The translations under genes and the position numbers were made by a program. Positions 1 to 64,000 of a DNA stretch of 64,000 bases are shown here, in pieces (the first letter of the stretch is position 1; the number at the start of each line of letters is the position of its first letter). The stretch spans positions 248,001-312,000 of the forward strand of contig JAIUME010000002.1 of assembly GCA_022565695.1 (NCBI GenBank), read 5' to 3'. Under the pieces are notes generated by a model. It was not told the DNA's origin. It made no database searches and worked only from the letters and a program-made list of their open reading frames with translations. This DNA comes from Alcanivorax sp. (GTDB lineage Bacteria > Pseudomonadota > Gammaproteobacteria > Pseudomonadales > Alcanivoracaceae).

Positions 1-3000
1 CAACGCGTAGCCAGTGCCGTTAACACCTCGGGATTGATTGAATATATGCCCGCGCGGGGTACACCGAAAACGGCCCAAGGCGGGATTCTCTAACGGCGCC
101 CAATCCCCTTCTGCATCTACCCAGGGCTGTTCTACGGGGACAAAATGCTGGGTGCTGATATCATTTGAAGGGTCTTGATAGAAGTCCACTGCGAAGCCGG
201 CCGGGACCAGAAATTGCCTGAGATTCTTCTCGTGGCACTTGATTTCCGCGCCACACTGGTCGCAATGAAGCGCGCCCTTGAGGTTTAGCGCCGAACCACT
301 CGAGCCACAACTGCTGCAGCGCCAGGCAAAGCGAATTTCCTGGATCTCCTTTGCGCCCTGCTCGCTCGCGGGAATATGCCAATTGAGCGTCACACCTGCG
401 GACCTGTACATCAGACCGTCCATAACGATTTCAGAGCCTGGCGCATACTCACGCAGCGCCGTAACAATATCCCGGCTTGCCAGCTCCCGGCGTTGAAAAC
501 GGTTGTCCTCGCGGGATGACTCAGAGCGACGACGCTGCTGCTCTCGTTTGAAACGACCAATCGTCATGTTGTCGAAAGACGTAATATTGGTAGGGAATCC
601 ATAGGCGGGCAGAAACCCCTCACCCGCCAGTTCTCGCAAAAGATATTCGCCCTTCAACCGTTCCTTTTGCATCCGGACTGCCATCACGGCAGGCTCCCTG
701 TCAGAGCCCGAGCGGGCCAGCGATTCTTCCTCCTGACAAAGATTATCGTGGGTTCTCAGCCAACGCTCGTTGATCGCTGAAAGCGCATCCGCCGAACCAT
801 CAAGCAATCGATTGACGGGATAGCCATCAAAGATACTATGCCTGCAGATCTCTGCCAGACCCGACTTGAGTTCGTCAAGATCAGATCCACCCCCGGAGCG
901 ACACCAGGCGATAAACCTTCTGGCAACAGAGGGATCGCCAAGGAAGAACGCACCACAGGCAAGTTTCAGCTGTTCACCACCGGAGGCATCCAGCACCCCC
1001 AGTAGAAACTTCGATAAGAAGTAGGAATTGATATGCCGAGCCGTAATCACTGGACTATCGAGCGCAACACGAGGCGCTGGAAGCGCCGTATCAAAAGCCC
1101 AGCGGCTATTGGCAAACACCCCTTGATCATGTGGATTGGACTTGCAAACAGTCAGAGCCAGGGATCGTGTTTCCTTGCGCCGACCGGCGCGCCCTGCTCG
1201 CTGAAGGTAGTTGGACGGGTGCGGTGGGACATTGTTCATCGCTACCATACTGATGCCGCCAATATCGATCCCCATCTCCATGGTAGTGGAGCAAGATAGC
1301 AGGTTAATATCGCCAGCCTTGAATGCTTTCTCGTACCCGTCGAGGGTCTTCGAGTCTTGCTGAGCGGAATGCTCTGCGGTGGTGTAATACAGGGATAGCT
1401 CTAGCACCATGTCATGCAAGGTGCCCCACAAACCCTCCCGGCGAAGATCGGCAATCTGCGGCTGAGCATTCAGCCAGGCTCGTGCCGTCTTTATACGATC
1501 CAGGTCATCAGTCACATCGGAGAATGGCTTGTCATACACAGGCATTGAAACTTCTCGACAGGTCGCCACCTCAGGGGATGCATGGTGAGGGAGATACGGA
1601 GTCACGCCGCGTAGTGTGGTGTCCAGAAACCGTCGAGTAACCGGACAGACCCAGGCTGTATCGATTACACGAAATGCGAGCGCATCCAAAGGCAAGGTGC
1701 GGCCATCATCACCGAGTTTAAGAAGGCCCAACCGAACAAGATCGCCCCAGGCAGCCTGCAGGATCGCATCAATACGATCCTCAGTTGTTGGAGCCGCCAT
1801 ATCAAACTGCAAGACGTGGGCAATCAGCCTGATGATAAGCGTGCGCTGCTTACCCGTAGCGAACCGTGGCCAACGACGCTGCCGTGGTCCAAGCTCAGCC
1901 TCGCTGGAAGCAACGATCTGCGACTGTGGAAATGGCACCCCGAGCCAGGCCCGCCAGTTCAGCGGAATCGCCAGAGAGCCGCCACTCCTGATAAAGAAGT
2001 CCAGCGTTAACTTGAGCAGTGTCCGCCATTCGTCAATAGTCAAATCAGCAACACCCTGAATCGTCTCCGGCACTCTCTCTATCTTGGCAAGCGCGGGATA
2101 ATCGACAGCCACCAGCCCCATGGACTCCAGGTTGTTCAAGCGCTTGGGACGCCGGCCAAACTCTCTGATCAAGAACATGCTGGCCAGTTCAACAGGACCA
2201 GCGGATTCGGAGAAGACCTCAGGTGCAACCCGAGCATAATGACGATGCATCCAGTTGAAATCACTGCCCTGACTGGCGAGCAACTTGGCAAGCTCAAAAA
2301 ACATAACTGGCGCCGGTTCTTCAAGCGCGGATAGCTCGGCTCTCTTTCTGTCTATTAGCTCCCTCAGACCGTCATTCGGACTGGCTTGATGGGCTTTATC
2401 AAGCAACTCAATTTCACGCGATATTTTTTCATACTCCCCAGCTGCAGAGGCTTGCCCGGCCTGAAGCACGAGATGATAAATCAAACCGCGCACGCGACTT
2501 CGCTCGGCATCCTGCTGCAATCTTGCCGCCATTCGGGCGGTTCCCTGGCGGCTATCATTGAACGTAAGCAAACGGCGGCCCCGGCCCGGATGTGAAGCGG
2601 CCTGATCACCGTCAGGAGCAAACTCCAGCAAGGTTGGCATCACCATTGAGACCACAAATGGCGCACCGATCCGTGCAGAGCGGAAAAGTGACCTCCCCTG
2701 CTCAACTGCTTTGCATGACGGACATCCCAGCCCACCCCGATCTTCCTCCCTGACCTGAAGTTGCAAGACATCCGGACTGTTCGCGACTATCTTGCGGGTC
2801 TCCCGATCGACACACATCTCGCCAACATGTTCGCCGGATCGATTGAAAACCAGGACTTTGCCAAAACCACCGTCCTGCTCCTCGGCATCCGTGCCATCCT
2901 CATCCCCATCCTCCTGATCGTCGGTAGACGATTCTGCCTCTATATCGAGCTCAAACTCGTCTATGGCGGCACGGTCAGGAACGTGAATTAGCTGCTGAGC

Positions 3001-4569
3001 ATCGCCTGCCGCCGCCATTAGAGCGACCTCACCGCACTCATCACAGCTGACCACCGGGTAAACCGGGGATCCACAGCCACAATGCTTGCGGGGCTCAAGG
3101 TAGGTTGTACCAAAAGGCCAGTCGGCGTGGTCGAGGGCAGAACCTTTTTTCTCTGGGCATTCAGGATCCGCGCACGCCCAAAGGCCGGAGACGGTCTGAT
3201 GAAACAGATGTGCCCGAAGCGGGAGAAAGCAATGTGACTCGCCACGACGTTTGGCCGGAGGCGAGGATGTGCCGGAAAGCAGATCAAGCCACGCCAGCGC
3301 CTCACTTTGCTGATCAGTTGACCCGTTACTTTTGTCCCCAAATATAGCTGCGCAGACCTCCGACAAACGCGCCACCGCCGGGCGACCTTCTCCAGCTGCA
3401 AACAGCCCTCTGATTGCCCGTGCGACGGGGTGATTGACGAGTGCCTGATAGCGCGCTTCAGACACAGTCTCGCCAGCATCAATAGCAGCAAGGTCGGAAA
3501 GGCTCAGTTCTGACTTAGCCACACTTTCGACATGTTCAGGGATATCTCGCCTTCCCGCCACCAGGTGTACCCGGTCGTAGGGCACGCCACCAACTTCCGC
3601 GAGAAAACGACGGAGCTGCTCGCCTGCTGGCCCACTGGGATCGCCGATGGTCGCAGATGTGGCCACAAACCGTACCTGCTCCGGCTTGACACCAAAAGCT
3701 AGTAGCACACGGCGAATCAGCAGTGCGGCTTCAGCTGCCTGAGAACCGACATAAGTGTGCGCCTCATCGAGGATCACCCAGCGAAGCTTGCCCTGTGACT
3801 GCTCGAGTATGGGACGATCAACGGTTCGGACCAGCATATACTCCAGCATGCTGGCATTGGTCACCAGGATAGCCGGAGGAGAAGCTCTCAAGCTACTCCG
3901 ATCCTTGACTTCACACGACCACTCATTCTTAGATTTGGCCGGCAATACCTCGGGGGTATTACCGTTATAGAGCGCGAAGCGCACATCGCCGTCCAACCCG
4001 CCTGTCCAGGCACGCAGCCGCTCGCGCTGGCTATTGATCAATGCATTGAGGGGATAAAGAAAGAGCGCCTGTACGCCCACCAGCGGATCTTTCTCTACAC
4101 GAGTCTGACGAACGAGATCGTTCAGGACCGGCACGAGAAAGCACTCCGTCTTGCCCGAGCCGGTTCCACTCGACACGACCAATGACTCAGCTGGGTCGTT
4201 CGTGAGAAGACGCCAGGCCGCCTCTTGGTGGGAATATGGCGACTGTCCGGATGGAAAGCGATACTCGTCTGCCAACTCAGGCGGAGGCGAGTCCATGGCC
4301 GTCACCAGTCGCTTCTCGAGCAACCCCGACTCGGCCAGGCTGTGCATGGTCGAATTGGCCTTCTGCCAACCAAATACAGCTTCAAAGGTTGGATCAGAAA
4401 GGAAGGCGCCTTTTTTGCCGTGAGCACCGCCAAATACATCCGATAGGTGTTCTCTCAACGGTGCATTGGCGAAACCCAGGCGACCGAGCGTTGAGTGTTT
4501 GGCTCTGTCAGAGAGGACCCTGAAAAGGTCGGAGAAATAGGCGCTTTGACCAGCATCGTTACTCTTCAT
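1..4569 (-). CDS. druE: Very large SF2 DEAD/DEAH helicase with zinc-binding motifs, DruE-like (3' end outside window)
   Basis: At least 1523 residues are encoded and the frame is still open at the left edge. The start is the ATG at 4569, 11 nt inside the end of the upstream gene, so the two are probably translationally coupled. Visible helicase motifs are Walker A GTGSGKT (residues 135-141), DEAH (268-271), TSAT (304-307), MEMGIDIG (1097-1104) and QRAGRAGR (1123-1130), which together make a complete two-lobe ATPase. Cysteine pairs at 497/499 with 509/512, 616/619, and 1418/1421 with 1436/1439 suggest several zinc sites. An acidic stretch covers about residues 540-566. This layout, with a C-terminal zinc region likely to be DUF1998-like beyond the window, fits DruE, the common helicase of Druantia anti-phage systems. 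Other large helicases of this type (for example in DISARM) remain possible. The helicase call is certain; the system name is inference. Confidence 0.75.
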   Translation of the reverse strand, partial: MKSNDAGQSAYFSDLFRVLSDRAKHSTLGRLGFANAPLREHLSDVFGGAHGKKGAFLSDPTFEAVFGWQKANSTMHSLAESGLLEKRLVTAMDSPPPELADEYRFPSGQSPYSHQEAAWRLLTNDPAESLVVSSGTGSGKTECFLVPVLNDLVRQTRVEKDPLVGVQALFLYPLNALINSQRERLRAWTGGLDGDVRFALYNGNTPEVLPAKSKNEWSCEVKDRSSLRASPPAILVTNASMLEYMLVRTVDRPILEQSQGKLRWVILDEAHTYVGSQAAEAALLIRRVLLAFGVKPEQVRFVATSATIGDPSGPAGEQLRRFLAEVGGVPYDRVHLVAGRRDIPEHVESVAKSELSLSDLAAIDAGETVSEARYQALVNHPVARAIRGLFAAGEGRPAVARLSEVCAAIFGDKSNGSTDQQSEALAWLDLLSGTSSPPAKRRGESHCFLPLRAHLFHQTVSGLWACADPECPEKKGSALDHADWPFGTTYLEPRKHCGCGSPVYPVVSCDECGEVALMAAAGDAQQLIHVPDRAAIDEFELDIEAESSTDDQEDGDEDGTDAEEQDGGFGKVLVFNRSGEHVGEMCVDRETRKIVANSPDVLQLQVREEDRGGLGCPSCKAVEQGRSLFRSARIGAPFVVSMVMPTLLEFAPDGDQAASHPGRGRRLLTFNDSRQGTARMAARLQQDAERSRVRGLIYHLVLQAGQASAAGEYEKISREIELLDKAHQASPNDGLRELIDRKRAELSALEEPAPVMFFELAKLLASQGSDFNWMHRHYARVAPEVFSESAGPVELASMFLIREFGRRPKRLNNLESMGLVAVDYPALAKIERVPETIQGVADLTIDEWRTLLKLTLDFFIRSGGSLAIPLNWRAWLGVPFPQSQIVASSEAELGPRQRRWPRFATGKQRTLIIRLIAHVLQFDMAAPTTEDRIDAILQAAWGDLVRLGLLKLGDDGRTLPLDALAFRVIDTAWVCPVTRRFLDTTLRGVTPYLPHHASPEVATCREVSMPVYDKPFSDVTDDLDRIKTARAWLNAQPQIADLRREGLWGTLHDMVLELSLYYTTAEHSAQQDSKTLDGYEKAFKAGDINLLSCSTTMEMGIDIGGISMVAMNNVPPHPSNYLQRAGRAGRRKETRSLALTVCKSNPHDQGVFANSRWAFDTALPAPRVALDSPVITARHINSYFLSKFLLGVLDASGGEQLKLACGAFFLGDPSVARRFIAWCRSGGGSDLDELKSGLAEICRHSIFDGYPVNRLLDGSADALSAINERWLRTHDNLCQEEESLARSGSDREPAVMAVRMQKERLKGEYLLRELAGEGFLPAYGFPTNITSFDNMTIGRFKREQQRRRSESSREDNRFQRRELASRDIVTALREYAPGSEIVMDGLMYRSAGVTLNWHIPASEQGAKEIQEIRFAWRCSSCGSSGSALNLKGALHCDQCGAEIKCHEKNLRQFLVPAGFAVDFYQDPSNDISTQHFVPVEQPWVDAEGDWAPLENPALGRFRCTPRGHIFNQSRGVNGTGYAL

Positions 4570-7500
4570 CTAGAACACCATCCGTATAACATCTGGCTAT
4601 GGTCTGGTTAAAGGCTTCTTCAAACCAGAAAGGGTCAAAAGCATAGCCACTCTTAACGGCATGAATATTGGAGGCGAGCTCGCGCCAATAGCTCGTATCC
4701 CCCCTGGCCACCTGCACTGCCAGTAAAATTGGCATGTTCGCGACCCAGGCTTGGTATTCGAGCTCAAACTGGTGCAGATATTTCTCGTCCAATGGCGTCA
4801 GATCATAACTTTCGCATGCATTGATGACGTCAGGGGGCCAGTCAACCCGTTCAGCGTGCTGGCGTCGAAAGTTCATCAACAGGCAATCAGACCCGCCAAA
4901 CATTACGTTCTCCGCATCATGGCCTATCACGATACGAAGAAGATCAGCAGTCTTCTTCTGCTCGGGCAGGTAATCTGCAGAAACGATACCGAGCAGATAG
5001 GAGAGCGCCGGGCAAACAGTCTGCAGGTTCTCGACCCGGTCGGTGACATGGATGCGAAATACCCCCTCTACGCTATCAGGGGGAAAACTGCTCCGGCACT
5101 GCTCCTGCAGCAGCCGGAACGCACAGCGCCAGTCGGAGGCGGTGACAAGCTCCCATGCAAAGGGCAACTCCTTCGAGAATCGCCCAACAAGGTCCTTTGG
5201 CAAGTTCCCAAGTCGTATCGCCAGAGCAGCCATAGCCTGACTGGAGCGTGCAAAACACCGCCAAATATCGAGGGTCGCCAACGGCAACTCGGAAACATGC
5301 GTATACAGGCGCTCCACGTAACGCCAGCCTTCATGAGAGAAATCAAGGGCCATTTCGCCCAGACAGGCCAGGATCGCCGCTGATCTATGTTCTGGATCAG
5401 GAAGGCTTACTGCGGCCGGTAGCCCTGAGATCTCCCTCGGGTCAACTGGCATGCTCCAGATGGTAGAGCGAATAAATCTTGCCGCCTCCCCCTCTGGAAA
5501 GATCAGCCAGTCGCCCCCCTCATGCTCTTGCGGCGAGAATTGCCAGCTGCCGGTATGCTGGCCTTCAGTCAGAATCGGCTGCAGGGTTGACGGCTCATCT
5601 TCAGGCGACTGCAAGCGCACGGCATTAAGGCCAAGGGCCGAAAGGTCCTGCAGGCTTCGTTCATGCCGATTAGTCGACGGTATGCCGACTGATGATGCGT
5701 TCTTTTCCAACCCCGTTGAGTAGCGTGCGATATCAAAGCTGAACTCGCTCTGGCCATTGGCGTGGATTTCAACTCGAACTTTTGAATCCGGGGAGTCATC
5801 TGCGGAAAGCAGCTGATATACGTCATCAAGGTAGTCCTGGAGACGCAACTCCATCGCTACACCTTCCGGCACTGACTTCAAGGGGTACCGCCTGTACATG
5901 CGCGATGATCGATTGGAAAGCTCCAGAGAATAGCGTGCGCCCGGCAAGGCTGAGACCAGCATGAGCCGAGTGCCCACAATGTCAGCCAAAGCGATCAGCG
6001 AGTCGCTTCCAAGCTCCTTTCCCGATGCAGAGAGCAACCGTGCACCTCGCGCGGGGAATGGCACTTTAAGCATGGCCGGCTGAGAGGTATGTCGCCAGAA
6101 CACCTCAAGATCAAGGATTGCCGGGGCGCGTTGCCCCGCTGGCACTTCAACATGAAGTCTTATCTGGCCATCTTCAGTTTGCTGACACTGCTGCTCCACG
6201 CCTTCGGAGGTGACCCGAGCACCATCCGCTTTCCAATCGTCGAAGAGTATGTCGCCGGATCTAGCATCAACGGGCAAAAGCCTCACATTGGCGTGCTGGC
6301 CAAGCACCAGTACCTTGCCGCGGAACTCGATGTCACCGTGGTCAGGATAGCGCACCAGAACGGGGCCTATTCGCCCAACCTGCCCAGCAGCACCCCAAGC
6401 GCTCACACCGGCCCTGCCTGCGACTTTTCGGCTCACACCTTCGTCGTCCACCCTGTAGAGCTCGGGCATGCCTCTGAACGCAGTAACCGGTTTCCTGAAA
6501 TCAAGCCAAACTCGATCTCCCCTCCAGCTAAAGCTTTCCTCCTGAACCCCAGCTTGCCCAGTTTTAAGGTGAAACTGAAGACCGCCAGGCAATGACGCAC
6601 GAATTTCACCACGCACCTCGAGTACCTGGCGACCGAAGGTGGCCAGATTGAATGCTTCCCCCACTTCGGTATTCCCGATTGGCTCGACTTCCGAGCCCGC
6701 CGCCAGCGCCACCCAGGCGCGCTCTGCAGCAATACTGCCGGAGCCCTGCTTGATAAACCTCAGTTCGCTCGCCTGATCAACGAAGATCCAGGGCAAATCT
6801 TCATCCAGCGGCTCGCCCTTTTCCGCAGTAACACAGATCGCACCCCCGCCGGGGGTAGTCAGCTGCAGGGTATGTTCTTCACACGCGAATTCCTCCGCCA
6901 ACTCCCAGGATTGCTGGTGCAGGCGATATTGTTCTCGGCCACTCAGCTTTCTTATTGATGCATTGAAGGACTGATCACCCGCAAGCAGAGAAATCTCGGC
7001 AACTCTGGGATTGTCGTCATCCCCCAGAGAAAAAAGCGAGGCGAGTTCTTTAACCGACAGATAAGGCTGGAGCACCAACCTGGACTTCAAGGCAGCTCCG
7101 CCTCCTTCCAGAGGATCCAGATACCGCTCAATGGGGAGAACCTGTCTCCGATGCATCGGGGCAAGATCAGCTACATCCCTAATTAGCTGTTCGATAATGC
7201 CCTGTGCGTGTTTGTCATCCACGGGAAGCGGAAAACGGTCGCGCCAGCCTTGCACCCTTGCATCCAACACGGGGATGGCGTCCTGGCTTGATTGAAGATT
7301 AGCTTCTTTTTTCAGGCGCAGAACTGTCCAGACAACATCTGCCAGCAACGTATAGATCTCGGCCCGACGATAGCTTTTAGGAAGCATATCGCACAGGCTC
7401 TCGACCCAACCTTCAATCAGTTCGCGGGTCACACCTTCTTGCCTGGCCAACCGGAGAACACGACTCAGCAGACGCCCGACACCCCCTCGAGCCCTGGCAA

Positions 7501-7948
7501 GCAGAATGAGGGGCAGCCCACCCTGAACAGCGACGGTGCCAAGAAAGCGCAGCGCGCCGCTACGATGAGTCTCGATGCGCCAGGCCCTGAGGCCTCGTTC
7601 CACGAATTTACTGCGCTCGGAGGGTGACCAGGCGTGATTGCCTGCGCCGAGATCGCGCAGAATAGGCTCCCAGTTAAAACCTGAACCATCGTAGCGACGA
7701 CGCCACCACTCCGCAGCGTAAAGGACGAACAATGAATCGAAAGCCCGGAGTCGAGCCATTTCAGCGAGGCCGAATGATTCGACTAGGCGCTCTATACAAT
7801 CGTGAAGCAGGGTCTCTAATTGATTGAACTGGTCATCTGTAAGCCTATAGAGATACAAGGATCGGCCATCTGGATACTCCAATCCCTTCGCTGCTAGTAG
7901 TGACTTTTTCCAATCACTAAATCGGCTGAAACCACCCTCTCCCCCCAT
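4559..7948 (-). CDS. druH: Large protein of unknown fold upstream of the helicase, DruH-like
   Basis: The product has 1129 residues. An ATG at 7948 sits 7 nt after an AAGGGA ribosome site; a GTG one codon upstream is the alternative. No catalytic motif or membrane segment is evident. The first 250 residues look helical, with a conserved-looking patch EWWRRRYDGSGFNW at about 81-94. The middle (roughly 350-720) is rich in alternating hydrophobic residues typical of beta-sandwich domains, and the C-terminal third again looks helical. Its stop overlaps the start of the large helicase, so the two form one unit. A large domain-less protein immediately before a giant helicase is the arrangement of type III Druantia (DruH, DruE). 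The E. coli YjiT family is a remembered relative that I cannot verify here. Base composition is lower in GC than the core genes, consistent with transfer. Confidence 0.6.
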   Translation of the reverse strand: MGGEGGFSRFSDWKKSLLAAKGLEYPDGRSLYLYRLTDDQFNQLETLLHDCIERLVESFGLAEMARLRAFDSLFVLYAAEWWRRRYDGSGFNWEPILRDLGAGNHAWSPSERSKFVERGLRAWRIETHRSGALRFLGTVAVQGGLPLILLARARGGVGRLLSRVLRLARQEGVTRELIEGWVESLCDMLPKSYRRAEIYTLLADVVWTVLRLKKEANLQSSQDAIPVLDARVQGWRDRFPLPVDDKHAQGIIEQLIRDVADLAPMHRRQVLPIERYLDPLEGGGAALKSRLVLQPYLSVKELASLFSLGDDDNPRVAEISLLAGDQSFNASIRKLSGREQYRLHQQSWELAEEFACEEHTLQLTTPGGGAICVTAEKGEPLDEDLPWIFVDQASELRFIKQGSGSIAAERAWVALAAGSEVEPIGNTEVGEAFNLATFGRQVLEVRGEIRASLPGGLQFHLKTGQAGVQEESFSWRGDRVWLDFRKPVTAFRGMPELYRVDDEGVSRKVAGRAGVSAWGAAGQVGRIGPVLVRYPDHGDIEFRGKVLVLGQHANVRLLPVDARSGDILFDDWKADGARVTSEGVEQQCQQTEDGQIRLHVEVPAGQRAPAILDLEVFWRHTSQPAMLKVPFPARGARLLSASGKELGSDSLIALADIVGTRLMLVSALPGARYSLELSNRSSRMYRRYPLKSVPEGVAMELRLQDYLDDVYQLLSADDSPDSKVRVEIHANGQSEFSFDIARYSTGLEKNASSVGIPSTNRHERSLQDLSALGLNAVRLQSPEDEPSTLQPILTEGQHTGSWQFSPQEHEGGDWLIFPEGEAARFIRSTIWSMPVDPREISGLPAAVSLPDPEHRSAAILACLGEMALDFSHEGWRYVERLYTHVSELPLATLDIWRCFARSSQAMAALAIRLGNLPKDLVGRFSKELPFAWELVTASDWRCAFRLLQEQCRSSFPPDSVEGVFRIHVTDRVENLQTVCPALSYLLGIVSADYLPEQKKTADLLRIVIGHDAENVMFGGSDCLLMNFRRQHAERVDWPPDVINACESYDLTPLDEKYLHQFELEYQAWVANMPILLAVQVARGDTSYWRELASNIHAVKSGYAFDPFWFEEAFNQTIARCYTDGVLDEE

Positions 7949-8424
7949 CACCCATTCCCTTGTCTACTGCCAAAACCACGTATTCAGTGGACTGCCGAAA
8001 TGATGCCCTGGCTCGCATTGTCTCGGGCTATCTTCAGCCCCCCCGCTGCACCCCAAGCAGCTCGACTTGGCCCGCTTTCAGATCTGAGCGCACTCTGATT
8101 TCGCTGCGATACCCGCCGTCTTTTTATACTATTTGTGAAGCATCAGAAATAGGTGTGATCCACATAATCGATCCATTTGTCTACCTTAAGCCGATAATCT
8201 GTTCCTCAGTGAATCGCTTCTTCATGCTCAATCTCCTTGTAGCAGGCAATCGACTCTGAAGTCAGGTGCTACTCAAACAGGAGGGGGACGTAGGTAGAGT
8301 GCGAGGGTAGAAGAAGAGCAAAACGGAGCCACATAACTAGGCGCCAACTAGGCAACAAAGTGTAGATCGAACCTATTTGGGTATTGTGTCTTTTGGAGAA
8401 AAACACCTAACTGTTTGATTTAAT
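7949..8424. other. Island-core junction, non-coding apart from an IS remnant
   Basis: This 476-nt stretch lies between the defence-like operon and tRNA-Leu. It is AT-richer than the core. It contains the start of an IS3-type transposase gene (8181-8225, minus strand) and probably the promoter of the left-hand operon; a TATAAA box on the minus strand near 8125 is a weak candidate. No intact gene is supported on either strand. Confidence 0.6.
8181..8280 (-). mobile_element. Remnant of an IS3-family element (start of orfA plus IS end)
   Basis: Reading leftwards from an ATG at 8225, the codons give MKKRFTEEQIIGLR and then a TAG at 8181. The first 12 residues match the well-known N terminus of IS3-family (IS407-type) OrfA transposases, which normally continues into a helix-turn-helix. 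Here it stops at once, so only the element's beginning survives. A Shine-Dalgarno-like AAGGAG precedes the ATG. The DNA to about 8280 probably includes the terminal leader of the IS; the exact outer boundary is not defined. Confidence 0.6.
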
Positions 8425-8511
8425 TGGTGCCCGGGGCCGGACTTGAACCGGCACGTCCCGAAGGACAAGGGATTTTAAGTCCCATGCGTCTACCAATTTC
8501 GCCACCCGGGC
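8425..8511 (-). tRNA. tRNA-Leu (UAA)
   Basis: An 87-nt class II tRNA read on the minus strand, from GCCCGGGTGGCG at 8511 to an encoded CCA at 8425-8427. It has a long variable arm, a GGTTCAAGTCC T-arm and anticodon TAA. It is the last tRNA of the Gly-Cys-Leu operon downstream of pgsA, the same order as glyW-cysT-leuZ in E. coli. Its 3' end faces the accessory island, making it the likely integration target. Confidence 0.96.
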
Positions 8512-8580
8512 CGGGTGAGGCAGGTGCCGGCTGGGCCGGCGGTCGTACTCGGCTCCAAACATGGAAGCCGGGAAAGAAGA

Positions 8581-8654
8581 TGGAGGCGCGGGTCGGAATC
8601 GAACCGGCGTTTACGGAGTTGCAGTCCGCTGCATAACCACTCTGCCACCGCGCC
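8581..8654 (-). tRNA. tRNA-Cys (GCA)
   Basis: A 74-nt tRNA on the minus strand from GGCGCGGTGGCAGAG at 8654 to an encoded CCA at 8581. The anticodon loop CTGCAAC gives GCA, and the T-arm is GGTTCGATTCC. It is the middle member of the tRNA operon. Confidence 0.96.
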
Positions 8655-8692
8655 TGAAACAAAAAACCCCGGAGATCCCGAGGCTGGCAATC

Positions 8693-8767
8693 TGGAGCGG
8701 GAAACGAGATTCGAACTCGCGACCCCAACCTTGGCAAGGTTGTGCTCTACCACTGAGCTATTCCCGC
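8693..8767 (-). tRNA. tRNA-Gly (GCC)
   Basis: A 75-nt tRNA on the minus strand from GCGGGAATAGCTCAG at 8767 to an encoded CCA at 8693-8695. The anticodon GCC lies in the loop CTTGCCAAG, and the T-arm is AGTTCGAATCT. It is the first member of the operon, about 40 nt after a strong promoter. Confidence 0.96.
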
Positions 8768-8815
8768 TTGATCTGTCTGCTGTGCTGATAGGTAAGCACT
8801 GGAGCAGCGGCGAGG

Positions 8816-8843
8816 ATTCTACCGCAGGCTACCCTGCTGTCAA
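8816..8843 (-). promoter_or_regulatory. Strong sigma-70 promoter of the tRNA-Gly-Cys-Leu operon
   Basis: On the minus strand a perfect TTGACA (8838-8843) is followed after 16 nt by TAGAAT (8816-8821). A transcription start near 8809 would give a leader of about 40 nt to tRNA-Gly. Confidence 0.8.
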
Positions 8844-8901
8844 GCCAACATTACACCTGTGTTGGCTGACCGCACAAACTTTACCCACTTCCTTTCCTGC
8901 G

Positions 8902-9519
8902 TCAGCTCTTGTGCCGCTTCGGCCACAGTTGCGGCCATGCTGCCCGCAAATAGCTCATCATCGACCACAGCGTCAGCGCCATGGCGACATACAGCAGGCT
9001 GTAAGAGAACCACAGGAAAGGCGTCATCAACAGTTCCCCTGCCTTGGTCTTGCCCGGCGTCTGGACCAGCAATGCGGTAATCGCGGCAATCTGCACCACC
9101 GTCTTCACCTTGCCGAGCCAGCTTACCGACACTTTTGCCCGCGCGCCGATCTCGGCCATCCACTCACGCAGCGCCGATACCGCAATTTCGCGAGAAATGA
9201 TCACCACAGCCGGTATCGCAATCCAGGCGGTGGCGTGGTTCTGCACCAGCAGCACCAGCGCAGCAGCCACCATCAGCTTGTCTGCCACCGGGTCCAGGAA
9301 GGCCCCGAAGCGGCTGGTAAGCTGCATGCGCCGGGCCAGATAGCCATCAAGGATGTCGGTGATGCCTGCCGCGACGAAGATCCCGGCGGCAATCCAGGCG
9401 CTCCAGTCTCCGGGCATATAAAACGCCAGCATGAAGACCGGGATGGAGGCCAACCGTGCCAGGGTCATGATATTAGGCAGATTCAGGCTGGGTGGTGCCG
9501 GGTATGGATTCTCAGGCAT
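8902..9519 (-). CDS. pgsA: CDP-diacylglycerol--glycerol-3-phosphate 3-phosphatidyltransferase
   Basis: A 205-residue integral inner-membrane enzyme that makes phosphatidylglycerophosphate, the committed step to phosphatidylglycerol and cardiolipin. The CDP-alcohol phosphotransferase signature DG-x2-AR-x8-G-x3-D-x3-D is present around DGYLARRMQLTSRFGAFLD. Several hydrophobic helices follow. The ATG at 9519 has a GAGGAG element upstream. It lies downstream of uvrC on the same strand (49 nt apart) and upstream of the tRNA operon, the usual gammaproteobacterial arrangement. Length is normal for the family. Confidence 0.97.
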   Translation of the reverse strand: MPENPYPAPPSLNLPNIMTLARLASIPVFMLAFYMPGDWSAWIAAGIFVAAGITDILDGYLARRMQLTSRFGAFLDPVADKLMVAAALVLLVQNHATAWIAIPAVVIISREIAVSALREWMAEIGARAKVSVSWLGKVKTVVQIAAITALLVQTPGKTKAGELLMTPFLWFSYSLLYVAMALTLWSMMSYLRAAWPQLWPKRHKS

Positions 9520-9568
9520 GCAGATAACAGCTCCTCGCTACAAGACACAGAGTATACCCGCATACGGG

Positions 9569-11431
9569 TCACTCATGCAGCCATGCATATATCGCTTCTG
9601 CCATGGCGCGGCTGATGCCCGGCGCGCCGGCAAGGGATTCCACCGAGGCATTGCGCAGCTGCTGCAGGCCGCCGAAGTGGTTCAACAGTTGTTGACGTCG
9701 CTTTGGGCCCACACCGGGAATTTCCTCAAGCATCGAGGCGCTGCGCTGCTTGCCGCGCCGGGCACGGTGCCCCGTAATAGCGAAACGGTGCGCTTCATCG
9801 CGCACCTGTTGCAGCAGATGCAGGGCCGGATCATCTGCCTCAGGCGTTAACACCACTCCGCCGGGGCGGTGCAACTCTTCCAGCCCAGCGCGACGTGATG
9901 GTCCCTTGCTGATGCCCATCATCGGCATATCACCCAGCCCGATGGCGGTCAGCGCCTCATGCACATAGCGCAACTGCCCTTTGCCCCCGTCAATCAGCAG
10001 CAAGTCCGGCAGCGGCTTGCCCTCTTTGCTGACCCGGGCATAGCGGCGTGTGACGGCCTCGACCAGGGCGGCATAGTCATCACCTCCCTGGGCTGGCGAG
10101 ACGTTGAAGCGCCGGTAGTCGCCTTTCATGGCGCCCTCCGGACCGAACACCACACACGAGGCCACCGCCTTTTCGCCGCCGGTATGGCTGATATCAAAGC
10201 ACTCGATGCGTCCCGGCGGCTGCGGCTGCCCCAGCAGCTGCGCCAGAGCGCTATATCGTTTACTGATGTTGTCGCGACTGGCAAGTTTGGCAGTCAGTGT
10301 CTGTAGCGCATTTTCCCGCGCCAGCTTCACCCAGGCCTGGCGCTCCCCTCTTACCGAGGTGGCAAACCGCACCTTGCGGCCACGGGCGCTTTTCAGTGCC
10401 TCGCCGAACACGTCCAGGCCTTCCACCTTGCGATCCAGGATGATCTCGGCCGGCAAAGCCTGGTCGCCGTTATCGCCCAGATAGTACTGGCCGAGAAACG
10501 CTTCCAGAATATCGGCTTCCTCATCGTCAGCGCGGATGCGCGGCGTATAGCTGTGGTGACCGAGTACGCGCCCCTGGCGCACTACCAACACCTCCACCAC
10601 TGCCAGGCCATGGCGGCATTCCACCACCAGCACATCCACATCGCCGCGTTGGGTATCCACATACTGTTTCTGCTGCACCAGCCGAATGGCGGCAATCTGG
10701 TCTCGCAATTCGGCCGCGCGCTCGAAATCCAGCGCTTCGGCCGCCGCCGTCATGCGCGCTTCCAGCGCTGCAGACACCTGGTCATCCTTGCCCTCCAGAA
10801 AATCGGTAGCCAGTTGCACCTGACGGCGGTAATCGGCCTCGCTGACCAGCCCGACACAGGGCGCCGTACACCGTTTGATCTGATGCTGCAGGCAGGGTCT
10901 GGTGCGATTGCGGAAGTAGCTGTCGCTGCAATTGCGCAACTGGAAGACCTTTTCGACAGTGCTCAAGGCCTCGCGCACGCTGGAACCGCTCGGATACGGC
11001 CCGAAATAACGGCTTGCCGTGCGCCGCTTGCCACGGTGAAAGCCCACCCGGGGAAAGGTCTGTTCCACCGTGATACGGATGTAGGGATAGGATTTATCGT
11101 CCCGCAGCAGGATATTGTAGGGCGGGCGATATTCCTTTATCTGCGCCTGCTCCAGCAGCAGCGCTTCGGTCTCGTCGTTGGTGACCGTGGTCTGAACAGC
11201 CGCCACCCGCGCCACCATCGCACGGGTCTTGATGGCCTCGACGTTTTTCTGGAAGTAGCTGTTCAGGCGGGCGCGCAGATCGCGTGCCTTGCCCACATAC
11301 AGGACACGCCCTTCTGCATCCATCATCCGGTAAACGCCGGGGCGGCGGCTGCAATCCCGCAGAAATGCGGCTGCATCAAAGCGGCCAGCTGACTCGGGAT
11401 CAGAGCCGGATTCAGTGTGCGTTTTGGTCAC
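9569..11431 (-). CDS. uvrC: UvrABC excinuclease subunit C
   Basis: A 620-residue nucleotide excision repair nuclease that cuts on both sides of lesions with UvrB. The N-terminal GIY-YIG domain is visible (GVYRMMDAEGRVLYVGKA), followed by the four-cysteine region near CSDSYFRNRTRPC. A UvrB-interaction (UVR) motif, the RNase H-like C-terminal nuclease (CFDISHTGGE, LLIDGGKGQL) and terminal helix-hairpin-helix repeats (IPGVGPKRRQQLL) complete the protein. The start appears to be GTG at 11431, with only a weak ribosome site. It sits 48 nt after the response regulator gene, as in E. coli uvrY-uvrC. Confidence 0.98.
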   Translation of the reverse strand: MTKTHTESGSDPESAGRFDAAAFLRDCSRRPGVYRMMDAEGRVLYVGKARDLRARLNSYFQKNVEAIKTRAMVARVAAVQTTVTNDETEALLLEQAQIKEYRPPYNILLRDDKSYPYIRITVEQTFPRVGFHRGKRRTASRYFGPYPSGSSVREALSTVEKVFQLRNCSDSYFRNRTRPCLQHQIKRCTAPCVGLVSEADYRRQVQLATDFLEGKDDQVSAALEARMTAAAEALDFERAAELRDQIAAIRLVQQKQYVDTQRGDVDVLVVECRHGLAVVEVLVVRQGRVLGHHSYTPRIRADDEEADILEAFLGQYYLGDNGDQALPAEIILDRKVEGLDVFGEALKSARGRKVRFATSVRGERQAWVKLARENALQTLTAKLASRDNISKRYSALAQLLGQPQPPGRIECFDISHTGGEKAVASCVVFGPEGAMKGDYRRFNVSPAQGGDDYAALVEAVTRRYARVSKEGKPLPDLLLIDGGKGQLRYVHEALTAIGLGDMPMMGISKGPSRRAGLEELHRPGGVVLTPEADDPALHLLQQVRDEAHRFAITGHRARRGKQRSASMLEEIPGVGPKRRQQLLNHFGGLQQLRNASVESLAGAPGISRAMAEAIYAWLHE

Positions 11432-11479
11432 GTCGGACGGGCCTGCTGTGTTTCAGGGCATAGGGCGAACCCCGCGGCG

Positions 11480-12127
11480 CTAGCTGGCCGCGAGTTCAGT
11501 TTCCAGCATGCTATGCCGTACAGCCACCAGTGTCATCTCGACATCGCTGGTGATACCCAGCTTGTCGAATATCCGGTAGCGGTAGGTATTGACCGTTTTC
11601 GGCGATAAACAGAGCTTATCGGAAATATCCTGCACCTTATGGCAGTTCACGATCATCATCATGATCTGCAGCTCCCGCTCCGACAGCAATTCGAAGGGGG
11701 TTGCCTCAGGCTCATAGGGTTTGAGCGCCATCGCCTGGGCGATGTGCGGGCTGATATAGCGCTGGCCAACATGCACGACCCGGATCGCCCGCAACATCTC
11801 GTCGCAATCCGCACCCTTGGTGATGTAGCCCACCGCGCCAGCCTTGAGCAAACGTGACGGGAACGGCTCTTCTTCACAGACTGTCACGGCAATGACGCGT
11901 ATGGCATCGTTGGCCCGGACCATCTTGCGGGTTGCTTCCATGCCCCCCATGCCCGGCATCTTGACGTCCATGAGCACAACATCCGGCTCAAGCTCTTTTG
12001 CCAGGCGTACGGCCTCTTCGCCACTGTCAGCCTGGGCCACGACACGGATCCCCTCGACATCATCCAGCATGCGCGCGATGCCCGTGCGTACCAGGTCATG
12101 ATCATCGACCACCATTACCTTGATCAT
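11480..12127 (-). CDS. gacA: GacA/UvrY-type two-component response regulator
   Basis: A 215-residue NarL/FixJ-type regulator. The receiver domain shows the acidic pocket VVDDHD and the phospho-acceptor Asp in LMDVKMPG. The C-terminal LuxR helix-turn-helix is LSERELQIMMMI through LSPKTVNTYRYRIFDKLG. The location upstream of uvrC is diagnostic of GacA/UvrY, which is activated by a BarA/GacS kinase and drives small RNAs that titrate CsrA/RsmA. I chose the ATG at 12127 (ribosome site GGGAG) over an in-frame TTG five codons upstream because MIKVMVVDD is the normal family N terminus. No cognate kinase is in the window. Confidence 0.95.
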   Translation of the reverse strand: MIKVMVVDDHDLVRTGIARMLDDVEGIRVVAQADSGEEAVRLAKELEPDVVLMDVKMPGMGGMEATRKMVRANDAIRVIAVTVCEEEPFPSRLLKAGAVGYITKGADCDEMLRAIRVVHVGQRYISPHIAQAMALKPYEPEATPFELLSERELQIMMMIVNCHKVQDISDKLCLSPKTVNTYRYRIFDKLGITSDVEMTLVAVRHSMLETELAAS

Positions 12128-12240
12128 GTACTTCTCCCTCAATGCGTTGTCGTCATTCCATGACGTGTTTCATGCTCTCGGCCAGCCTCGCAGAGCATGG
12201 CCAGCCTAATGGCCCGACCATGGTCATGAAAGGGTCTGGA

Positions 12241-12684
12241 TCACATTGCGTTATCAACGGCGCCACCCCGATTCAGGCGCTGTCCCCAAGCATACCCCAG
12301 GGCTACGGCCAGCAGCCATAGTGGCACGGAGACACCAATGCAGAGCAATGCCATGCCCGGCATGCCCGCCTGCCACAGCGTGACGCTCTCCAGACTGAAC
12401 AGCGAGAAGCTGGTGAAGCCGCCCAGTAGCCCGGTCATGACGAACTGATCGCGCAACGCCTGGCTGCCACCCTGCACTTGCCAGCGCCCGCCTGGGCCAC
12501 AGGACGCCGCGTACAAGCCTATCAACAGAGAGCCGGCCACATTGATACCGAGCAGGCTTACCCAGGACCAGAGCCCCGGCAGGCCCGCATGCAACGAGAC
12601 CAGGCTGAGCGCGCAGCGCGCACCGGCGCCAAGGGCACCACCGAGAAACACGACGGCGTAGATCTGCCAGGTTGGCGCATCCAT
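12241..12684 (-). CDS. crcB: Fluoride exporter CrcB/Fluc, copy 1
   Basis: A 147-residue four-helix membrane protein of the Fluc family, which forms dimeric fluoride channels that keep cytosolic fluoride low. Family hallmarks are GGALGAGARCAL at the N terminus, the GxNxxG-type segment (LGINVAGSLLIG) and GLLGGFTSFSLFSLE with its conserved Thr-Ser and Phe residues. The ATG at 12684 begins only 5 nt after the stop of a second crcB gene, so the pair is cotranscribed. No fluoride riboswitch is recognisable upstream. Confidence 0.93.
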   Translation of the reverse strand: MDAPTWQIYAVVFLGGALGAGARCALSLVSLHAGLPGLWSWVSLLGINVAGSLLIGLYAASCGPGGRWQVQGGSQALRDQFVMTGLLGGFTSFSLFSLESVTLWQAGMPGMALLCIGVSVPLWLLAVALGYAWGQRLNRGGAVDNAM

Positions 12685-12689
12685 CCTGC

Positions 12690-13118
12690 TCACAGGCCAC
12701 CTCCGCCATTCATCAGCATCAGGGACACGGCGAGAAAGCCCAGCGTGGTCGCGGTCAGACATCCGCCGACTGACACCAGCAGATTGATCAGCGCCGCGCC
12801 CGTCCCACGCTCACGGAACAGCAGCAGGGTTTGCAGACTGAATGAGGAGACTGTTGTCAGGCTGCCCAGGAAGCCCACCAGCAACAGCCACCAGAGCAGT
12901 CTGCCAGGCAGTTCCGGGAACCCGCCAATGAGCGCCAGCACCACGCCGGCGGCGAGGGCACCGCTGATATTGGCCGCCCAGATGCCCCACGGCCAGGCGG
13001 CGCTCCATCCTCTGGCAGCAGATCGCACCAGGGCCAGACGCGCCATCGCACCCAGGCCGCCGCCCAGCAATACCAGAAGCAGGTACGGCAGGCCTGGCAG
13101 ACCGTTATCAATCGGCAT
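12690..13118 (-). CDS. crcB: Fluoride exporter CrcB/Fluc, copy 2
   Basis: A 142-residue Fluc-family membrane protein similar in layout to its downstream neighbour. It has GGGLGAMARLAL at the N terminus, AANISGALAAG where the conserved Asn sits, and GFLGSLTTVSSFSLQ in place of the GGFTSFS loop. The ATG at 13118 shares a base with the stop of the LysR gene (TGATG), and a GTG lies one codon upstream, so translation is probably coupled. Two tandem non-identical copies could form a heterodimeric channel, as known for some Gram-positive Fluc pairs. Confidence 0.92.
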   Translation of the reverse strand: MPIDNGLPGLPYLLLVLLGGGLGAMARLALVRSAARGWSAAWPWGIWAANISGALAAGVVLALIGGFPELPGRLLWWLLLVGFLGSLTTVSSFSLQTLLLFRERGTGAALINLLVSVGGCLTATTLGFLAVSLMLMNGGGGL

Positions 13119-14110
13119 CACAGGTATTGCTCACTGCATTGCAGTGGCTCGCCGCTGCGGTATCGGTCACGTAACCACATCACCCACTCTCTTATGGCCT
13201 GTATGCTGGCATCATCCGCACGACGCTCAGGATAAACCAGATAGAATGCGTCGCCCGGCACCCCCGGGCCAAAAGGCTGGACGAGACGCCCGCTGGCCAG
13301 CTCGTCAGCCACCAGCGCCTGACTCATCAATGCCACCCCCTGCCCGCCCAGCGCCGCCGCGATGGCGTGGGTTTCATCTGAAAACGCCAGCCCGGCAGTG
13401 CGGTCCATCTGCACCAATGCTGCTGGAAAGTCCTCGCCATGCTCTTCGCGCAACAGCCGAAACCACTCGGCCCACCCGGCCGGCGCACTTTGCCCGTTAC
13501 GGGGCGCGAAATGGATCAACGGCACCCGGGCCAGATCCGCCGGCTCCCGCAGACCCAGCGCCGGGCTGCAGGCCGGCACGAAGACGTTATCAAACAGTTT
13601 TTCTGCCTTCAGCGATGGCCACTGACCGCTCCCGTAGCGGATTGCCATATCCGTGGTCACGCCATCCAGCGACACCGGCTCGTGGGTGGCATGAATACTC
13701 AGATCCAGGGTCGGATGCTGGTCCCGCAGCATGCAGACCCACGGCAATAGCCAGCGCATGGCCACCGCCGGGGTGGCGGACAGGGTGATCGCCTGCCGCG
13801 TCGCCGGCACCCGCAGACGCGCCACCGTCGCCGCAATATTGTCCAGCGCTTCACTGAGCACCGGCAACAGGCTGCCGCCTTCCCGCGTCAACACCAGTTG
13901 CCGGGGCTTGCGCACAAACAGGGCCACGCCCAGCGCCTCCTCAAGCTGACGCACCTGATGACTGATGGCCGTCGCCGAGACCGACAACTCCTCCGCTGCC
14001 CGCTTGGCGCTCAGATGACGCGCCGCCGCCTCGAACGCACGCAATGCCGAAAGCGACGGCAGGGCCCGTGGTGACACAGGGGGCAGTACAGGTGAGTTAT
14101 TTTTTGTCAT
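13118..14110 (-). CDS. LysR-family transcriptional regulator (GcvA-like)
   Basis: A 330-residue regulator. The winged helix-turn-helix occupies about residues 20-80 (SALRAFEAAARHLSAKRAAE, ATAISHQVRQLEE, LFVRKPRQLVLT), followed by a LysR substrate-binding domain. The style (PSLSALRAFEAAARH) resembles GcvA-type regulators. It is divergent from the azoreductase gene across a gap of about 108 nt and so probably controls it, while its own transcript runs into the two crcB genes. The inducer is unknown. The ATG at 14110 is preferred over an in-frame TTG at 14119. Confidence 0.92.
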   Translation of the reverse strand: MTKNNSPVLPPVSPRALPSLSALRAFEAAARHLSAKRAAEELSVSATAISHQVRQLEEALGVALFVRKPRQLVLTREGGSLLPVLSEALDNIAATVARLRVPATRQAITLSATPAVAMRWLLPWVCMLRDQHPTLDLSIHATHEPVSLDGVTTDMAIRYGSGQWPSLKAEKLFDNVFVPACSPALGLREPADLARVPLIHFAPRNGQSAPAGWAEWFRLLREEHGEDFPAALVQMDRTAGLAFSDETHAIAAALGGQGVALMSQALVADELASGRLVQPFGPGVPGDAFYLVYPERRADDASIQAIREWVMWLRDRYRSGEPLQCSEQYL

Positions 14111-14218
14111 AAGGCGCAATATTCATCGTTTGTCGGCCTGCTTCGGATTCATGGATGATCTATCCACATGCATGACAGTGTCAAACACCCCACCCTCAGC
14201 GCAATACGGAGAACACCC

Positions 14219-14932
14219 ATGACTCGCATTTTGCATCTGGATGCCAGCGCCCGGCCGGGCCGCGCCGGTATCGACGCCCACGGATCACACACCCGCAGCC
14301 TGACAGATCATTTTGTTTGCCGCTGGCTGGCCGCCCGCCCCGACGACGAGGTGATCTACCGGGATGTAGGCGCCACACCCCCCTCCCCGGTCAGCCATGC
14401 CTGGATCGAAGCGGCGTTCGCGCCAGAGAGCGCCTGGCAGCCGTGGATGGCGGACACCCTGGCAGAGAGTGATGCGCTGGTCGACGAGTTGGTGGCAGCG
14501 GACATTCTGGTACTCGGTGTGCCGCTGTACAACTTCAGTGCGCCATCCGCCTTCAAAGCCTGGATTGATAACGTCATTCGCCTTGGCCGCACCGTGGCCT
14601 ATGACGCCAGCAACCCGGAAGCGCCCTTCACGCCTCTGCTGAGTGACCGGCCTCGCGCCGCAGTGCTGCTGTCCTCCCGAGGCGGCCACGGCATGGAACC
14701 CGGCGGCGCCTATGCGCATATGAACCATCTGGAGCCCAGCGTGCGCACCGCCCTGGAATTCATGGGCATCGAGACCCTGCACACCGCTGCCGTGGAACAT
14801 CAGGAGGACGGTGGCGAACTGTTGGCGGCGTCAGTGAAAGCCACCTTGCAGCGCACCGAAGCTGTCGTGGACGACCTGCTCCGGATGTTTCCTGCTACAA
14901 CCTCTACGGCTAAAGCTGCCAGACAGGCGTAA
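14219..14932 (+). CDS. azoR: FMN-dependent NADH-azoreductase / quinone reductase (AzoR-like)
   Basis: A 237-residue flavodoxin-fold oxidoreductase. The start MTRILHLDASARPG matches the family N terminus (beta strand plus phosphate-binding Ser). The core motif GVPLYNFSAPSAFKAWIDN contacts FMN, and SSRGG corresponds to the second flavin loop. The protein would reduce quinones or azo compounds with NAD(P)H, usually as a detoxifying activity. The ATG at 14219 has a GGAG element upstream. Divergent transcription from a LysR gene suggests control by that regulator. Confidence 0.9.
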   Translation: MTRILHLDASARPGRAGIDAHGSHTRSLTDHFVCRWLAARPDDEVIYRDVGATPPSPVSHAWIEAAFAPESAWQPWMADTLAESDALVDELVAADILVLGVPLYNFSAPSAFKAWIDNVIRLGRTVAYDASNPEAPFTPLLSDRPRAAVLLSSRGGHGMEPGGAYAHMNHLEPSVRTALEFMGIETLHTAAVEHQEDGGELLAASVKATLQRTEAVVDDLLRMFPATTSTAKAARQA

Positions 14933-14971
14933 GCAGAGAATAGACTGACGCGAGAGGCGCCTGGGCCAGGC

Positions 14972-16414
14972 TCAATCGGCGTTGACGATATCGCCGAGCC
15001 ACCGGTCCAGGCGCCACTGATGGGCGCCAGCCTCCGCATCATTGATCAGCGCCGCAACGGCCCATGTAGTCCCGCGCGCGTCGCGCAAGTAGCCCGCCAC
15101 CGCACGCACATCACGCAAACTCCCGGTCTTGATATGACCGCGACCGACGAAATCCCGGCCGCGCAGGCGCATGCTGCCATCAATCCCCGTCAGCGGCAGG
15201 CTGCTGGTGAATTCCGCCGCCCAGGGACTGCGCCAGGCCTGCTCCAGCAATGCCGTGATTTGCAGTGCACTGATACGTTCACTGCGCGACAGCCCGGACC
15301 CGTTATCCAGCACGATGCTGCCCGCATCCAGCCCCTTGCCCTCCAGCCACTCGCCTACCACCCGCCGGGCGGCAGCCAGATCATCACCGTCACCCGCCCG
15401 GCGATACTGGGCTCCCAGCGTCAGGAACAGCTGCTTCGTCATGACATTATTGCTGTGCTTGTTGATATCCCGGATTACCGTAACCAGATCCGCCGAGGTC
15501 GTGGCCCCCACCAGCCGACTGCCAGCGGGCAACTGCCCGACCCGATGGCCGCCGCTGATCTCACCCCCCAGCCCCCGCCAGAGATGCCGCAAGGTCGCCG
15601 CCGTGTGATCGTCCGCCGCGCCCAGCGCATGATGACGCCGCACACCGCAGCCCTCCGGCAGCACACCACTGAGCGGAATGCGCCACTGCCCGGCCCCGTC
15701 CTCACGGGGCACACCGATCAGGGCACCCGCCCGCGGACAACGCGGGGGCGCCGATGCATCCTCAGACATTTCATCCGAAACAGAACGCACCAGCGGCGGC
15801 CCCGCACTCAGATTATTCACCAGACTGACCCCGGGCAGGGCCGGCGTCATGGACGCACGCACAACCCCCGCCTCGGTCTCCGCCCGCACCTGCACCAGGT
15901 TGAGCTGCGACAACAGGGGATGCGGCAAGGCCAGATACGGTGCATGAGGATTGTTGCCATCATCATCGAAACCGGGCCAGACCTCCGGCAGACGCAGATA
16001 ACTGCCATCCAGCACCAGATCACCCCGTATTTCCCGAATCCCCTGCCCGCGCAACGTCTCCAGCATCGCCCAGAGCCGCTCCCGACTCAGCGACGGGTCG
16101 CCCCCGGACACCAGATACAGATTGCCATGCAGTACGTCGCCGTCCTGATGCCCGTCCGTATAGAGCCAGGTATTCCAGCGGAACGCCGGCCCGAGCAGGT
16201 CCAGCGCGGCATAGGTAGTAACCAGCTTCATCACGGAGGCAGGATTAAGCGCCTCATCGGCACGCTGCAACCTTGGCCTGCCCGGCCCGTCAAGCGGGAT
16301 CGCCGCAAACGCCATCACCGGATCTGCAGCCGGCCCGCTGGCTGCCTGCCTGTTCGTGCAACCGGTTGCAACGGCAATGCACACAAGCGCAAGGACCAGT
16401 GGCCAACGAAGCAT
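14972..16414 (-). CDS. dacB: D-alanyl-D-alanine carboxypeptidase/endopeptidase, PBP4 type
   Basis: A 480-residue peptidase S13 protein that trims and opens peptidoglycan cross-links in the periplasm. The three penicillin-binding motifs are visible: SVMK (Ser60, Lys63), SNN (in KHSNNVMTKQ) and KTG (in HIKTGSLRDV). The N terminus carries a lipoprotein-like signal ending in VATGC (Cys19), so the enzyme may be membrane anchored, unlike soluble E. coli PBP4. It stands alone between the azoreductase gene and a repeat-rich region. Confidence 0.95.
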   Translation of the reverse strand: MLRWPLVLALVCIAVATGCTNRQAASGPAADPVMAFAAIPLDGPGRPRLQRADEALNPASVMKLVTTYAALDLLGPAFRWNTWLYTDGHQDGDVLHGNLYLVSGGDPSLSRERLWAMLETLRGQGIREIRGDLVLDGSYLRLPEVWPGFDDDGNNPHAPYLALPHPLLSQLNLVQVRAETEAGVVRASMTPALPGVSLVNNLSAGPPLVRSVSDEMSEDASAPPRCPRAGALIGVPREDGAGQWRIPLSGVLPEGCGVRRHHALGAADDHTAATLRHLWRGLGGEISGGHRVGQLPAGSRLVGATTSADLVTVIRDINKHSNNVMTKQLFLTLGAQYRRAGDGDDLAAARRVVGEWLEGKGLDAGSIVLDNGSGLSRSERISALQITALLEQAWRSPWAAEFTSSLPLTGIDGSMRLRGRDFVGRGHIKTGSLRDVRAVAGYLRDARGTTWAVAALINDAEAGAHQWRLDRWLGDIVNAD

Positions 16415-16565
16415 TGCGGCAACTCCTGAATAAATGGGTTCACGTAGATGACGCTATATGGGATAGCGACTGTTCTGGTTTGTTCCAATAGTATCTGGAG
16501 TATCGCACTGTCGGAGGTGCTGCGCTGCTGGGAGGGGCTTCCATTCTTTGTTGTTTGGAGGTTGT

Positions 16566-16681
16566 GGCCCACGGGGGCGGGGACTGCCTTTCAGGACCCG
16601 CCGTAAACCCATCCATGGGGGCTTGTGTTCGACATCCCTGTCTCACACAGTCCTGAAAGGCAGTCCCCGCCCCCGTGGGCC
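16566..16681. repeat. Perfect 32-bp inverted repeat with 52-nt loop
   Basis: The arm at 16566-16597 (beginning GGCCCACGGGGGCGGGGACT) is the exact reverse complement of 16650-16681. The 52-nt spacer carries no gene. Either transcript strand would fold into a very stable hairpin. There is no flanking T-run, so it is not a simple terminator. A dispersed repeat or small mobile palindrome is more likely. Confidence 0.85.
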
Positions 16682-16774
16682 GTCACGTTCAGCAGTATCA
16701 ACTACTCCCAGCCAACCGCCGGTTTGGTTCTTACTGAGAACCCGATAGCTGCCTGACTTCGAATCTCGCTCCGG

Positions 16775-16883
16775 CGTAGAGGTGGGGTACGCCCTGGAGG
16801 GACCTCTTTGGCCATGGATGGCCAAAGCGCGAGCGACCAGGGACGGCTTGAGCGGTCCCGGAAGGGCGTACCCCGCCTCTACG
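16775..16883. repeat. REP-like compound palindrome
   Basis: The arm at 16775-16795 (CGTAGAGGTGGGGTACGCCC plus T) pairs with 16863-16883 with one mismatch in 21. Inside it lies a second palindrome, GGCCATGGATGGCC, and a GGGACC/GGTCCC pair. From memory, similar blocks with a central ATGGATGGCC core are dispersed in many marine gammaproteobacterial genomes. Confidence 0.75.
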
Positions 16884-16946
16884 CTTCTTTCTGGAGGGTG
16901 ACCCACTATCCAGAGCACCGCCCCCACTCCCTATGCAATGAGGCAT

Positions 16947-16972
16947 AAAAAAACCCCGCTTTCGCAGCGGGG
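16947..16972 (-). terminator. Rho-independent terminator of tRNA-Ser
   Basis: On the minus strand the hairpin CCCCGCTGCGAAAGCGGGG (16954-16972) is followed by seven T residues (16953-16947), eight nt after the encoded CCA of the tRNA. Confidence 0.9.
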
Positions 16973-16980
16973 CTTTGTAT

Positions 16981-17070
16981 TGGCGGAGAGGGTGGGATTC
17001 GAACCCACGGAGGACGCAAATCCTCGACGGTTTTCAAGACCGTTGCATTCGACCACTCTGCCACCTCTCC
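16981..17070 (-). tRNA. tRNA-Ser (UGA)
   Basis: A 90-nt class II tRNA on the minus strand from GGAGAGGTGGCAGAG at 17070 to an encoded CCA at 16981-16983. The anticodon loop CTTGAAA gives TGA. It has a long variable arm and a GGTTCGAATCC T-arm. Confidence 0.96.
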
Positions 17071-17098
17071 ATCCGTCTGTTCTCCGACGGAAGACGGC

Positions 17099-17126
17099 AT
17101 GATAGCGTTGCCGGCGAGAGAGTCAA
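17099..17126 (-). promoter_or_regulatory. Promoter of tRNA-Ser
   Basis: On the minus strand TTGACT (17121-17126) is separated by 16 nt from TATCAT (17099-17104), about 30 nt before the tRNA. Confidence 0.7.
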
Positions 17127-17238
17127 CTGTCATCCGCATTCACGGGCACCGAAACGGACACTGAAACGTGAATTGCCTGATTTATGAGCGACTGTGGCGA
17201 CGCCACGGGCTGTTTGGCCGGAATCGGAGGCGAAGGCC

Positions 17239-17266
17239 TTGATTTTCCTGCCCTTGTTTCTATCAT
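17239..17266 (+). promoter_or_regulatory. Candidate promoter of yccA-tusDCB
   Basis: TTGATT (17239-17244), 16 nt, TATCAT (17261-17266), about 45 nt before the yccA start codon. Confidence 0.45.
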
Positions 17267-17311
17267 CCAGACTAATATGGAGACATGTTTTGCCAAAGGG
17301 GACACTGAACA

Positions 17312-17989
17312 ATGGATAACGAATACCGCTATACGAGTCGTACCGGCGCGCCACAGGTGGCTGGTGAGCAGGCCGCTCAGGTACTGCGTAATACCTATGG
17401 CCTGCTGGCCATGTCGCTGGCGGTCTCCGCCGCCGCTGGCTGGTTCGCCATGGCCAGCAACGTGGGCTTCATCAATCCGTTTCTGGTGATCGGTGTCTAC
17501 TTCGCCCTGCTGTTCGTGAATGCCAAGCTGGAAAACAGTGCCTGGGGCATTCTCAGTGTGTTCGGTATCACCGGGTGGTTGGGTTTTACCACGGGTCCGA
17601 TCATTGCGGCCTACGCGGGTATGCCGGGTGGCATGGAAGTCGTGAATACCGCGCTGAGCATGACCGCCGTGGTGTTTGTGTCCATGTCGGCCATTGCGCT
17701 GGTGACGCGCAAGGACTTCAGCTTCATGGGCAGCTTCCTGATGGTCGGCCTGATCATTGCGTTTGTCTGTGCCATCGTCACTCTGTTCGTGGACATGCCT
17801 GCGCTGCGCCTGGCGGCATCGGCCATGTTCGCCCTGCTCTCTTCGCTGCTGATCCTGTGGCAGACCAGTGCCATTATTCACGGCGGTGAGACCAACTACA
17901 TCCGCGCTACCGTGGTGCTGTTCATCTCGATCTACAATCTTTTCCTGTCGCTGCTGCACCTGCTCACCGCCCTCAGCGGCGATGACTGA
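17312..17989 (+). CDS. yccA: Bax inhibitor-1 / YccA family inner-membrane protein
   Basis: A 225-residue protein with about seven hydrophobic helices and the charged, tyrosine-rich N terminus typical of YccA (MDNEYRYTSRTG). In E. coli YccA is a substrate and modulator of the FtsH protease. The fold family includes pH-sensitive calcium-leak channels. The ribosome site AGGGGAC lies 10 nt upstream. Its stop overlaps the tusD start by one base (TGATG), and the order yccA-tusDCB matches the Pseudomonas locus. Confidence 0.93.
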   Translation: MDNEYRYTSRTGAPQVAGEQAAQVLRNTYGLLAMSLAVSAAAGWFAMASNVGFINPFLVIGVYFALLFVNAKLENSAWGILSVFGITGWLGFTTGPIIAAYAGMPGGMEVVNTALSMTAVVFVSMSAIALVTRKDFSFMGSFLMVGLIIAFVCAIVTLFVDMPALRLAASAMFALLSSLLILWQTSAIIHGGETNYIRATVVLFISIYNLFLSLLHLLTALSGDD

Positions 17990-18357
17990 TGCAGTACAGC
18001 CTGCTGGTGACCGCCGGGCCTGACAGCCCGGCGGCAGCCTCGGCGCTGAATATGGCCGAGGCGCTGCTCGCCCGGGGCCATTCTCTCTTCCGTATTTTCT
18101 TCTATCGCCAGGGCGTGTTCATTGCCAGCCGTTTGCCGTGCGCCGCCGCGGGCGAGACAGCTCCCGAGAAAGAAAGCTGCGCGCGTTGGCAGGCGTTTCT
18201 GCGCGAGCATGATCTGGAGGGCGTGGTCTGTGTTGGCGCAGCGCAGCGTCGGGGGCTCGCCAGCGATGATATGGCTGCCGGGTTTTCCCTTGCCGGGCTG
18301 GGACTGTGGGCCGAGGCCGTGGCGAGCAGTGATCGCGTGCTGAGTTTCGGAGCCTGA
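17989..18357 (+). CDS. tusD: Sulfurtransferase TusD
   Basis: A 122-residue DsrE-fold subunit of the TusBCD complex, which relays persulfide sulfur towards MnmA for 2-thiouridine at tRNA position 34. The active-site cysteine lies in GVVCVGAAQRRG, at the conserved place of the family. The start shares a base with the yccA stop. Confidence 0.93.
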   Translation: MQYSLLVTAGPDSPAAASALNMAEALLARGHSLFRIFFYRQGVFIASRLPCAAAGETAPEKESCARWQAFLREHDLEGVVCVGAAQRRGLASDDMAAGFSLAGLGLWAEAVASSDRVLSFGA

Positions 18358-18360
18358 CCC

Positions 18361-18705
18361 ATGAATCTGCTTATTGCCCACAGTGCGCCCGATACCGATA
18401 CCCAATCCGATGCTGACAGCGCTGCCCGGGATCTCGCTGATATGGCGCTGACCCTGGCGGCGTTCGCGCAGCCGGTCACGGTGTTGTTCAGTGGCGCGGG
18501 CGTGCGGCAGCTGGCGCGCGGCGGCGATCCGGATCTGTCCGAGCAGTTGCTCAATCTTCCGGAGTTCGGTGTTGAGTGTGTTGCAGAGGCTGAGGCGTTG
18601 GCGGACTGGCCAGGCGCTGACGCGCCGCTGATTCCTGTGACGCCGCTCTCTGCCTCTGAGGTGCAGGCGTTGATGCATCAGGCGACTCAGGTCTGGGGGT
18701 GGTGA
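18361..18705 (+). CDS. tusC: TusC, sulfur relay subunit
   Basis: A 114-residue DsrF-like protein following tusD by 3 nt. It lacks a clear catalytic cysteine, as usual for TusC, and acts as a structural part of the TusBCD heterohexamer. The sequence is rather divergent at the N terminus (NLLIAHSAPDTDTQSDADSA), so the assignment rests on position and the conserved VTVLFSGAGVRQLARG-type segment. Confidence 0.88.
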   Translation: MNLLIAHSAPDTDTQSDADSAARDLADMALTLAAFAQPVTVLFSGAGVRQLARGGDPDLSEQLLNLPEFGVECVAEAEALADWPGADAPLIPVTPLSASEVQALMHQATQVWGW

Positions 18706-18992
18706 TGCTGCATCTTGTTGCTTTCCCCCCTTCTCATGATGCCCGGCTCCGGAGTTTGCAGGGCAGTCTGCAGGCTGGTGATCAGGTGGTTTTTATTGAG
18801 CAGGGGCTGGGGTTTTGCGCTGATACGCCAGCAGGTCGGGAGGCGCTGGCTTCATTGACCGTGGCAACGCTTTATCGCCACGTCGAGTCCGATCACCATG
18901 ACGCCCCGGCCTTGCAGGCTGTGACGCCGGTGACCTGGGATGCCATTGCCGCCCTCACCGAAACCCACAGCCCCTGCCTGAGCTGGTATTGA
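18705..18992 (+). CDS. tusB: TusB, sulfur relay subunit
   Basis: A 95-residue DsrH-like protein. The ATG at 18705 overlaps the tusC stop by one base (TGATG); GTG codons at 18699 and 18702 are alternatives. Features typical of TusB are the N-terminal LHLVAFPPSH and the C-terminal LTETHSPCLSWY. The gene ends 10 nt before the convergent cysG. No tusE follows. Confidence 0.88.
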   Translation: MLHLVAFPPSHDARLRSLQGSLQAGDQVVFIEQGLGFCADTPAGREALASLTVATLYRHVESDHHDAPALQAVTPVTWDAIAALTETHSPCLSWY

Positions 18993-19002
18993 GGCGCTGG
19001 TT

Positions 19003-20400
19003 TCAGTTGGTCTGGTCACCGAACCAGCTGTAACGCGGGTAGAGGCCGACAACGTCACCGATGATGATCAGGGTTGGCGCCGTAGGCTGTGCGGCGGCGG
19101 CTTGCTGCGGCAGGCTCTCCAGCGTACCGATGATCACCTGCTGTTCGGCCTGTGTGCCCTGGGAGATCATCGCCGCCGGGGTCGCCGGGTCGCGGCCTGC
19201 GAAAATCAGGCCGGCGCTGATGTCCGGCAGGCTTACCAACCCCATGTAGAACACCAGCGTCTCGCCAGGCGTCAGGAAGTCTTTCCAAGGCAGGTTCAGT
19301 TCGCCGTTTTCCTTGCGATGGCCGGTCACAAACCGCACTGACTGGGCATGGTCGCGGTGGGTCAGCGGGATACCGGCATAGGCTGCGCAGCCCGCCGCAG
19401 CGGTGACGCCGGGCACCACCTGAAAATTGATCCCCGCTGCGACAACGCTTTCCAGTTCTTCGCCGCCTCGGCCGAAGATAAAGGGGTCTCCGCCTTTCAG
19501 ACGACAGACTTTCTTGCCCTCGCGGGCATAGCGCACCAGCAGTTCGTTGATCTCGTCCTGGGGCAGTACGTGCTCGGAGCGTTTTTTGCCCACATAGACC
19601 AGCTCCGCATCACGGCGGGCCAGCTCCAGCACGCCCGGTGACACCAGTCTGTCGTAGAGCACGATATCGGCTTTCTGCAGCAGGCGCAGGGCGCGGAATG
19701 TCAGCAGGTCCGGGTCGCCGGGGCCTGCGCCGACGAGATAGACCTCGCCCTGGGTCAGTCGCGCCGCATCAGCATCCTCGATCGCCTGATCCAGCATGTC
19801 CCCCGCCTCTGCCGTTTGCCCGGCAAGAGTTTTTTCGGCCACGGGGCCGTCGATAATTTTTTCCCAGAATAACCGGCGCGCCGAAATGTTCGGCAGCTTT
19901 TCGGCCAGGCGTTGACGGCGGCTGCCCATCAGTGCGGCCAATTGTCCCCAGCGGGCCGGCAACATGGATTCGATGCGGCTGCGCACCCAGCGTGCCGCCA
20001 CCGGTGCTGCGCCCCCCGAGGTGATGCTGATCAATAGCGGGTAGCGATCGACGATGGCAGGAAAGATGAAGGTGCACAGCGGCGGGTTATCAACCACGTT
20101 GACGGGGATGCCCCGCGCCTGCGCCGCTTCTGATACTGAACGGTTGACGGCCTCGTCGTCGGTGGCGGCAAGCGCCAGCAGCACATTATCCAGTTGTTCC
20201 GGCGAAAAACGCTGCGCCAGGATTTCACCGCCGGTGTCCGTCACCAGTGTGGCAAGTTCGGGTACGACGTCCGGGGATACCAGACGCAACCGGGCACCGG
20301 CGCGGGCCAGCAGCCGTGCCTTGCGCAGGGCGATGTCGCCGCCGCCCACCAGCAGTACGGTCTGATCCTTGATGCGCCAGGATACCGGCAGATAATCCAT
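19003..20400 (-). CDS. cysG: Siroheme synthase CysG
   Basis: A 465-residue bifunctional protein. The N-terminal part is the NAD-dependent precorrin-2 dehydrogenase/sirohydrochlorin ferrochelatase ([39 protein letters not shown]). The C-terminal part is the SAM-dependent uroporphyrinogen-III methyltransferase ([32 protein letters not shown]). It makes siroheme for sulfite and nitrite reductases. It follows serS with one base between the genes, so the two are cotranscribed. Confidence 0.97.
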
Positions 20401-20401
20401 G

Positions 20402-21697
20402 TCAGCCTCCGAGGCGCTCGAGCCCGCCCATGAAGGGCCTGAGCACGTCGGGGATGGTCACACTGCCATCCTCGTTCTGGTTGTTTTCCAGAATGGCCAC
20501 CAGGGTACGCCCCACGGCCAGCCCGGAACCATTGATGGTGTGCAGCAGTTCGGGCTTGCCCGTTTCCGGGTTGCGCCAGCGTGCCTGCATGCGGCGCGCC
20601 TGATAATCGCGGAAGTTGGAGCAGGAGGAAATTTCGCGGTAGGTGTCCTGGCTCGGCAGCCAGACTTCCAGATCGTAGGTTTTACTGGCAGAAAAACCGA
20701 GATCGCCGCCGCACAACACGACCTTGCGGTACGGCAGATCCAGCGCCTGCAACACCGCTTCCGCGTGACCGGTCAGCGCTTCCAGTGCCGCATCAGACTC
20801 CGTCGGCCGGACCAGTTGCACCAGTTCCACTTTCTCGAACTGATGCTGGCGAATCATGCCACGGGTGTCCCGCCCGGCGCTGCCCGCTTCACTGCGGAAG
20901 CATGGCGTATGGCACACATGCTTCAGCGGCAGGGCTGCCGCGTCGACGATCTCGTCCGCGTACAGATTAGTCACCGGCACTTCGGCCGTGGGAATCAGAT
21001 ACAACTCGCGCTCGCCGGCAATGCGGAACAGGTCTTCGGCAAATTTTGGCAACTGACCGGTGCCGCGCAATGCGTCCGGGCCGACCAGATAGGGCACGTA
21101 GGTTTCCACATAGCCGTGCTCGCCCGCGTGCAGGGTCAGCATGAAATCAATCAGCGCCCGGTGCAGTCGCGCAAGGCCGCCGGTCATGACGGCAAAACGG
21201 CTGCCTGACAGTTTTGCGGCACGTTCGAAATCCAGGCGGCCATTGCTGAGTTGTTCCGCCACGTCCACATGATCCCGTGGCGTAAAGCTGAAACTGCGCG
21301 GCGTGCCCCAGCGCGACAGTTCCACATTGTCGGCTTCATCGTTGCCGGCGGGCACCGCGTCGTGGGGCACATTGGGGACGCTCATGAGCAGATCGCGCAG
21401 GGTGTCGCCGACGGCGGCGGCACGCTCGGTCTCTTGCGCCAGCTGTGCATCGATCTCGGCCAGCGTATCCGCGACTTTCGCCTTGGCGTCATCCACGCTC
21501 ATGCCGGATTTGATCAGCACGCCCACTTCTTTCGCCGCACGATTGCGGTCAGCCTGCAACGCCTGGGAGCGCATGTCGGCGTCCTTGCGCTCGGCGTCCA
21601 GCGCCTGAAAGGCAGCCAGGTCGAGGTCGTAGCCTCGCCTGGCCAGTTTGGTCCTGATCTCTTCGCCTGCCTTGCGCAGGTCACGAATATCCAGCAT
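20402..21697 (-). CDS. serS: Seryl-tRNA synthetase
   Basis: A 431-residue class II synthetase. The N-terminal long coiled-coil arm (residues about 25-100) binds the tRNA-Ser variable arm. Motif 2 is near [20 protein letters not shown], and motif 3 contains [17 protein letters not shown]. The serine pocket [15 protein letters not shown] is present. Length is normal. Confidence 0.98.
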
Positions 21698-21779
21698 TGC
21701 TCAGTCAGCCCAGCGGTTACATGGAAAGGGAGGCCGCCATTATCGGGGACAAGGGCGCCTGACGCCAGTCGCCGGAATG

Positions 21780-23111
21780 TCAGCGATGCCAGTCGCTGTC
21801 CTTGTCGCGCTGACGCAGGCTGGCCAGCTTCTCGGCGATGCGGATTTCGAGGCCACGGGGGGCCGGGGTATAGAAACGGGTATCGGGGACTGATGTCGGC
21901 ATGTAGTTTTCGCCCGCCACGTAGGCATCGGGGAAATCATGGGCGTAGCGATAGTCGGCGCCGTGGCCTTCCTGTTTCATCAGTTTGGTCGGGGCATTGC
22001 GTAGATGCATCGGCACTTCATCCGTGGGATGGCTTTCCACGAAACGGCGCGCGCTGTTGTAGGCCTTGTAAACGGCATTGCTCTTCGCGGCGACGGCCAG
22101 GTACACAAGTGCCTGGGCGATGGCCAGCTCACCCTCCGGGGAGCCCAGGCGTTCCTGCACTTCCCAGGCATCCAGTGCCAGGCGCAGCGCTCTGGGGTCG
22201 GCATTGCCGATGTCTTCGCTGGCCATGCGCACGACACGCCGGGCGATATATAACGGATCTGCCCCGCCATCGAGCATGCGCGCAAACCAGTACAGGGTCG
22301 CATCGGGATCGGAACCGCGCACCGATTTGTGCAGGGCACTGATCTGGTCATAGAAGATATCGCCGCCCTTGTCGAAGCGGCGCAGGCTGTCGCGGAACAG
22401 TTCGCGCAGCAAGTCCGGGGTCATCTCGGCGGTCTCGCCCTCCCCTGCATCACCCCGGGCGAGGTCGGCGGCCACTTCCAACAGATTCAGCAGGCGCCGC
22501 GCGTCGCCGTCCACCTGATCCAGCAGCGCCTCGCGGGCTTCGCTGCCCAGCAGGACATCGGCCATGACCTCATGCTGCAATGCGCTATCCAGCAACCGGC
22601 CCAGATCCTCACGCTGCAGGGACTGCAGGCGGTAGACCCGGGCCCGGGACAGCAAGGCATTGTTCAGCTCGAATGACGGATTTTCTGTTGTGGCACCGAT
22701 AAAGATCACGGTGCCGTCCTCCACATGGGGCAGGAAGGCATCTTGTTGGGATTTGTTGAAGCGGTGTACCTCATCCACAAACAGGACAGTGCGTTGCCCG
22801 GCACCAAGACGCTCGCGGGCGCGCTCGACCTCCGCGCGAATATCCTTTACCCCGGCCAGTACCGCCGACATGGTGACGAAGGTGGCGCTGACGTGGCGGG
22901 CCAGCAGCAATGCCAGGGTGGTCTTGCCGGTGCCCGGTGGGCCCCAGAGAATCATGGAATGCAACTGGCCCTGCTCCAGTGCCCGGCGCAATGGCTTGCC
23001 CTGCCCCACCAGATGTTGCTGGCCAACATACTCGTCAAGGGTCGCGGGGCGAAGCCGCGCCGCCAGTGGCTGATGCCGCTGGTCGGCGGGCGCCGCAAAC
23101 AGGTCGCTCAC
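21780..23111 (-). CDS. rarA: Replication-associated recombination protein A
   Basis: A 443-residue AAA+ ATPase related to clamp-loader subunits and eukaryotic WRNIP1, acting at stalled forks. Walker A is GPPGTGKTTLA and Walker B is VDEVHRFNKSQQDAFLPHVE. The C-terminal tetramerisation domain ends in LASLRQRDKDSDWHR. The start is GTG at 23111, overlapping the lolA stop in GTGA, so translation is coupled. The order ftsK-lolA-rarA-serS is the conserved gammaproteobacterial arrangement. Confidence 0.97.
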   Translation of the reverse strand: MSDLFAAPADQRHQPLAARLRPATLDEYVGQQHLVGQGKPLRRALEQGQLHSMILWGPPGTGKTTLALLLARHVSATFVTMSAVLAGVKDIRAEVERARERLGAGQRTVLFVDEVHRFNKSQQDAFLPHVEDGTVIFIGATTENPSFELNNALLSRARVYRLQSLQREDLGRLLDSALQHEVMADVLLGSEAREALLDQVDGDARRLLNLLEVAADLARGDAGEGETAEMTPDLLRELFRDSLRRFDKGGDIFYDQISALHKSVRGSDPDATLYWFARMLDGGADPLYIARRVVRMASEDIGNADPRALRLALDAWEVQERLGSPEGELAIAQALVYLAVAAKSNAVYKAYNSARRFVESHPTDEVPMHLRNAPTKLMKQEGHGADYRYAHDFPDAYVAGENYMPTSVPDTRFYTPAPRGLEIRIAEKLASLRQRDKDSDWHR

Positions 23112-23770
23112 AGTTCGCTGATCACATCCGCGCCGTCAGGAATCTCGAAACGAAAACGGGCGGGGTCGATGGACTCGTTCATGCGCACATTGCTGAACTC
23201 GATGGTGGTCTGCTGGCCGAGGGCATCTTCCAGTCGCATACCCTGGGGCTGGTTGCCCACGAAGGTGACTTCCAGTACGTCGAACAACTGCCCTTCATTG
23301 CGCGGGCGCAGGCGATAGGTCACCGCCCCGCGATGACGGTCCGATTCCTCGATATGGAATTCGGCGGCCACTTCGTCCGGATTACCACTGAACAGCAGTG
23401 CCGGGGTGTTGCCCACTTCTTCGCCGAGGGCGCGTTCGATCACCTGTTCGAGGTCCACGTCATAGATCCAGACCACATCGCCGTCTGACACCACCACCTG
23501 CTCGTAGGGCTGATCTGCGTGCCAGTAGAACTGCCTCGGGCGCGCCACCAGCATCTCGCCGCTCGCCTGCTGCAAACGAGAGCCGCCACGATCCAGCACC
23601 AGTTGTTCGAAATGACAGCTCATGCTCTGCACGCTGGTCAGGCGTTTGACCAGATCTGCCGTCGCATCGGCCTGCGCAAACGGGGCCAGCAGCGTCAGCG
23701 CTGTCACCGCCAGTGCGGCTTTCAGATACCGGCCGTGATGAAAAATACTACGCATACGAGTGCTGCTCAT
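23108..23770 (-). CDS. lolA: Outer-membrane lipoprotein carrier protein LolA
   Basis: A 220-residue periplasmic chaperone that ferries lipoproteins from LolCDE to LolB. It has an N-terminal Sec signal (hydrophobic AALAVTALTLLAPFAQA) and then the LolA beta-barrel starting ATADLVKRLTSVQSMSCHFEQ. The ATG at 23770 has a GAGGA site 6 nt upstream and is preferred to a TTG at 23782. It is coupled to rarA downstream and lies 8 nt after ftsK. Confidence 0.95.
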   Translation of the reverse strand: MSSTRMRSIFHHGRYLKAALAVTALTLLAPFAQADATADLVKRLTSVQSMSCHFEQLVLDRGGSRLQQASGEMLVARPRQFYWHADQPYEQVVVSDGDVVWIYDVDLEQVIERALGEEVGNTPALLFSGNPDEVAAEFHIEESDRHRGAVTYRLRPRNEGQLFDVLEVTFVGNQPQGMRLEDALGQQTTIEFSNVRMNESIDPARFRFEIPDGADVISEL

Positions 23771-23778
23771 CTGATTCC

Positions 23779-26091
23779 TCAATCGCCGCCGGGCACAATC
23801 ACTTCGCGCTGGCCATTATGGCCGGCTGACGTGACCACGCCGGCCATTTCCATGGCTTCCACCAGGCGGGCTGCCCGGTTATAGCCGATTTTCAGTTTCC
23901 GCTGCACGGCGGAGATGGAGGCGCGCCGGCTTTCGATCACGTGCGCCACGGCTTCGTCGTAGAGCGGGTCCTGCTCGGCGTCGTCATCCCCGCTTTCCAT
24001 CCCCGGCATGGGGCCGTTGATGTCGCCCCCTTCCAGGATTTCCGGCAGGTAATCCGGTTCACCGCGCTTGCGCCAGTCATCACAGACCCGGTGCACTTCC
24101 TCATCTGAGACAAAGGCGCCGTGCACACGTTCCGGTACGCTGACCCCGACAGGCAAATAAAGCATGTCACCGTGGCCAAGCAGCTGCTCGGCACCGCCCT
24201 GATCCAGTACCGTGCGGGAATCGATCTTGGAGGACACCTGAAACGCCATCCGCGATGGCACGTTGGCCTTGATCAGGCCGGTAATCACGTCCACCGACGG
24301 GCGCTGGGTGGCGAGGATCAGGTGGATACCGGCCGCCCGTGCCTTCTGGGCAATCCGGGCAATCAGCTCTTCCACCTTCTTCCCGACGATCATCATCATG
24401 TCGGCAAATTCATCCACGACGATGACGATATAGGGCAACGTCTGCAGCAGCGGCGCCGGCTCATTGATATCCATCGGGTCCTTCGGCTTCCACAGCGGGT
24501 CTTTCAACGGCTGCCCCTGTTTCTCGGCATCGAGCACCTTGCGGTTGTAACCGGCAATATTACGCACACCCAGCGACGCCATGAGCTTGTAGCGGCGCTC
24601 CATCTCGGCCACGCCCCAGCGCAGGGCACTGGCGGCTTCTTTCATGTCGGTGACCACGGGTGTCAGCAGATGGGGAATGCCGTCGTAGACGGCAAGCTCC
24701 AGCATCTTCGGGTCGATCATGATCAGGCGCACTTCTTCCGGCGTGGCCTTGAACAGGATCGACAACAGCATGGCGTTGAGCCCGACGGATTTACCGGAAC
24801 CGGTGGTGCCGGCCACCAGCAGATGCGGCATCTTGGCCAGATCGGCCACCACCGGGTCACCGCTGATGTCCTTGCCCAGTGCCAGCGTCAGTGGCGAGGG
24901 CGAATCATCGAAGGCCTTGCTGGCCACCGCTTCGGTGAAGCGGATCATTTCCCGCTGCTCATTGGGGATTTCGATGCCGACGGTGGTCTTGCCCGGAATG
25001 ACTTCCACCACGCGCACAGAAATCACCGCCAGCGACCGGGCCAGATCCTTGGCCAGATTGGTGATACGGCTGACCTTGATGCCGGCAGCAGGCTGAATCT
25101 CGAAACGGGTAATGACCGGACCCGGCTGTACCGCCACCACCTCGGCCTCGATATTGAAGTCACGCAACTTGATTTCGAGCAGTCGCGACATGCCGTCCAG
25201 CGCTTCAGTGGAGAAGCCGCCACGGTTGCCCTCTTCCACCGCATCCAGCAGCCCCAGCGGCGGCAATGAGCCGGTGACCTGGGAGGTGAACAGCGGTTGT
25301 TGGCGCTCTTTTTCTGCGCGGGCGCTCTTCTCCACCTTCTTCGGCGGCGGCGCTATGGTGGGTGGCTTGCGGGTTTCTGCCTTTTTCATGGCGACTTCGC
25401 GGGCTTCCCGGCGCTGTGCCAAATTGACCTGCGCCTTGCGCTGTTCAGCTCGGCGCTCGCGCAGGGCAACAATCCAGCGGGGAATACGCTGCAGCAGGCC
25501 CATGACCAGCGCACCCAGGCGCTCGGCCAGGCGAATCCAGGACAGGTCGGTAAAGATGGTGACGCCGATCAGGAACAGGGACACCAGCACCAGGGTGCCG
25601 CCCAGCGGGTTGAAGGCATCCAGCGAGGCCAGACCGATCACCTTGCCGATAATCCCGCCGGTGTCCTCGGGCAGAATGCTGCCGTTACCGGAGAAGTGCA
25701 TCCAGGCCAACGCGGTGCCCGCCATCATGGTGAGGATGAAACCGACCAGGCGCAGGCTGAACATGGGCCAGTTGCCGGCCAGCCCGGCATGGCGCTCGCG
25801 CAGCACCCGCGCCGCCCAGAACGCCACCAGCAGCGGGAACAGGTAAGCCAGGTAACCAAACAGGATAAACAGCAAATCCGCGGCGAAAGCGCCAAAACGG
25901 CCGCCGGCGTTGTGTACCTGGCTGGCATCACCCATGAACGACCAGCCCGGGTCCCGGGGGTTATAGGTGACCAGCGCCAGCAGCAAGTACAAAGACAGGG
26001 CGATCAGGCTGATGACCATGCCCTCCAGCAGCCCACGGCGCAGATGCCGGGACCAGCCGGAGGTCTCTGATTGAACCTTGGAGTTACTCAA
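23779..26091 (-). CDS. ftsK: DNA translocase FtsK
   Basis: A 770-residue septal DNA pump. The N-terminal third has about four membrane helices. A short basic linker follows (about residues 205-275), much shorter than in E. coli FtsK. The motor has Walker [13 protein letters not shown] and Walker [15 protein letters not shown]. The C-terminal gamma winged helix ([20 protein letters not shown]) recognises KOPS sites and activates XerCD. The start appears to be TTG at 26091, with an AAGGA site 10 nt upstream; the nearby ATGs are out of frame. Confidence 0.97.
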
Positions 26092-27503
<1,412 letters not shown>

Positions 27504-27541
27504 GGCCGCTGGTTTGAGGCATCTCCTGTGAGTCACCGGGC

Positions 27542-28291
27542 ATGAGCCACGGACCGGGCGTGCCCTGGCTGATGCCAGGGGCGCCCTTCCCGCCCACCGA
27601 CCAGGCGCTCACCGAGCCTGATGGCTTGCTCGCCATCGGCGCCGATCTGTCGGTCGAGACGCTGCTCCATGCCTATTCCCGTGGCATTTTCCCCTGGTTC
27701 AATGACGACCAGCCGATTCTGTGGTGGACACCTGATCCGCGGCTGGTGCTGTTTCCCCAGGCGTTTCACCTCAGCCGCAGCCTGCGCCGCCTGCTGCGTC
27801 GCGACCATTTCCAGTTCAGTATCGACCAGCACTTCACCAGCGTGATGAAGGCCTGTGCCGCGCCCCGGGATGCCCTGGGCGGCACCTGGATTGTGGATGA
27901 CATGCGCAGCGCCTATCTTGCCTTGCACCATGCAGGCCATGCCCACAGTATCGAAGTATGGCGCGATGGTGTGCTGTGCGGTGGGCTGTACGGCGTCTGT
28001 CTGGGCGGCGCTTTCTTTGGCGAGTCCATGTTCAGCCGCGCAGACAACGCCTCGAAAGCGGCGCTGGCCCTGCTGTGTCGGTTGCAGCCGGCCCATGGCA
28101 TCACTCTGATCGACTGTCAGATGGAGACGCCCCATCTCCTTTCCCTGGGGGCGCGCACCTTGCCTCGCCAGGCGTTTGAAGCGAAGCTTTCAGAGAGCAT
28201 TGGCGTCGCGACACCCGCAGACTGGCAGTGGCCACACCTTGCCGCGCCGCTGACGGCCTATGCCGCACGCTATTCCTTTGAGATGCCATGA
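27542..28291 (+). CDS. aat: Leucyl/phenylalanyl-tRNA--protein transferase
   Basis: A 249-residue GNAT-fold enzyme that adds Leu or Phe to N-terminal Lys or Arg, producing N-degrons for ClpS/ClpAP. Typical motifs are GLLAIGADLS, FPWFNDDQPILWWTPDPR, GHAHSIEVWRDG and GESMFSRADNASK. Length and start (ATG 27542) fit the family. ClpS and ClpA, which consume its products, are encoded about 2-4 kb downstream. Confidence 0.97.
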   Translation: MSHGPGVPWLMPGAPFPPTDQALTEPDGLLAIGADLSVETLLHAYSRGIFPWFNDDQPILWWTPDPRLVLFPQAFHLSRSLRRLLRRDHFQFSIDQHFTSVMKACAAPRDALGGTWIVDDMRSAYLALHHAGHAHSIEVWRDGVLCGGLYGVCLGGAFFGESMFSRADNASKAALALLCRLQPAHGITLIDCQMETPHLLSLGARTLPRQAFEAKLSESIGVATPADWQWPHLAAPLTAYAARYSFEMP

Positions 28292-28329
28292 CGCAGGTAT
28301 CGACGTGAGCATTGAGGTGAGTATCGGTT

Positions 28330-29040
28330 ATGAGTGATCTGGCGACACTGCGCTTTTTCAGCACGCCGGCCCATGCCTGCAGCTACCTGGAAGACCACCA
28401 GGCCACCACGCTGTTTGTCGATCCCCACGCGCGCATTACCCCGGCGCTGTACAGCGACCTGACCCGCATGGGCTTTCGCCGCAGCGGTGATTACCTCTAC
28501 CGGCCACATTGTGGGCCCTGCCAGGCCTGCATTCCCGCCCGCGTCAGGGTGATGGACTTCGTTCCCAATCGCAGCCAGCGGCGCATCATCAAGCGTAACG
28601 AGGGCTTGCGCGTCGAGGTGGTGGAGCCGCGCTTCACCAATGAGCTGTACCAGCTCTACAGCCGTTACATCGAACGTCGCCACGGCGACGGCGACATGTT
28701 CCCGCCCAGTCAGGAGCAGTTCGCCAGCTTCCTGATGTCCAGCTGGAGCGAGACGCGCTTCTGCTGCTTCCGGGATCAGGATGATCAACTGCTGGCCGTG
28801 GCGGTCATGGACCAGCTCGCGGACGGGCTGTCGGCGGTCTATACCTTTTACGAGCCAAACCTGCCCGAGCTCAGCCTGGGCACCTACGCGATTCTCTGGC
28901 AGATCCGTCATTGTCGGGAAAAAGCGCTGCCCCATCTGTATCTGGGCTACTGGATCCGCCGCTGCCGCAAGATGCGCTACAAGGAAGCCTTTCAGCCTCT
29001 GGAATTGCTGCGTCAGGACGTCTGGGGCGAATATCCCTGA
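28330..29040 (+). CDS. bpt: Aspartate/glutamate leucyltransferase (Bpt)
   Basis: A 236-residue member of the arginyl-tRNA-protein transferase family. Bacterial Bpt adds Leu to N-terminal Asp/Glu. The N-terminal cysteine-rich domain shows CGPCQACIPARVRV, and the GNAT-like C-terminal part includes FYEPNLPELSLGTYAIL and YLGYWIRRCRKM. The position next to aat and before infA is the standard arrangement of proteobacteria with both branches of the N-degron pathway. Confidence 0.96.
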   Translation: MSDLATLRFFSTPAHACSYLEDHQATTLFVDPHARITPALYSDLTRMGFRRSGDYLYRPHCGPCQACIPARVRVMDFVPNRSQRRIIKRNEGLRVEVVEPRFTNELYQLYSRYIERRHGDGDMFPPSQEQFASFLMSSWSETRFCCFRDQDDQLLAVAVMDQLADGLSAVYTFYEPNLPELSLGTYAILWQIRHCREKALPHLYLGYWIRRCRKMRYKEAFQPLELLRQDVWGEYP

Positions 29041-29122
29041 GGAAGGCTTTGCAGGGTCTGCGCATTTCCGGCACAATTGCGCCTCTTAAATCTGAGCAGC
29101 CCCTGAAGGGTCGACTGATTGC

Positions 29123-29341
29123 ATGGCGAAAGAAGAGCAAATCGAACTTGAAGGCGTAGTGGTAGATACCCTGCCTAACACCATGTTTCGCGTTAAACTG
29201 GATAACGGGCACGAGATCATCGCCCATATCTCCGGCAAGATGCGCAAACACTATATCCGTATTCTGACCGGTGACCGGGTCAAGGTGGAAATGTCCCCTT
29301 ACGACCTGAGCAAAGGCCGGATCACCTTCCGTATGAAATAA
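29123..29341 (+). CDS. infA: Translation initiation factor IF-1
   Basis: A 72-residue single OB-fold S1-type protein, full length for the family ([19 protein letters not shown], then [19 protein letters not shown]). It binds the ribosomal A site during initiation. It closes the trxB-aat-bpt cluster. Confidence 0.98.
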
Positions 29342-29490
29342 CCTCCCGTATTAAATAATGTCGCCGGGGGCACTTCAGATCCTGCAAGATTAGCCCCGGC
29401 AAGACATACCTGATTGATTTTCCTGGATTCCGGCCCTGAGCGGCGGCGCGCAGAGGTGGTTGATACACCACCCCCGCGGCACCCCTGACG

Positions 29491-31761
29491 TCAGGTGGCC
29501 GGTTCTTCAGCTTCCGCCTCGGATACCGTCAGCACCAGCCCCTTGTCGTTGGCTGTCACATCCACCTTGCCACCGTGCTCGGCCAGTTCCCCGAACAGCA
29601 GCATTTCCGCCAGTGGCTTCTTCAGTTGTTCCTGAATCAGCCTGGCCATGGGACGTGCGCCCATGGCGCGGTCATAACCGTGTTCCGACATCCAGGTGCG
29701 GGCCTGCTGATCCACATGCAACGTGACGCCACGCTCGTCCAGCTGTGCCTGCAGCTCGGTCAGGAACTTGTCCACGACCCCCAGAATGGTCTCCGGTGTC
29801 AGCGCACCAAACTGGATGGTGGCATCCAGACGGTTGCGGAACTCGGGCGTGAACATCTTCTTCAGTGCCTCACTGCCGTCAGTGGCGTGATCCTGCAGGG
29901 TAAAGCCGATGGATGCCCTGCTCATGACATCCGCACCGGCGTTGGTGGTCATGATCAGAATGACGTTGCGGAAATCCGCCTTGCGCCCGTTGTTGTCCGT
30001 GAGCGTGGCATGATCCATCACCTGCAGGAGCAGGTTGAAAACTTCCGGGTGCGCTTTCTCGATCTCGTCCAGCAGCAGCACACAGTGAGGCGTCTTGGTG
30101 ATGGCCTCGGTCAGCAAACCACCCTGATCGAACCCCACATAGCCCGGGGGCGCACCGATCAGGCGGCTGACGGTATGACGCTCCATATACTCAGACATAT
30201 CGAAGCGCACCAGCTCGACACCCAGCGCGCGGGCCAGCTGTCGGCTGACTTCGGTCTTGCCCACCCCGGTGGGGCCGGCAAACATGAAGCAGCCCACGGG
30301 CTTGTCTGCGGCCTTGAGGCCGGCACGGGACAGCTTGATCGCCGCCGACAGGGCCTCGATGGCCGGGTCCTGGCCAAATACGGTCATTTTCAGGTCCCGC
30401 TCCAGATTACGCAGCAGCTCCTTGTCTGACTGGGACACCGACTTCGGCGGGATGCGCGCAATCTTGGCCACCATCGCCTCGACATCCTCGACATCAATGG
30501 TTTCCTTGCGCTCGCCTGCCGGGCGCAGTCGCTGCCAGGCACCCACCTCATCAATCACATCGATTGCCTTGTCCGGCAGGTAGCGGTCATTGATATAGCG
30601 TGACGACAGCTCGGCCGCACTGCGCAGGGCTTCATCGGTGTAGACCACTGAGTGGTGATCCTCGAAGCGCTTCTTGAGCCCGCGCAGGATGCCGATGGTT
30701 TCATCCACCGTCGGTTCGACCACGTCGATCTTCTGAAAACGCCGGGACAAGGCCCGGTCTTTCTCGAAAATGCCGCGGTATTCCTGGAAGGTCGTGGAAC
30801 CCATGCACTTGATGCTGCCATTGGCCAGCGCCGGCTTGAGCAGGTTGGAGGCATCCATGACACCGCCAGAGGCCGCACCCGCACCGATGATGGTGTGAAT
30901 TTCATCAATGAACAGGATGGCATTGGGGTGCTTTTCCAGCTCGCCCAGCAACGCCTTGAAGCGCTTCTCGAAATCGCCCCGGTATTTGGTGCCGGCCAGC
31001 AATGCGCCCATGTCCAGTGAATAGACGATGGCGTCTTCCAGTGGCTCAGGCACCTTGCCCTCGACAATCATCCAGGCAAGACCTTCGGCAATTGCTGTCT
31101 TGCCGACGCCCGGCTCGCCCACCAGCAACGGGTTGTTCTTGCGCCGGCGGCAGAGAATCTGCGCTGCGCGCTCGATCTCGAAGGCGCGGCCGACCAGCGG
31201 ATCAATCCGGTCCTGGCGCGCGAGTTCGTTGAGATTGCTGGCGTAGTTGTCCAGCGCACTGGTGGCGCTGCCCTCTGCGCCCTCTTCCGCCGCTTCCTGC
31301 GGACGCTCGGTATCTTCGCCTTCGTGAATCCGGGAAATGCCGTGGCTGATGAAATTCACCACGTCGACACGGTTGATGTTCTGTGCGCGCAGCAGGTAGA
31401 CCGCCTGGCTTTCCTGCTCGCTGAAGATGGCCACCAGCACGTTGGCGCCGGTCACCTCGCGCTTGCCCGAAGACTGGACATGGAACACGGCGCGCTGCAG
31501 CACACGCTGAAAGCCCAGCGTGGGCTGGGTGTCGCGCTCCGGGTCATCATCCGGGATAAGGGGTGTTGTGTCGTCAATGAACCGGTCCAGGGCCTGGCGC
31601 AGATCAACCAGATCGGCACCGCAGGATTCCAGCACTTCAACTGCGGCCTGATTGTCCAGAAGCGCCAGCAACAGGTGCTCGACGGTCATGAACTCATGAC
31701 GGTGGGTGCGCGCGTGGCGGAACGCGTCGTTCAGGGTCAGTTCCAGTTCTCTGCTGAGCAT
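29491..31761 (-). CDS. clpA: ATP-dependent Clp protease ATPase subunit ClpA
   Basis: A 756-residue AAA+ unfoldase partner of ClpP and ClpS. It has an N-terminal Clp-N repeat domain and two ATPase modules with Walker A motifs GEPGVGKTAIAEG and GPTGVGKTEVSRQ. An IGF-type loop (ASIGFTLQ) docks on ClpP. It follows clpS by 51 nt on the same strand. The start ATG at 31761 has a GAGGTGAG ribosome site. clpP is not in the window. Confidence 0.98.
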   Translation of the reverse strand: MLSRELELTLNDAFRHARTHRHEFMTVEHLLLALLDNQAAVEVLESCGADLVDLRQALDRFIDDTTPLIPDDDPERDTQPTLGFQRVLQRAVFHVQSSGKREVTGANVLVAIFSEQESQAVYLLRAQNINRVDVVNFISHGISRIHEGEDTERPQEAAEEGAEGSATSALDNYASNLNELARQDRIDPLVGRAFEIERAAQILCRRRKNNPLLVGEPGVGKTAIAEGLAWMIVEGKVPEPLEDAIVYSLDMGALLAGTKYRGDFEKRFKALLGELEKHPNAILFIDEIHTIIGAGAASGGVMDASNLLKPALANGSIKCMGSTTFQEYRGIFEKDRALSRRFQKIDVVEPTVDETIGILRGLKKRFEDHHSVVYTDEALRSAAELSSRYINDRYLPDKAIDVIDEVGAWQRLRPAGERKETIDVEDVEAMVAKIARIPPKSVSQSDKELLRNLERDLKMTVFGQDPAIEALSAAIKLSRAGLKAADKPVGCFMFAGPTGVGKTEVSRQLARALGVELVRFDMSEYMERHTVSRLIGAPPGYVGFDQGGLLTEAITKTPHCVLLLDEIEKAHPEVFNLLLQVMDHATLTDNNGRKADFRNVILIMTTNAGADVMSRASIGFTLQDHATDGSEALKKMFTPEFRNRLDATIQFGALTPETILGVVDKFLTELQAQLDERGVTLHVDQQARTWMSEHGYDRAMGARPMARLIQEQLKKPLAEMLLFGELAEHGGKVDVTANDKGLVLTVSEAEAEEPAT

Positions 31762-31812
31762 GGCTCACCTCTCGGTCACGAGGAAAATTAGGTGTTCCGG
31801 TCGAGCGCCCGG

Positions 31813-32181
31813 TCAGGCCACCTCGACCTGGCACATCAATGGGTGCTGATTTTCGCGGGCATAATCCACCACTTGCGCCGCCTTGGTCTCGGCGATGTCG
31901 CGGGTAAACAAGCCGCACACCGCCCGTCCTTCCGTATGCACCGTCAACATGACGCGTGTTGCCTTTTCACGGTCCATGGCAAAGAACGTTTCCAGCACCT
32001 CCACCACAAAATCCATCGGTGTGTAGTCATCGTTGAGCATCAGGACCTTGTAGAGGGGCGGCGGGCTCAGCTTCGGCTTCGCTTCCTCTACGGCCAGATC
32101 GCCATGCCGATCCGGCTGGCCGGGTTCCTCAGGGGGCTGTTCCGGCCCGAGAGTCACCTGTCGGGTTGAATGAAAATTCAT
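31813..32181 (-). CDS. clpS: ClpS adaptor, N-degron recognin
   Basis: A 122-residue adaptor that presents N-degron substrates to ClpA. The binding-pocket region [18 protein letters not shown] and the C-terminal [10 protein letters not shown] are canonical, preceded by a flexible N-terminal extension of about 35 residues. The ATG at 32181 is chosen because MNFHSTRQ is the normal N terminus and GAGAG lies upstream. It is cotranscribed with clpA. Confidence 0.96.
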
Positions 32182-32284
32182 GCTGCTCTCTATCGTTGTA
32201 TACCTGTCATGCCCTTCAGGCAATCAAGTTATGGTGAATCATGAGGCTTTTTTCAAGTCCATCCTGCCAGCCGCCCGACGGGGG

Positions 32285-32312
32285 TTGACACTCTCTTCAT
32301 GTTGATTAAAAG
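32285..32312 (+). promoter_or_regulatory. Candidate promoter of cspD with long leader
   Basis: TTGACA (32285-32290), 16 nt, TAAAAG (32307-32312). Transcription from here would give a leader of about 145 nt before cspD, a feature common in cold-shock-domain genes. Confidence 0.4.
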
Positions 32313-32466
32313 TTGTACGACTCAGGGTGCGATACATGGCAATTGAACCCCTGCCGTTCACATCAATAACACTATGCTGGTAACAGCTTACCTGATTTGA
32401 CGTGAGGACGGAGATAACGGGGATCGCACTGCCATCGGAGCGGCAGACGCAGCAGAGAGAGGGACC

Positions 32467-32772
32467 ATGGCGACGGGCAAGGTAAAGTGGTTCAACAATG
32501 CCAAGGGCTACGGTTTCGTACGCCCGGACGCCGGGGGCGAAGACCTGTTTGTCCACTACTCCTACATCCAGATGGACGGTTACCGCAGCCTGAAGGCCGG
32601 GCAACCGGTGGAGTACGAGCTGCAGCAGGCAAACAAGGGCTACCACGCGGTCAATCTGAAACCGACTGATGACACGCCTGACGCTGGCAACACCACCAAC
32701 GAACGCAACAGCAATAACGACACCGACACCGACGCACCGCCCATGGCGGCCGCGCCGGTTACGGAACCGTAA
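32467..32772 (+). CDS. cspD: Cold-shock domain protein CspD
   Basis: A 101-residue nucleic-acid-binding protein. The RNP motifs GYGFVRP and DLFVHYS are intact in an N-terminal cold-shock domain (residues 1-67). A low-complexity polar tail rich in Asn, Thr and Asp follows. Location beside clpS-clpA is diagnostic of CspD, which inhibits replication in stationary phase in E. coli. The strong ribosome site GAGAGGGA lies just upstream. It converges with icd, leaving a 7-nt gap. Confidence 0.94.
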   Translation: MATGKVKWFNNAKGYGFVRPDAGGEDLFVHYSYIQMDGYRSLKAGQPVEYELQQANKGYHAVNLKPTDDTPDAGNTTNERNSNNDTDTDAPPMAAAPVTEP

Positions 32773-32779
32773 GCGCTGC

Positions 32780-34042
<1,263 letters not shown>

Positions 34043-34217
34043 CTAACTACTCCCTCTGGAAAATAACCGTACAATTCGGTAGCTGGGCCTGGGTAAGCCC
34101 GAGAGGCGCGATTATAGCATCGGCGCGACAACCTTGCCTGACCTTTTGCGGATATACCGTGCAGTTTCTGGACAATTCGCGACGACTCACACCTTGCTCT
34201 ACAGCGGAGATATGGCC

Positions 34218-34886
34218 ATGGCACGTCTGGTGCTGTTCAACAAACCCTTCAGGGTGCTGTCACAGTTCACCGACAACAGTGGCCGTGCAACGCTGGCAGA
34301 CTATCTTGCCATCCCCGGCGTTTACCCTGCCGGCCGCCTGGACTGGGACTCTGAAGGACTCTTGTTGCTGACGGATGACGGTGCCCTGCAGGCGCGTATC
34401 AGCCAGCCGGCATTTCATCTGCCAAAGACCTATCTGGTACAGGTTGAAGGCATTCCTGACGCGGCACAGCTTCAGCAACTTCGCGATGGCGTTCAATTGA
34501 ACGATGGTCTAACGCGCCCTGCCCGGGCAGAGATCATCCCGCCTCCGGCGCTATGGCCGCGTGATCCGCCGGTACGGGAGCGCAAGTCGGTGCCTGACAG
34601 CTGGCTGCGCCTGACCATCACCGAAGGCCGCAATCGGCAGGTCCGTCGCATGACGGCGGCCGTCGGCTGCCCTACCCTGCGCCTGGTGCGCTGGCAGATC
34701 GGTGATTGGGCTCTGGATGGCCCGCGTTCGGGCGGCACGCACGAACCTGAAGAAGCGCCAACGCTGCTACCCGGCATGTATCGGGAAATCAGCGTTCATC
34801 TGCCCCGTCCTGCTCGTGCCAGCGCCGGGCGGCAGCCAGATCAGCGTCGCGGGCGTCCACCCAGCCGCTCCCGCCGGGGCCGCTGA
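34218..34886 (+). CDS. rluE: Ribosomal large subunit pseudouridine synthase E
   Basis: A 222-residue RsuA-family enzyme that makes a pseudouridine in 23S rRNA. The catalytic motif is [18 protein letters not shown] (Asp in GRLDWDSEG), and the family C-terminal motif is [11 protein letters not shown] chose the ATG at 34218, which gives 7 nt to the GCGGAGA ribosome site. The last 30-odd residues form a basic tail ([20 protein letters not shown]) encoded opposite the end of moaE: the convergent genes overlap by 98 bp. Confidence 0.94.
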
Positions 34887-35292
34887 CTTTTTTCCACAAC
34901 GGTACTTCTGTCTTGATGCGGTCCATCAGGCAACTGCAGGCCTCGAAGGCCGTCTGTCGATGGGCGGCCGCCACGCCCACCACCACGATGGTATCGCCGG
35001 CCTGCATATCGCCGATGCGGTGCCAGGCGAGCACCTTCAATAGCGGCCACCGCCGCGCGACATCCTCGACCAGCGTGGCAAGCACCTTGTCACTCATACC
35101 CGGATAATGCTCCAGGGATAAGGTCGCGACCTGCCCCTGCTCACTGCGCACCTGGCCGGTAAACAGGACGGTTGCCCCCGCAGCGCTGACGAGATCGGCG
35201 GACAGCCAGGCCTGAGCCGCACCGCAATCGATGGCTTCCGTCTGGATACGGTGCCAGTGGCCATGTTCGGACAGGTGTCCCGGAACGCTCAT
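34789..35292 (-). CDS. moaE: Molybdopterin synthase catalytic subunit MoaE
   Basis: A 167-residue large subunit of molybdopterin synthase, which transfers sulfur from MoaD to precursor Z. Family motifs are [39 protein letters not shown] and PLWKK (active-site lysine region). It starts one base after the moaD stop. Its 3' end overlaps convergent rluE. Confidence 0.95.
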
Positions 35293-35293
35293 C

Positions 35294-35551
35294 TCAACCC
35301 CCGGTCACGGGCGGGAAAAACGCCACCACATCACCGTCCCCCACGGCAGTGTCGGGGGTCGCCATGACTTCATTGACGGCCACAAGCAGCCGCTCCTCGG
35401 GGCTCAGCGCCTCTGCCCAGCGGCCATCAGTGCGCGCTGCCAGCGCCGCGCGCACCGCCGAGACCGTACTCAGCGCCGGCTCCGCTGCCACAGTCGTTTC
35501 TGCCTCGCCGAGGCGCTCGCGCAAGCTGGCAAAAAACAGGATGCGAATCAT
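35294..35551 (-). CDS. moaD: Molybdopterin synthase sulfur carrier MoaD
   Basis: An 85-residue ubiquitin-like sulfur carrier ending in the required Gly-Gly (FFPPVTGG), which is converted to a thiocarboxylate. ATGA overlap with moaC indicates translational coupling. Confidence 0.95.
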
Positions 35552-36069
35552 GCTTCGGGCTCCGATATGGTGCTCTCCTTGATGGTCGCCTCTTCACGCT
35601 GCCAGGTGCCGCTTCGGCCGCCCTGCTTCTCAAGCAGGCATATCTGCTCGATGACCATGCCGCGATCCACCGCCTTGCACATGTCGTAAAGGGTCAGGGC
35701 AGCCACGGATGCGGCGGTCAACGCCTCCATCTCGACGCCCGTGACGCCGCGCACACGGCACTGTGTCTGAATCAGCAGCGAGGTATCACTGTCGGCGCTG
35801 ATATCCACGCGAATACGGGTCAGCAACAGGGGGTGGCACAGGGGAATCAGATCCCAGGTTTTCTTGGCCGCCTGGATCCCGGCGATGCGCGCCACGGCGA
35901 GCACGTCGCCTTTGGGGTGCCCGCCGTCCAGAATCAGGGCCAGGGTCGCCGGCGCCATGTGGATGCGGGCCATGGCGCGGGCAATGCGGTCGGTTTCGGC
36001 CTTGTCCGTGACATCCACCATGGAAGCCTGCCCGCGGGCGTCAAGGTGGGTCAGTGTCGGGTCAGTCAT
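35548..36069 (-). CDS. moaC: Cyclic pyranopterin monophosphate synthase MoaC
   Basis: A 173-residue enzyme of early molybdenum cofactor synthesis, acting with MoaA (absent here). Motifs [24 protein letters not shown] and [10 protein letters not shown] are typical. It is the first gene of the moaCDE operon. The C-terminal tail carries a short Glu/Ser/Thr-rich extension. Confidence 0.96.
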
Positions 36070-36159
36070 GCGCGTTTCCTTATCGCTTTCCGTGGCGCTC
36101 GTCTGGTCGCTCGTTGGCCGGGTGGTGTACCATCTCCCGCTCGCCGGAATGAGTCAATC

Positions 36160-36654
36160 ATGAACAGTTTCACGCCCCATATTACCGTAGCAACCGTGGT
36201 CGAGCAGGATGGCCGCTTCCTGATGGTCCGCGAGACGGTCCGAGAGCGCGCCAGCAACGCGGGATCAGCGCCCGCAGACGTCATCAACCAGCCCGCTGGC
36301 CATGTCGAGGCAGGCGAACTGCTGGCCCAGGCCGCCTTTCGGGAGACCCTGGAAGAGACCGCCTGGCAGGTCAGGATCACCGGGCTGCTGGGTATGTATG
36401 TTTTCCAGCCCCACCCGCGCGCCGGCGTCTACCACCGTTACTGCTTCATTGCCGAGCCCGTGAAGCATGACCCCGGCCAGCGACTGGACCGGGGCATCAT
36501 CGAAGCCGTGTGGCTCTCCGCCGATGCCCTGCGGGCGCGCAAGACAGAGCACCGCAGCCCGCTGGTCATGCGCTGCGTGGACGACTATCTGGCCGGGCGG
36601 CGGCTGCCCCTGGACGCGATTTATGAGCACCCCTGGGCATTGCAGGAGCGATGA
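36160..36654 (+). CDS. nudJ: NUDIX hydrolase NudJ
   Basis: A 164-residue phosphatase-type NUDIX protein. The Nudix box reads [20 protein letters not shown] (G-x5-E-x7-RE-x2-EE pattern). NudJ acts on thiamine and nucleotide pyrophosphates. The ATG at 36160 is preferred because [15 protein letters not shown] matches family N termini. The 3' end overlaps mnmA in ATGA. The nudJ-mnmA-hflD-purB order is conserved in gammaproteobacteria. Confidence 0.95.
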
Positions 36655-37829
36655 CAGGCATGCCGCTAAAGACAGAGGAAAAGACATTGCCGGAACGCCC
36701 CCCGCAGGAGACGCGCATTATCGTCGGCATGTCCGGGGGCGTGGATTCGGCGGTGGCCGCGTGGTTGTTGAAAGACGCCGGCTACCAGGTCGAAGGCCTG
36801 TTCATGAAGAACTGGAACGAGGATGACGGTACCGAGTACTGCACCGCTCAGGAGGATCTGCTGGATGCGATGCAGGTGGCCGGCGTGCTGGATATCGAGC
36901 TGCACACGGTCAACTTCGCGGCCGAATACTGGGACCGGGTGTTCGAGCACTTCCTTGAGGAGTACCGCGCCGGCCGCACACCGAACCCGGACATCCTGTG
37001 CAACAAGGAAGTGAAGTTCCGCGCCTTCCTGGATCACGCGCTGACGCTTGGCGCCGACGGCATCGCAACAGGGCACTATGCGCAGGTGGCGCATCACACC
37101 GACCGCCCGGCGAGCCTGTTACGGGCCGTGGATGGCAACAAGGACCAGACTTACTTTCTGCACGCGGTGGGCGGTGACAAATTCAGCCGCACGCTGTTCC
37201 CGCTGGGCGGGCTGCACAAGCCCGAGGTGCGGCGCATCGCGGAGGCCCAGGGCTTTGCCAATCACAAGAAAAAAGACTCCACCGGCATCTGCTTTATCGG
37301 TGAGCGACGCTTCAAGGATTTTCTGCAGCGTTACCTGCCCGCGCAACCGGGCCGCATCGAGGATGACCAGGGCACCTTGCTGGGCGAGCACACCGGGTTG
37401 ATGTACTACACCCTGGGGCAACGTCAGGGCCTCGGCATCGGTGGCCGGCCCGGTTCGGATGAGTCGCCCTGGTATGTGGCAGCCAAGGACCTGGAGCGCA
37501 ACGTGCTGGTTGCCGTGCAGGGGCATGATCACCCGCTGTTGCAAAGCCAGCAGCTGGACACCGGGCCGGTGAACTGGATTGCCGGCGCACCGCCCGGGAT
37601 GCCCGCCCGCCTGACGGCCAAGACGCGCTACCGGCAGCCGGATCAGGTTTGCACCGTGACTTCCCTTGCCGTGACTCACCTTGCCGCCCCCGCCCTCGCA
37701 GGGACAGACCAGGGCCGTGTGCAGGTGGTGTTCGATGTGCCACAACGCGCTGTGACACCCGGGCAGTCGGTTGTGTTTTACGATGGCGACCGCTGTCTGG
37801 GCGGTGCCGTGATAGAGTCCACCTCATGA
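36651..37829 (+). CDS. mnmA: tRNA-specific 2-thiouridylase MnmA
   Basis: A 392-residue PP-loop enzyme that thiolates U34 of tRNA-Lys/Glu/Gln using sulfur from the Tus relay. The PP-loop is [15 protein letters not shown]. The two catalytic cysteines are in [11 protein letters not shown] and [12 protein letters not shown]. An N-terminal extension of about 20 residues precedes the core (a second ATG lies at 36660). It overlaps both nudJ and hflD. Confidence 0.97.
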
Positions 37830-38461
37830 GCAGACCCGAAGACCTTCATCAAGTGATCGCCCTGGCCGCCATTTTTCAGGCGGGCCAGATTGCCGACCGC
37901 ATTGCCAGCACGGGCGAATGCCCCAATGACCAGCTGCGCACGCTGCTGGCCGGGACCATGAACCTGGCCCCGGCATCCTATGAGGATGTCTACCCTGCCC
38001 TCGGCGATCTGCGGCCCGGGTTTTCCATGCTGCGGGATGCGCTTTCCGGCAAGCAGAGCCGGGACAAGGTGCGCCCGGTGAGCTACGCCCTGGCGCTGAT
38101 GCATCTTTCCGGGCGCCTGGGCAAGGACGACAGCCTGATGGCGATTCTGCGCAATCGTCTGGAGGCGCTGGACGCCCAGCGGGCGCATTTTCCTGATCTG
38201 GTGACGAATGAGTTCTGCCACCGCCTGGCAGGCATCTATGTCGATACGCTCGGCACGCTGAAATTTCGTATCAAGGTGCAGGGTGAGCCGGAGCATCTTC
38301 GTAATGAGGATAATGCGGCGCGGATTCGTGCCACGTTCCTGACGGGGGTGCGGGCCGGGTTTCTCTGGCAGCAGGCCGGGGGGCGTCGTTGGCATCTGGT
38401 GTTTCGGCGGGCGCGGTTGTTGGCGGCGGTGGATGGGGTGTTGAAGCAGTCTTTGCATTGA
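37826..38461 (+). CDS. hflD: High frequency lysogenization protein HflD homolog
   Basis: A 211-residue helical, peripherally membrane-associated protein. In E. coli HflD binds phage lambda CII; its general role is unclear. The start ATG at 37826 overlaps the mnmA stop (ATGA). Segments such as [16 protein letters not shown] and [12 protein letters not shown] are typical. Confidence 0.92.
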
Positions 38462-38634
38462 GGCGCGGGAGTGATGGCGGGATGCGTGTGGCGTGGCGGT
38501 GTTGGTGCGCTTCGCGTTCCGCTCAGCACACCCTACGGGTGCAATTTAAATCAAATGGTTATGAATCTTTATTAATGTTGTTTATCAGGACTTTCATGCG
38601 CATGGCTTGCTGTTTGGGCCAAACGTGTCGGTGA

Positions 38635-40097
<1,463 letters not shown>

Positions 40098-40098
<1 letters not shown>

Positions 40099-41231
40099 TG
40101 CTGCCTCGCTTCCGCCTGCCGATATCTGCGGCAGAGTTCCTCCGTGATTACTGGCAGCGCCAGCCGCTGCTGGCGCCTGCATCAGCCAGCGGCCTGGATG
40201 TGCCTGATCCGAATGTCCTCGCGGGCCTGGCCCTGGAGGAGAGCGTCGAGTCGCGCATCATCCTCGGCGCTGGTGAGGCGAATAGTGAGACCCCCTGGGC
40301 GGTCCGCCACGGCCCCTTCACTGAAGCGGATCTGCAGGCGCTGCCCGACAGGAACTGGACGCTATTGGTGCAATCCGTGGATCACTGCCTCACGGAAGTG
40401 TCGCTGATGCTGGACAGCTTCGATTTCCTGCCGGGCTGGCGCCTTGAGGACATCATGATCAGCTACGCCGTCACTGGCGGCAGCGTCGGTCCGCACTTCG
40501 ATCAGTACGATGTGTTCCTGATTCAGGCCGCCGGCCACCGCCGCTGGCAGCTTGGCCCCCACTGCGACGCGACGACGCCCCTGCAGCCCCACGATACCCT
40601 GCGTCTGCTGGCTGACATGCCGGTCACCTCGGAGCACCTGCTGGGCCCCGGCGATGTGCTCTATGTGCCGCCGGGCGTCGCCCACTGGGGTGTGGCCGAA
40701 GATGATGACTGCGTCACCTGGTCAGTGGGCTTCCGGGCCCCGCGCCGGGCAGACCTGCTGGCGCGGATTACCGATGAAGTCCTCGCGGAAGTGCCGGAGG
40801 CGCTGTTCACCGACGCAGGCCGTGGCCTGCCGGAAGCACCGGGCACGCTTTCCCCGGCAGATGCGCAGACCCTGACGCAACAGGCACTGGCGCTGATCAC
40901 CCCGGCCCGCGCCGAGTGTGCGCTGGCGCAGCTTCTCAGCGAACCGCGCCACAATGGCCTTGATTTTGAGGTGGATACCGGGCACATTCGCGCCGCTGCC
41001 CCGGCGGCGTCGCTGGTACGCCACGGCAGTACCCGGCTGCTGGCCGACAGCACCGGGCTATGGATCAACGGCGAGCACCACGCGCTGCCGGAAGACCTGC
41101 AGGGGCTCGGCACTTATCTTGCAAGTCGGCGTCTGTATGAACAGGACGCCTTGAAGGAACATGCCGGAAGCACCGGTCTGGAGTTGCTGAATGAATGGAT
41201 TGAACAAGGCTTTTTCGTTTCCCTTGAGTGA
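40098..41231 (+). CDS. roxA: Ribosomal protein uL16 arginine hydroxylase (cupin/JmjC-like)
   Basis: A 377-residue Fe(II)/2-oxoglutarate oxygenase of the YcfD/RoxA family, which hydroxylates an arginine of ribosomal protein L16. The metal triad is visible as GPHFDQYDVF (H-x-D) and VAHWG (distal His). The C-terminal half holds the dimerisation and winged-helix regions. Coupled to purB by a one-base overlap. Confidence 0.93.
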
Positions 41232-41238
41232 GGCAGTC

Positions 41239-41670
41239 ATGGCGTTCACCGTAATCCGCACCAGTTGGGCAGAGCACGAAGCCGCCCTGCGTCAGATTCG
41301 TGACACCGTATTCATTCAGGAGCAGCGCGTTCCCGCAGAACTGGAGTGGGATGGCGCCGACGAAGACTCCGTGCACTTTTTGGCCCTTGGCGATGCCGGA
41401 CAGCCCGTGGGCTGCATTCGCCTGATGCCCAGTGGCCAGTTGAGCCGTCTGTCAGTGCTCGAGCAACACCGTAATCAGGGTATCGGCAAGGCACTGATCA
41501 TTGCTGCGGAAGAGCATGCGCGGGCCGGGAACATGGATGAGATTTTCCTGCACGCCCAGACCCACGCCACCAGCTTTTACGAGGCCTGCGGGTTCTCCGT
41601 GACCGGCGGCATTTTCCTGGAAGCCGACATCCCCCACCGGCAGATGTTCAAGGAACTGGCTCAGGCCTGA
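41239..41670 (+). CDS. GNAT family N-acetyltransferase
   Basis: A 143-residue acetyltransferase related to ElaA/YjcF-type proteins. The acetyl-CoA loop is seen as VLEQHRNQGIGKALI (Q/R-x-x-G-x-G/A), with substrate-side motifs VFIQEQRVPAELEWD and FYEACGFSVTGGIF. It follows roxA by 7 nt. The substrate is unknown. Confidence 0.9.
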   Translation: MAFTVIRTSWAEHEAALRQIRDTVFIQEQRVPAELEWDGADEDSVHFLALGDAGQPVGCIRLMPSGQLSRLSVLEQHRNQGIGKALIIAAEEHARAGNMDEIFLHAQTHATSFYEACGFSVTGGIFLEADIPHRQMFKELAQA

Positions 41671-41744
41671 GCGAACTGCATGACCGCCACAACACGCGGC
41701 TGCACGACTTGCAGCCGCCCTCAGAGTGCGGCATCTTTCAGGTC

Positions 41745-42272
41745 ATGACCACGCAATCACCCCCACCACCGGCCCCCTGGTCACTTGGCGATGATACCGG
41801 CGAATACCCGCTGGCTGATCTGGCCGATTTTCACCATGCATTAAGGCAATTGCTGCCCCAGGCACGCCGCAGCGTCGTGATCCAGACACCGGAACTCGAT
41901 ATCCCCTGGCTGGGCCCCCGGCATGTGAGTGATTTGCTGACGCCAGTGTTGCGCAGCAACCCCCGCTTTCATTTGCGACTGCTGTTCAACGATGCACGCA
42001 ATGCGGTGCGACGTGGCCACCAGTTGATCCGCTCGGCCCAGCAGTTCCCCTCATACCTCAGCCTGCACCAGGCACAGCCCGAAGATCAGCGCCAGGAGGC
42101 CTGGCTGATCATTGATGACCGGGCACTCATCACCCGCAATGATCCGCAACGCTTCAGTGATGGCGTCGCCTGTCCCTCAACGCCACGGCAGGCCCGCAAC
42201 CTGCTGCAGGATTTCGAGGAGCGTTGGCAGCGCTCCAGCCCGGCACCGCAGTTACGGCGGCTTTTCCTGTAA
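41745..42272 (+). CDS. PLD-like uncharacterised protein linked to GNAT gene
   Basis: A 175-residue protein with a fold pattern reminiscent of phospholipase D halves (strands VVIQTPELDIPWLG and FHLRLLFNDARNAVRRGHQL, and WLIIDDRALITRNDP). It lacks the HKD catalytic motif, so nuclease or lipase activity is unlikely. Similar genes sit beside GNAT genes in pseudomonads, suggesting a joint role. The start is uncertain: the ATG at 41745 is favoured over upstream TTG codons. Confidence 0.75.
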   Translation: MTTQSPPPPAPWSLGDDTGEYPLADLADFHHALRQLLPQARRSVVIQTPELDIPWLGPRHVSDLLTPVLRSNPRFHLRLLFNDARNAVRRGHQLIRSAQQFPSYLSLHQAQPEDQRQEAWLIIDDRALITRNDPQRFSDGVACPSTPRQARNLLQDFEERWQRSSPAPQLRRLFL

Positions 42273-42358
42273 CCGCCGACCAGTTACGGATATTCCGCTG
42301 TGCCGTTGCTATCATGCGCGGCGCTGGTCTTTCGGACGGACTCCCCGGAGAAGTATTC

Positions 42359-44752
42359 ATGCGCCATTGCAAAACCGGTTTGCCCCGACTGGGCACGCTG
42401 TGTCTGACCCTCATACTGATCGCCTGCCACCCTGCCCCCGACACTCCCGCCTTCAGCGACCAGTATCTGCTGGTCCAGACCGTGTCGTTGCCCGGTGGGG
42501 CCGGTGAGCTCACCTCCGAGGCCATCCTGCAGGCAGATTACTTCACCCGCCGAAGTGGCAAACGTGACCGCCTGCATGTCACACCGAAATGGTTCAGCAT
42601 CGACCCGCCCTACGGCCGTCGTATGGATACTGCGGCGCCAGCGGACTACATGCTGGATGACGAGATGTTCGTCACGCTGCTGGACTGGATGTTCGCCGGC
42701 ACGACCCTGCACCTTGATGCAGAAGGCGGCATTGAACAGATCGAGCCGGGCGATGAAGCCGCCCACGCACAAATCATGGCACGCATGCCCGACAACCTTG
42801 GCGCGCTCTATGAGCAGGCGCCCATGTTGATGCGCCTGCCCGACGACATCACTCGCGGGCAATACTGGGAAGAGACCCGGAACATGGGCGACGGCAGCCC
42901 GCTGACCCTGACCATCACGGTGCTGGATTTCGATGATGACGAGGTGCTGCTGGCACTGGATGCCGGCGACCCGAGCGCCGCCCTGGCCAGCGACACGCCG
43001 CAGCTGCCACTGGCCCAGGGACGCATGATACTGCGCCGTGACGGCGACTGGCCGGTGGAGCTGCGCCTGCATATGTATCTGGCGCCGGAGCATGCCGGTG
43101 ACGGCGATAAGGGCGCCACCGAAGAGCCGGTCAGCTATAGCATTCGTCTCGCCAGCACGACCTTCAGCCGTTTCGGCTTCCATGACCGGGATGCCATTCC
43201 CGAGCCGGACTGGGCACGCCAGCGACTGGAGACGCCGAGTTATCACCTGCCCAGCGAGCACGAACTGGGCTGGGTGCAAGGCGTCATAGCGACCGACCCC
43301 GACGCGCTTCAGGCATTGAAGAAAAGCACCTACTGGATCAGGGATGGCGATGACATCCGCCTGCACAGCGACCCTATGGCGTTGTTCGGTTATCACCTGC
43401 CGATGGTGACCCTGCGCGCGGCCCGATTGCTGGATCAGGACGGCACACCGTTGCCGATCGACACCCTGACCAACCGACGCTTCGAGCAGCATTTCTACAG
43501 CAACGACATCTGGCTGCGGGGTCATAGTGCGCCGCTGATCGTGCCTGATCCCCGCACCCGGCCCGATCTTGCCAGCACCCTCGGCCGCATCGAGCTGGAT
43601 CTGGATATTGCCGTCATGCACCCCAGACCCGTGGCCCATCTCGATCATGGCGCCAATGCCGACAGCGTGCCCGGGCTGGCAGAGGTGCACTGGCATGATC
43701 AAGGCGTCGACCTGGCCATCCGGGGCCACCATACTCTGATCGCGGTGCCTCTGGACCAGGACGGTAACGTCATCCCCTTCGACGCTGTCTATCTGCCGGA
43801 CTGGATGCTGGCGCAACTGGACCCGTCACAGCAGGACGGCGTGTTTGACCCTGATGTCGCAGCGCTGACACTGGAGAACGCGCGCCACGAGGTGCGTGTG
43901 CGCACTGAAACACCCCCTGCACAGATTGCGATATACCTCGGCGAGGCAGAGATGCAGCGCCATACACTGGTCTACCACGACGGCAATGATCCGGACCCGG
44001 ACACCGCCGACATACGCCGCTACCACAGGCCTGCTGCCGCCTTTGCCCCGGAATCCCTGCCGCCGCCGGAAGACGGACTGGATATGGCAGCCAGGGTCGC
44101 CGCTCTGGCGCCGACCTGTACGGAGTGCGACGCCTTTCACCTGCGCTGGCCCGAGGATACGCCCGTGGCCGTCGCGCGCATGTGCGAGCTGCGCCCGGAT
44201 GAAGACGCCCGTTACTACGGCAACCCCCTGTCGGGGTATCTCGGCTCCACGCGGGGATTCAGCGGCGACGGCTCCCCGGTGACCGAGTTACGCACCGCCG
44301 ATGAGGTGATGCGTCATTTCCATGATCTGGCGGTGAACGTGACACTGCGCTGCCCGGCGCATGTCACCTACGTGACCGAAGCCGTCGAAGACAGCCAATG
44401 CGTCACGGCTGTCGGTCGCAGCAGCCTGCAAATAACGGATACGCAGGCCGAAATGAATGCATGCGCGGCGCTTCATGCCGCCCTTGATGCCGGTACGCAT
44501 GGCAGCGATGTCCTGTCATACGAAGGGCTGGCATATGAAGGACTGGAAGCACTGGATGATCTCGGCTTTCCGCTGGCCGCCATGGCGCCACAGGATGGAG
44601 ACACCACGCTGCGCTTCCACGGGCCGATAAGCCACGTACGCTACCCGCTTGCCGAAGGCGAAGTCGTCCGTCAATGGTCCCTGCAGTTCCCGCCCCTCCC
44701 AATCGCGCCCCTTCCCATCCCGCCCCTCCCCACGGCACAGGAGCAACAGTGA
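42359..44752 (+). CDS. Large uncharacterised lipoprotein
   Basis: A 797-residue protein with a lipoprotein signal peptide ending in LILIAC, so probably membrane-anchored and facing the periplasm or outer membrane. I recognise no family. It is acidic with many Asp-Gly pairs and looks beta-rich. The C-terminal third has several cysteines, including the close pair in TCTEC. The protein ends in a proline-rich tail of three five-residue repeats (PPLPI, APLPI, PPLPT). A GGAG site precedes the ATG at 42359. Its stop shares a base with the next gene (TGATG), so the two products are probably made together. Confidence 0.8.
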   Translation: MRHCKTGLPRLGTLCLTLILIACHPAPDTPAFSDQYLLVQTVSLPGGAGELTSEAILQADYFTRRSGKRDRLHVTPKWFSIDPPYGRRMDTAAPADYMLDDEMFVTLLDWMFAGTTLHLDAEGGIEQIEPGDEAAHAQIMARMPDNLGALYEQAPMLMRLPDDITRGQYWEETRNMGDGSPLTLTITVLDFDDDEVLLALDAGDPSAALASDTPQLPLAQGRMILRRDGDWPVELRLHMYLAPEHAGDGDKGATEEPVSYSIRLASTTFSRFGFHDRDAIPEPDWARQRLETPSYHLPSEHELGWVQGVIATDPDALQALKKSTYWIRDGDDIRLHSDPMALFGYHLPMVTLRAARLLDQDGTPLPIDTLTNRRFEQHFYSNDIWLRGHSAPLIVPDPRTRPDLASTLGRIELDLDIAVMHPRPVAHLDHGANADSVPGLAEVHWHDQGVDLAIRGHHTLIAVPLDQDGNVIPFDAVYLPDWMLAQLDPSQQDGVFDPDVAALTLENARHEVRVRTETPPAQIAIYLGEAEMQRHTLVYHDGNDPDPDTADIRRYHRPAAAFAPESLPPPEDGLDMAARVAALAPTCTECDAFHLRWPEDTPVAVARMCELRPDEDARYYGNPLSGYLGSTRGFSGDGSPVTELRTADEVMRHFHDLAVNVTLRCPAHVTYVTEAVEDSQCVTAVGRSSLQITDTQAEMNACAALHAALDAGTHGSDVLSYEGLAYEGLEALDDLGFPLAAMAPQDGDTTLRFHGPISHVRYPLAEGEVVRQWSLQFPPLPIAPLPIPPLPTAQEQQ
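44689..44733 (+). repeat. Three tandem 15-bp units in the lipoprotein tail
   Basis: Units at 44689-44703, 44704-44718 and 44719-44733 share the pattern CCCGCCCCTCCCAAT with few differences and encode PPLPI, APLPI and PPLPT just before the stop. Confidence 0.8.
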
Positions 44753-46128
44753 TGCACCCCACAGGATTACTCATAGTCTTGTCGCTGCTCTGGTACCCGA
44801 TCAACACCGTGGCCAACGACAACGCGGATCCAGAGCATCCGCGCAACGGCTCTCATTCAGAAGACGCCGTTGACGACACCCATGAAGTCCGGGATGACCA
44901 GGGGCGCCTGCAGCGACGTTACACCCGTCGGAACGGCAGGCTCCATGGCGCCGACGAGCATTTCCATGAAGGCGTGCTGGTGCGCCGTCAGTACTACAAA
45001 GATGGCCAGCGGCACGGGCTGTTTGAAAGCTTTCACAATGACGGCACACCCCGGGATCGCTATACCCTGGTAAACGGTCAGCGCCGGGGAAAAAGCCAAA
45101 GCTGGCATCCCAATGGCGAGCTGCGCGTGCAGCAGTGGGTGAATGACGATGGCGAAACGGTACGCCAGGATTTCTTTCGCAACGACGGTTCCCCCGAACG
45201 TGCCATGCGCATCAAGAGCTTCGAGGATGGCAGTGCACTGCATGTCTCGCGCCGCTTCTCCGATCAGGGCGAGCCCGTTTATATCGAGGCAGAACACAAG
45301 CAGGCAGAGGGGCAGACACTCGCCTCTGTGCGCTGGCAGCGCCGTAACGATGGCGAAGTGCATACGCGCGTACAACTGTTGACGCCACACCTGGATATTG
45401 ATGCATTGCGCATCACCTTGAACCGTCAGAGCGACGGCAGCCTGGCAGACTACCTGCGTGAGATACAGCCTGCCGCAAGCAGGCGATGGCTTCGCGATGG
45501 CCCGCAACGGGAAACCACCTTCCAGGGGTGGGTGAGCGAGACGCATTACGTCAACGGCGCACTACACGGCCCCTCTATTCTGCAGGACAACAATGGCGTC
45601 GTGATCAGCCAGGGCGAGCATATCGACGATCGACAACATGGAAAGTGGCTGGAGCGCGATCATCCGGATGGCTGGATCACGCGCATGACGTATCAGCACG
45701 GCAAGCGCCACGGCGCCTATCGCATCGAAGCAGAACGGGACGACGGTACGTTGCAGGTGCGGGAAACCGGGCACTACGAAGACGGTCTGCTGCATGGCAG
45801 GCTGCAGCGCTTTGACGAGGATGGCGAGCTGATCGGTGACATGAGCTACCAGAAGGACAGACTGCACGGCACCGTGCTCGATACTGATCGCGACGGCGAC
45901 AGATACCATGCCGAATACGTGGCAGGCGAGCCACATGGGCCCTACCGTCGCGTTCAGCCCGCCGGCTATCCGCTGGAAATCGGCCAGTACCGTAATGGTT
46001 TGAAAGAAGGACGGTTCTATCGTTTCACCCGCGATGGCGGATTACTTTCCGTGATCGACTATGAGGGAGATCAGCGTATCAATACGGACTATCCCGAAAG
46101 AAGCCATTCAGAAAGAAGCTATCCCTGA
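44752..46128 (+). CDS. Secreted MORN-repeat (YwqK-like) protein
   Basis: A 458-residue protein with a Sec signal (hydrophobic GLLIVLSLLWYPINTVA). It has many copies of the MORN_2-type repeat with G-x-x-HG turns (GRLHG, GQRHG, GKRHG, GLLHG, DRLHG). Such repeats form elongated beta hairpin sheets. Annotation pipelines often call them YwqK antitoxins, but here the protein is exported, so an envelope role alongside the preceding lipoprotein is more likely. The start ATG shares a base with the previous stop. The 3' end carries a degenerate 15-bp tandem repeat. Confidence 0.8.
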   Translation: MHPTGLLIVLSLLWYPINTVANDNADPEHPRNGSHSEDAVDDTHEVRDDQGRLQRRYTRRNGRLHGADEHFHEGVLVRRQYYKDGQRHGLFESFHNDGTPRDRYTLVNGQRRGKSQSWHPNGELRVQQWVNDDGETVRQDFFRNDGSPERAMRIKSFEDGSALHVSRRFSDQGEPVYIEAEHKQAEGQTLASVRWQRRNDGEVHTRVQLLTPHLDIDALRITLNRQSDGSLADYLREIQPAASRRWLRDGPQRETTFQGWVSETHYVNGALHGPSILQDNNGVVISQGEHIDDRQHGKWLERDHPDGWITRMTYQHGKRHGAYRIEAERDDGTLQVRETGHYEDGLLHGRLQRFDEDGELIGDMSYQKDRLHGTVLDTDRDGDRYHAEYVAGEPHGPYRRVQPAGYPLEIGQYRNGLKEGRFYRFTRDGGLLSVIDYEGDQRINTDYPERSHSERSYP

Positions 46129-46135
46129 ACAGCCC
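46091..46135 (+). repeat. 15-bp tandem repeat across the MORN gene stop
   Basis: Units ATCCCGAAAGAAGCC (46091-46105) and ATTCAGAAAGAAGCT (46106-46120) are followed by a more diverged third (46121-46135) that contains the TGA stop. Confidence 0.65.
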
Positions 46136-46213
46136 CCATCCGGCTTGCGCCAATTGCAACCGGCCGGAGGGCGTTCCTCCGCCGGTTGCAGTATCTCTGT
46201 CAGAACAGCCGAT

Positions 46214-47320
46214 TCAGCCGCCGAGAATATTGCAAGGCAAGGCAAAATCATCCAGCTGCGCGCGTGTATAGCTGGTGGCGTTCCCGCCCATGGTCACCGT
46301 AATGTCGCCGCCACCGGTAAAGTCCACCTGAATGCTGTCATTGATGAAGACACGCCCACTCTGCACTGTGTCAGTGTAGGTGAGCGTGCCATCCCCTGCC
46401 TCGGTGACCGACTCGATAATACGCAGGGTATCGTCGGTCCGGTAATGCGCGCTGCCGAGATTGCAGGCTGCCGTGCTGAAGCCGAACTCACCCTCGAACT
46501 CCAGATCAATCACGAGATCGTCTGTCAGGCTGTCGCGTGCCTCGATGATTGTTTCCTTGCCGATGTAGGGGTTGTCCACGTCCGCACCCAGCTTGATGCG
46601 CACTTCGCCGTTGCCGTCATCAAACCGCGCCTCTACAAAAGACTGGAATTCTGATACGCCGCTGCCCGCACATTCCTCACACATATACTGCACGCCGAGC
46701 ATTTCCGAGAAAAACCGGAATTGATCCGTTTCCAGTTCCGAGGTCACCGGGACACCGGTGTCCATATCCCCCATGAAGACATACAGGGCTTCGCCTGGGC
46801 CACCATAATCGAGGGCCTCCCCCCCTTCGAATCTGCCGTTGCTGAAACTGTTGCTGAAGAAGGGGCCTGCCTCGAAAGTCTGCCGGCAATTGTCCGCATC
46901 CGTAATCACGACATCATAGTCGCCGTCATGATAAGGCGTATCCACACTGCTGATCCGCTCCTCGAATGTCAGCGTGCCACCGCCGTTGCACACAATAACT
47001 TCCGGCGGATCACCGCCAAGGCGCGGGGCGGGCTGATCCTGGACGCCAGCCAGGCTAGCAGAAAGCAATTCCGGCTCGTGCTCGTCTTCCGCCTCGAAAT
47101 TGTTGGCGACGCTCATCAGGCTGACATGGCGCGCGACGTCCTCAGGGCTGTTCAGCGTGGCATCGGTGATGGGGGGTGCAGGTTGCGAGCCGCCGCCGCT
47201 GGAACTGGAACTGCCGCCGCAAGCACTCAGTGCTGCCGCCAGGAGAGCCGCGCCCAGATAGCCCATTCGTTGCGAATGTGGCGCCGCCAGAGTGTGAGTG
47301 TCATTTCCCGGTTGTGACAT
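46214..47320 (-). CDS. Uncharacterised Ser/Gly-linker lipoprotein
   Basis: A 368-residue protein with a lipobox ALSAC at about residue 34, followed by a flexible Gly/Ser stretch (GGSSSSSGGGSQ), typical of surface lipoproteins. The rest is acidic and rich in beta strands, with a CEEC pair. No family is recognised. The start at 47320 has a strong AAGGAAGGG site; an internal ATG at 47266 would shorten the signal peptide but has a poor ribosome site. Confidence 0.75.
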   Translation of the reverse strand: MSQPGNDTHTLAAPHSQRMGYLGAALLAAALSACGGSSSSSGGGSQPAPPITDATLNSPEDVARHVSLMSVANNFEAEDEHEPELLSASLAGVQDQPAPRLGGDPPEVIVCNGGGTLTFEERISSVDTPYHDGDYDVVITDADNCRQTFEAGPFFSNSFSNGRFEGGEALDYGGPGEALYVFMGDMDTGVPVTSELETDQFRFFSEMLGVQYMCEECAGSGVSEFQSFVEARFDDGNGEVRIKLGADVDNPYIGKETIIEARDSLTDDLVIDLEFEGEFGFSTAACNLGSAHYRTDDTLRIIESVTEAGDGTLTYTDTVQSGRVFINDSIQVDFTGGGDITVTMGGNATSYTRAQLDDFALPCNILGG

Positions 47321-47411
47321 GGTCGCCCTTCCTTTGTTTGCTGGTCAGTGACGCCAGCCTAGAAGAGAGACGGGGTGAGCCACCATGCCCCGGACGGGCT
47401 AGCCCACCTGG

Positions 47412-47453
47412 CTAACTCAGGACAACTTGCTCAGGGCAACTTGCTCAGGGCAA
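47412..47453 (-). repeat. Three tandem 14-bp units across a stop codon
   Basis: On the plus strand, units at 47426-47439 and 47440-47453 are identical (CTTGCTCAGGGCAA), and 47412-47425 matches at 11 of 14 positions. The TGA stop of the methyltransferase gene lies in the unit at 47440-47453. Confidence 0.85.
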
Positions 47454-48128
47454 ATGAGCACACAAGCGCCATAGCGCATGCCCGCTGTCGCGGTATTTCA
47501 GTTCAAAATCGGTGATGGCTTCAATGGCATCGGCGGGCAGCGCGTCCAGCGTTGCCGGCACTGATGCCTGTGCCAGAGCGGCCTGCATTTCCTGCAGATA
47601 AATCGGCCAGTTACTGCGCACCTCCAATGTGCCACCAAGGTTCAGCAGGGATGGAAACACCGGATGCCCATGCCAGCGGCGCTTGAGATGGGCCGCCTTC
47701 GGCCAGGGATTGGGATACAGCAGATAGTGGGCAGCAAGGCGCCAGCCCGCCTCCTCCGCCAGACGCCAGAAATCAGCGCACTCGGCCCGTAGCAACAGCA
47801 GATTGGACGGCAGTGGCCCTGCTTCGCGCCCGCGCGCAAGCCGGTGTGCGGACTGATCCAGCGCGATGACCAGGGCATCCGGATGCTGCGCCGCCAGCCA
47901 GCGCGAGGAGCGCGCCGTACCGCAGCCGGAGTCCAGGATCAGCGGCACGTCACCGCCCTCTCTTTTACCCTGTGCGGCCCGCCAGGCGGCCGCTTCAGCG
48001 AAGGCATTCCGGGTGTGCTCCGCCACCGGCGCTTGCCAGGCACGGGTCAGATGGCGCTGTACCGTCCTGGTCAGATCCTGGTGGATACCAGGCTGATTGC
48101 TGATCACCGGTTTGCTGTTGCCGAACAT
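47445..48128 (-). CDS. TrmB-like SAM-dependent methyltransferase
   Basis: A 227-residue Rossmann methyltransferase. The SAM motif is LILDSGCGTARSSRWLA, and a TrmB-type signature YLLYPNPWPKAAHLKRRWHG is clear, so it belongs to the tRNA (guanine-N7) methyltransferase family. The N terminus differs from standard TrmB, so it may be a paralogue with another substrate. It is divergent from the secretin-domain gene (46 nt apart). Its 3' end is triplicated. Confidence 0.82.
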   Translation of the reverse strand: MFGNSKPVISNQPGIHQDLTRTVQRHLTRAWQAPVAEHTRNAFAEAAAWRAAQGKREGGDVPLILDSGCGTARSSRWLAAQHPDALVIALDQSAHRLARGREAGPLPSNLLLLRAECADFWRLAEEAGWRLAAHYLLYPNPWPKAAHLKRRWHGHPVFPSLLNLGGTLEVRSNWPIYLQEMQAALAQASVPATLDALPADAIEAITDFELKYRDSGHALWRLCAHLP

Positions 48129-48174
48129 GGGTTACCCTTATCCTCTATCGGGCAGGCATGATAACGGAGAAACC

Positions 48175-48972
48175 ATGAACAGGCGTCATCTGAACAGGCT
48201 TCTGGCAGCACTGCTGACCACTGTTGCGCTGCTACACACACCGCTGACCGTCCATGCTGCCCGAGCGGTGGCTGACGACAGAATGGAAACGCATATTGTC
48301 GACACACTCGGTGGCAAGGCCCTGATCCCGGTCATCCAGCCCCTGTTGGCGCCCGGCGGCAGCATCGGCCACTACCAGGGCCGTCTGGTGATCCGCACCA
48401 CGGCAGAGAGTTTCGATGAGATCACTCGCCTGATTGCTGATATCGACCGCGCACCACGCGGCCTGCGGATCAGCTTCCGCCGCAGCGCCAGTGGCACCAG
48501 CCAGCAAGACGGCGCTTCCGCCCGCGGTTCGGTGGATCAGGATGGCAGAGTGCGAGGCAATGTGGTGATTCAGCGGGATCGCCAGCAGCAACAGCGTAGC
48601 GACGACTACACCATCAGCACGCTGGACGGGCATGATGCGTTCATTGATCGGGGCAATCTGCTGCAACTGTCGGGGCACCACCCCGGCGACAGGACGGTGT
48701 TGCCGCTGCTGCAAGGCATCGCCGTGACACCGCAACTGTTACCCGGCGGTCAGATCAGACTGACCGTAGAGCAACGCTTTGATGAGCGCGGCCAGGCCGG
48801 TGACCTACGCACCCAGTCGGCGCAAAGCACGCTGCAGCTGTCTCCCGGCCAATGGCAGGATATGGGCGGGCTGACACAACAGAGCGAGGACGGCCACCGT
48901 GGCCTGAGCGGCGGTGAACGCCGCTCAGGCCAGGAAGCCATCACCCTGCAGGTCCGGGTGGACCTGCTTTAA
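48175..48972 (+). CDS. Small periplasmic protein with secretin N-domain-like region
   Basis: A 265-residue protein with a Sec signal (LLAALLTTVALLHTPLTVHAA). Residues about 45-100 resemble the N1/N0 ring domains of secretins (LAPGGSIGHYQGRLVIRTTA and LIADIDRAPRGL). Later segments (VTPQLLPGGQIRLTVEQRF, LQLSPGQWQDMGGL) resemble the edge of the secretin domain, but no full pore domain is present. No pilus or secretion genes are nearby, so the partner is unknown. A good GGAGA site precedes the ATG at 48175. Its stop falls inside a tandem repeat. Confidence 0.72.
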   Translation: MNRRHLNRLLAALLTTVALLHTPLTVHAARAVADDRMETHIVDTLGGKALIPVIQPLLAPGGSIGHYQGRLVIRTTAESFDEITRLIADIDRAPRGLRISFRRSASGTSQQDGASARGSVDQDGRVRGNVVIQRDRQQQQRSDDYTISTLDGHDAFIDRGNLLQLSGHHPGDRTVLPLLQGIAVTPQLLPGGQIRLTVEQRFDERGQAGDLRTQSAQSTLQLSPGQWQDMGGLTQQSEDGHRGLSGGERRSGQEAITLQVRVDLL

Positions 48973-49020
48973 CAGCCGTACTTATATTAACAACCGTACC
49001 TAATTAACAACCGTACCTGG
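48969..49020. repeat. Three tandem 16-18 bp units joining two convergent stops
   Basis: Units TTAACAGCCGTACTTA (48969-48984), TTAACAACCGTACCTAA (48987-49003) and TTAACAACCGTACCTGG (49004-49020) fill the whole space between the two genes. The last includes the glcB stop and final codons; the first includes the stop of the secretin-domain gene. Confidence 0.9.
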
Positions 49021-51175
49021 CCTTCGCTTCCAGACGACGACGGTGCAGAACCGGCTCGGTGTAGCCGCTGGGCTGCTCGCGGCCCTTGAACACCAGTTCA
49101 CAGGCGGCTTCAAAGGCCACATTGCCTTCGAAGTCCGGCGCCATCTTCCGATAAGCCGGGTCCGCAGCGTTCTGCTCGTCCACCACTGCCGCCATGCGCT
49201 GCATCGCTTCCATCACCTGCTCCCCGGTGCAGACACCGTGGTGCAGCCAGTTGGCAATGTGCTGGCTGGAAATGCGCAGCGTTGCGCGATCTTCCATCAG
49301 GCCGACGTTGTTGATGTCCGGCACCTTCGAGCAACCGACGCCCTGGTCGATCCAGCGCACCACGTAACCGAGGATGCCCTGGCAATTGTTGTCCAGTTCC
49401 TGCTTGATCTCCTCGGCAGACCAGTTGGTCTCCGGTGCCAGCGGCACGGTCAGGATATCATCCAGGCTGGCACGGGCGCGGCGCGTGAGCTGCTCCTGAA
49501 TGTCCGCCACCTTGACCTGATGGTAATGGGTCACGTGCAAGGTCGCCGCAGTCGGAGACGGTACCCAGGCACAGCTGGCGCCGGCTTTCGGGTGGCCGAT
49601 CTTGGCCTCCATCATGGCCTTCATCTCGTCCGGCATGGCCCACATGCCTTTGCCGATCTGGGCGCGGCCCTTGAGCCCGGTATCCAGGCCGATGTCCACG
49701 TTCCAGTCTTCGTAGGCGTTGATCCAGGGCTGCTGCTTCATGCCGCCCTTGCGCACCATGGCGCCGGCTTCCATGGAGGTATGGATTTCGTCGCCGGTGC
49801 GGTCCAGGAAGCCGGTGTTGATGAAGATCACCCGCTCCTTCGCGGCACGGATACAGGCCTTCAGGTTCACGGTCGTACGGCGCTCTTCGTCCATGATGCC
49901 GATTTTCAGCGTGTTGCGTGCCAGGCCGAGTGCGTCTTCCACGCGACCGAACAGCTCCACCGCAAAGGCCACTTCTTCAGGGCCATGCATCTTCGGCTTC
50001 ACGATATAGACAGAGCCAGTACGGCTGTTGCGCGCACCCTCGGTCTTCTTCAGGTCGTGCATGGCCGCCAGGACCGTCACCATGCCGTCGAGGATACCTT
50101 CGGGTACCTCTTCGCCATTGAACAGCACCGCATTGTTGGTCATCAGGTGACCGACATTGCGCACCAGCAACAGGGAGCGTCCAGGCAGGACCAGCTTGCC
50201 GCCATCCGGGGCCGTGTATTCGCGATCCGCGTTCAGTTTGCGGGTCAGTGTCTTGCCGCCTTTCTGGAAGGATTCCTGCAGGTCACCCTTCATCAGGCCC
50301 AGCCAGTTGCGGTAGACCACGGTCTTGTCGTCGGCATCAACTGCCGCCACGGAGTCTTCGCAATCCTGGATCGCGGTAATCGCGGATTCCAGCAACAGAT
50401 CCTTGATGTGGGCCTTGTCTTCGGCACCGATCGGATGATTGGCGTCGAACTGGATTTCCACATGCAGGTCGTTGCGACGCACCAGAATACCGGTGGGGCT
50501 GGCAGCATCGCCCACATAGCCGACCAGTTGTGCCGGATCCTGAAGGCCGGTTTCGCCGTTTTCGGTGCGCACCACCAGCGTGCCATCGACAATGGCGTAG
50601 CCCGTGGCAGCCTTGTGCGAGCCCTGGGCCAGCGGCGCAGACTGATCGAGGAAGTTACGCGCCCACTCGATCACCTTTGCGCCGCGCTTGGGGTTATAGG
50701 CACCACCACGCTCGGCACCGTCCTCTTCCGAGATCACGTCGCCGCCATACAGTGCGTCGTACAGGCTGCCCCACCGGGCATTCGCTGCATTCAGGGAGAA
50801 ACGCGCATTCATGACCGGCACCACAAGCTGCGGACCGGCAATCCGGGCCACTTCGGCATCCACGTTTTCCGTCGTGATCTGGAAATCCTCGCCTTCCGGC
50901 AACAGATAGCCGATCTCGGTCAGGAAGGCCTTGTATTCGGCCATGTCGATCTTCTGGCCCTTGCGCGCCTGATGCCACGCATCAATGCGCGTCTGCAGCT
51001 CATCACGCTTGGCCAGCAGTGCCTTGTTCTTCGGTACCAGGTCGGTCAGGATTTTCTCCAGCTCGGCCCAGAAATGCGCGGTGTCCACACCGGTACCCGG
51101 CGCAATCTCTTTTTCAACGAGATTGTAGAGAACGGGGGCGATCTCGAGAGCGCCCTGGCGAATGCGATCGGTCAT
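49004..51175 (-). CDS. glcB: Malate synthase G
   Basis: A 723-residue monomeric malate synthase, the same length as the E. coli enzyme. It condenses glyoxylate with acetyl-CoA. Signature segments are [37 protein letters not shown] and [17 protein letters not shown] chose the ATG at 51175 (MTDRIRQG) rather than the upstream in-frame start. The last codons RYGC-stop are part of a tandem repeat. No isocitrate lyase is in the window. Confidence 0.97.
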
Positions 51176-51321
51176 AGTGCTGCTACCCTTTCGGTCAAGA
51201 AGCAAGGTACATGTGCCGGCTGTGGGTGCTGATTCAGCTGTCCGGCACGCGGAAAGCGGCGATTTTAACGGAAACCCGGGCGCAATTCATGCGCCGGATG
51301 ACGGCCAACGCCATGACTCGG

Positions 51322-51357
51322 CAGTCAGTTGAGCAGTCAGCTGGTCAGTTAGTTGAA
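51322..51357. repeat. Three tandem 12-bp units downstream of ttcA
   Basis: Units CAGTCAGTTGAG (51322-51333), CAGTCAGCTGGT (51334-51345) and CAGTTAGTTGAA (51346-51357), in the spacer between glcB and the ttcA stop. Confidence 0.75.
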
Positions 51358-51402
51358 TAACCCGCTGACATGCCCGTCAGTGCTCGATCAATCTGGATGG
51401 GG

Positions 51403-52314
<912 letters not shown>

Positions 52315-53106
52315 TCAGGTTACCTTTATACGACGGATGACTTTGCGATACAGGGACGGAAACAGGCGTTTGAGCCAGATCCCGGCCACTTCGCGGCCGC
52401 CAATGATAACCTGCTCGCGGCCGCGCTGCACGGCGCGGAGTATGCGCCCGGCACACACATCCACATCCAGCCCGGCGGCCTGGTGGTCATCCATCACGCC
52501 ATGGGCCGAGCCATCCGCCGTGATCGCATTGATGGAGACATTGGTGCGGATAAAGCCCGGCATGACCATCAGAATATGGATGTTCTGGTCGTACTCTTCC
52601 GCGCGCAGCGCCTCGAACCAGCCATGCAGGGCATGCTTGCTGGCGCAATAGGCAGAGCGCATCGGCGTCGGCAACTCGCCAACGAGGCTGGAAATCACCA
52701 TGATCTGGCCACCACCGGCGCTGCGCATGGCCGGCAACACGGCCTTGGTCAGGCCGATGGCGCCAAAGTAGTTCACTTCCATGACCCGGCGATCGACCGC
52801 CAGATCCGTATCAATCACCTTCGAGCGCTGGCTGATACCGCCATTGTTGACCAGCATGTCGATGCGCTGGCAACTGGCCAGCACCTGCTCCACGGCGGCG
52901 GCAAAGCTGTCGCTGTCGGTCAGGTCCAGGGGCAGCACCAGGTGTCGCTCGGGATGTTCCAGGCTGGCACGCACCCGCTCAAGCTCATCCTCCCGGCGCG
53001 CCGAAAGCACCAGGCGCGCCCCCTGGCGACTCATGGCCCGCGCCAGCGCTTCACCGATGCCGCTGGATGCCCCGGTAATCCAGATAACCTTGTTGGTCAA
53101 TGCCAT
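52315..53106 (-). CDS. Short-chain dehydrogenase/reductase
   Basis: A 263-residue classical SDR. The cofactor motif is TGASSGIGEALARA, the structural NNGG is LVNNGGISQ, and the catalytic Ser and Y-x3-K are ISSLVGELP and YCASK. The C terminus is basic and hydrophobic (LFPSLYRKVIRRIKVT), suggesting membrane association, as in lipid-active SDRs. The ATG at 53106 has a GAGGAG site. The substrate is not predictable. Confidence 0.9.
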   Translation of the reverse strand: MALTNKVIWITGASSGIGEALARAMSRQGARLVLSARREDELERVRASLEHPERHLVLPLDLTDSDSFAAAVEQVLASCQRIDMLVNNGGISQRSKVIDTDLAVDRRVMEVNYFGAIGLTKAVLPAMRSAGGGQIMVISSLVGELPTPMRSAYCASKHALHGWFEALRAEEYDQNIHILMVMPGFIRTNVSINAITADGSAHGVMDDHQAAGLDVDVCAGRILRAVQRGREQVIIGGREVAGIWLKRLFPSLYRKVIRRIKVT

Positions 53107-53192
53107 GCCCGCCTCCTCAGATAGAAACAAGCAGCAACCATAGGCAATCCGGCGCGGATACACCAGAGGCCACAGGCCTGGCAATGCCCTCC

Positions 53193-54395
53193 TTACTTCA
53201 GCTCCCGCGAGGACAGACCGAGCAGGTTACGGGCGACAATCAGCTGCTGGATCTGCTGAGTCCCTTCGAAGATATCGATGATCTTGGAGTCGCGGGCCAG
53301 CTTCTCCAGCAGGAAGCGCTCGGAATAGCCAAGTTCGCCACACAGCTCAACGCACTTCAGCGTCACCTGATTGCCCATGCGCCCGGCCTTGGCCTTGCAC
53401 ATGGAGGCGTCCTTTGAGTTGGGCAGGCCGTTATCGGCCATCCAGGCCGCCTTGTAGGTCATCAGGCGCGCCGCATCCAGGTCTGCTTCCATGCGATACA
53501 GCTCCGCCTCAATGGCACTGCTGTTATAAAGTGATTTCGAGTAATCAGCCTTAACTCCTTCTTTTTCAAGAAGTTCACGGGTGATTTCAAGTGCCGCGCG
53601 CGCTACGCCAAGGGCCATGGCCGCCACTTGCGGACGGGTATTGTCGAAGGTCTGCATGACGCCACCGAAGGCCTTCTTGCGCGCCTCCTCAGTGTCTGCC
53701 ACCTCGGCGGAACCGAGGATATTGCCCTTGGGAATACGGCACTCATCGAAGGACAACGCCGCCGTATCGGAAATCCGCAGACCCATCTTGTCTTCCACCC
53801 GCACCAGCGACATGCCGGGCGCGCCCTGGGGCACGATGAAGGACTTGATGGCAGCCTTGCCCTTGCTCTTGTCGAGTGTCGCCCAGACCACGATGGCATC
53901 GCAGCGCTGGCCCGCCGTGCAGTAGATCTTCTCGCCGTTGAGCACCCACTCATCACCTTCCAGCCGTGCGGTGGTGGAGACTGCCGCCGAATCAGAACCG
54001 GCGCCGGGCTCGGTGATCGCCATGGCGCAGTACAGCTTGCCGAACTCTTCTTTCTGCTCCGGTGTGCCCACCGCCATGATCGCGGCATTGCCGAGACCGG
54101 AACCGGGGATCGACAGCAGCAGCCCCACGTCCCCCCAGCACAGCTCTTCCGCCCCGACGATGCCGGACAGATTGGCGCCATTGACGGTGCTGCCGTCGTC
54201 TGGCCGGGCTTCTTTCTTCGCCCGGCTCGGGCGCATGGCCGCCATCATCTGGGCGATCGGTTTGAGTTCTTCCGGCGTGTCGCAGTGCTCGATCAGATCA
54301 TATTTGCGGGAAATGGGGCGGAAGACACCACTGGCCACCTGGTGGCTCATCTTCTGCACAGTCAGCAGTTTTTGCGGCAATTCGAGATTGATCAT
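53193..54395 (-). CDS. Acyl-CoA dehydrogenase family protein, catalytic-type
   Basis: A 400-residue flavoprotein. The FAD region AITEPGAGSDSAAVST and the C-terminal catalytic motif IIDIFEGTQQIQQL (Glu of EGT) are present. It probably acts in beta-oxidation or a related degradation. The ATG at 54395 (MINLELPQKLL) is preferred over the longer frame. It follows a second dehydrogenase gene by 70 nt. Confidence 0.92.
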   Translation of the reverse strand: MINLELPQKLLTVQKMSHQVASGVFRPISRKYDLIEHCDTPEELKPIAQMMAAMRPSRAKKEARPDDGSTVNGANLSGIVGAEELCWGDVGLLLSIPGSGLGNAAIMAVGTPEQKEEFGKLYCAMAITEPGAGSDSAAVSTTARLEGDEWVLNGEKIYCTAGQRCDAIVVWATLDKSKGKAAIKSFIVPQGAPGMSLVRVEDKMGLRISDTAALSFDECRIPKGNILGSAEVADTEEARKKAFGGVMQTFDNTRPQVAAMALGVARAALEITRELLEKEGVKADYSKSLYNSSAIEAELYRMEADLDAARLMTYKAAWMADNGLPNSKDASMCKAKAGRMGNQVTLKCVELCGELGYSERFLLEKLARDSKIIDIFEGTQQIQQLIVARNLLGLSSRELK

Positions 54396-54465
54396 GACGC
54401 GTCTCTTTAATGTCAGTAGGTATAGGTCAGCAGGCATCAACAGGAACCGACGGGAACGAGTCGGT

Positions 54466-55572
54466 TCACACCAGTGCTGCACCGTCCAGCACACCAATGG
54501 CACGCAGGTTGCGGTACCACATTTCCAGCGGGTAATCGCGGACGAAGCCGGCGCCACCGAACAGTTGCACACCGTTGGTACCGATCTGCATGGCTTTCTC
54601 GGCGGCGTACACGCGGGCCAGGTGCGCCTCGCGGTGGAATGGCAGCCCCTGCTCGGCGCGGCTGGCAGCACGCAGGACCAGCAGGCGCATGCCCTCCAGC
54701 TCGATGGCGATATCCGCCACCATGAAGGCCACAGACTGGCGCCACGCGATCGGCTCGCCGAATGCCTTGCGCTCCTTCACGTAGGGAATGCAGTAATCCA
54801 GCACCGCCTGGCAACAGCCCACGGCCAGCGCGGCCGTCCCGATGCGCCCGAGATCCACAAGGCGCTCGAGATCAAACTGCATCAGCCGGTGCGCGGCACC
54901 GACCCGGACCTGGTTCAGCGTGAGCGTGGCAACTTCCACCGCACGCAGCCCCATGTAGGATTCAGCTTTCGCGCTCAGCCCCTCGCTACCGGCCGGCACG
55001 ACAAAGGCTGCGGGGCCCTCGCCATCAAGCTCGGCCACAACAAGTATCAGTTCGGCGCTGGCGCCGAGGATCACCATGGATTTCTCGCCGGTGATCAGGT
55101 AGCCATCGCCATCACGCACGGCGCGCGTGTGAAGATTGCCCGGATCGAAGGTTGCGCGGGGCTCCATCAGGGCCACCGTCGCGGGGACAAAGTGCTCCTG
55201 AGCCAGTTGCGGCAGGAACAGCTCCTGTTGCGCCTCGTCTCCAAAATCCAGCAGTGCATTGATGAACGACAAGGGTGCCAGTGTGCCCAGCGCCAGGGAG
55301 ATGTCGCCGTGGCCCAGGTCCTCGGCATTGAGCACATTGCTCACCGGCGAGCGCGGCATGCCAGCACCGCCGAACGCTTCCGGTATCGGCATCAATGACA
55401 GGCCCAGTTCCATGGTGCCCGCGTAGAAGCCTTCCGGCGCTGCCCCGGCCTCGTCCGCACTCCGGGCGATGGCGCGCAGTTGCCGCTCGGCATAGCGACG
55501 CATGCTCTCGCGGCCGATGCGTTGCTCCTCCGACAAAGACAGATCAAATGGCAGATCCTGACTGGTGACCAC
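54466..55572 (-). CDS. Acyl-CoA dehydrogenase family protein lacking the EGT glutamate
   Basis: A 368-residue member of the same family. The start is likely GTG at 55572 with AGGAG upstream. The FAD-binding segment is replaced by a divergent LMEPRATFDPGNL. The C terminus ends abruptly at IGVLDGAALV, so the usual catalytic E of the EGT motif is an Asp and the final helix is missing. This resembles partner subunits of heteromeric acyl-CoA dehydrogenases. It is probably cotranscribed with the next gene. Confidence 0.88.
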   Translation of the reverse strand: MVTSQDLPFDLSLSEEQRIGRESMRRYAERQLRAIARSADEAGAAPEGFYAGTMELGLSLMPIPEAFGGAGMPRSPVSNVLNAEDLGHGDISLALGTLAPLSFINALLDFGDEAQQELFLPQLAQEHFVPATVALMEPRATFDPGNLHTRAVRDGDGYLITGEKSMVILGASAELILVVAELDGEGPAAFVVPAGSEGLSAKAESYMGLRAVEVATLTLNQVRVGAAHRLMQFDLERLVDLGRIGTAALAVGCCQAVLDYCIPYVKERKAFGEPIAWRQSVAFMVADIAIELEGMRLLVLRAASRAEQGLPFHREAHLARVYAAEKAMQIGTNGVQLFGGAGFVRDYPLEMWYRNLRAIGVLDGAALV

Positions 55573-55820
55573 TTCACATACTCCTGTGGCTGAGAGTTGT
55601 ATGCCTGATTGGCCCAGGGCCAATTAAACGCTCGTTTGAATTGAGGCCAATCCTGACACAGCCCCGGAAACGCGGCAAGCCGTTCGTCGGTCGCTCACGG
55701 CCCACCGCCGCCGGGTGAACTGGCGCTATCGCCGCATTTCCGGACCTGTGTCATGATATCAATGTGATATCGGGCAGATTGCGGCGGCAGTCGGGCCACT
55801 GTCAGGGGGAAGTCAGGACG

Positions 55821-56945
55821 TTGAGCGTTCCACAGGATTATCGCCGCAGTCTCCGGCTGCGCCGCCAGAGAATGGCCATTTACTCCTACCTGCTGGTGTG
55901 GGGCGGCGTTCTGTTGGGTATGCAGATCGGTTACTTCGAACCGAACACCCCGCACTGGTGGCTTTTTGGCGGCACCCTGGGCCTCAATCTGCTGGTGTTT
56001 TTTCTGATCCGTCGTGGCTATTCCGTGCGCTGGCGTGACCCCAGCCTGACCGTGCCACAGATGATTATCGGCATCCTGCTGATTACCCTGCTACTGCATT
56101 ATTCACGCGAAATGCGCGGCGCCATGCTGTCGATCTATTTCATGGTCATGACCTTCGGCGTGTTCGCCCTGCCCCGCCGACGCATGATGATGATGGCGCT
56201 GTTCGTACTGGCCAGTTTCATCACCCTGGAGATCGTCGAATATCTGGACGCCCCCCAGTCCAGGATCGTATCCCTGAGCGTTGGCCACCTGAGCATTCTG
56301 ACCATGGGCCTGGCCTGGTTTGTCTACGTGGGCGGTCATATCCACAACCTGCAGCAACGCAATCGGGATCAGCGCACCTCTCTCCAGGCGCAGCAACGAC
56401 ATCTGGAGCAGATCAATCATCAGCTTCAGGATGCCATGACACGGCTGGAGGAAGTGGCGATCCGCGACAGCCTCACCGGCCTGTTCAATCGACGGCATTT
56501 CATGGAGCGTATCGAAGAAGAGATGGCGCGTGCAGAACGTCAGGGAAACCCGCTGCATCTGGCCCTGATCGATCTGGATCATTTCAAGAAGATCAATGAC
56601 ACCTGGGGGCATCAGGCCGGTGATCAGGTATTGGTCCGCTTTGCCGAAACGGCCCGCAGTGCGCTGCGTCGCTCGGATCTGATTGCCCGGTATGGCGGCG
56701 AAGAGTTCGTCATCCTGCTGACCGCCGGTGACACCGCGGACATTCGTCAAGTCCTGGAGCGGCTGCGCAGTATGCTGTCAAGTCTTCACTTTGGCGGCAA
56801 GCAAGGCTTCAGCGTGACACTCTCTGCCGGCCTTGCCTCCTGGCGGCCAGGCGACACTGTTGATTCCCTGTTCCGGCGTGCAGACGTGGCGCTTTACCGC
56901 GCCAAGGAGACCGGTCGCAACCGGCTGGTCGAGGCAGAAGCCTAG
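55821..56945 (+). CDS. Membrane-bound diguanylate cyclase (GGDEF)
   Basis: About 374 residues with six predicted membrane helices, a coiled-coil (LQAQQRHLEQINHQLQDAM) and a C-terminal GGDEF domain. The active site is RYGGEEF, and the product-inhibition site RxxD is intact nine residues before it (RRSDLIARYGGEEF). It should make cyclic di-GMP. The start is uncertain: TTG at 55821 follows an AGGGGGA element, while GTG at 55764 would add 19 residues. Confidence 0.9.
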   Translation: MSVPQDYRRSLRLRRQRMAIYSYLLVWGGVLLGMQIGYFEPNTPHWWLFGGTLGLNLLVFFLIRRGYSVRWRDPSLTVPQMIIGILLITLLLHYSREMRGAMLSIYFMVMTFGVFALPRRRMMMMALFVLASFITLEIVEYLDAPQSRIVSLSVGHLSILTMGLAWFVYVGGHIHNLQQRNRDQRTSLQAQQRHLEQINHQLQDAMTRLEEVAIRDSLTGLFNRRHFMERIEEEMARAERQGNPLHLALIDLDHFKKINDTWGHQAGDQVLVRFAETARSALRRSDLIARYGGEEFVILLTAGDTADIRQVLERLRSMLSSLHFGGKQGFSVTLSAGLASWRPGDTVDSLFRRADVALYRAKETGRNRLVEAEA

Positions 56946-56989
56946 TACCCCGACAGCATGCTAGACTCGCGGCTTTACTAGCCGCCAGA

Positions 56990-57026
56990 TCACTTTTACT
57001 GGTCACTTCACAGGTCACTGCCATGG
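56990..57026 (+). repeat. Three imperfect 12-13 bp units before the UPF0149 start
   Basis: TCACTTTTACTGG, TCACTTCACAGG and TCACTGCCATGG follow one another, the last containing the start codon at 57023. Confidence 0.55.
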
Positions 57027-57607
57027 AACATCTCGAGAACCCCGGTCTGCGGGACAAGATTGACGCCTTCATCCGGCAAGCCGGTGATGACGCGCTTACC
57101 TGGACCGAAATCCATGGCCTGATGTGTGCCGTCTCCGCCGGCCCCGCAGCCCCCGAGGACTGGCCACAGATTTGCCACGCCGAAGAGAATGCGGTGCCGG
57201 CGGAGGTTGCCACCGCATTGCGGCAATTGCAGCAACGCCTGGCCGCCCAACTGGGTGTCGGGGAGAAGTTGCAACTGCCCTGCCTGCTGGACCCTTACGC
57301 CGAGGATGAAGGGGAAGACCTGCCCAGCTGGTGCGCTGGCTTCATGGCCGGGGTGCTCCTGCAGGAGGAACGCTGGTCAGAAGCGGACGAGGAGCGCATG
57401 GCCAACATGCTGCTGCCCTTCCTGCTGATCAGCGGCATGGACGAGGACCCGGAACTGGACCGCCTCTGGGAGGACACCCGCCTGGTGCGCACCATGGCCA
57501 TGGCCATCCCGGAGCTGCTGGAAGAGCTGTTTCTCTACTTCCATGCCCCGGAGGCGCCCACAGGCGGCGATGACGATGCGTCGGGGACGTCCGGGGAGGA
57601 CGACTGA
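57023..57607 (+). CDS. UPF0149 (YecA/YgfB-like) family protein
   Basis: A 194-residue acidic helical protein. Conserved parts include TEIHGLMCAVSAGP and WCAGFMAGVLLQEERW. The function of this family is poorly known. The C-terminal tail is Asp/Gly-rich. The gene ends immediately before the convergent AI-2E gene. Confidence 0.88.
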   Translation: MEHLENPGLRDKIDAFIRQAGDDALTWTEIHGLMCAVSAGPAAPEDWPQICHAEENAVPAEVATALRQLQQRLAAQLGVGEKLQLPCLLDPYAEDEGEDLPSWCAGFMAGVLLQEERWSEADEERMANMLLPFLLISGMDEDPELDRLWEDTRLVRTMAMAIPELLEELFLYFHAPEAPTGGDDDASGTSGEDD

Positions 57608-58708
57608 TCAGCGACTGCGACCAGCCGCTTCTTCATCATCACTTTCTGCCCGTTCTTCCGCCTGTTGAGACTCGGACTGCTCAGCAGGCGCCACCTCCGG
57701 ACCCAGTAACACGGCCAGCCAGCGAGTTTCGGCGCGGCTTTCGAATGCGATCCGCAAAATCATGGTCAACGGCACGGACAGGACCATCCCGACCGGCCCC
57801 AGCACCCATCCCCAGAACACCAGGGAAACGAACACCACCAGTGTCGACAACCCCAGCCGGCGCCCCATCAGGCGCGGTTCCAGCAGATTGCCCATCCCGG
57901 TATTAATAGCCACAAAACCGGCCACTGCCACCGCAGCGAGGCCAAAGCCATGCAGCACATAGGCCAGCAGACACGCGGGGATGGCAGCCAGAAACGAACC
58001 GATATTGGGAATATAGTTGAACATGAACGCCAGGGCGCCCCACAGCAACGGATAGTCCACATCCAGCACCCACATCCAGAGCGTCACCAGGATGCCCGTT
58101 CCGAGGCTGACCATGGATTTGATCGCCAGATACTGGTTTACGCCGGCAGAAAACTTGCGGAAAACGGACACGCCCGGCGCCGCATCGCCCAGCGCTGCCT
58201 GCAACTTGGCCGGGAAACGCGCGGCTTCAAGCAGGATGAAGGCTACCGTCAGCAACACCAGCAACAGATTGCCAAGCGCCGCGCCGAAATGCCCGGCGAC
58301 CTTGCCGGCCATGTTCATCAGCGTTTCAGCATCCAGATGTTCCCGCCATACCTCGGTGTCCAGATGCATACCGAATCCGGCCAACATCTCAAGCGCCCCG
58401 GCAAGGCGCTCGTTGAGCACCTCTTCATACTTCGGCAGTTCGCGGACGAAGCCATTGATCGACGCACCGAGCCCGGTGGCCACACCGATCATGGCCAGGA
58501 TCAGCCCTATCATGACCAACAACACGGCCAGTGCTTCCGGTACATGATGGCGCCGCAACCAGGCGACGCCAGGCGCACAGACGATACTCAGAAACACTGC
58601 GAGCAAGAACGGCTCCAGCAGACCAGAGGCCGCGCGCATACCCGCCACCAGCACCACCAGTGCTGCAAGAATCCCGATCCATGGCCAGCTGGCCCGCGCT
58701 TCTGACAT
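57608..58708 (-). CDS. AI-2E family transporter (PerM-like)
   Basis: A 366-residue inner-membrane protein with about seven to eight hydrophobic segments. Family marks are LPIPNIGSFLAA-like NYIPNIGSFLAAIPACLLA and NLLEPRLMGRRLGLSTLVVF. The substrate is undetermined; despite the family name few members move AI-2. It has an acidic C-terminal tail (about 35 residues). Confidence 0.9.
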   Translation of the reverse strand: MSEARASWPWIGILAALVVLVAGMRAASGLLEPFLLAVFLSIVCAPGVAWLRRHHVPEALAVLLVMIGLILAMIGVATGLGASINGFVRELPKYEEVLNERLAGALEMLAGFGMHLDTEVWREHLDAETLMNMAGKVAGHFGAALGNLLLVLLTVAFILLEAARFPAKLQAALGDAAPGVSVFRKFSAGVNQYLAIKSMVSLGTGILVTLWMWVLDVDYPLLWGALAFMFNYIPNIGSFLAAIPACLLAYVLHGFGLAAVAVAGFVAINTGMGNLLEPRLMGRRLGLSTLVVFVSLVFWGWVLGPVGMVLSVPLTMILRIAFESRAETRWLAVLLGPEVAPAEQSESQQAEERAESDDEEAAGRSR

Positions 58709-58847
58709 GTCTACCTCGCTGTGCCAGTTTCCTGATTGAACAATGCGTGCCCTATACTCCGGTGTTCACGTTGCGGTTACAACTCTGCCGTTGAGCCCGC
58801 AACGTTGCTGCCTATGATACGGCGTAAATGCCTTTCAGGACCTGACC

Positions 58848-59951
58848 ATGATCCCACTGCGTCGCACTCTTTTCTCGCTGATGCCGCTCTCGCCGATGCC
58901 CTGTCTGGCAGTCCTGTTTTGCGCTCTGCTACCGGTGCTGTCCCAGGCCGACACCTGCCCGGAGATAGGCCGCGCCGGTTTTACCGGGGCAGTGGCCGGC
59001 GGTGAGCCGCTGGATGTGCTGGATCAGATCCCTGAAAACGTGCGCACGCTGTTCTTCTTCACCGAAGTATTGGGGGGCACCGGCACCACACTGCGGCATC
59101 AATGGCAAAGCCAGGAGTCGGATGCCGTCGTGCCTCTGCGTATTGGCGGCCCGAGCTGGCGTACCTGGTCCAGCCGGCAGATCGTGGACCCGACAATAGA
59201 CTGGAGCGTAACGGTCACCAGTGACAGCGGGTGCCAACTGGGCGTGTGGCATATTGCCGGCAATCCGAACGCCACACCGCGTCCACCGGCCGCACCTTCC
59301 ACCCCGCCTCCTCCTCCGCCTCCGTCACAACAACAACAGCAACAGCCAGCCGCGCCGGCACCGGCGCAGGCCGCTGCACCACCAGCTGCCCGCCCCGGCC
59401 CCGCAACGTTCAAGATCGACGACATGAACGCCCTGCTTGCCGCCCGGGACCTGGTTGGTGCACGCATGTTGCTGGAAGCCGAGGCTGAACGTGGTGTTGA
59501 CCCGCAATTGCTCACGCGGATCAGGCAGGTAGATCTGGAAATTGCCAGCGCTCAACGGGAAATCGAGGCCGACCGCCTTTACACAGCCACGACGCGTCTG
59601 ACGCAGCTGGCGCAACGACATGATCTGACGGGTGAGGAGCGCGCTGCTGTTGTCACGCTGGAGGGACAGATCAGGTCGCGCACAGCCGAACTGGAGAGTG
59701 ACTACCTTTTCTGGCTGGCCGCCTGGCGGCAGACCATGAACAGAGGCCTCGCCGGTGGTGCGCTGTGCGTTGACCCCTCAGCGTTTGCCAGTGACTGGCC
59801 AGCGCGCATTACCGAAGCCTTGTCCTGGGTAGACCGTCAGACCACCGCAACCGGCTATGATTTCCTGCTGATTGATCCCCGCACCGGGCGCAGCCATGTG
59901 CTGCCGCTGGATTGCCCGATACAGAACCGCCCCGATGCAGCATCCAGGTGA
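58848..59951 (+). CDS. Secreted DUF2914 protein with Pro/Gln linker
   Basis: A 367-residue protein with a Sec signal ending near VLSQA. Residues about 60-140 form a DUF2914 domain (LFFFTEVLGGTGTTLRHQW, WRTWSSRQIV). A low-complexity linker rich in Pro, Gln and Ala follows (PPPPPPPSQQQQQQ). The C-terminal part is helical and resembles repeat or scaffold proteins. No enzymatic motif is seen. Confidence 0.8.
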   Translation: MIPLRRTLFSLMPLSPMPCLAVLFCALLPVLSQADTCPEIGRAGFTGAVAGGEPLDVLDQIPENVRTLFFFTEVLGGTGTTLRHQWQSQESDAVVPLRIGGPSWRTWSSRQIVDPTIDWSVTVTSDSGCQLGVWHIAGNPNATPRPPAAPSTPPPPPPPSQQQQQQPAAPAPAQAAAPPAARPGPATFKIDDMNALLAARDLVGARMLLEAEAERGVDPQLLTRIRQVDLEIASAQREIEADRLYTATTRLTQLAQRHDLTGEERAAVVTLEGQIRSRTAELESDYLFWLAAWRQTMNRGLAGGALCVDPSAFASDWPARITEALSWVDRQTTATGYDFLLIDPRTGRSHVLPLDCPIQNRPDAASR

Positions 59952-59952
59952 A

Positions 59953-60510
59953 TCAACGATCATCCGCCAGAGATAGATGACTGATGTCCGGGTTGACCGC
60001 CGCCTTGCGCGGCGTCAACTCCTCCAGTTCCGTACCCGGCGGCGCCATGGACAAGTGACTGATATCCGGATTGACGCTGGCGGTCTGGCGCTCCGTGGTG
60101 TCCAGATCGGCCCCCGCTGGTGCGACCTCGAATTGCCCACTGAAACCCTCGCCCCCGGTACGGATGGTGCCGACCATTTCACGGTTGCCGTCACTGCCAA
60201 TCGCTGCCGCAGACGAGGCTGCCGATGCGGACGATTCTGCTGATCCCGGCGAAGGTGTTGTCGAGGAGACAGCGTCCGTCTGCTCAAGCATCTGGCATTG
60301 CGCCCCCGCCTGCTTGAGCGCGGCACGGAATTTCATTGCCGTGGCCTGGTCCGCATCACGCTTGAGCACCATGCGCTTGCCGGAAAACAACGCCTCGACA
60401 CGCTCCGGTGTCATCCGAAACAGGCGCCCCAGATTGGCACGCACCGCCGCCGGATCTGCGCCGGGCACCAGACTGCCATCAAATACGATGTTGTAACGTG
60501 CATCACTCAT
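59953..60510 (-). CDS. Uncharacterised protein with duplicated VNPDISHLS motif
   Basis: A 185-residue soluble protein. The first 80 residues form a compact domain (YNIVFDGSLVPGADPAAVRA, MTPERVEALFSGKRMVLKRD) like small ribosome- or motor-associated modules. After a Ser/Ala-rich linker, the nonapeptide VNPDISHLS occurs twice near the C terminus, 30 residues apart. The ATG at 60510 is preferred to a longer frame that would overlap the GMC gene. Function unknown. Confidence 0.75.
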   Translation of the reverse strand: MSDARYNIVFDGSLVPGADPAAVRANLGRLFRMTPERVEALFSGKRMVLKRDADQATAMKFRAALKQAGAQCQMLEQTDAVSSTTPSPGSAESSASAASSAAAIGSDGNREMVGTIRTGGEGFSGQFEVAPAGADLDTTERQTASVNPDISHLSMAPPGTELEELTPRKAAVNPDISHLSLADDR

Positions 60511-60538
60511 ATCAAACAGTCTACCGCCGCCGCATCGG

Positions 60539-62134
60539 TCAGGGAAGTCGTGCCATCTCTGAGGCGGCATACTCTGCCAGCGCAGCGATGGTCTGCGACG
60601 GATTCAGCCCCAGGGCCACCGGCACCACGGCACCATCCATCACGAAGAGCCCCGGATAGCCGAACACTTCCCCGCGATGATCCACCACACCCTGCTCCCG
60701 TGAATCGGCCATATTGCAGCCACCGAGCGGATGAGGTGTGACCAGATTGCGGAACCAGCGCCACGTAGCAGGCACCAGCGGCTGCCCGCCGGTCGCGTGA
60801 CTCAGACGCACATGCATCGCAGCCAGCGCTTCAACAGCCGGCTCAGCAGCACGATAATCCCAGGCCAGCCGCAGGCGATCGCGCCGCCACGGCGTGTACC
60901 AGGATCGACCCAGCGACAGCACGCCACCGGCCTTGTCCCGGGCCTGACCAAACCAGGGCATGACACCTGTAAGGGGATCACGCTGGCTGATCATATGACG
61001 CAGGATACCGATCAGGCGATGGCGCCCCAGCCCGGCCGGCGGCGCGCTCAACAACCGTCGTTTGCGACGCCGCAACAGATTGCCGAGCACATCGGGAAAA
61101 CCACCGTCCTCCACAAGAAAACGCTGGCCCTGCTGGCTGCCATCCAGGAAGTCGATCGCTGCAGAAATGGTAGGCCCCCGCGACGGCGAAATATCGCGAT
61201 GGTGATAACGGGCCGGCGTCAGGAAGTCACCGTTGCTGGCCCAACCGCGACCCAGCATGGGACTGAGATCGGGCAAGGTGCGGTACTGATCACGACAGCG
61301 CAACAGCAACTCCGTTGAACCGATACTGCCTGCAGAAAGCACGACACGGCGAGCAAATATCTGCACGTCCTTGCCGGCGGCCAGGTCGCGAACACCCACC
61401 TCATAGCCGCCGCCCGCTGCCGGACGCAGCCAGCGCACATGATGCAACGGCCGGATCTCCGCACCGAGATTCTCTGCCGCGGCGAGGTAATTCAGATCCA
61501 GTGTATTTTTGGCCTGCACCGGGCAACCGATGTCGCAGTTGCCGCAGTGCACACAGGTGCCCTGGGTGCGCCCGTGCTCATTGGTCCAGGTGCGCGAATG
61601 CTGATAGTCGTAAGGTTTGTTGCGTCGTGGATGCCATGCACTGTCGAAGGTGACGGCCTGCGGCAGCACGGTGAAGCGCTTGCCCTCGCCGATTGCTTCA
61701 GCCGCGTCACGCAAAAGACGCGTTCGGGGGGTGAACTGGTTGGCTGGCAGGGCGGTTACTTTCAACATCTGCTGCACCGCAGCAAAGTGCGGCTGCAAGG
61801 CCGCATAGGTGATTGCCGTCGGCCAGCCGCTGGCGAAATTGTCCGGGCGCGCAGGAATACTGATATTGGCGTAAATCAGAGAGCCGCCGCCGACACCCGC
61901 ACCCGCCACCACGCTCATATCACCAAAGTAACGGAAATCGATCCAGCCGTTATGGCGTTCCGGTTGCCGCTCGTCCCAGCGCCAGTGTCGCCCGCTGACG
62001 CTGGGATAGCTTTCCACAGACCAGCGTCGCCCCCGCTCCAGGACCAGCACCCTGGCCCCCTGCTGCGCGAGCCGCAGTGCCATCACGGCACCACCAAAAC
62101 CGCTGCCAACAATCAGCGTGTCTGTTCGCTCCAT
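60539..62134 (-). CDS. GMC oxidoreductase (cholesterol-oxidase-like)
   Basis: A 531-residue FAD enzyme. The dinucleotide motif is IVGSGFGGAVMALRLAQQG, and the GMC-type VAGAGVGGGSLIYA and NPSQTIAALAEYA segments are present. It carries a C-x2-C-x2-C-x3-C-P cluster (Cys194, 197, 200, 204; CVHCGNCDIGCP), typical of this subgroup and identical in spacing to a 4Fe-4S ferredoxin site. The substrate is unknown, possibly a sterol or alcohol. No signal peptide is seen. Confidence 0.9.
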   Translation of the reverse strand: MERTDTLIVGSGFGGAVMALRLAQQGARVLVLERGRRWSVESYPSVSGRHWRWDERQPERHNGWIDFRYFGDMSVVAGAGVGGGSLIYANISIPARPDNFASGWPTAITYAALQPHFAAVQQMLKVTALPANQFTPRTRLLRDAAEAIGEGKRFTVLPQAVTFDSAWHPRRNKPYDYQHSRTWTNEHGRTQGTCVHCGNCDIGCPVQAKNTLDLNYLAAAENLGAEIRPLHHVRWLRPAAGGGYEVGVRDLAAGKDVQIFARRVVLSAGSIGSTELLLRCRDQYRTLPDLSPMLGRGWASNGDFLTPARYHHRDISPSRGPTISAAIDFLDGSQQGQRFLVEDGGFPDVLGNLLRRRKRRLLSAPPAGLGRHRLIGILRHMISQRDPLTGVMPWFGQARDKAGGVLSLGRSWYTPWRRDRLRLAWDYRAAEPAVEALAAMHVRLSHATGGQPLVPATWRWFRNLVTPHPLGGCNMADSREQGVVDHRGEVFGYPGLFVMDGAVVPVALGLNPSQTIAALAEYAASEMARLP

Positions 62135-62273
62135 GGCTCCCCCGCCGCGTATCCCCTGCTTGCATTAGATGTGATGTATCACACGCATGCAAACAGGTGG
62201 CCTGCCGACACGATTCACGGTGCCGGCAGGGCCGAGGGGCTTACCTTGGAACGGAGGCGTCAGGAGGAACGCG

Positions 62274-63497
62274 TCAAAATGACAGAGTGGCCTGCGCCCA
62301 GAGCTTGCTGGTATCCGTGGCGAAATCCCTGGCCTGGTAGTCAGCAGCCTTGACCAGCAGATGCAGCCACGGCCGGGCTTGCCAACCGGCACTGACATTG
62401 ATCTCCCGGCCGTATCGGTCGCCGCCCGTATCGGCCTCGAACCAGTGGCTCGCCACCGTCAGGGAAACCGGTCCCACGGGCCCGCTTACGCGCAGGTACT
62501 GATCCACCACGCCGTCATCCGGCGTTGTCAGAAAGAGGTCGGTAAACCCCTGGAAGGCATGCATGGTCGCCAACGGCGTTTGCAGCGCAACACCCGCATC
62601 CTTGTCGGCGCCCAGGCTTTCACGACCCACGGTCAAGCCATAGCCCTTGTGGGCGATCCCGACTTCCGTCAGCAGATAGTCGGCTCCGAAGTCCACCGGG
62701 TTATCCGCATAATCCCGCTGCCGCGCATACTCGACGGTAATCGGGAAAGTGAGCTCTTGCCACACTGGTCGGGTACTGACCCGCAAACCGGTAGTGAGGC
62801 TCGACATGGCCGGTGCCTCATCAAGGTCCAGTGCATACGCATAGCCGCTGAGTTCCAGTGCACCAACCTTGCCGGAGAGGTGAAGCAGATGGCTATCGCT
62901 ATCGAATGATGCAGGCGGGCCTCCTTGCTCCGGCCCGAAGATACGCCGCACCTGATCGATCCAGATATACCGGACTTTCACCCCGCCGGGCGCCACGACA
63001 TCGATACTCGCTGCATCGAATGTCTGCTCGTTCTGACGCCAGCCGACACCGCCGATGAAACGCTGGTTGTTCAGATTGATACGTTGCCGGCCAAGGGTCG
63101 CGCCGGAGGTGTCGCTAAACCGATAATCCAGGGCCAGTTGATTGAGATCCGCACCTTTGGGATCAGCCACCACAGGAAAATCCGTGCGGCCATTGCGTGT
63201 GTTGTTGAACCGTTGCTCGGTCAGGTAACCGACGTGGTCCATCTCCACTGTCAACCGCAAACCTTGCCAGCTACCGCTGTTATAGCTCAGGCGCGAGCGC
63301 ACCGTGTTGGCATAGGCATTGTTATCGAACAGATCGGATTGACGTACTTGTTCATAGCGATAGCGTACGCCGAGGGACACGTTTCCCTCCGTCAGCGCTT
63401 CTACCAGTGTATCCGCTTCCCCCGCAGCGACGCTGCGAACCCCGGTAAGACTGATACAGCACAGCACAACGGCTGCCAGACGATATGTATGAGACAT
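62274..63497 (-). CDS. Alginate-export-family outer-membrane barrel protein
   Basis: A 407-residue protein with a Sec signal (LAAVVLCCISLTGVRSVAAG), followed by alternating strand patterns and a C-terminal aromatic residue (WAQATLSF), as in outer-membrane barrels. The domain is the alginate export/porin type. The ATG at 63497 has an AAGGA site. The gene follows cobA on the same strand by about 100 nt. In related bacteria such barrels accompany nitrate assimilation genes, so it may serve anion uptake; this is inference. Confidence 0.85.
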   Translation of the reverse strand: MSHTYRLAAVVLCCISLTGVRSVAAGEADTLVEALTEGNVSLGVRYRYEQVRQSDLFDNNAYANTVRSRLSYNSGSWQGLRLTVEMDHVGYLTEQRFNNTRNGRTDFPVVADPKGADLNQLALDYRFSDTSGATLGRQRINLNNQRFIGGVGWRQNEQTFDAASIDVVAPGGVKVRYIWIDQVRRIFGPEQGGPPASFDSDSHLLHLSGKVGALELSGYAYALDLDEAPAMSSLTTGLRVSTRPVWQELTFPITVEYARQRDYADNPVDFGADYLLTEVGIAHKGYGLTVGRESLGADKDAGVALQTPLATMHAFQGFTDLFLTTPDDGVVDQYLRVSGPVGPVSLTVASHWFEADTGGDRYGREINVSAGWQARPWLHLLVKAADYQARDFATDTSKLWAQATLSF

Positions 63498-63564
63498 CTC
63501 TGATTCCTTCTCCAGGTGAGTGAAATGCCTGCCCGAATAACTCACGTAGTACCCGGCATTTTCT

Positions 63565-63587
63565 TCGGGCTGGTCATGCCAGCCCGA
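63565..63587. other. Stem-loop between cobA and the barrel gene
   Basis: A perfect 9-bp stem TCGGGCTGG/CCAGCCCGA with a 5-nt loop. No T-run follows on either strand, so attenuation, processing or mRNA stabilisation are all possible. Confidence 0.6.
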
Positions 63588-63598
63588 GATGCCTTTAT

Positions 63599-64000
63599 TT
63601 ATGCAGTTTGACTTGCAATGGTGGTGCTTTCCTCCTGACAAAACACACGTGCATCCCCCAGGCTCACCACGCTACCGATCATGACAAGACAGGGTGAACT
63701 CATTTTTGCTTGCTGGGCGGTGTCAGACAGTGATGCCAACGTACAGCGCGCGGCCTTCTGGCGTGCCGTCGTGCCATCACTGATAAGCGCCGCAGGGGTG
63801 TCGGCTGACAACCCGTGGCGCGTCAGTTGCTCGGTGATGTTGCCCAGCTCGCTCAGCCCCATGTAGCACACCAGTGTGCGCCGTGGGTCAGCGGCCAGGG
63901 CAGCCCAATCAGTTTGCGGTGCGCCATCACGCCGATGTGCTGTCACCAGACAGACACTGGCGGCATGATCCCTGTGCGTCAGCGGTATACCTGTGGCCGC
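63599..64000 (-). CDS. cobA: Uroporphyrinogen-III C-methyltransferase (5' end outside window)
   Basis: The last 133 residues of a SUMT-type methyltransferase are present. [10 protein letters not shown] and the LVCYMGLSELGNI segment are characteristic, and the reading frame is open to the right edge. It makes precorrin-2 for siroheme or cobalamin. This is a second such activity beside the C-terminal half of cysG at 19.0 kb, a pattern often tied to nitrite reductase (siroheme) operons. Confidence 0.93.
   Translation of the reverse strand, partial: AATGIPLTHRDHAASVCLVTAHRRDGAPQTDWAALAADPRRTLVCYMGLSELGNITEQLTRHGLSADTPAALISDGTTARQKAARCTLASLSDTAQQAKMSSPCLVMIGSVVSLGDARVFCQEESTTIASQTA

What the first reader, a model, noticed from the sequence alone, without database searches (positions are those of the whole stretch)
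44689..57026. Recurring short tandem triplications at gene boundaries
At least seven arrays of about three 12-18 bp units occur in 12.4 kb: 44689-44733, 46091-46135, 47412-47453, 48969-49020, 51322-51357, 52251-52295 and 56990-57026. Three overlap stop codons and two lie at N termini or start codons. Units differ in sequence, so this looks like a process (replication slippage or repair) acting preferentially at gene ends, not one dispersed repeat.
Basis: seen in the sequence. Interest (0 to 1): 0.62.

Follow-up and report, generated by a model that had tools for sequence, protein, structure and literature searches.

The report
Short tandem duplications at gene ends
This marine bacterium's DNA carries many head-to-tail duplications of about 12-13 letters that survive mainly between genes and just past stop codons, which points to a size-limited mutation process filtered by selection rather than to a functional repeat.

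Summary
In sampled intergenic DNA of this genome (G000) and its closest held relative (G003), exact head-to-tail duplications of 9 bp or more number 41 against 0.9 expected by shuffling, 41 per 100 kb; all other sampled genomes together have 17 in 199 kb, 8.5 per 100 kb. Units form a band at 10-17 bp, mode 12-13. Enrichment within 20 nt after stop codons was confirmed in 400 kb not used to find it. Of 88 syntenic intergenic regions, 10 carry an array in one species, 15 in the other, none in both.

Border microhomology is 0-2 bp in 33 of 49 exact cases, so slippage between pre-existing repeats is not the general explanation, though it may make some. Gene-end placement looks like survival: the 20 nt after stops are the least conserved, and in-frame 12-bp duplications also lie inside genes (12 versus 0.6 expected).

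Best reading: a process that makes about 12-bp tandem duplications everywhere, raised in this lineage but not unique to it, with purifying selection leaving them at gene ends. The enzymology is inferred. Ku is absent.

The parts
44688..44732 (+). 15-bp unit x3, in frame, coding for a Pro/Leu-rich repeat in the last ~20 codons of the ORF ending at 44752
   Evidence: TRF score 69; read. No TRF array >=30 in the corresponding part of the G003 stretch examined
46091..46135 (+). degenerate 15-bp unit, about 2-3 copies, covering the last codons and the stop (46126-46128) of ORF 44752-46128
   Evidence: by eye; not reported by TRF >=30. G003 has a different 17-bp x2.2 duplication at the stop of the orthologue
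47412..47453 (-). 14-bp unit x2.7 containing the stop codon (47445-47447) of ORF 47445-48128(-), running downstream
   Evidence: TRF score 69; G003 orthologue has no array
48969..49020 (.). 17-18-bp unit x2.8 spanning two convergent stop codons (ORF ending 48972(+) and malate synthase G, 49004-51205(-))
   Evidence: TRF score 79; absent at this stop in G001, G002, G003, G004 and G006; an 18-bp x2.2 duplication sits at the same stop in G005
51321..51357 (.). 12-bp unit x3, intergenic, about 46 nt downstream of the stop of ORF 51403-52314(-)
   Evidence: TRF score 44; G003 carries the unit once where the window carries three copies
52251..52296 (-). 15-bp unit x2.2-2.5, in frame, adding His-Glu-Val-Glu repeats to the N-terminus of ORF 51403-52314(-) (resembles a tRNA 2-thiolation enzyme; name recalled, not searched)
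   Evidence: TRF scores 53 and 59; G003 orthologue lacks it
56986..57026 (+). 12-13-bp unit x2.7 ending at the start codon (57023) of ORF 57023-57607
   Evidence: TRF score 40; by eye absent in the six relatives aligned
29324..29358 (+). 17-bp unit x2.1 straddling a stop codon (reading frame ending at 29341); same class, not in the finding
   Evidence: TRF score 56; stop-straddling
26366..26388 (.). exact 11-bp tandem duplication in non-coding DNA; same class, not in the finding
49004..51205 (-). malate synthase G (glcB), reference gene for locating relatives
   Evidence: E. coli matches annotated glcB; found in 7 of 7 genomes of the genus, own included

Best explanation
These are footprints of a genome-wide mutational process that copies a stretch of about 12-13 bp (range 10-17) directly next to itself, usually with little or no repeated sequence at its borders. 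Once two copies exist, a third can be added by ordinary slippage. Events fall everywhere. Inside genes nearly all are removed by selection and mainly in-frame 12-bp ones survive. Between genes they persist, most of all when the unit begins before or at a stop codon, because the first copy keeps the stop, the protein is unchanged, and the DNA just after a stop is the least constrained. The process is stronger in this lineage than in the other genomes sampled but not unique to it. Shown: reality, size band, adjacency of copies, low microhomology in two thirds of exact cases, lineage-specific arrays, enrichment after stops, in-frame survivors in genes, low conservation after stops. Inferred: that selection causes the placement, and the enzymology, for which I favour two nicks about 12 nt apart on opposite strands (a staggered break) that are filled in and rejoined, giving an exact duplication of the overhang. 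My own odds: process plus selection about 0.75; staggered-break enzymology about 0.25.
For: Exact duplications in intergenic regions <=400 bp: 41 versus 0.9 expected in 833 regions (99,413 bp) of G000+G003, sizes 9:1 10:2 11:5 12:11 13:9 14:4 15:5 16:1 17:2 20:1, none at 21-60; 0 in 284 regions of G001+G004. All other genomes sampled: 17 in 199,376 bp against 41 in 99,133, p=8e-9. Overrun k of 49 exact non-coding duplications: 0:18, 1:9, 2:6, 3:2, 4:3, 5 or more: 11; chance fractions for k=0-4 are 0.544, 0.285, 0.112, 0.039, 0.013. Spacer between copies: 0 in 20 of 131 pairs, 1-7 in 27, more than 7 in 8, negative (overrun or further copies) in 76. Array midpoints 0-20 nt after stops: 43 in 14,046 bp versus 81 in 85,726 bp of other intergenic DNA, p=7e-9; in the held-out 400 kb 19 in 3,910 versus 35 in 24,676, p=5.5e-5. 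G000/G003 identity in 63 array-free regions is 0.55 at 0-20 nt after stops (unrelated-sequence baseline 0.40) versus 0.62-0.72 at 20-80 nt downstream and 0.75-0.82 upstream of starts. In 88 syntenic intergenic regions 10 arrays in G000, 15 in G003, 0 in both; about 1.7 shared would be expected if independent. One copy in G003 versus three in the window at 51321-51357. In gene interiors exact 12-bp duplications 12 versus 0.6 expected; none at periods 11, 13, 14.
Against: Conservation does not explain all the variation: over the 9 non-coding bins alone the rank correlation of density with identity is -0.43 (p=0.24), though -0.67 (p=0.006) over all 15 bins; regions 0-60 nt upstream of starts are well conserved yet hold 87-140 arrays per 100 kb. 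Of 49 exact non-coding duplications 16 have k>=3 (about 3 expected), and of 28 in called coding sequence 15 do, so slippage may make a good part. Lineage dependence is one of degree: G002 has 26, Psychrobacter 26, mixed loci 16 and G005 10 exact events per 100 kb, against 24, 28 and 81 in the three G000/G003 sets; over all uncalled DNA the contrast is smaller still, 51 in 212 kb versus 33 in 505 kb (summed). The staggered-break step has no direct support, and Ku is absent in 7 of 7 genomes, so blunt rejoining would need another route. Density differs about twofold between the C3/C4 and C1/C2 samples of G000, unexplained.
Confidence: 0.5

Rival explanations
1. Classical replication slippage: the nascent strand slips back between short direct repeats already present, duplicating the stretch between them.
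For: 16 of 49 exact non-coding duplications and 15 of 28 coding ones have k>=3. Arrays of 3 or more units fit slippage on an existing duplication. In penA mutants 3 of 11 de novo duplications were bounded by direct repeats of 3-8 bp (passages of PMC4169377).
Against: 33 of 49 non-coding cases have k of 0-2, 18 of them 0; 11 of the 16 with k>=3 have k>=5 and may simply hold part of a third copy (not checked one by one). Sizes are banded at 10-17 bp with little excess at 7-9 (12 vs 8.4, 4 vs 1.9, 1 vs 0.8), whereas slippage usually favours short units (general knowledge).
Confidence: 0.2
2. The process is aimed at gene 3' ends, for example naked mRNA after the stop, R-loops or RNA polymerase release producing breaks there.
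For: 3.2-fold excess at 0-20 nt after stops over other intergenic DNA, repeated in held-out data; convergent intergenic regions are densest, 7 arrays in 51 regions and 9 in 31, that is 215 and 450 per 100 kb versus 60-117 for the other types; the malate synthase stop carries a duplication in both G000 and G005 but not in their nearest relatives.
Against: That zone is the least conserved; arrays also lie upstream of starts and exact 12-bp ones inside genes. From 40 nt after stops onward the density is that of other intergenic DNA or lower, 8 in 15,458 bp, though the 60-80 nt bin alone is 134 per 100 kb.
Confidence: 0.15
3. Scars of mobile elements: a transposase makes a staggered cut, the element later leaves, and the target-site duplication remains as a tandem copy.
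For: Adjacent copies, no sequence in common and a narrow size range are what target-site duplications look like.
Against: Sizes vary over 10-17 bp while most insertion sequences have a fixed or shorter duplication (recalled); three-copy arrays need a second step. Resident elements were not searched for.
Confidence: 0.1
4. Mishandled excision repair: the 12-13-nt patch excised by UvrABC (size recalled) is resynthesised while the old patch is kept, duplicating the patch.
For: Mode of 12-13 bp; UvrD-type helicases present in 7 of 7 genomes.
Against: Rejoining the old patch is not templated (reasoning); none of the repair genes tested differs between genomes in a way that follows the arrays; UvrA, UvrB and UvrC were not searched.
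Confidence: 0.1
5. Selection for function, such as spare stop codons or regulatory repeats.
For: Many arrays copy the stop codon.
Against: 18 of 24 stop-straddling arrays listed have units that are not multiples of 3, so the copied stop is out of frame; units share no evident motif; no array is shared in 88 syntenic regions.
Confidence: 0.04

Closest known systems
De novo tandem repeats of Burkholderia penA (PMC4169377; passages seen)
   Same: Short tandem duplications arising in a bacterium, 8 of 11 without direct repeats bordering the duplicated stretch
   Different: Found under drug selection inside one gene; no genome-wide size band or orthologue comparison of this kind in the passages seen
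Small tandem duplications from filled-in staggered breaks in mammalian cells (PMC8355091; abstract and passages seen)
   Same: Homology-independent duplications whose size depends on the overhang
   Different: Depends on Ku80 end joining and CST/Pol alpha-primase; Ku is absent in 7 of 7 genomes here; induced overhangs there were 43 bp at the smallest
Over-representation of close direct repeats in prokaryotic intergenic DNA (PMC4060949; abstract and passages seen)
   Same: Close 10-mer repeats mostly over-represented between genes and weakly under-represented in genes
   Different: A compositional survey; in the passages seen there is no 12-13-bp tandem band, no link to stop codons and no orthologue comparison
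Variable-number and phase-variable tandem repeats of bacteria (recalled)
   Same: Head-to-tail copies near genes
   Different: Here units differ from site to site and copy numbers are mostly 2-3; switching was not tested

Membership tests
Classical slippage-generated tandem repeats | Direct repeats (about 3 bp or more) at the borders of the duplicated stretch | tested here: inconclusive
   not met in 33 of 49 exact non-coding cases (k 0-2); 16 of 49 have k>=3, of which 11 have k>=5 and may hold part of a third copy
Classical slippage-generated tandem repeats | Copy-number differences between relatives | tested here: met
   10 and 15 lineage-specific arrays in 88 syntenic regions, 0 shared
Fill-in-and-join tandem duplications | Adjacent copies without homology at the borders | tested here: met
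   for the majority: spacer peak at 0, k of 0-2 in 33 of 49
Fill-in-and-join tandem duplications | Ku-dependent end joining | tested here: not met
   PF02735: 0 of 7 genomes of the genus
Dispersed repeat or mobile-element family | Shared sequence among copies at different sites | tested here: not met
   units differ from array to array on inspection
Target-site duplications of transposons | Fixed duplication length and a resident element | tested here: inconclusive
   length varies over 10-17 bp; resident elements not searched for
Functional stop-codon backup | Second stop in frame with the first | tested here: not met
   18 of 24 stop-straddling units are not multiples of 3

The most novel reading that the evidence does not exclude
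Bacteria possess a duplication process with a fixed molecular ruler: some activity opens or cuts the two strands about 12-13 bp apart without sequence preference and leaves an exact tandem duplication after Ku-independent repair. It runs at a low level in many lineages (9 of the 17 exact events outside G000 and G003 are also 12 or 13 bp) and is turned up in this one, steadily lengthening gene ends and intergenic regions.
Probability: 0.25. Interest if true: 0.75.

Novelty: new variant of a known kind. Interest (0 to 1): 0.48.

Why it matters
Short insertions are a little-studied part of bacterial mutation spectra. A duplication process with a sharp size mode and little need for homology, about five times commoner here than in the pooled other genomes and without an exact event in the 32 kb sampled from two congeners, would give a natural comparison for finding the activity responsible. 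It would also help explain how gene tails and intergenic spacing diverge: 25 of the 88 syntenic intergenic regions compared carry an array in one species or the other.

Tried and rejected
Dispersed repeat family: rejected, units unrelated on inspection. Chance: rejected by dinucleotide and codon shuffles. In-frame spare stops: rejected, 18 of 24 units not multiples of 3. A special 12.4-kb cluster: rejected. A strictly lineage-specific process: I first leaned to this, which pooled 12 groups (1 exact event in 571 regions) and kept Psychrobacter apart (4 in 83); adding G002, G005, Psychrobacter and 50 mixed loci shows 17 events outside G000 and G003, so it is a matter of degree. Loss of a repair gene in the arrays' lineage: not found. 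SbcC has no match over the cut-off in 7 of 7 genomes, Ku no match in 7 of 7; UvrD-like helicases, Pol I, RecJ, ExoI and XseA matched in 7 of 7 (the best UvrD matches are 1,098-1,112 bits, below the curated cut-off of 1,144, and in G006 the match is split over two contigs). Y-family polymerases: a strong DinB-type match in all 7; within the genus the second, weak match (ImuB-like, name recalled) is missing at E<=0.001 in G000 and G005 only, which does not follow the arrays. Other repair genes were not searched. Replication gradient: no clear trend with GC skew by eye.

Limits: genes were called by my own codon-usage caller; on 50 kb of E. coli K-12 all 38 called stops were annotated ones and 10 of 48 annotated were missed, so 'intergenic' stretches contain some missed genes; start codons are approximate; the mixed loci were called from about 4-22 kb each and are the least reliable. 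Samples of other genomes are small (44-240 kb each). With up to 2 mismatches the pool of 12 groups also exceeds shuffles (82 vs 41; period 14: 10 vs 0.2) and G001+G004 slightly (24 vs 17), against 221 vs 47 in G000+G003. In one search one of the 22 listed pairs is a 25%-identity false orthologue; one search used stricter filters. In one search array densities were entered by hand.

Literature: searches listed no paper whose title or abstract start describes this size-limited process in bacteria; only listings were seen, apart from passages of PMC4169377, PMC4060949 and PMC8355091.
Full report
What the window is. It lies at C2:248001-312000 of a 3.53-Mb genome in 22 contigs. The malate synthase at 49004-51205(-) is 90% identical to that of an Alcanivorax sp. 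assembly, so this is taken as a member of Alcanivorax; seven genomes of the genus are held (G000-G006), G003 being closest (97% for malate synthase).

The observation. Six of the seven arrays are reported by TRF at score >=30 near the stated coordinates; the seventh, 46091-46135, is weaker and visible by eye only. The placements at stop and start codons are as described. The array at 48969-49020 spans two convergent stops.

Is it more than chance? Genes were called with a codon-usage script on 656,597 bases of G000, 460,000 of G003 and smaller samples of others. Intergenic regions of <=300 bp held 38 arrays (TRF >=40) in G000 against 1.6 in shuffles and 32 in G003 against 0.5; G004 had 3 against 1.0 (shuffle maximum 3) and G001 1 against 0.3. 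With 20 shuffles and more genomes: G003 137, G005 124 (9 arrays in 6 regions), Psychrobacter 124, G000 99, Pseudomonas 88 (2 arrays in 1 region), G021 79, G002 65, G019 48, G016 39, Alloalcanivorax 25, G004 22, G009 19, Nocardia 16, G001 9 per 100 kb, and 0 in G007, G029, E. coli, Marinobacter/Marinomonas and Shewanella. Loose arrays are therefore not confined to this lineage; samples outside G000 and G003 are small.

The sharper signature. Counting exact two-copy duplications in intergenic regions of <=400 bp, G000+G003 have 41 of period >=9 against 0.9 expected in 833 regions (99,413 bp); G001+G004 have 0 in 284 regions; a pool of 12 other groups 1 in 571 regions; Psychrobacter 4 in 83 regions. 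A recount by group, with 50 further mixed loci, gives 23.8 (G000, first sample), 80.7 (G000, second sample) and 28.0 (G003) per 100 kb; G002 26.2 (2 events), Psychrobacter 26.1 (4), mixed loci 16.0 (9), G019 12.1 (1), G005 9.8 (1), all others 0; in sum 41 in 99,133 bp against 17 in 199,376, p=8e-9. Over all DNA outside called genes the contrast is smaller: 51 in 212 kb for G000+G003, 33 in 505 kb for the rest (summed). Periods in G000+G003 form a band at 10-17 with mode 12-13 and none at 21-60; periods 7-9 are hardly above chance (12 vs 8.4, 4 vs 1.9, 1 vs 0.8); periods 5 and 6 show an excess (156 vs 121, 54 vs 29), a separate matter. Of the 17 events elsewhere 9 are also 12 or 13 bp, 4 are 9 bp.

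Borders. The spacer between copies peaks at 0 (20 of 131 pairs), is 1-7 in 27 and more than 7 in 8; the other 76 overrun. Of 49 exact non-coding duplications the overrun k was 0 in 18, 1 in 9, 2 in 6, 3 in 2, 4 in 3 and 5 or more in 11; chance fractions for k=0-4 are 0.544, 0.285, 0.112, 0.039, 0.013. So 33 of 49 look free of microhomology; 16 of 49 have k>=3, where about 3 are expected, and can be slippage products or hold part of a third copy. In called coding sequence 15 of 28 have k>=3.

Where they lie. Array midpoints 0-20 nt downstream of a stop: 43 in 14,046 bp (306 per 100 kb) versus 81 in 85,726 bp elsewhere between genes (94), odds ratio 3.2, p=7e-9. The part of G000 fetched after the pattern was seen gives 19 in 3,910 versus 35 in 24,676, p=5.5e-5 (the gene model was retrained on old and new parts together). 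Convergent intergenic regions are densest. A duplication that starts before or in the stop leaves the first copy, and so the protein, intact.

Hotspot or survival? In 63 array-free syntenic intergenic regions, G000/G003 identity is lowest just after stops (0.55; unrelated sequence gives 0.40) and is 0.62-0.72 at 20-80 nt downstream and 0.75-0.82 upstream of starts. In gene interiors exact 12-bp duplications number 12 against 0.6 expected in 1,155,963 bp of G000+G003, with none at the frame-breaking periods 11, 13 and 14 and one at period 10 (0.7 expected); a scan that included gene ends lists 2 of period 13 among 28 in called coding sequence. The same events thus occur in genes and nearly only in-frame ones remain. 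I conclude that selection shapes the placement, while noting that conservation does not account for the density upstream of starts and that a hotspot at stops is not excluded.

Age and independence. In 88 syntenic intergenic regions 10 carry an array in G000, 15 in G003, none in both; about 1.7 shared would be expected if independent, so the absence of sharing shows turnover and nothing more. At 51321-51357 G003 has the unit once and the window three times. At the stop of ORF 44752-46128, G003 has its own 17-bp duplication. At the malate synthase stop G000 and G005 carry 17-18-bp duplications while G001-G004 and G006 have none, apparently two events; none of 30 of the 80 loci that were printed showed one by eye.

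Mechanism. Slippage between pre-existing repeats predicts border repeats and a bias to short units; neither is seen for most events, though a part may arise so. The features fit a local duplication with a molecular ruler of about 12-13 bp: a staggered double nick filled in and rejoined is my favoured, inferred reading; target-site scars and an excision-repair patch are rivals. Repair-gene searches in 7 genomes found no difference that follows the arrays.

Relation to the literature. De novo duplications without bordering repeats are known in Burkholderia penA (PMC4169377), over-representation of close repeats between prokaryotic genes is known (PMC4060949), and fill-in of staggered breaks makes small tandem duplications in mammalian cells through Ku (PMC8355091). 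The combination seen here, a narrow size mode, little need for homology, strong difference in level between lineages and survival at stops, was not found in the listings. I file it as a new variant of a known kind of mutation.

Noticed in passing
48900-48932: A 33-bp stretch that matches its own opposite strand at 91% (near-palindrome) inside the 3' part of the ORF ending at 48972.
   Followed up: no
G000 contigs C3:1-200000 and C4:60001-260000 versus sampled parts of C1 and C2: Intergenic arrays are about twice as dense on the C3 and C4 samples as on the C1 and C2 samples, and exact duplications about three times; no clear relation to GC skew by eye.
   Followed up: partly
G003:C1 about 797443-797630 (segment position 457443 onward): A low-complexity tract of GGTGT/GCGGT type with a 114-base exact run at period 10.
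   Followed up: no
Alcanivorax genus, 7 genomes: No SbcC match over the family cut-off in any of the 7 genomes; only short partial matches.
   Followed up: no
L032, L034, L035, L041, L043, L046 (Psychrobacter): 13 intergenic arrays in 69 regions, mostly AT-rich units of 12-17 bp; of the 13 array midpoints lying nearer a stop than a start, 8 are 60 nt or more from it, a different placement. Four exact events have periods 10, 12, 13 and 17, inside the same size band.
   Followed up: partly
G021 (L215, L217) and G019 (L206): Similar 14-bp units of the TCAACTGTCCACTA type recur at several intergenic sites in two genera of the family, which looks like a dispersed repeat.
   Followed up: no
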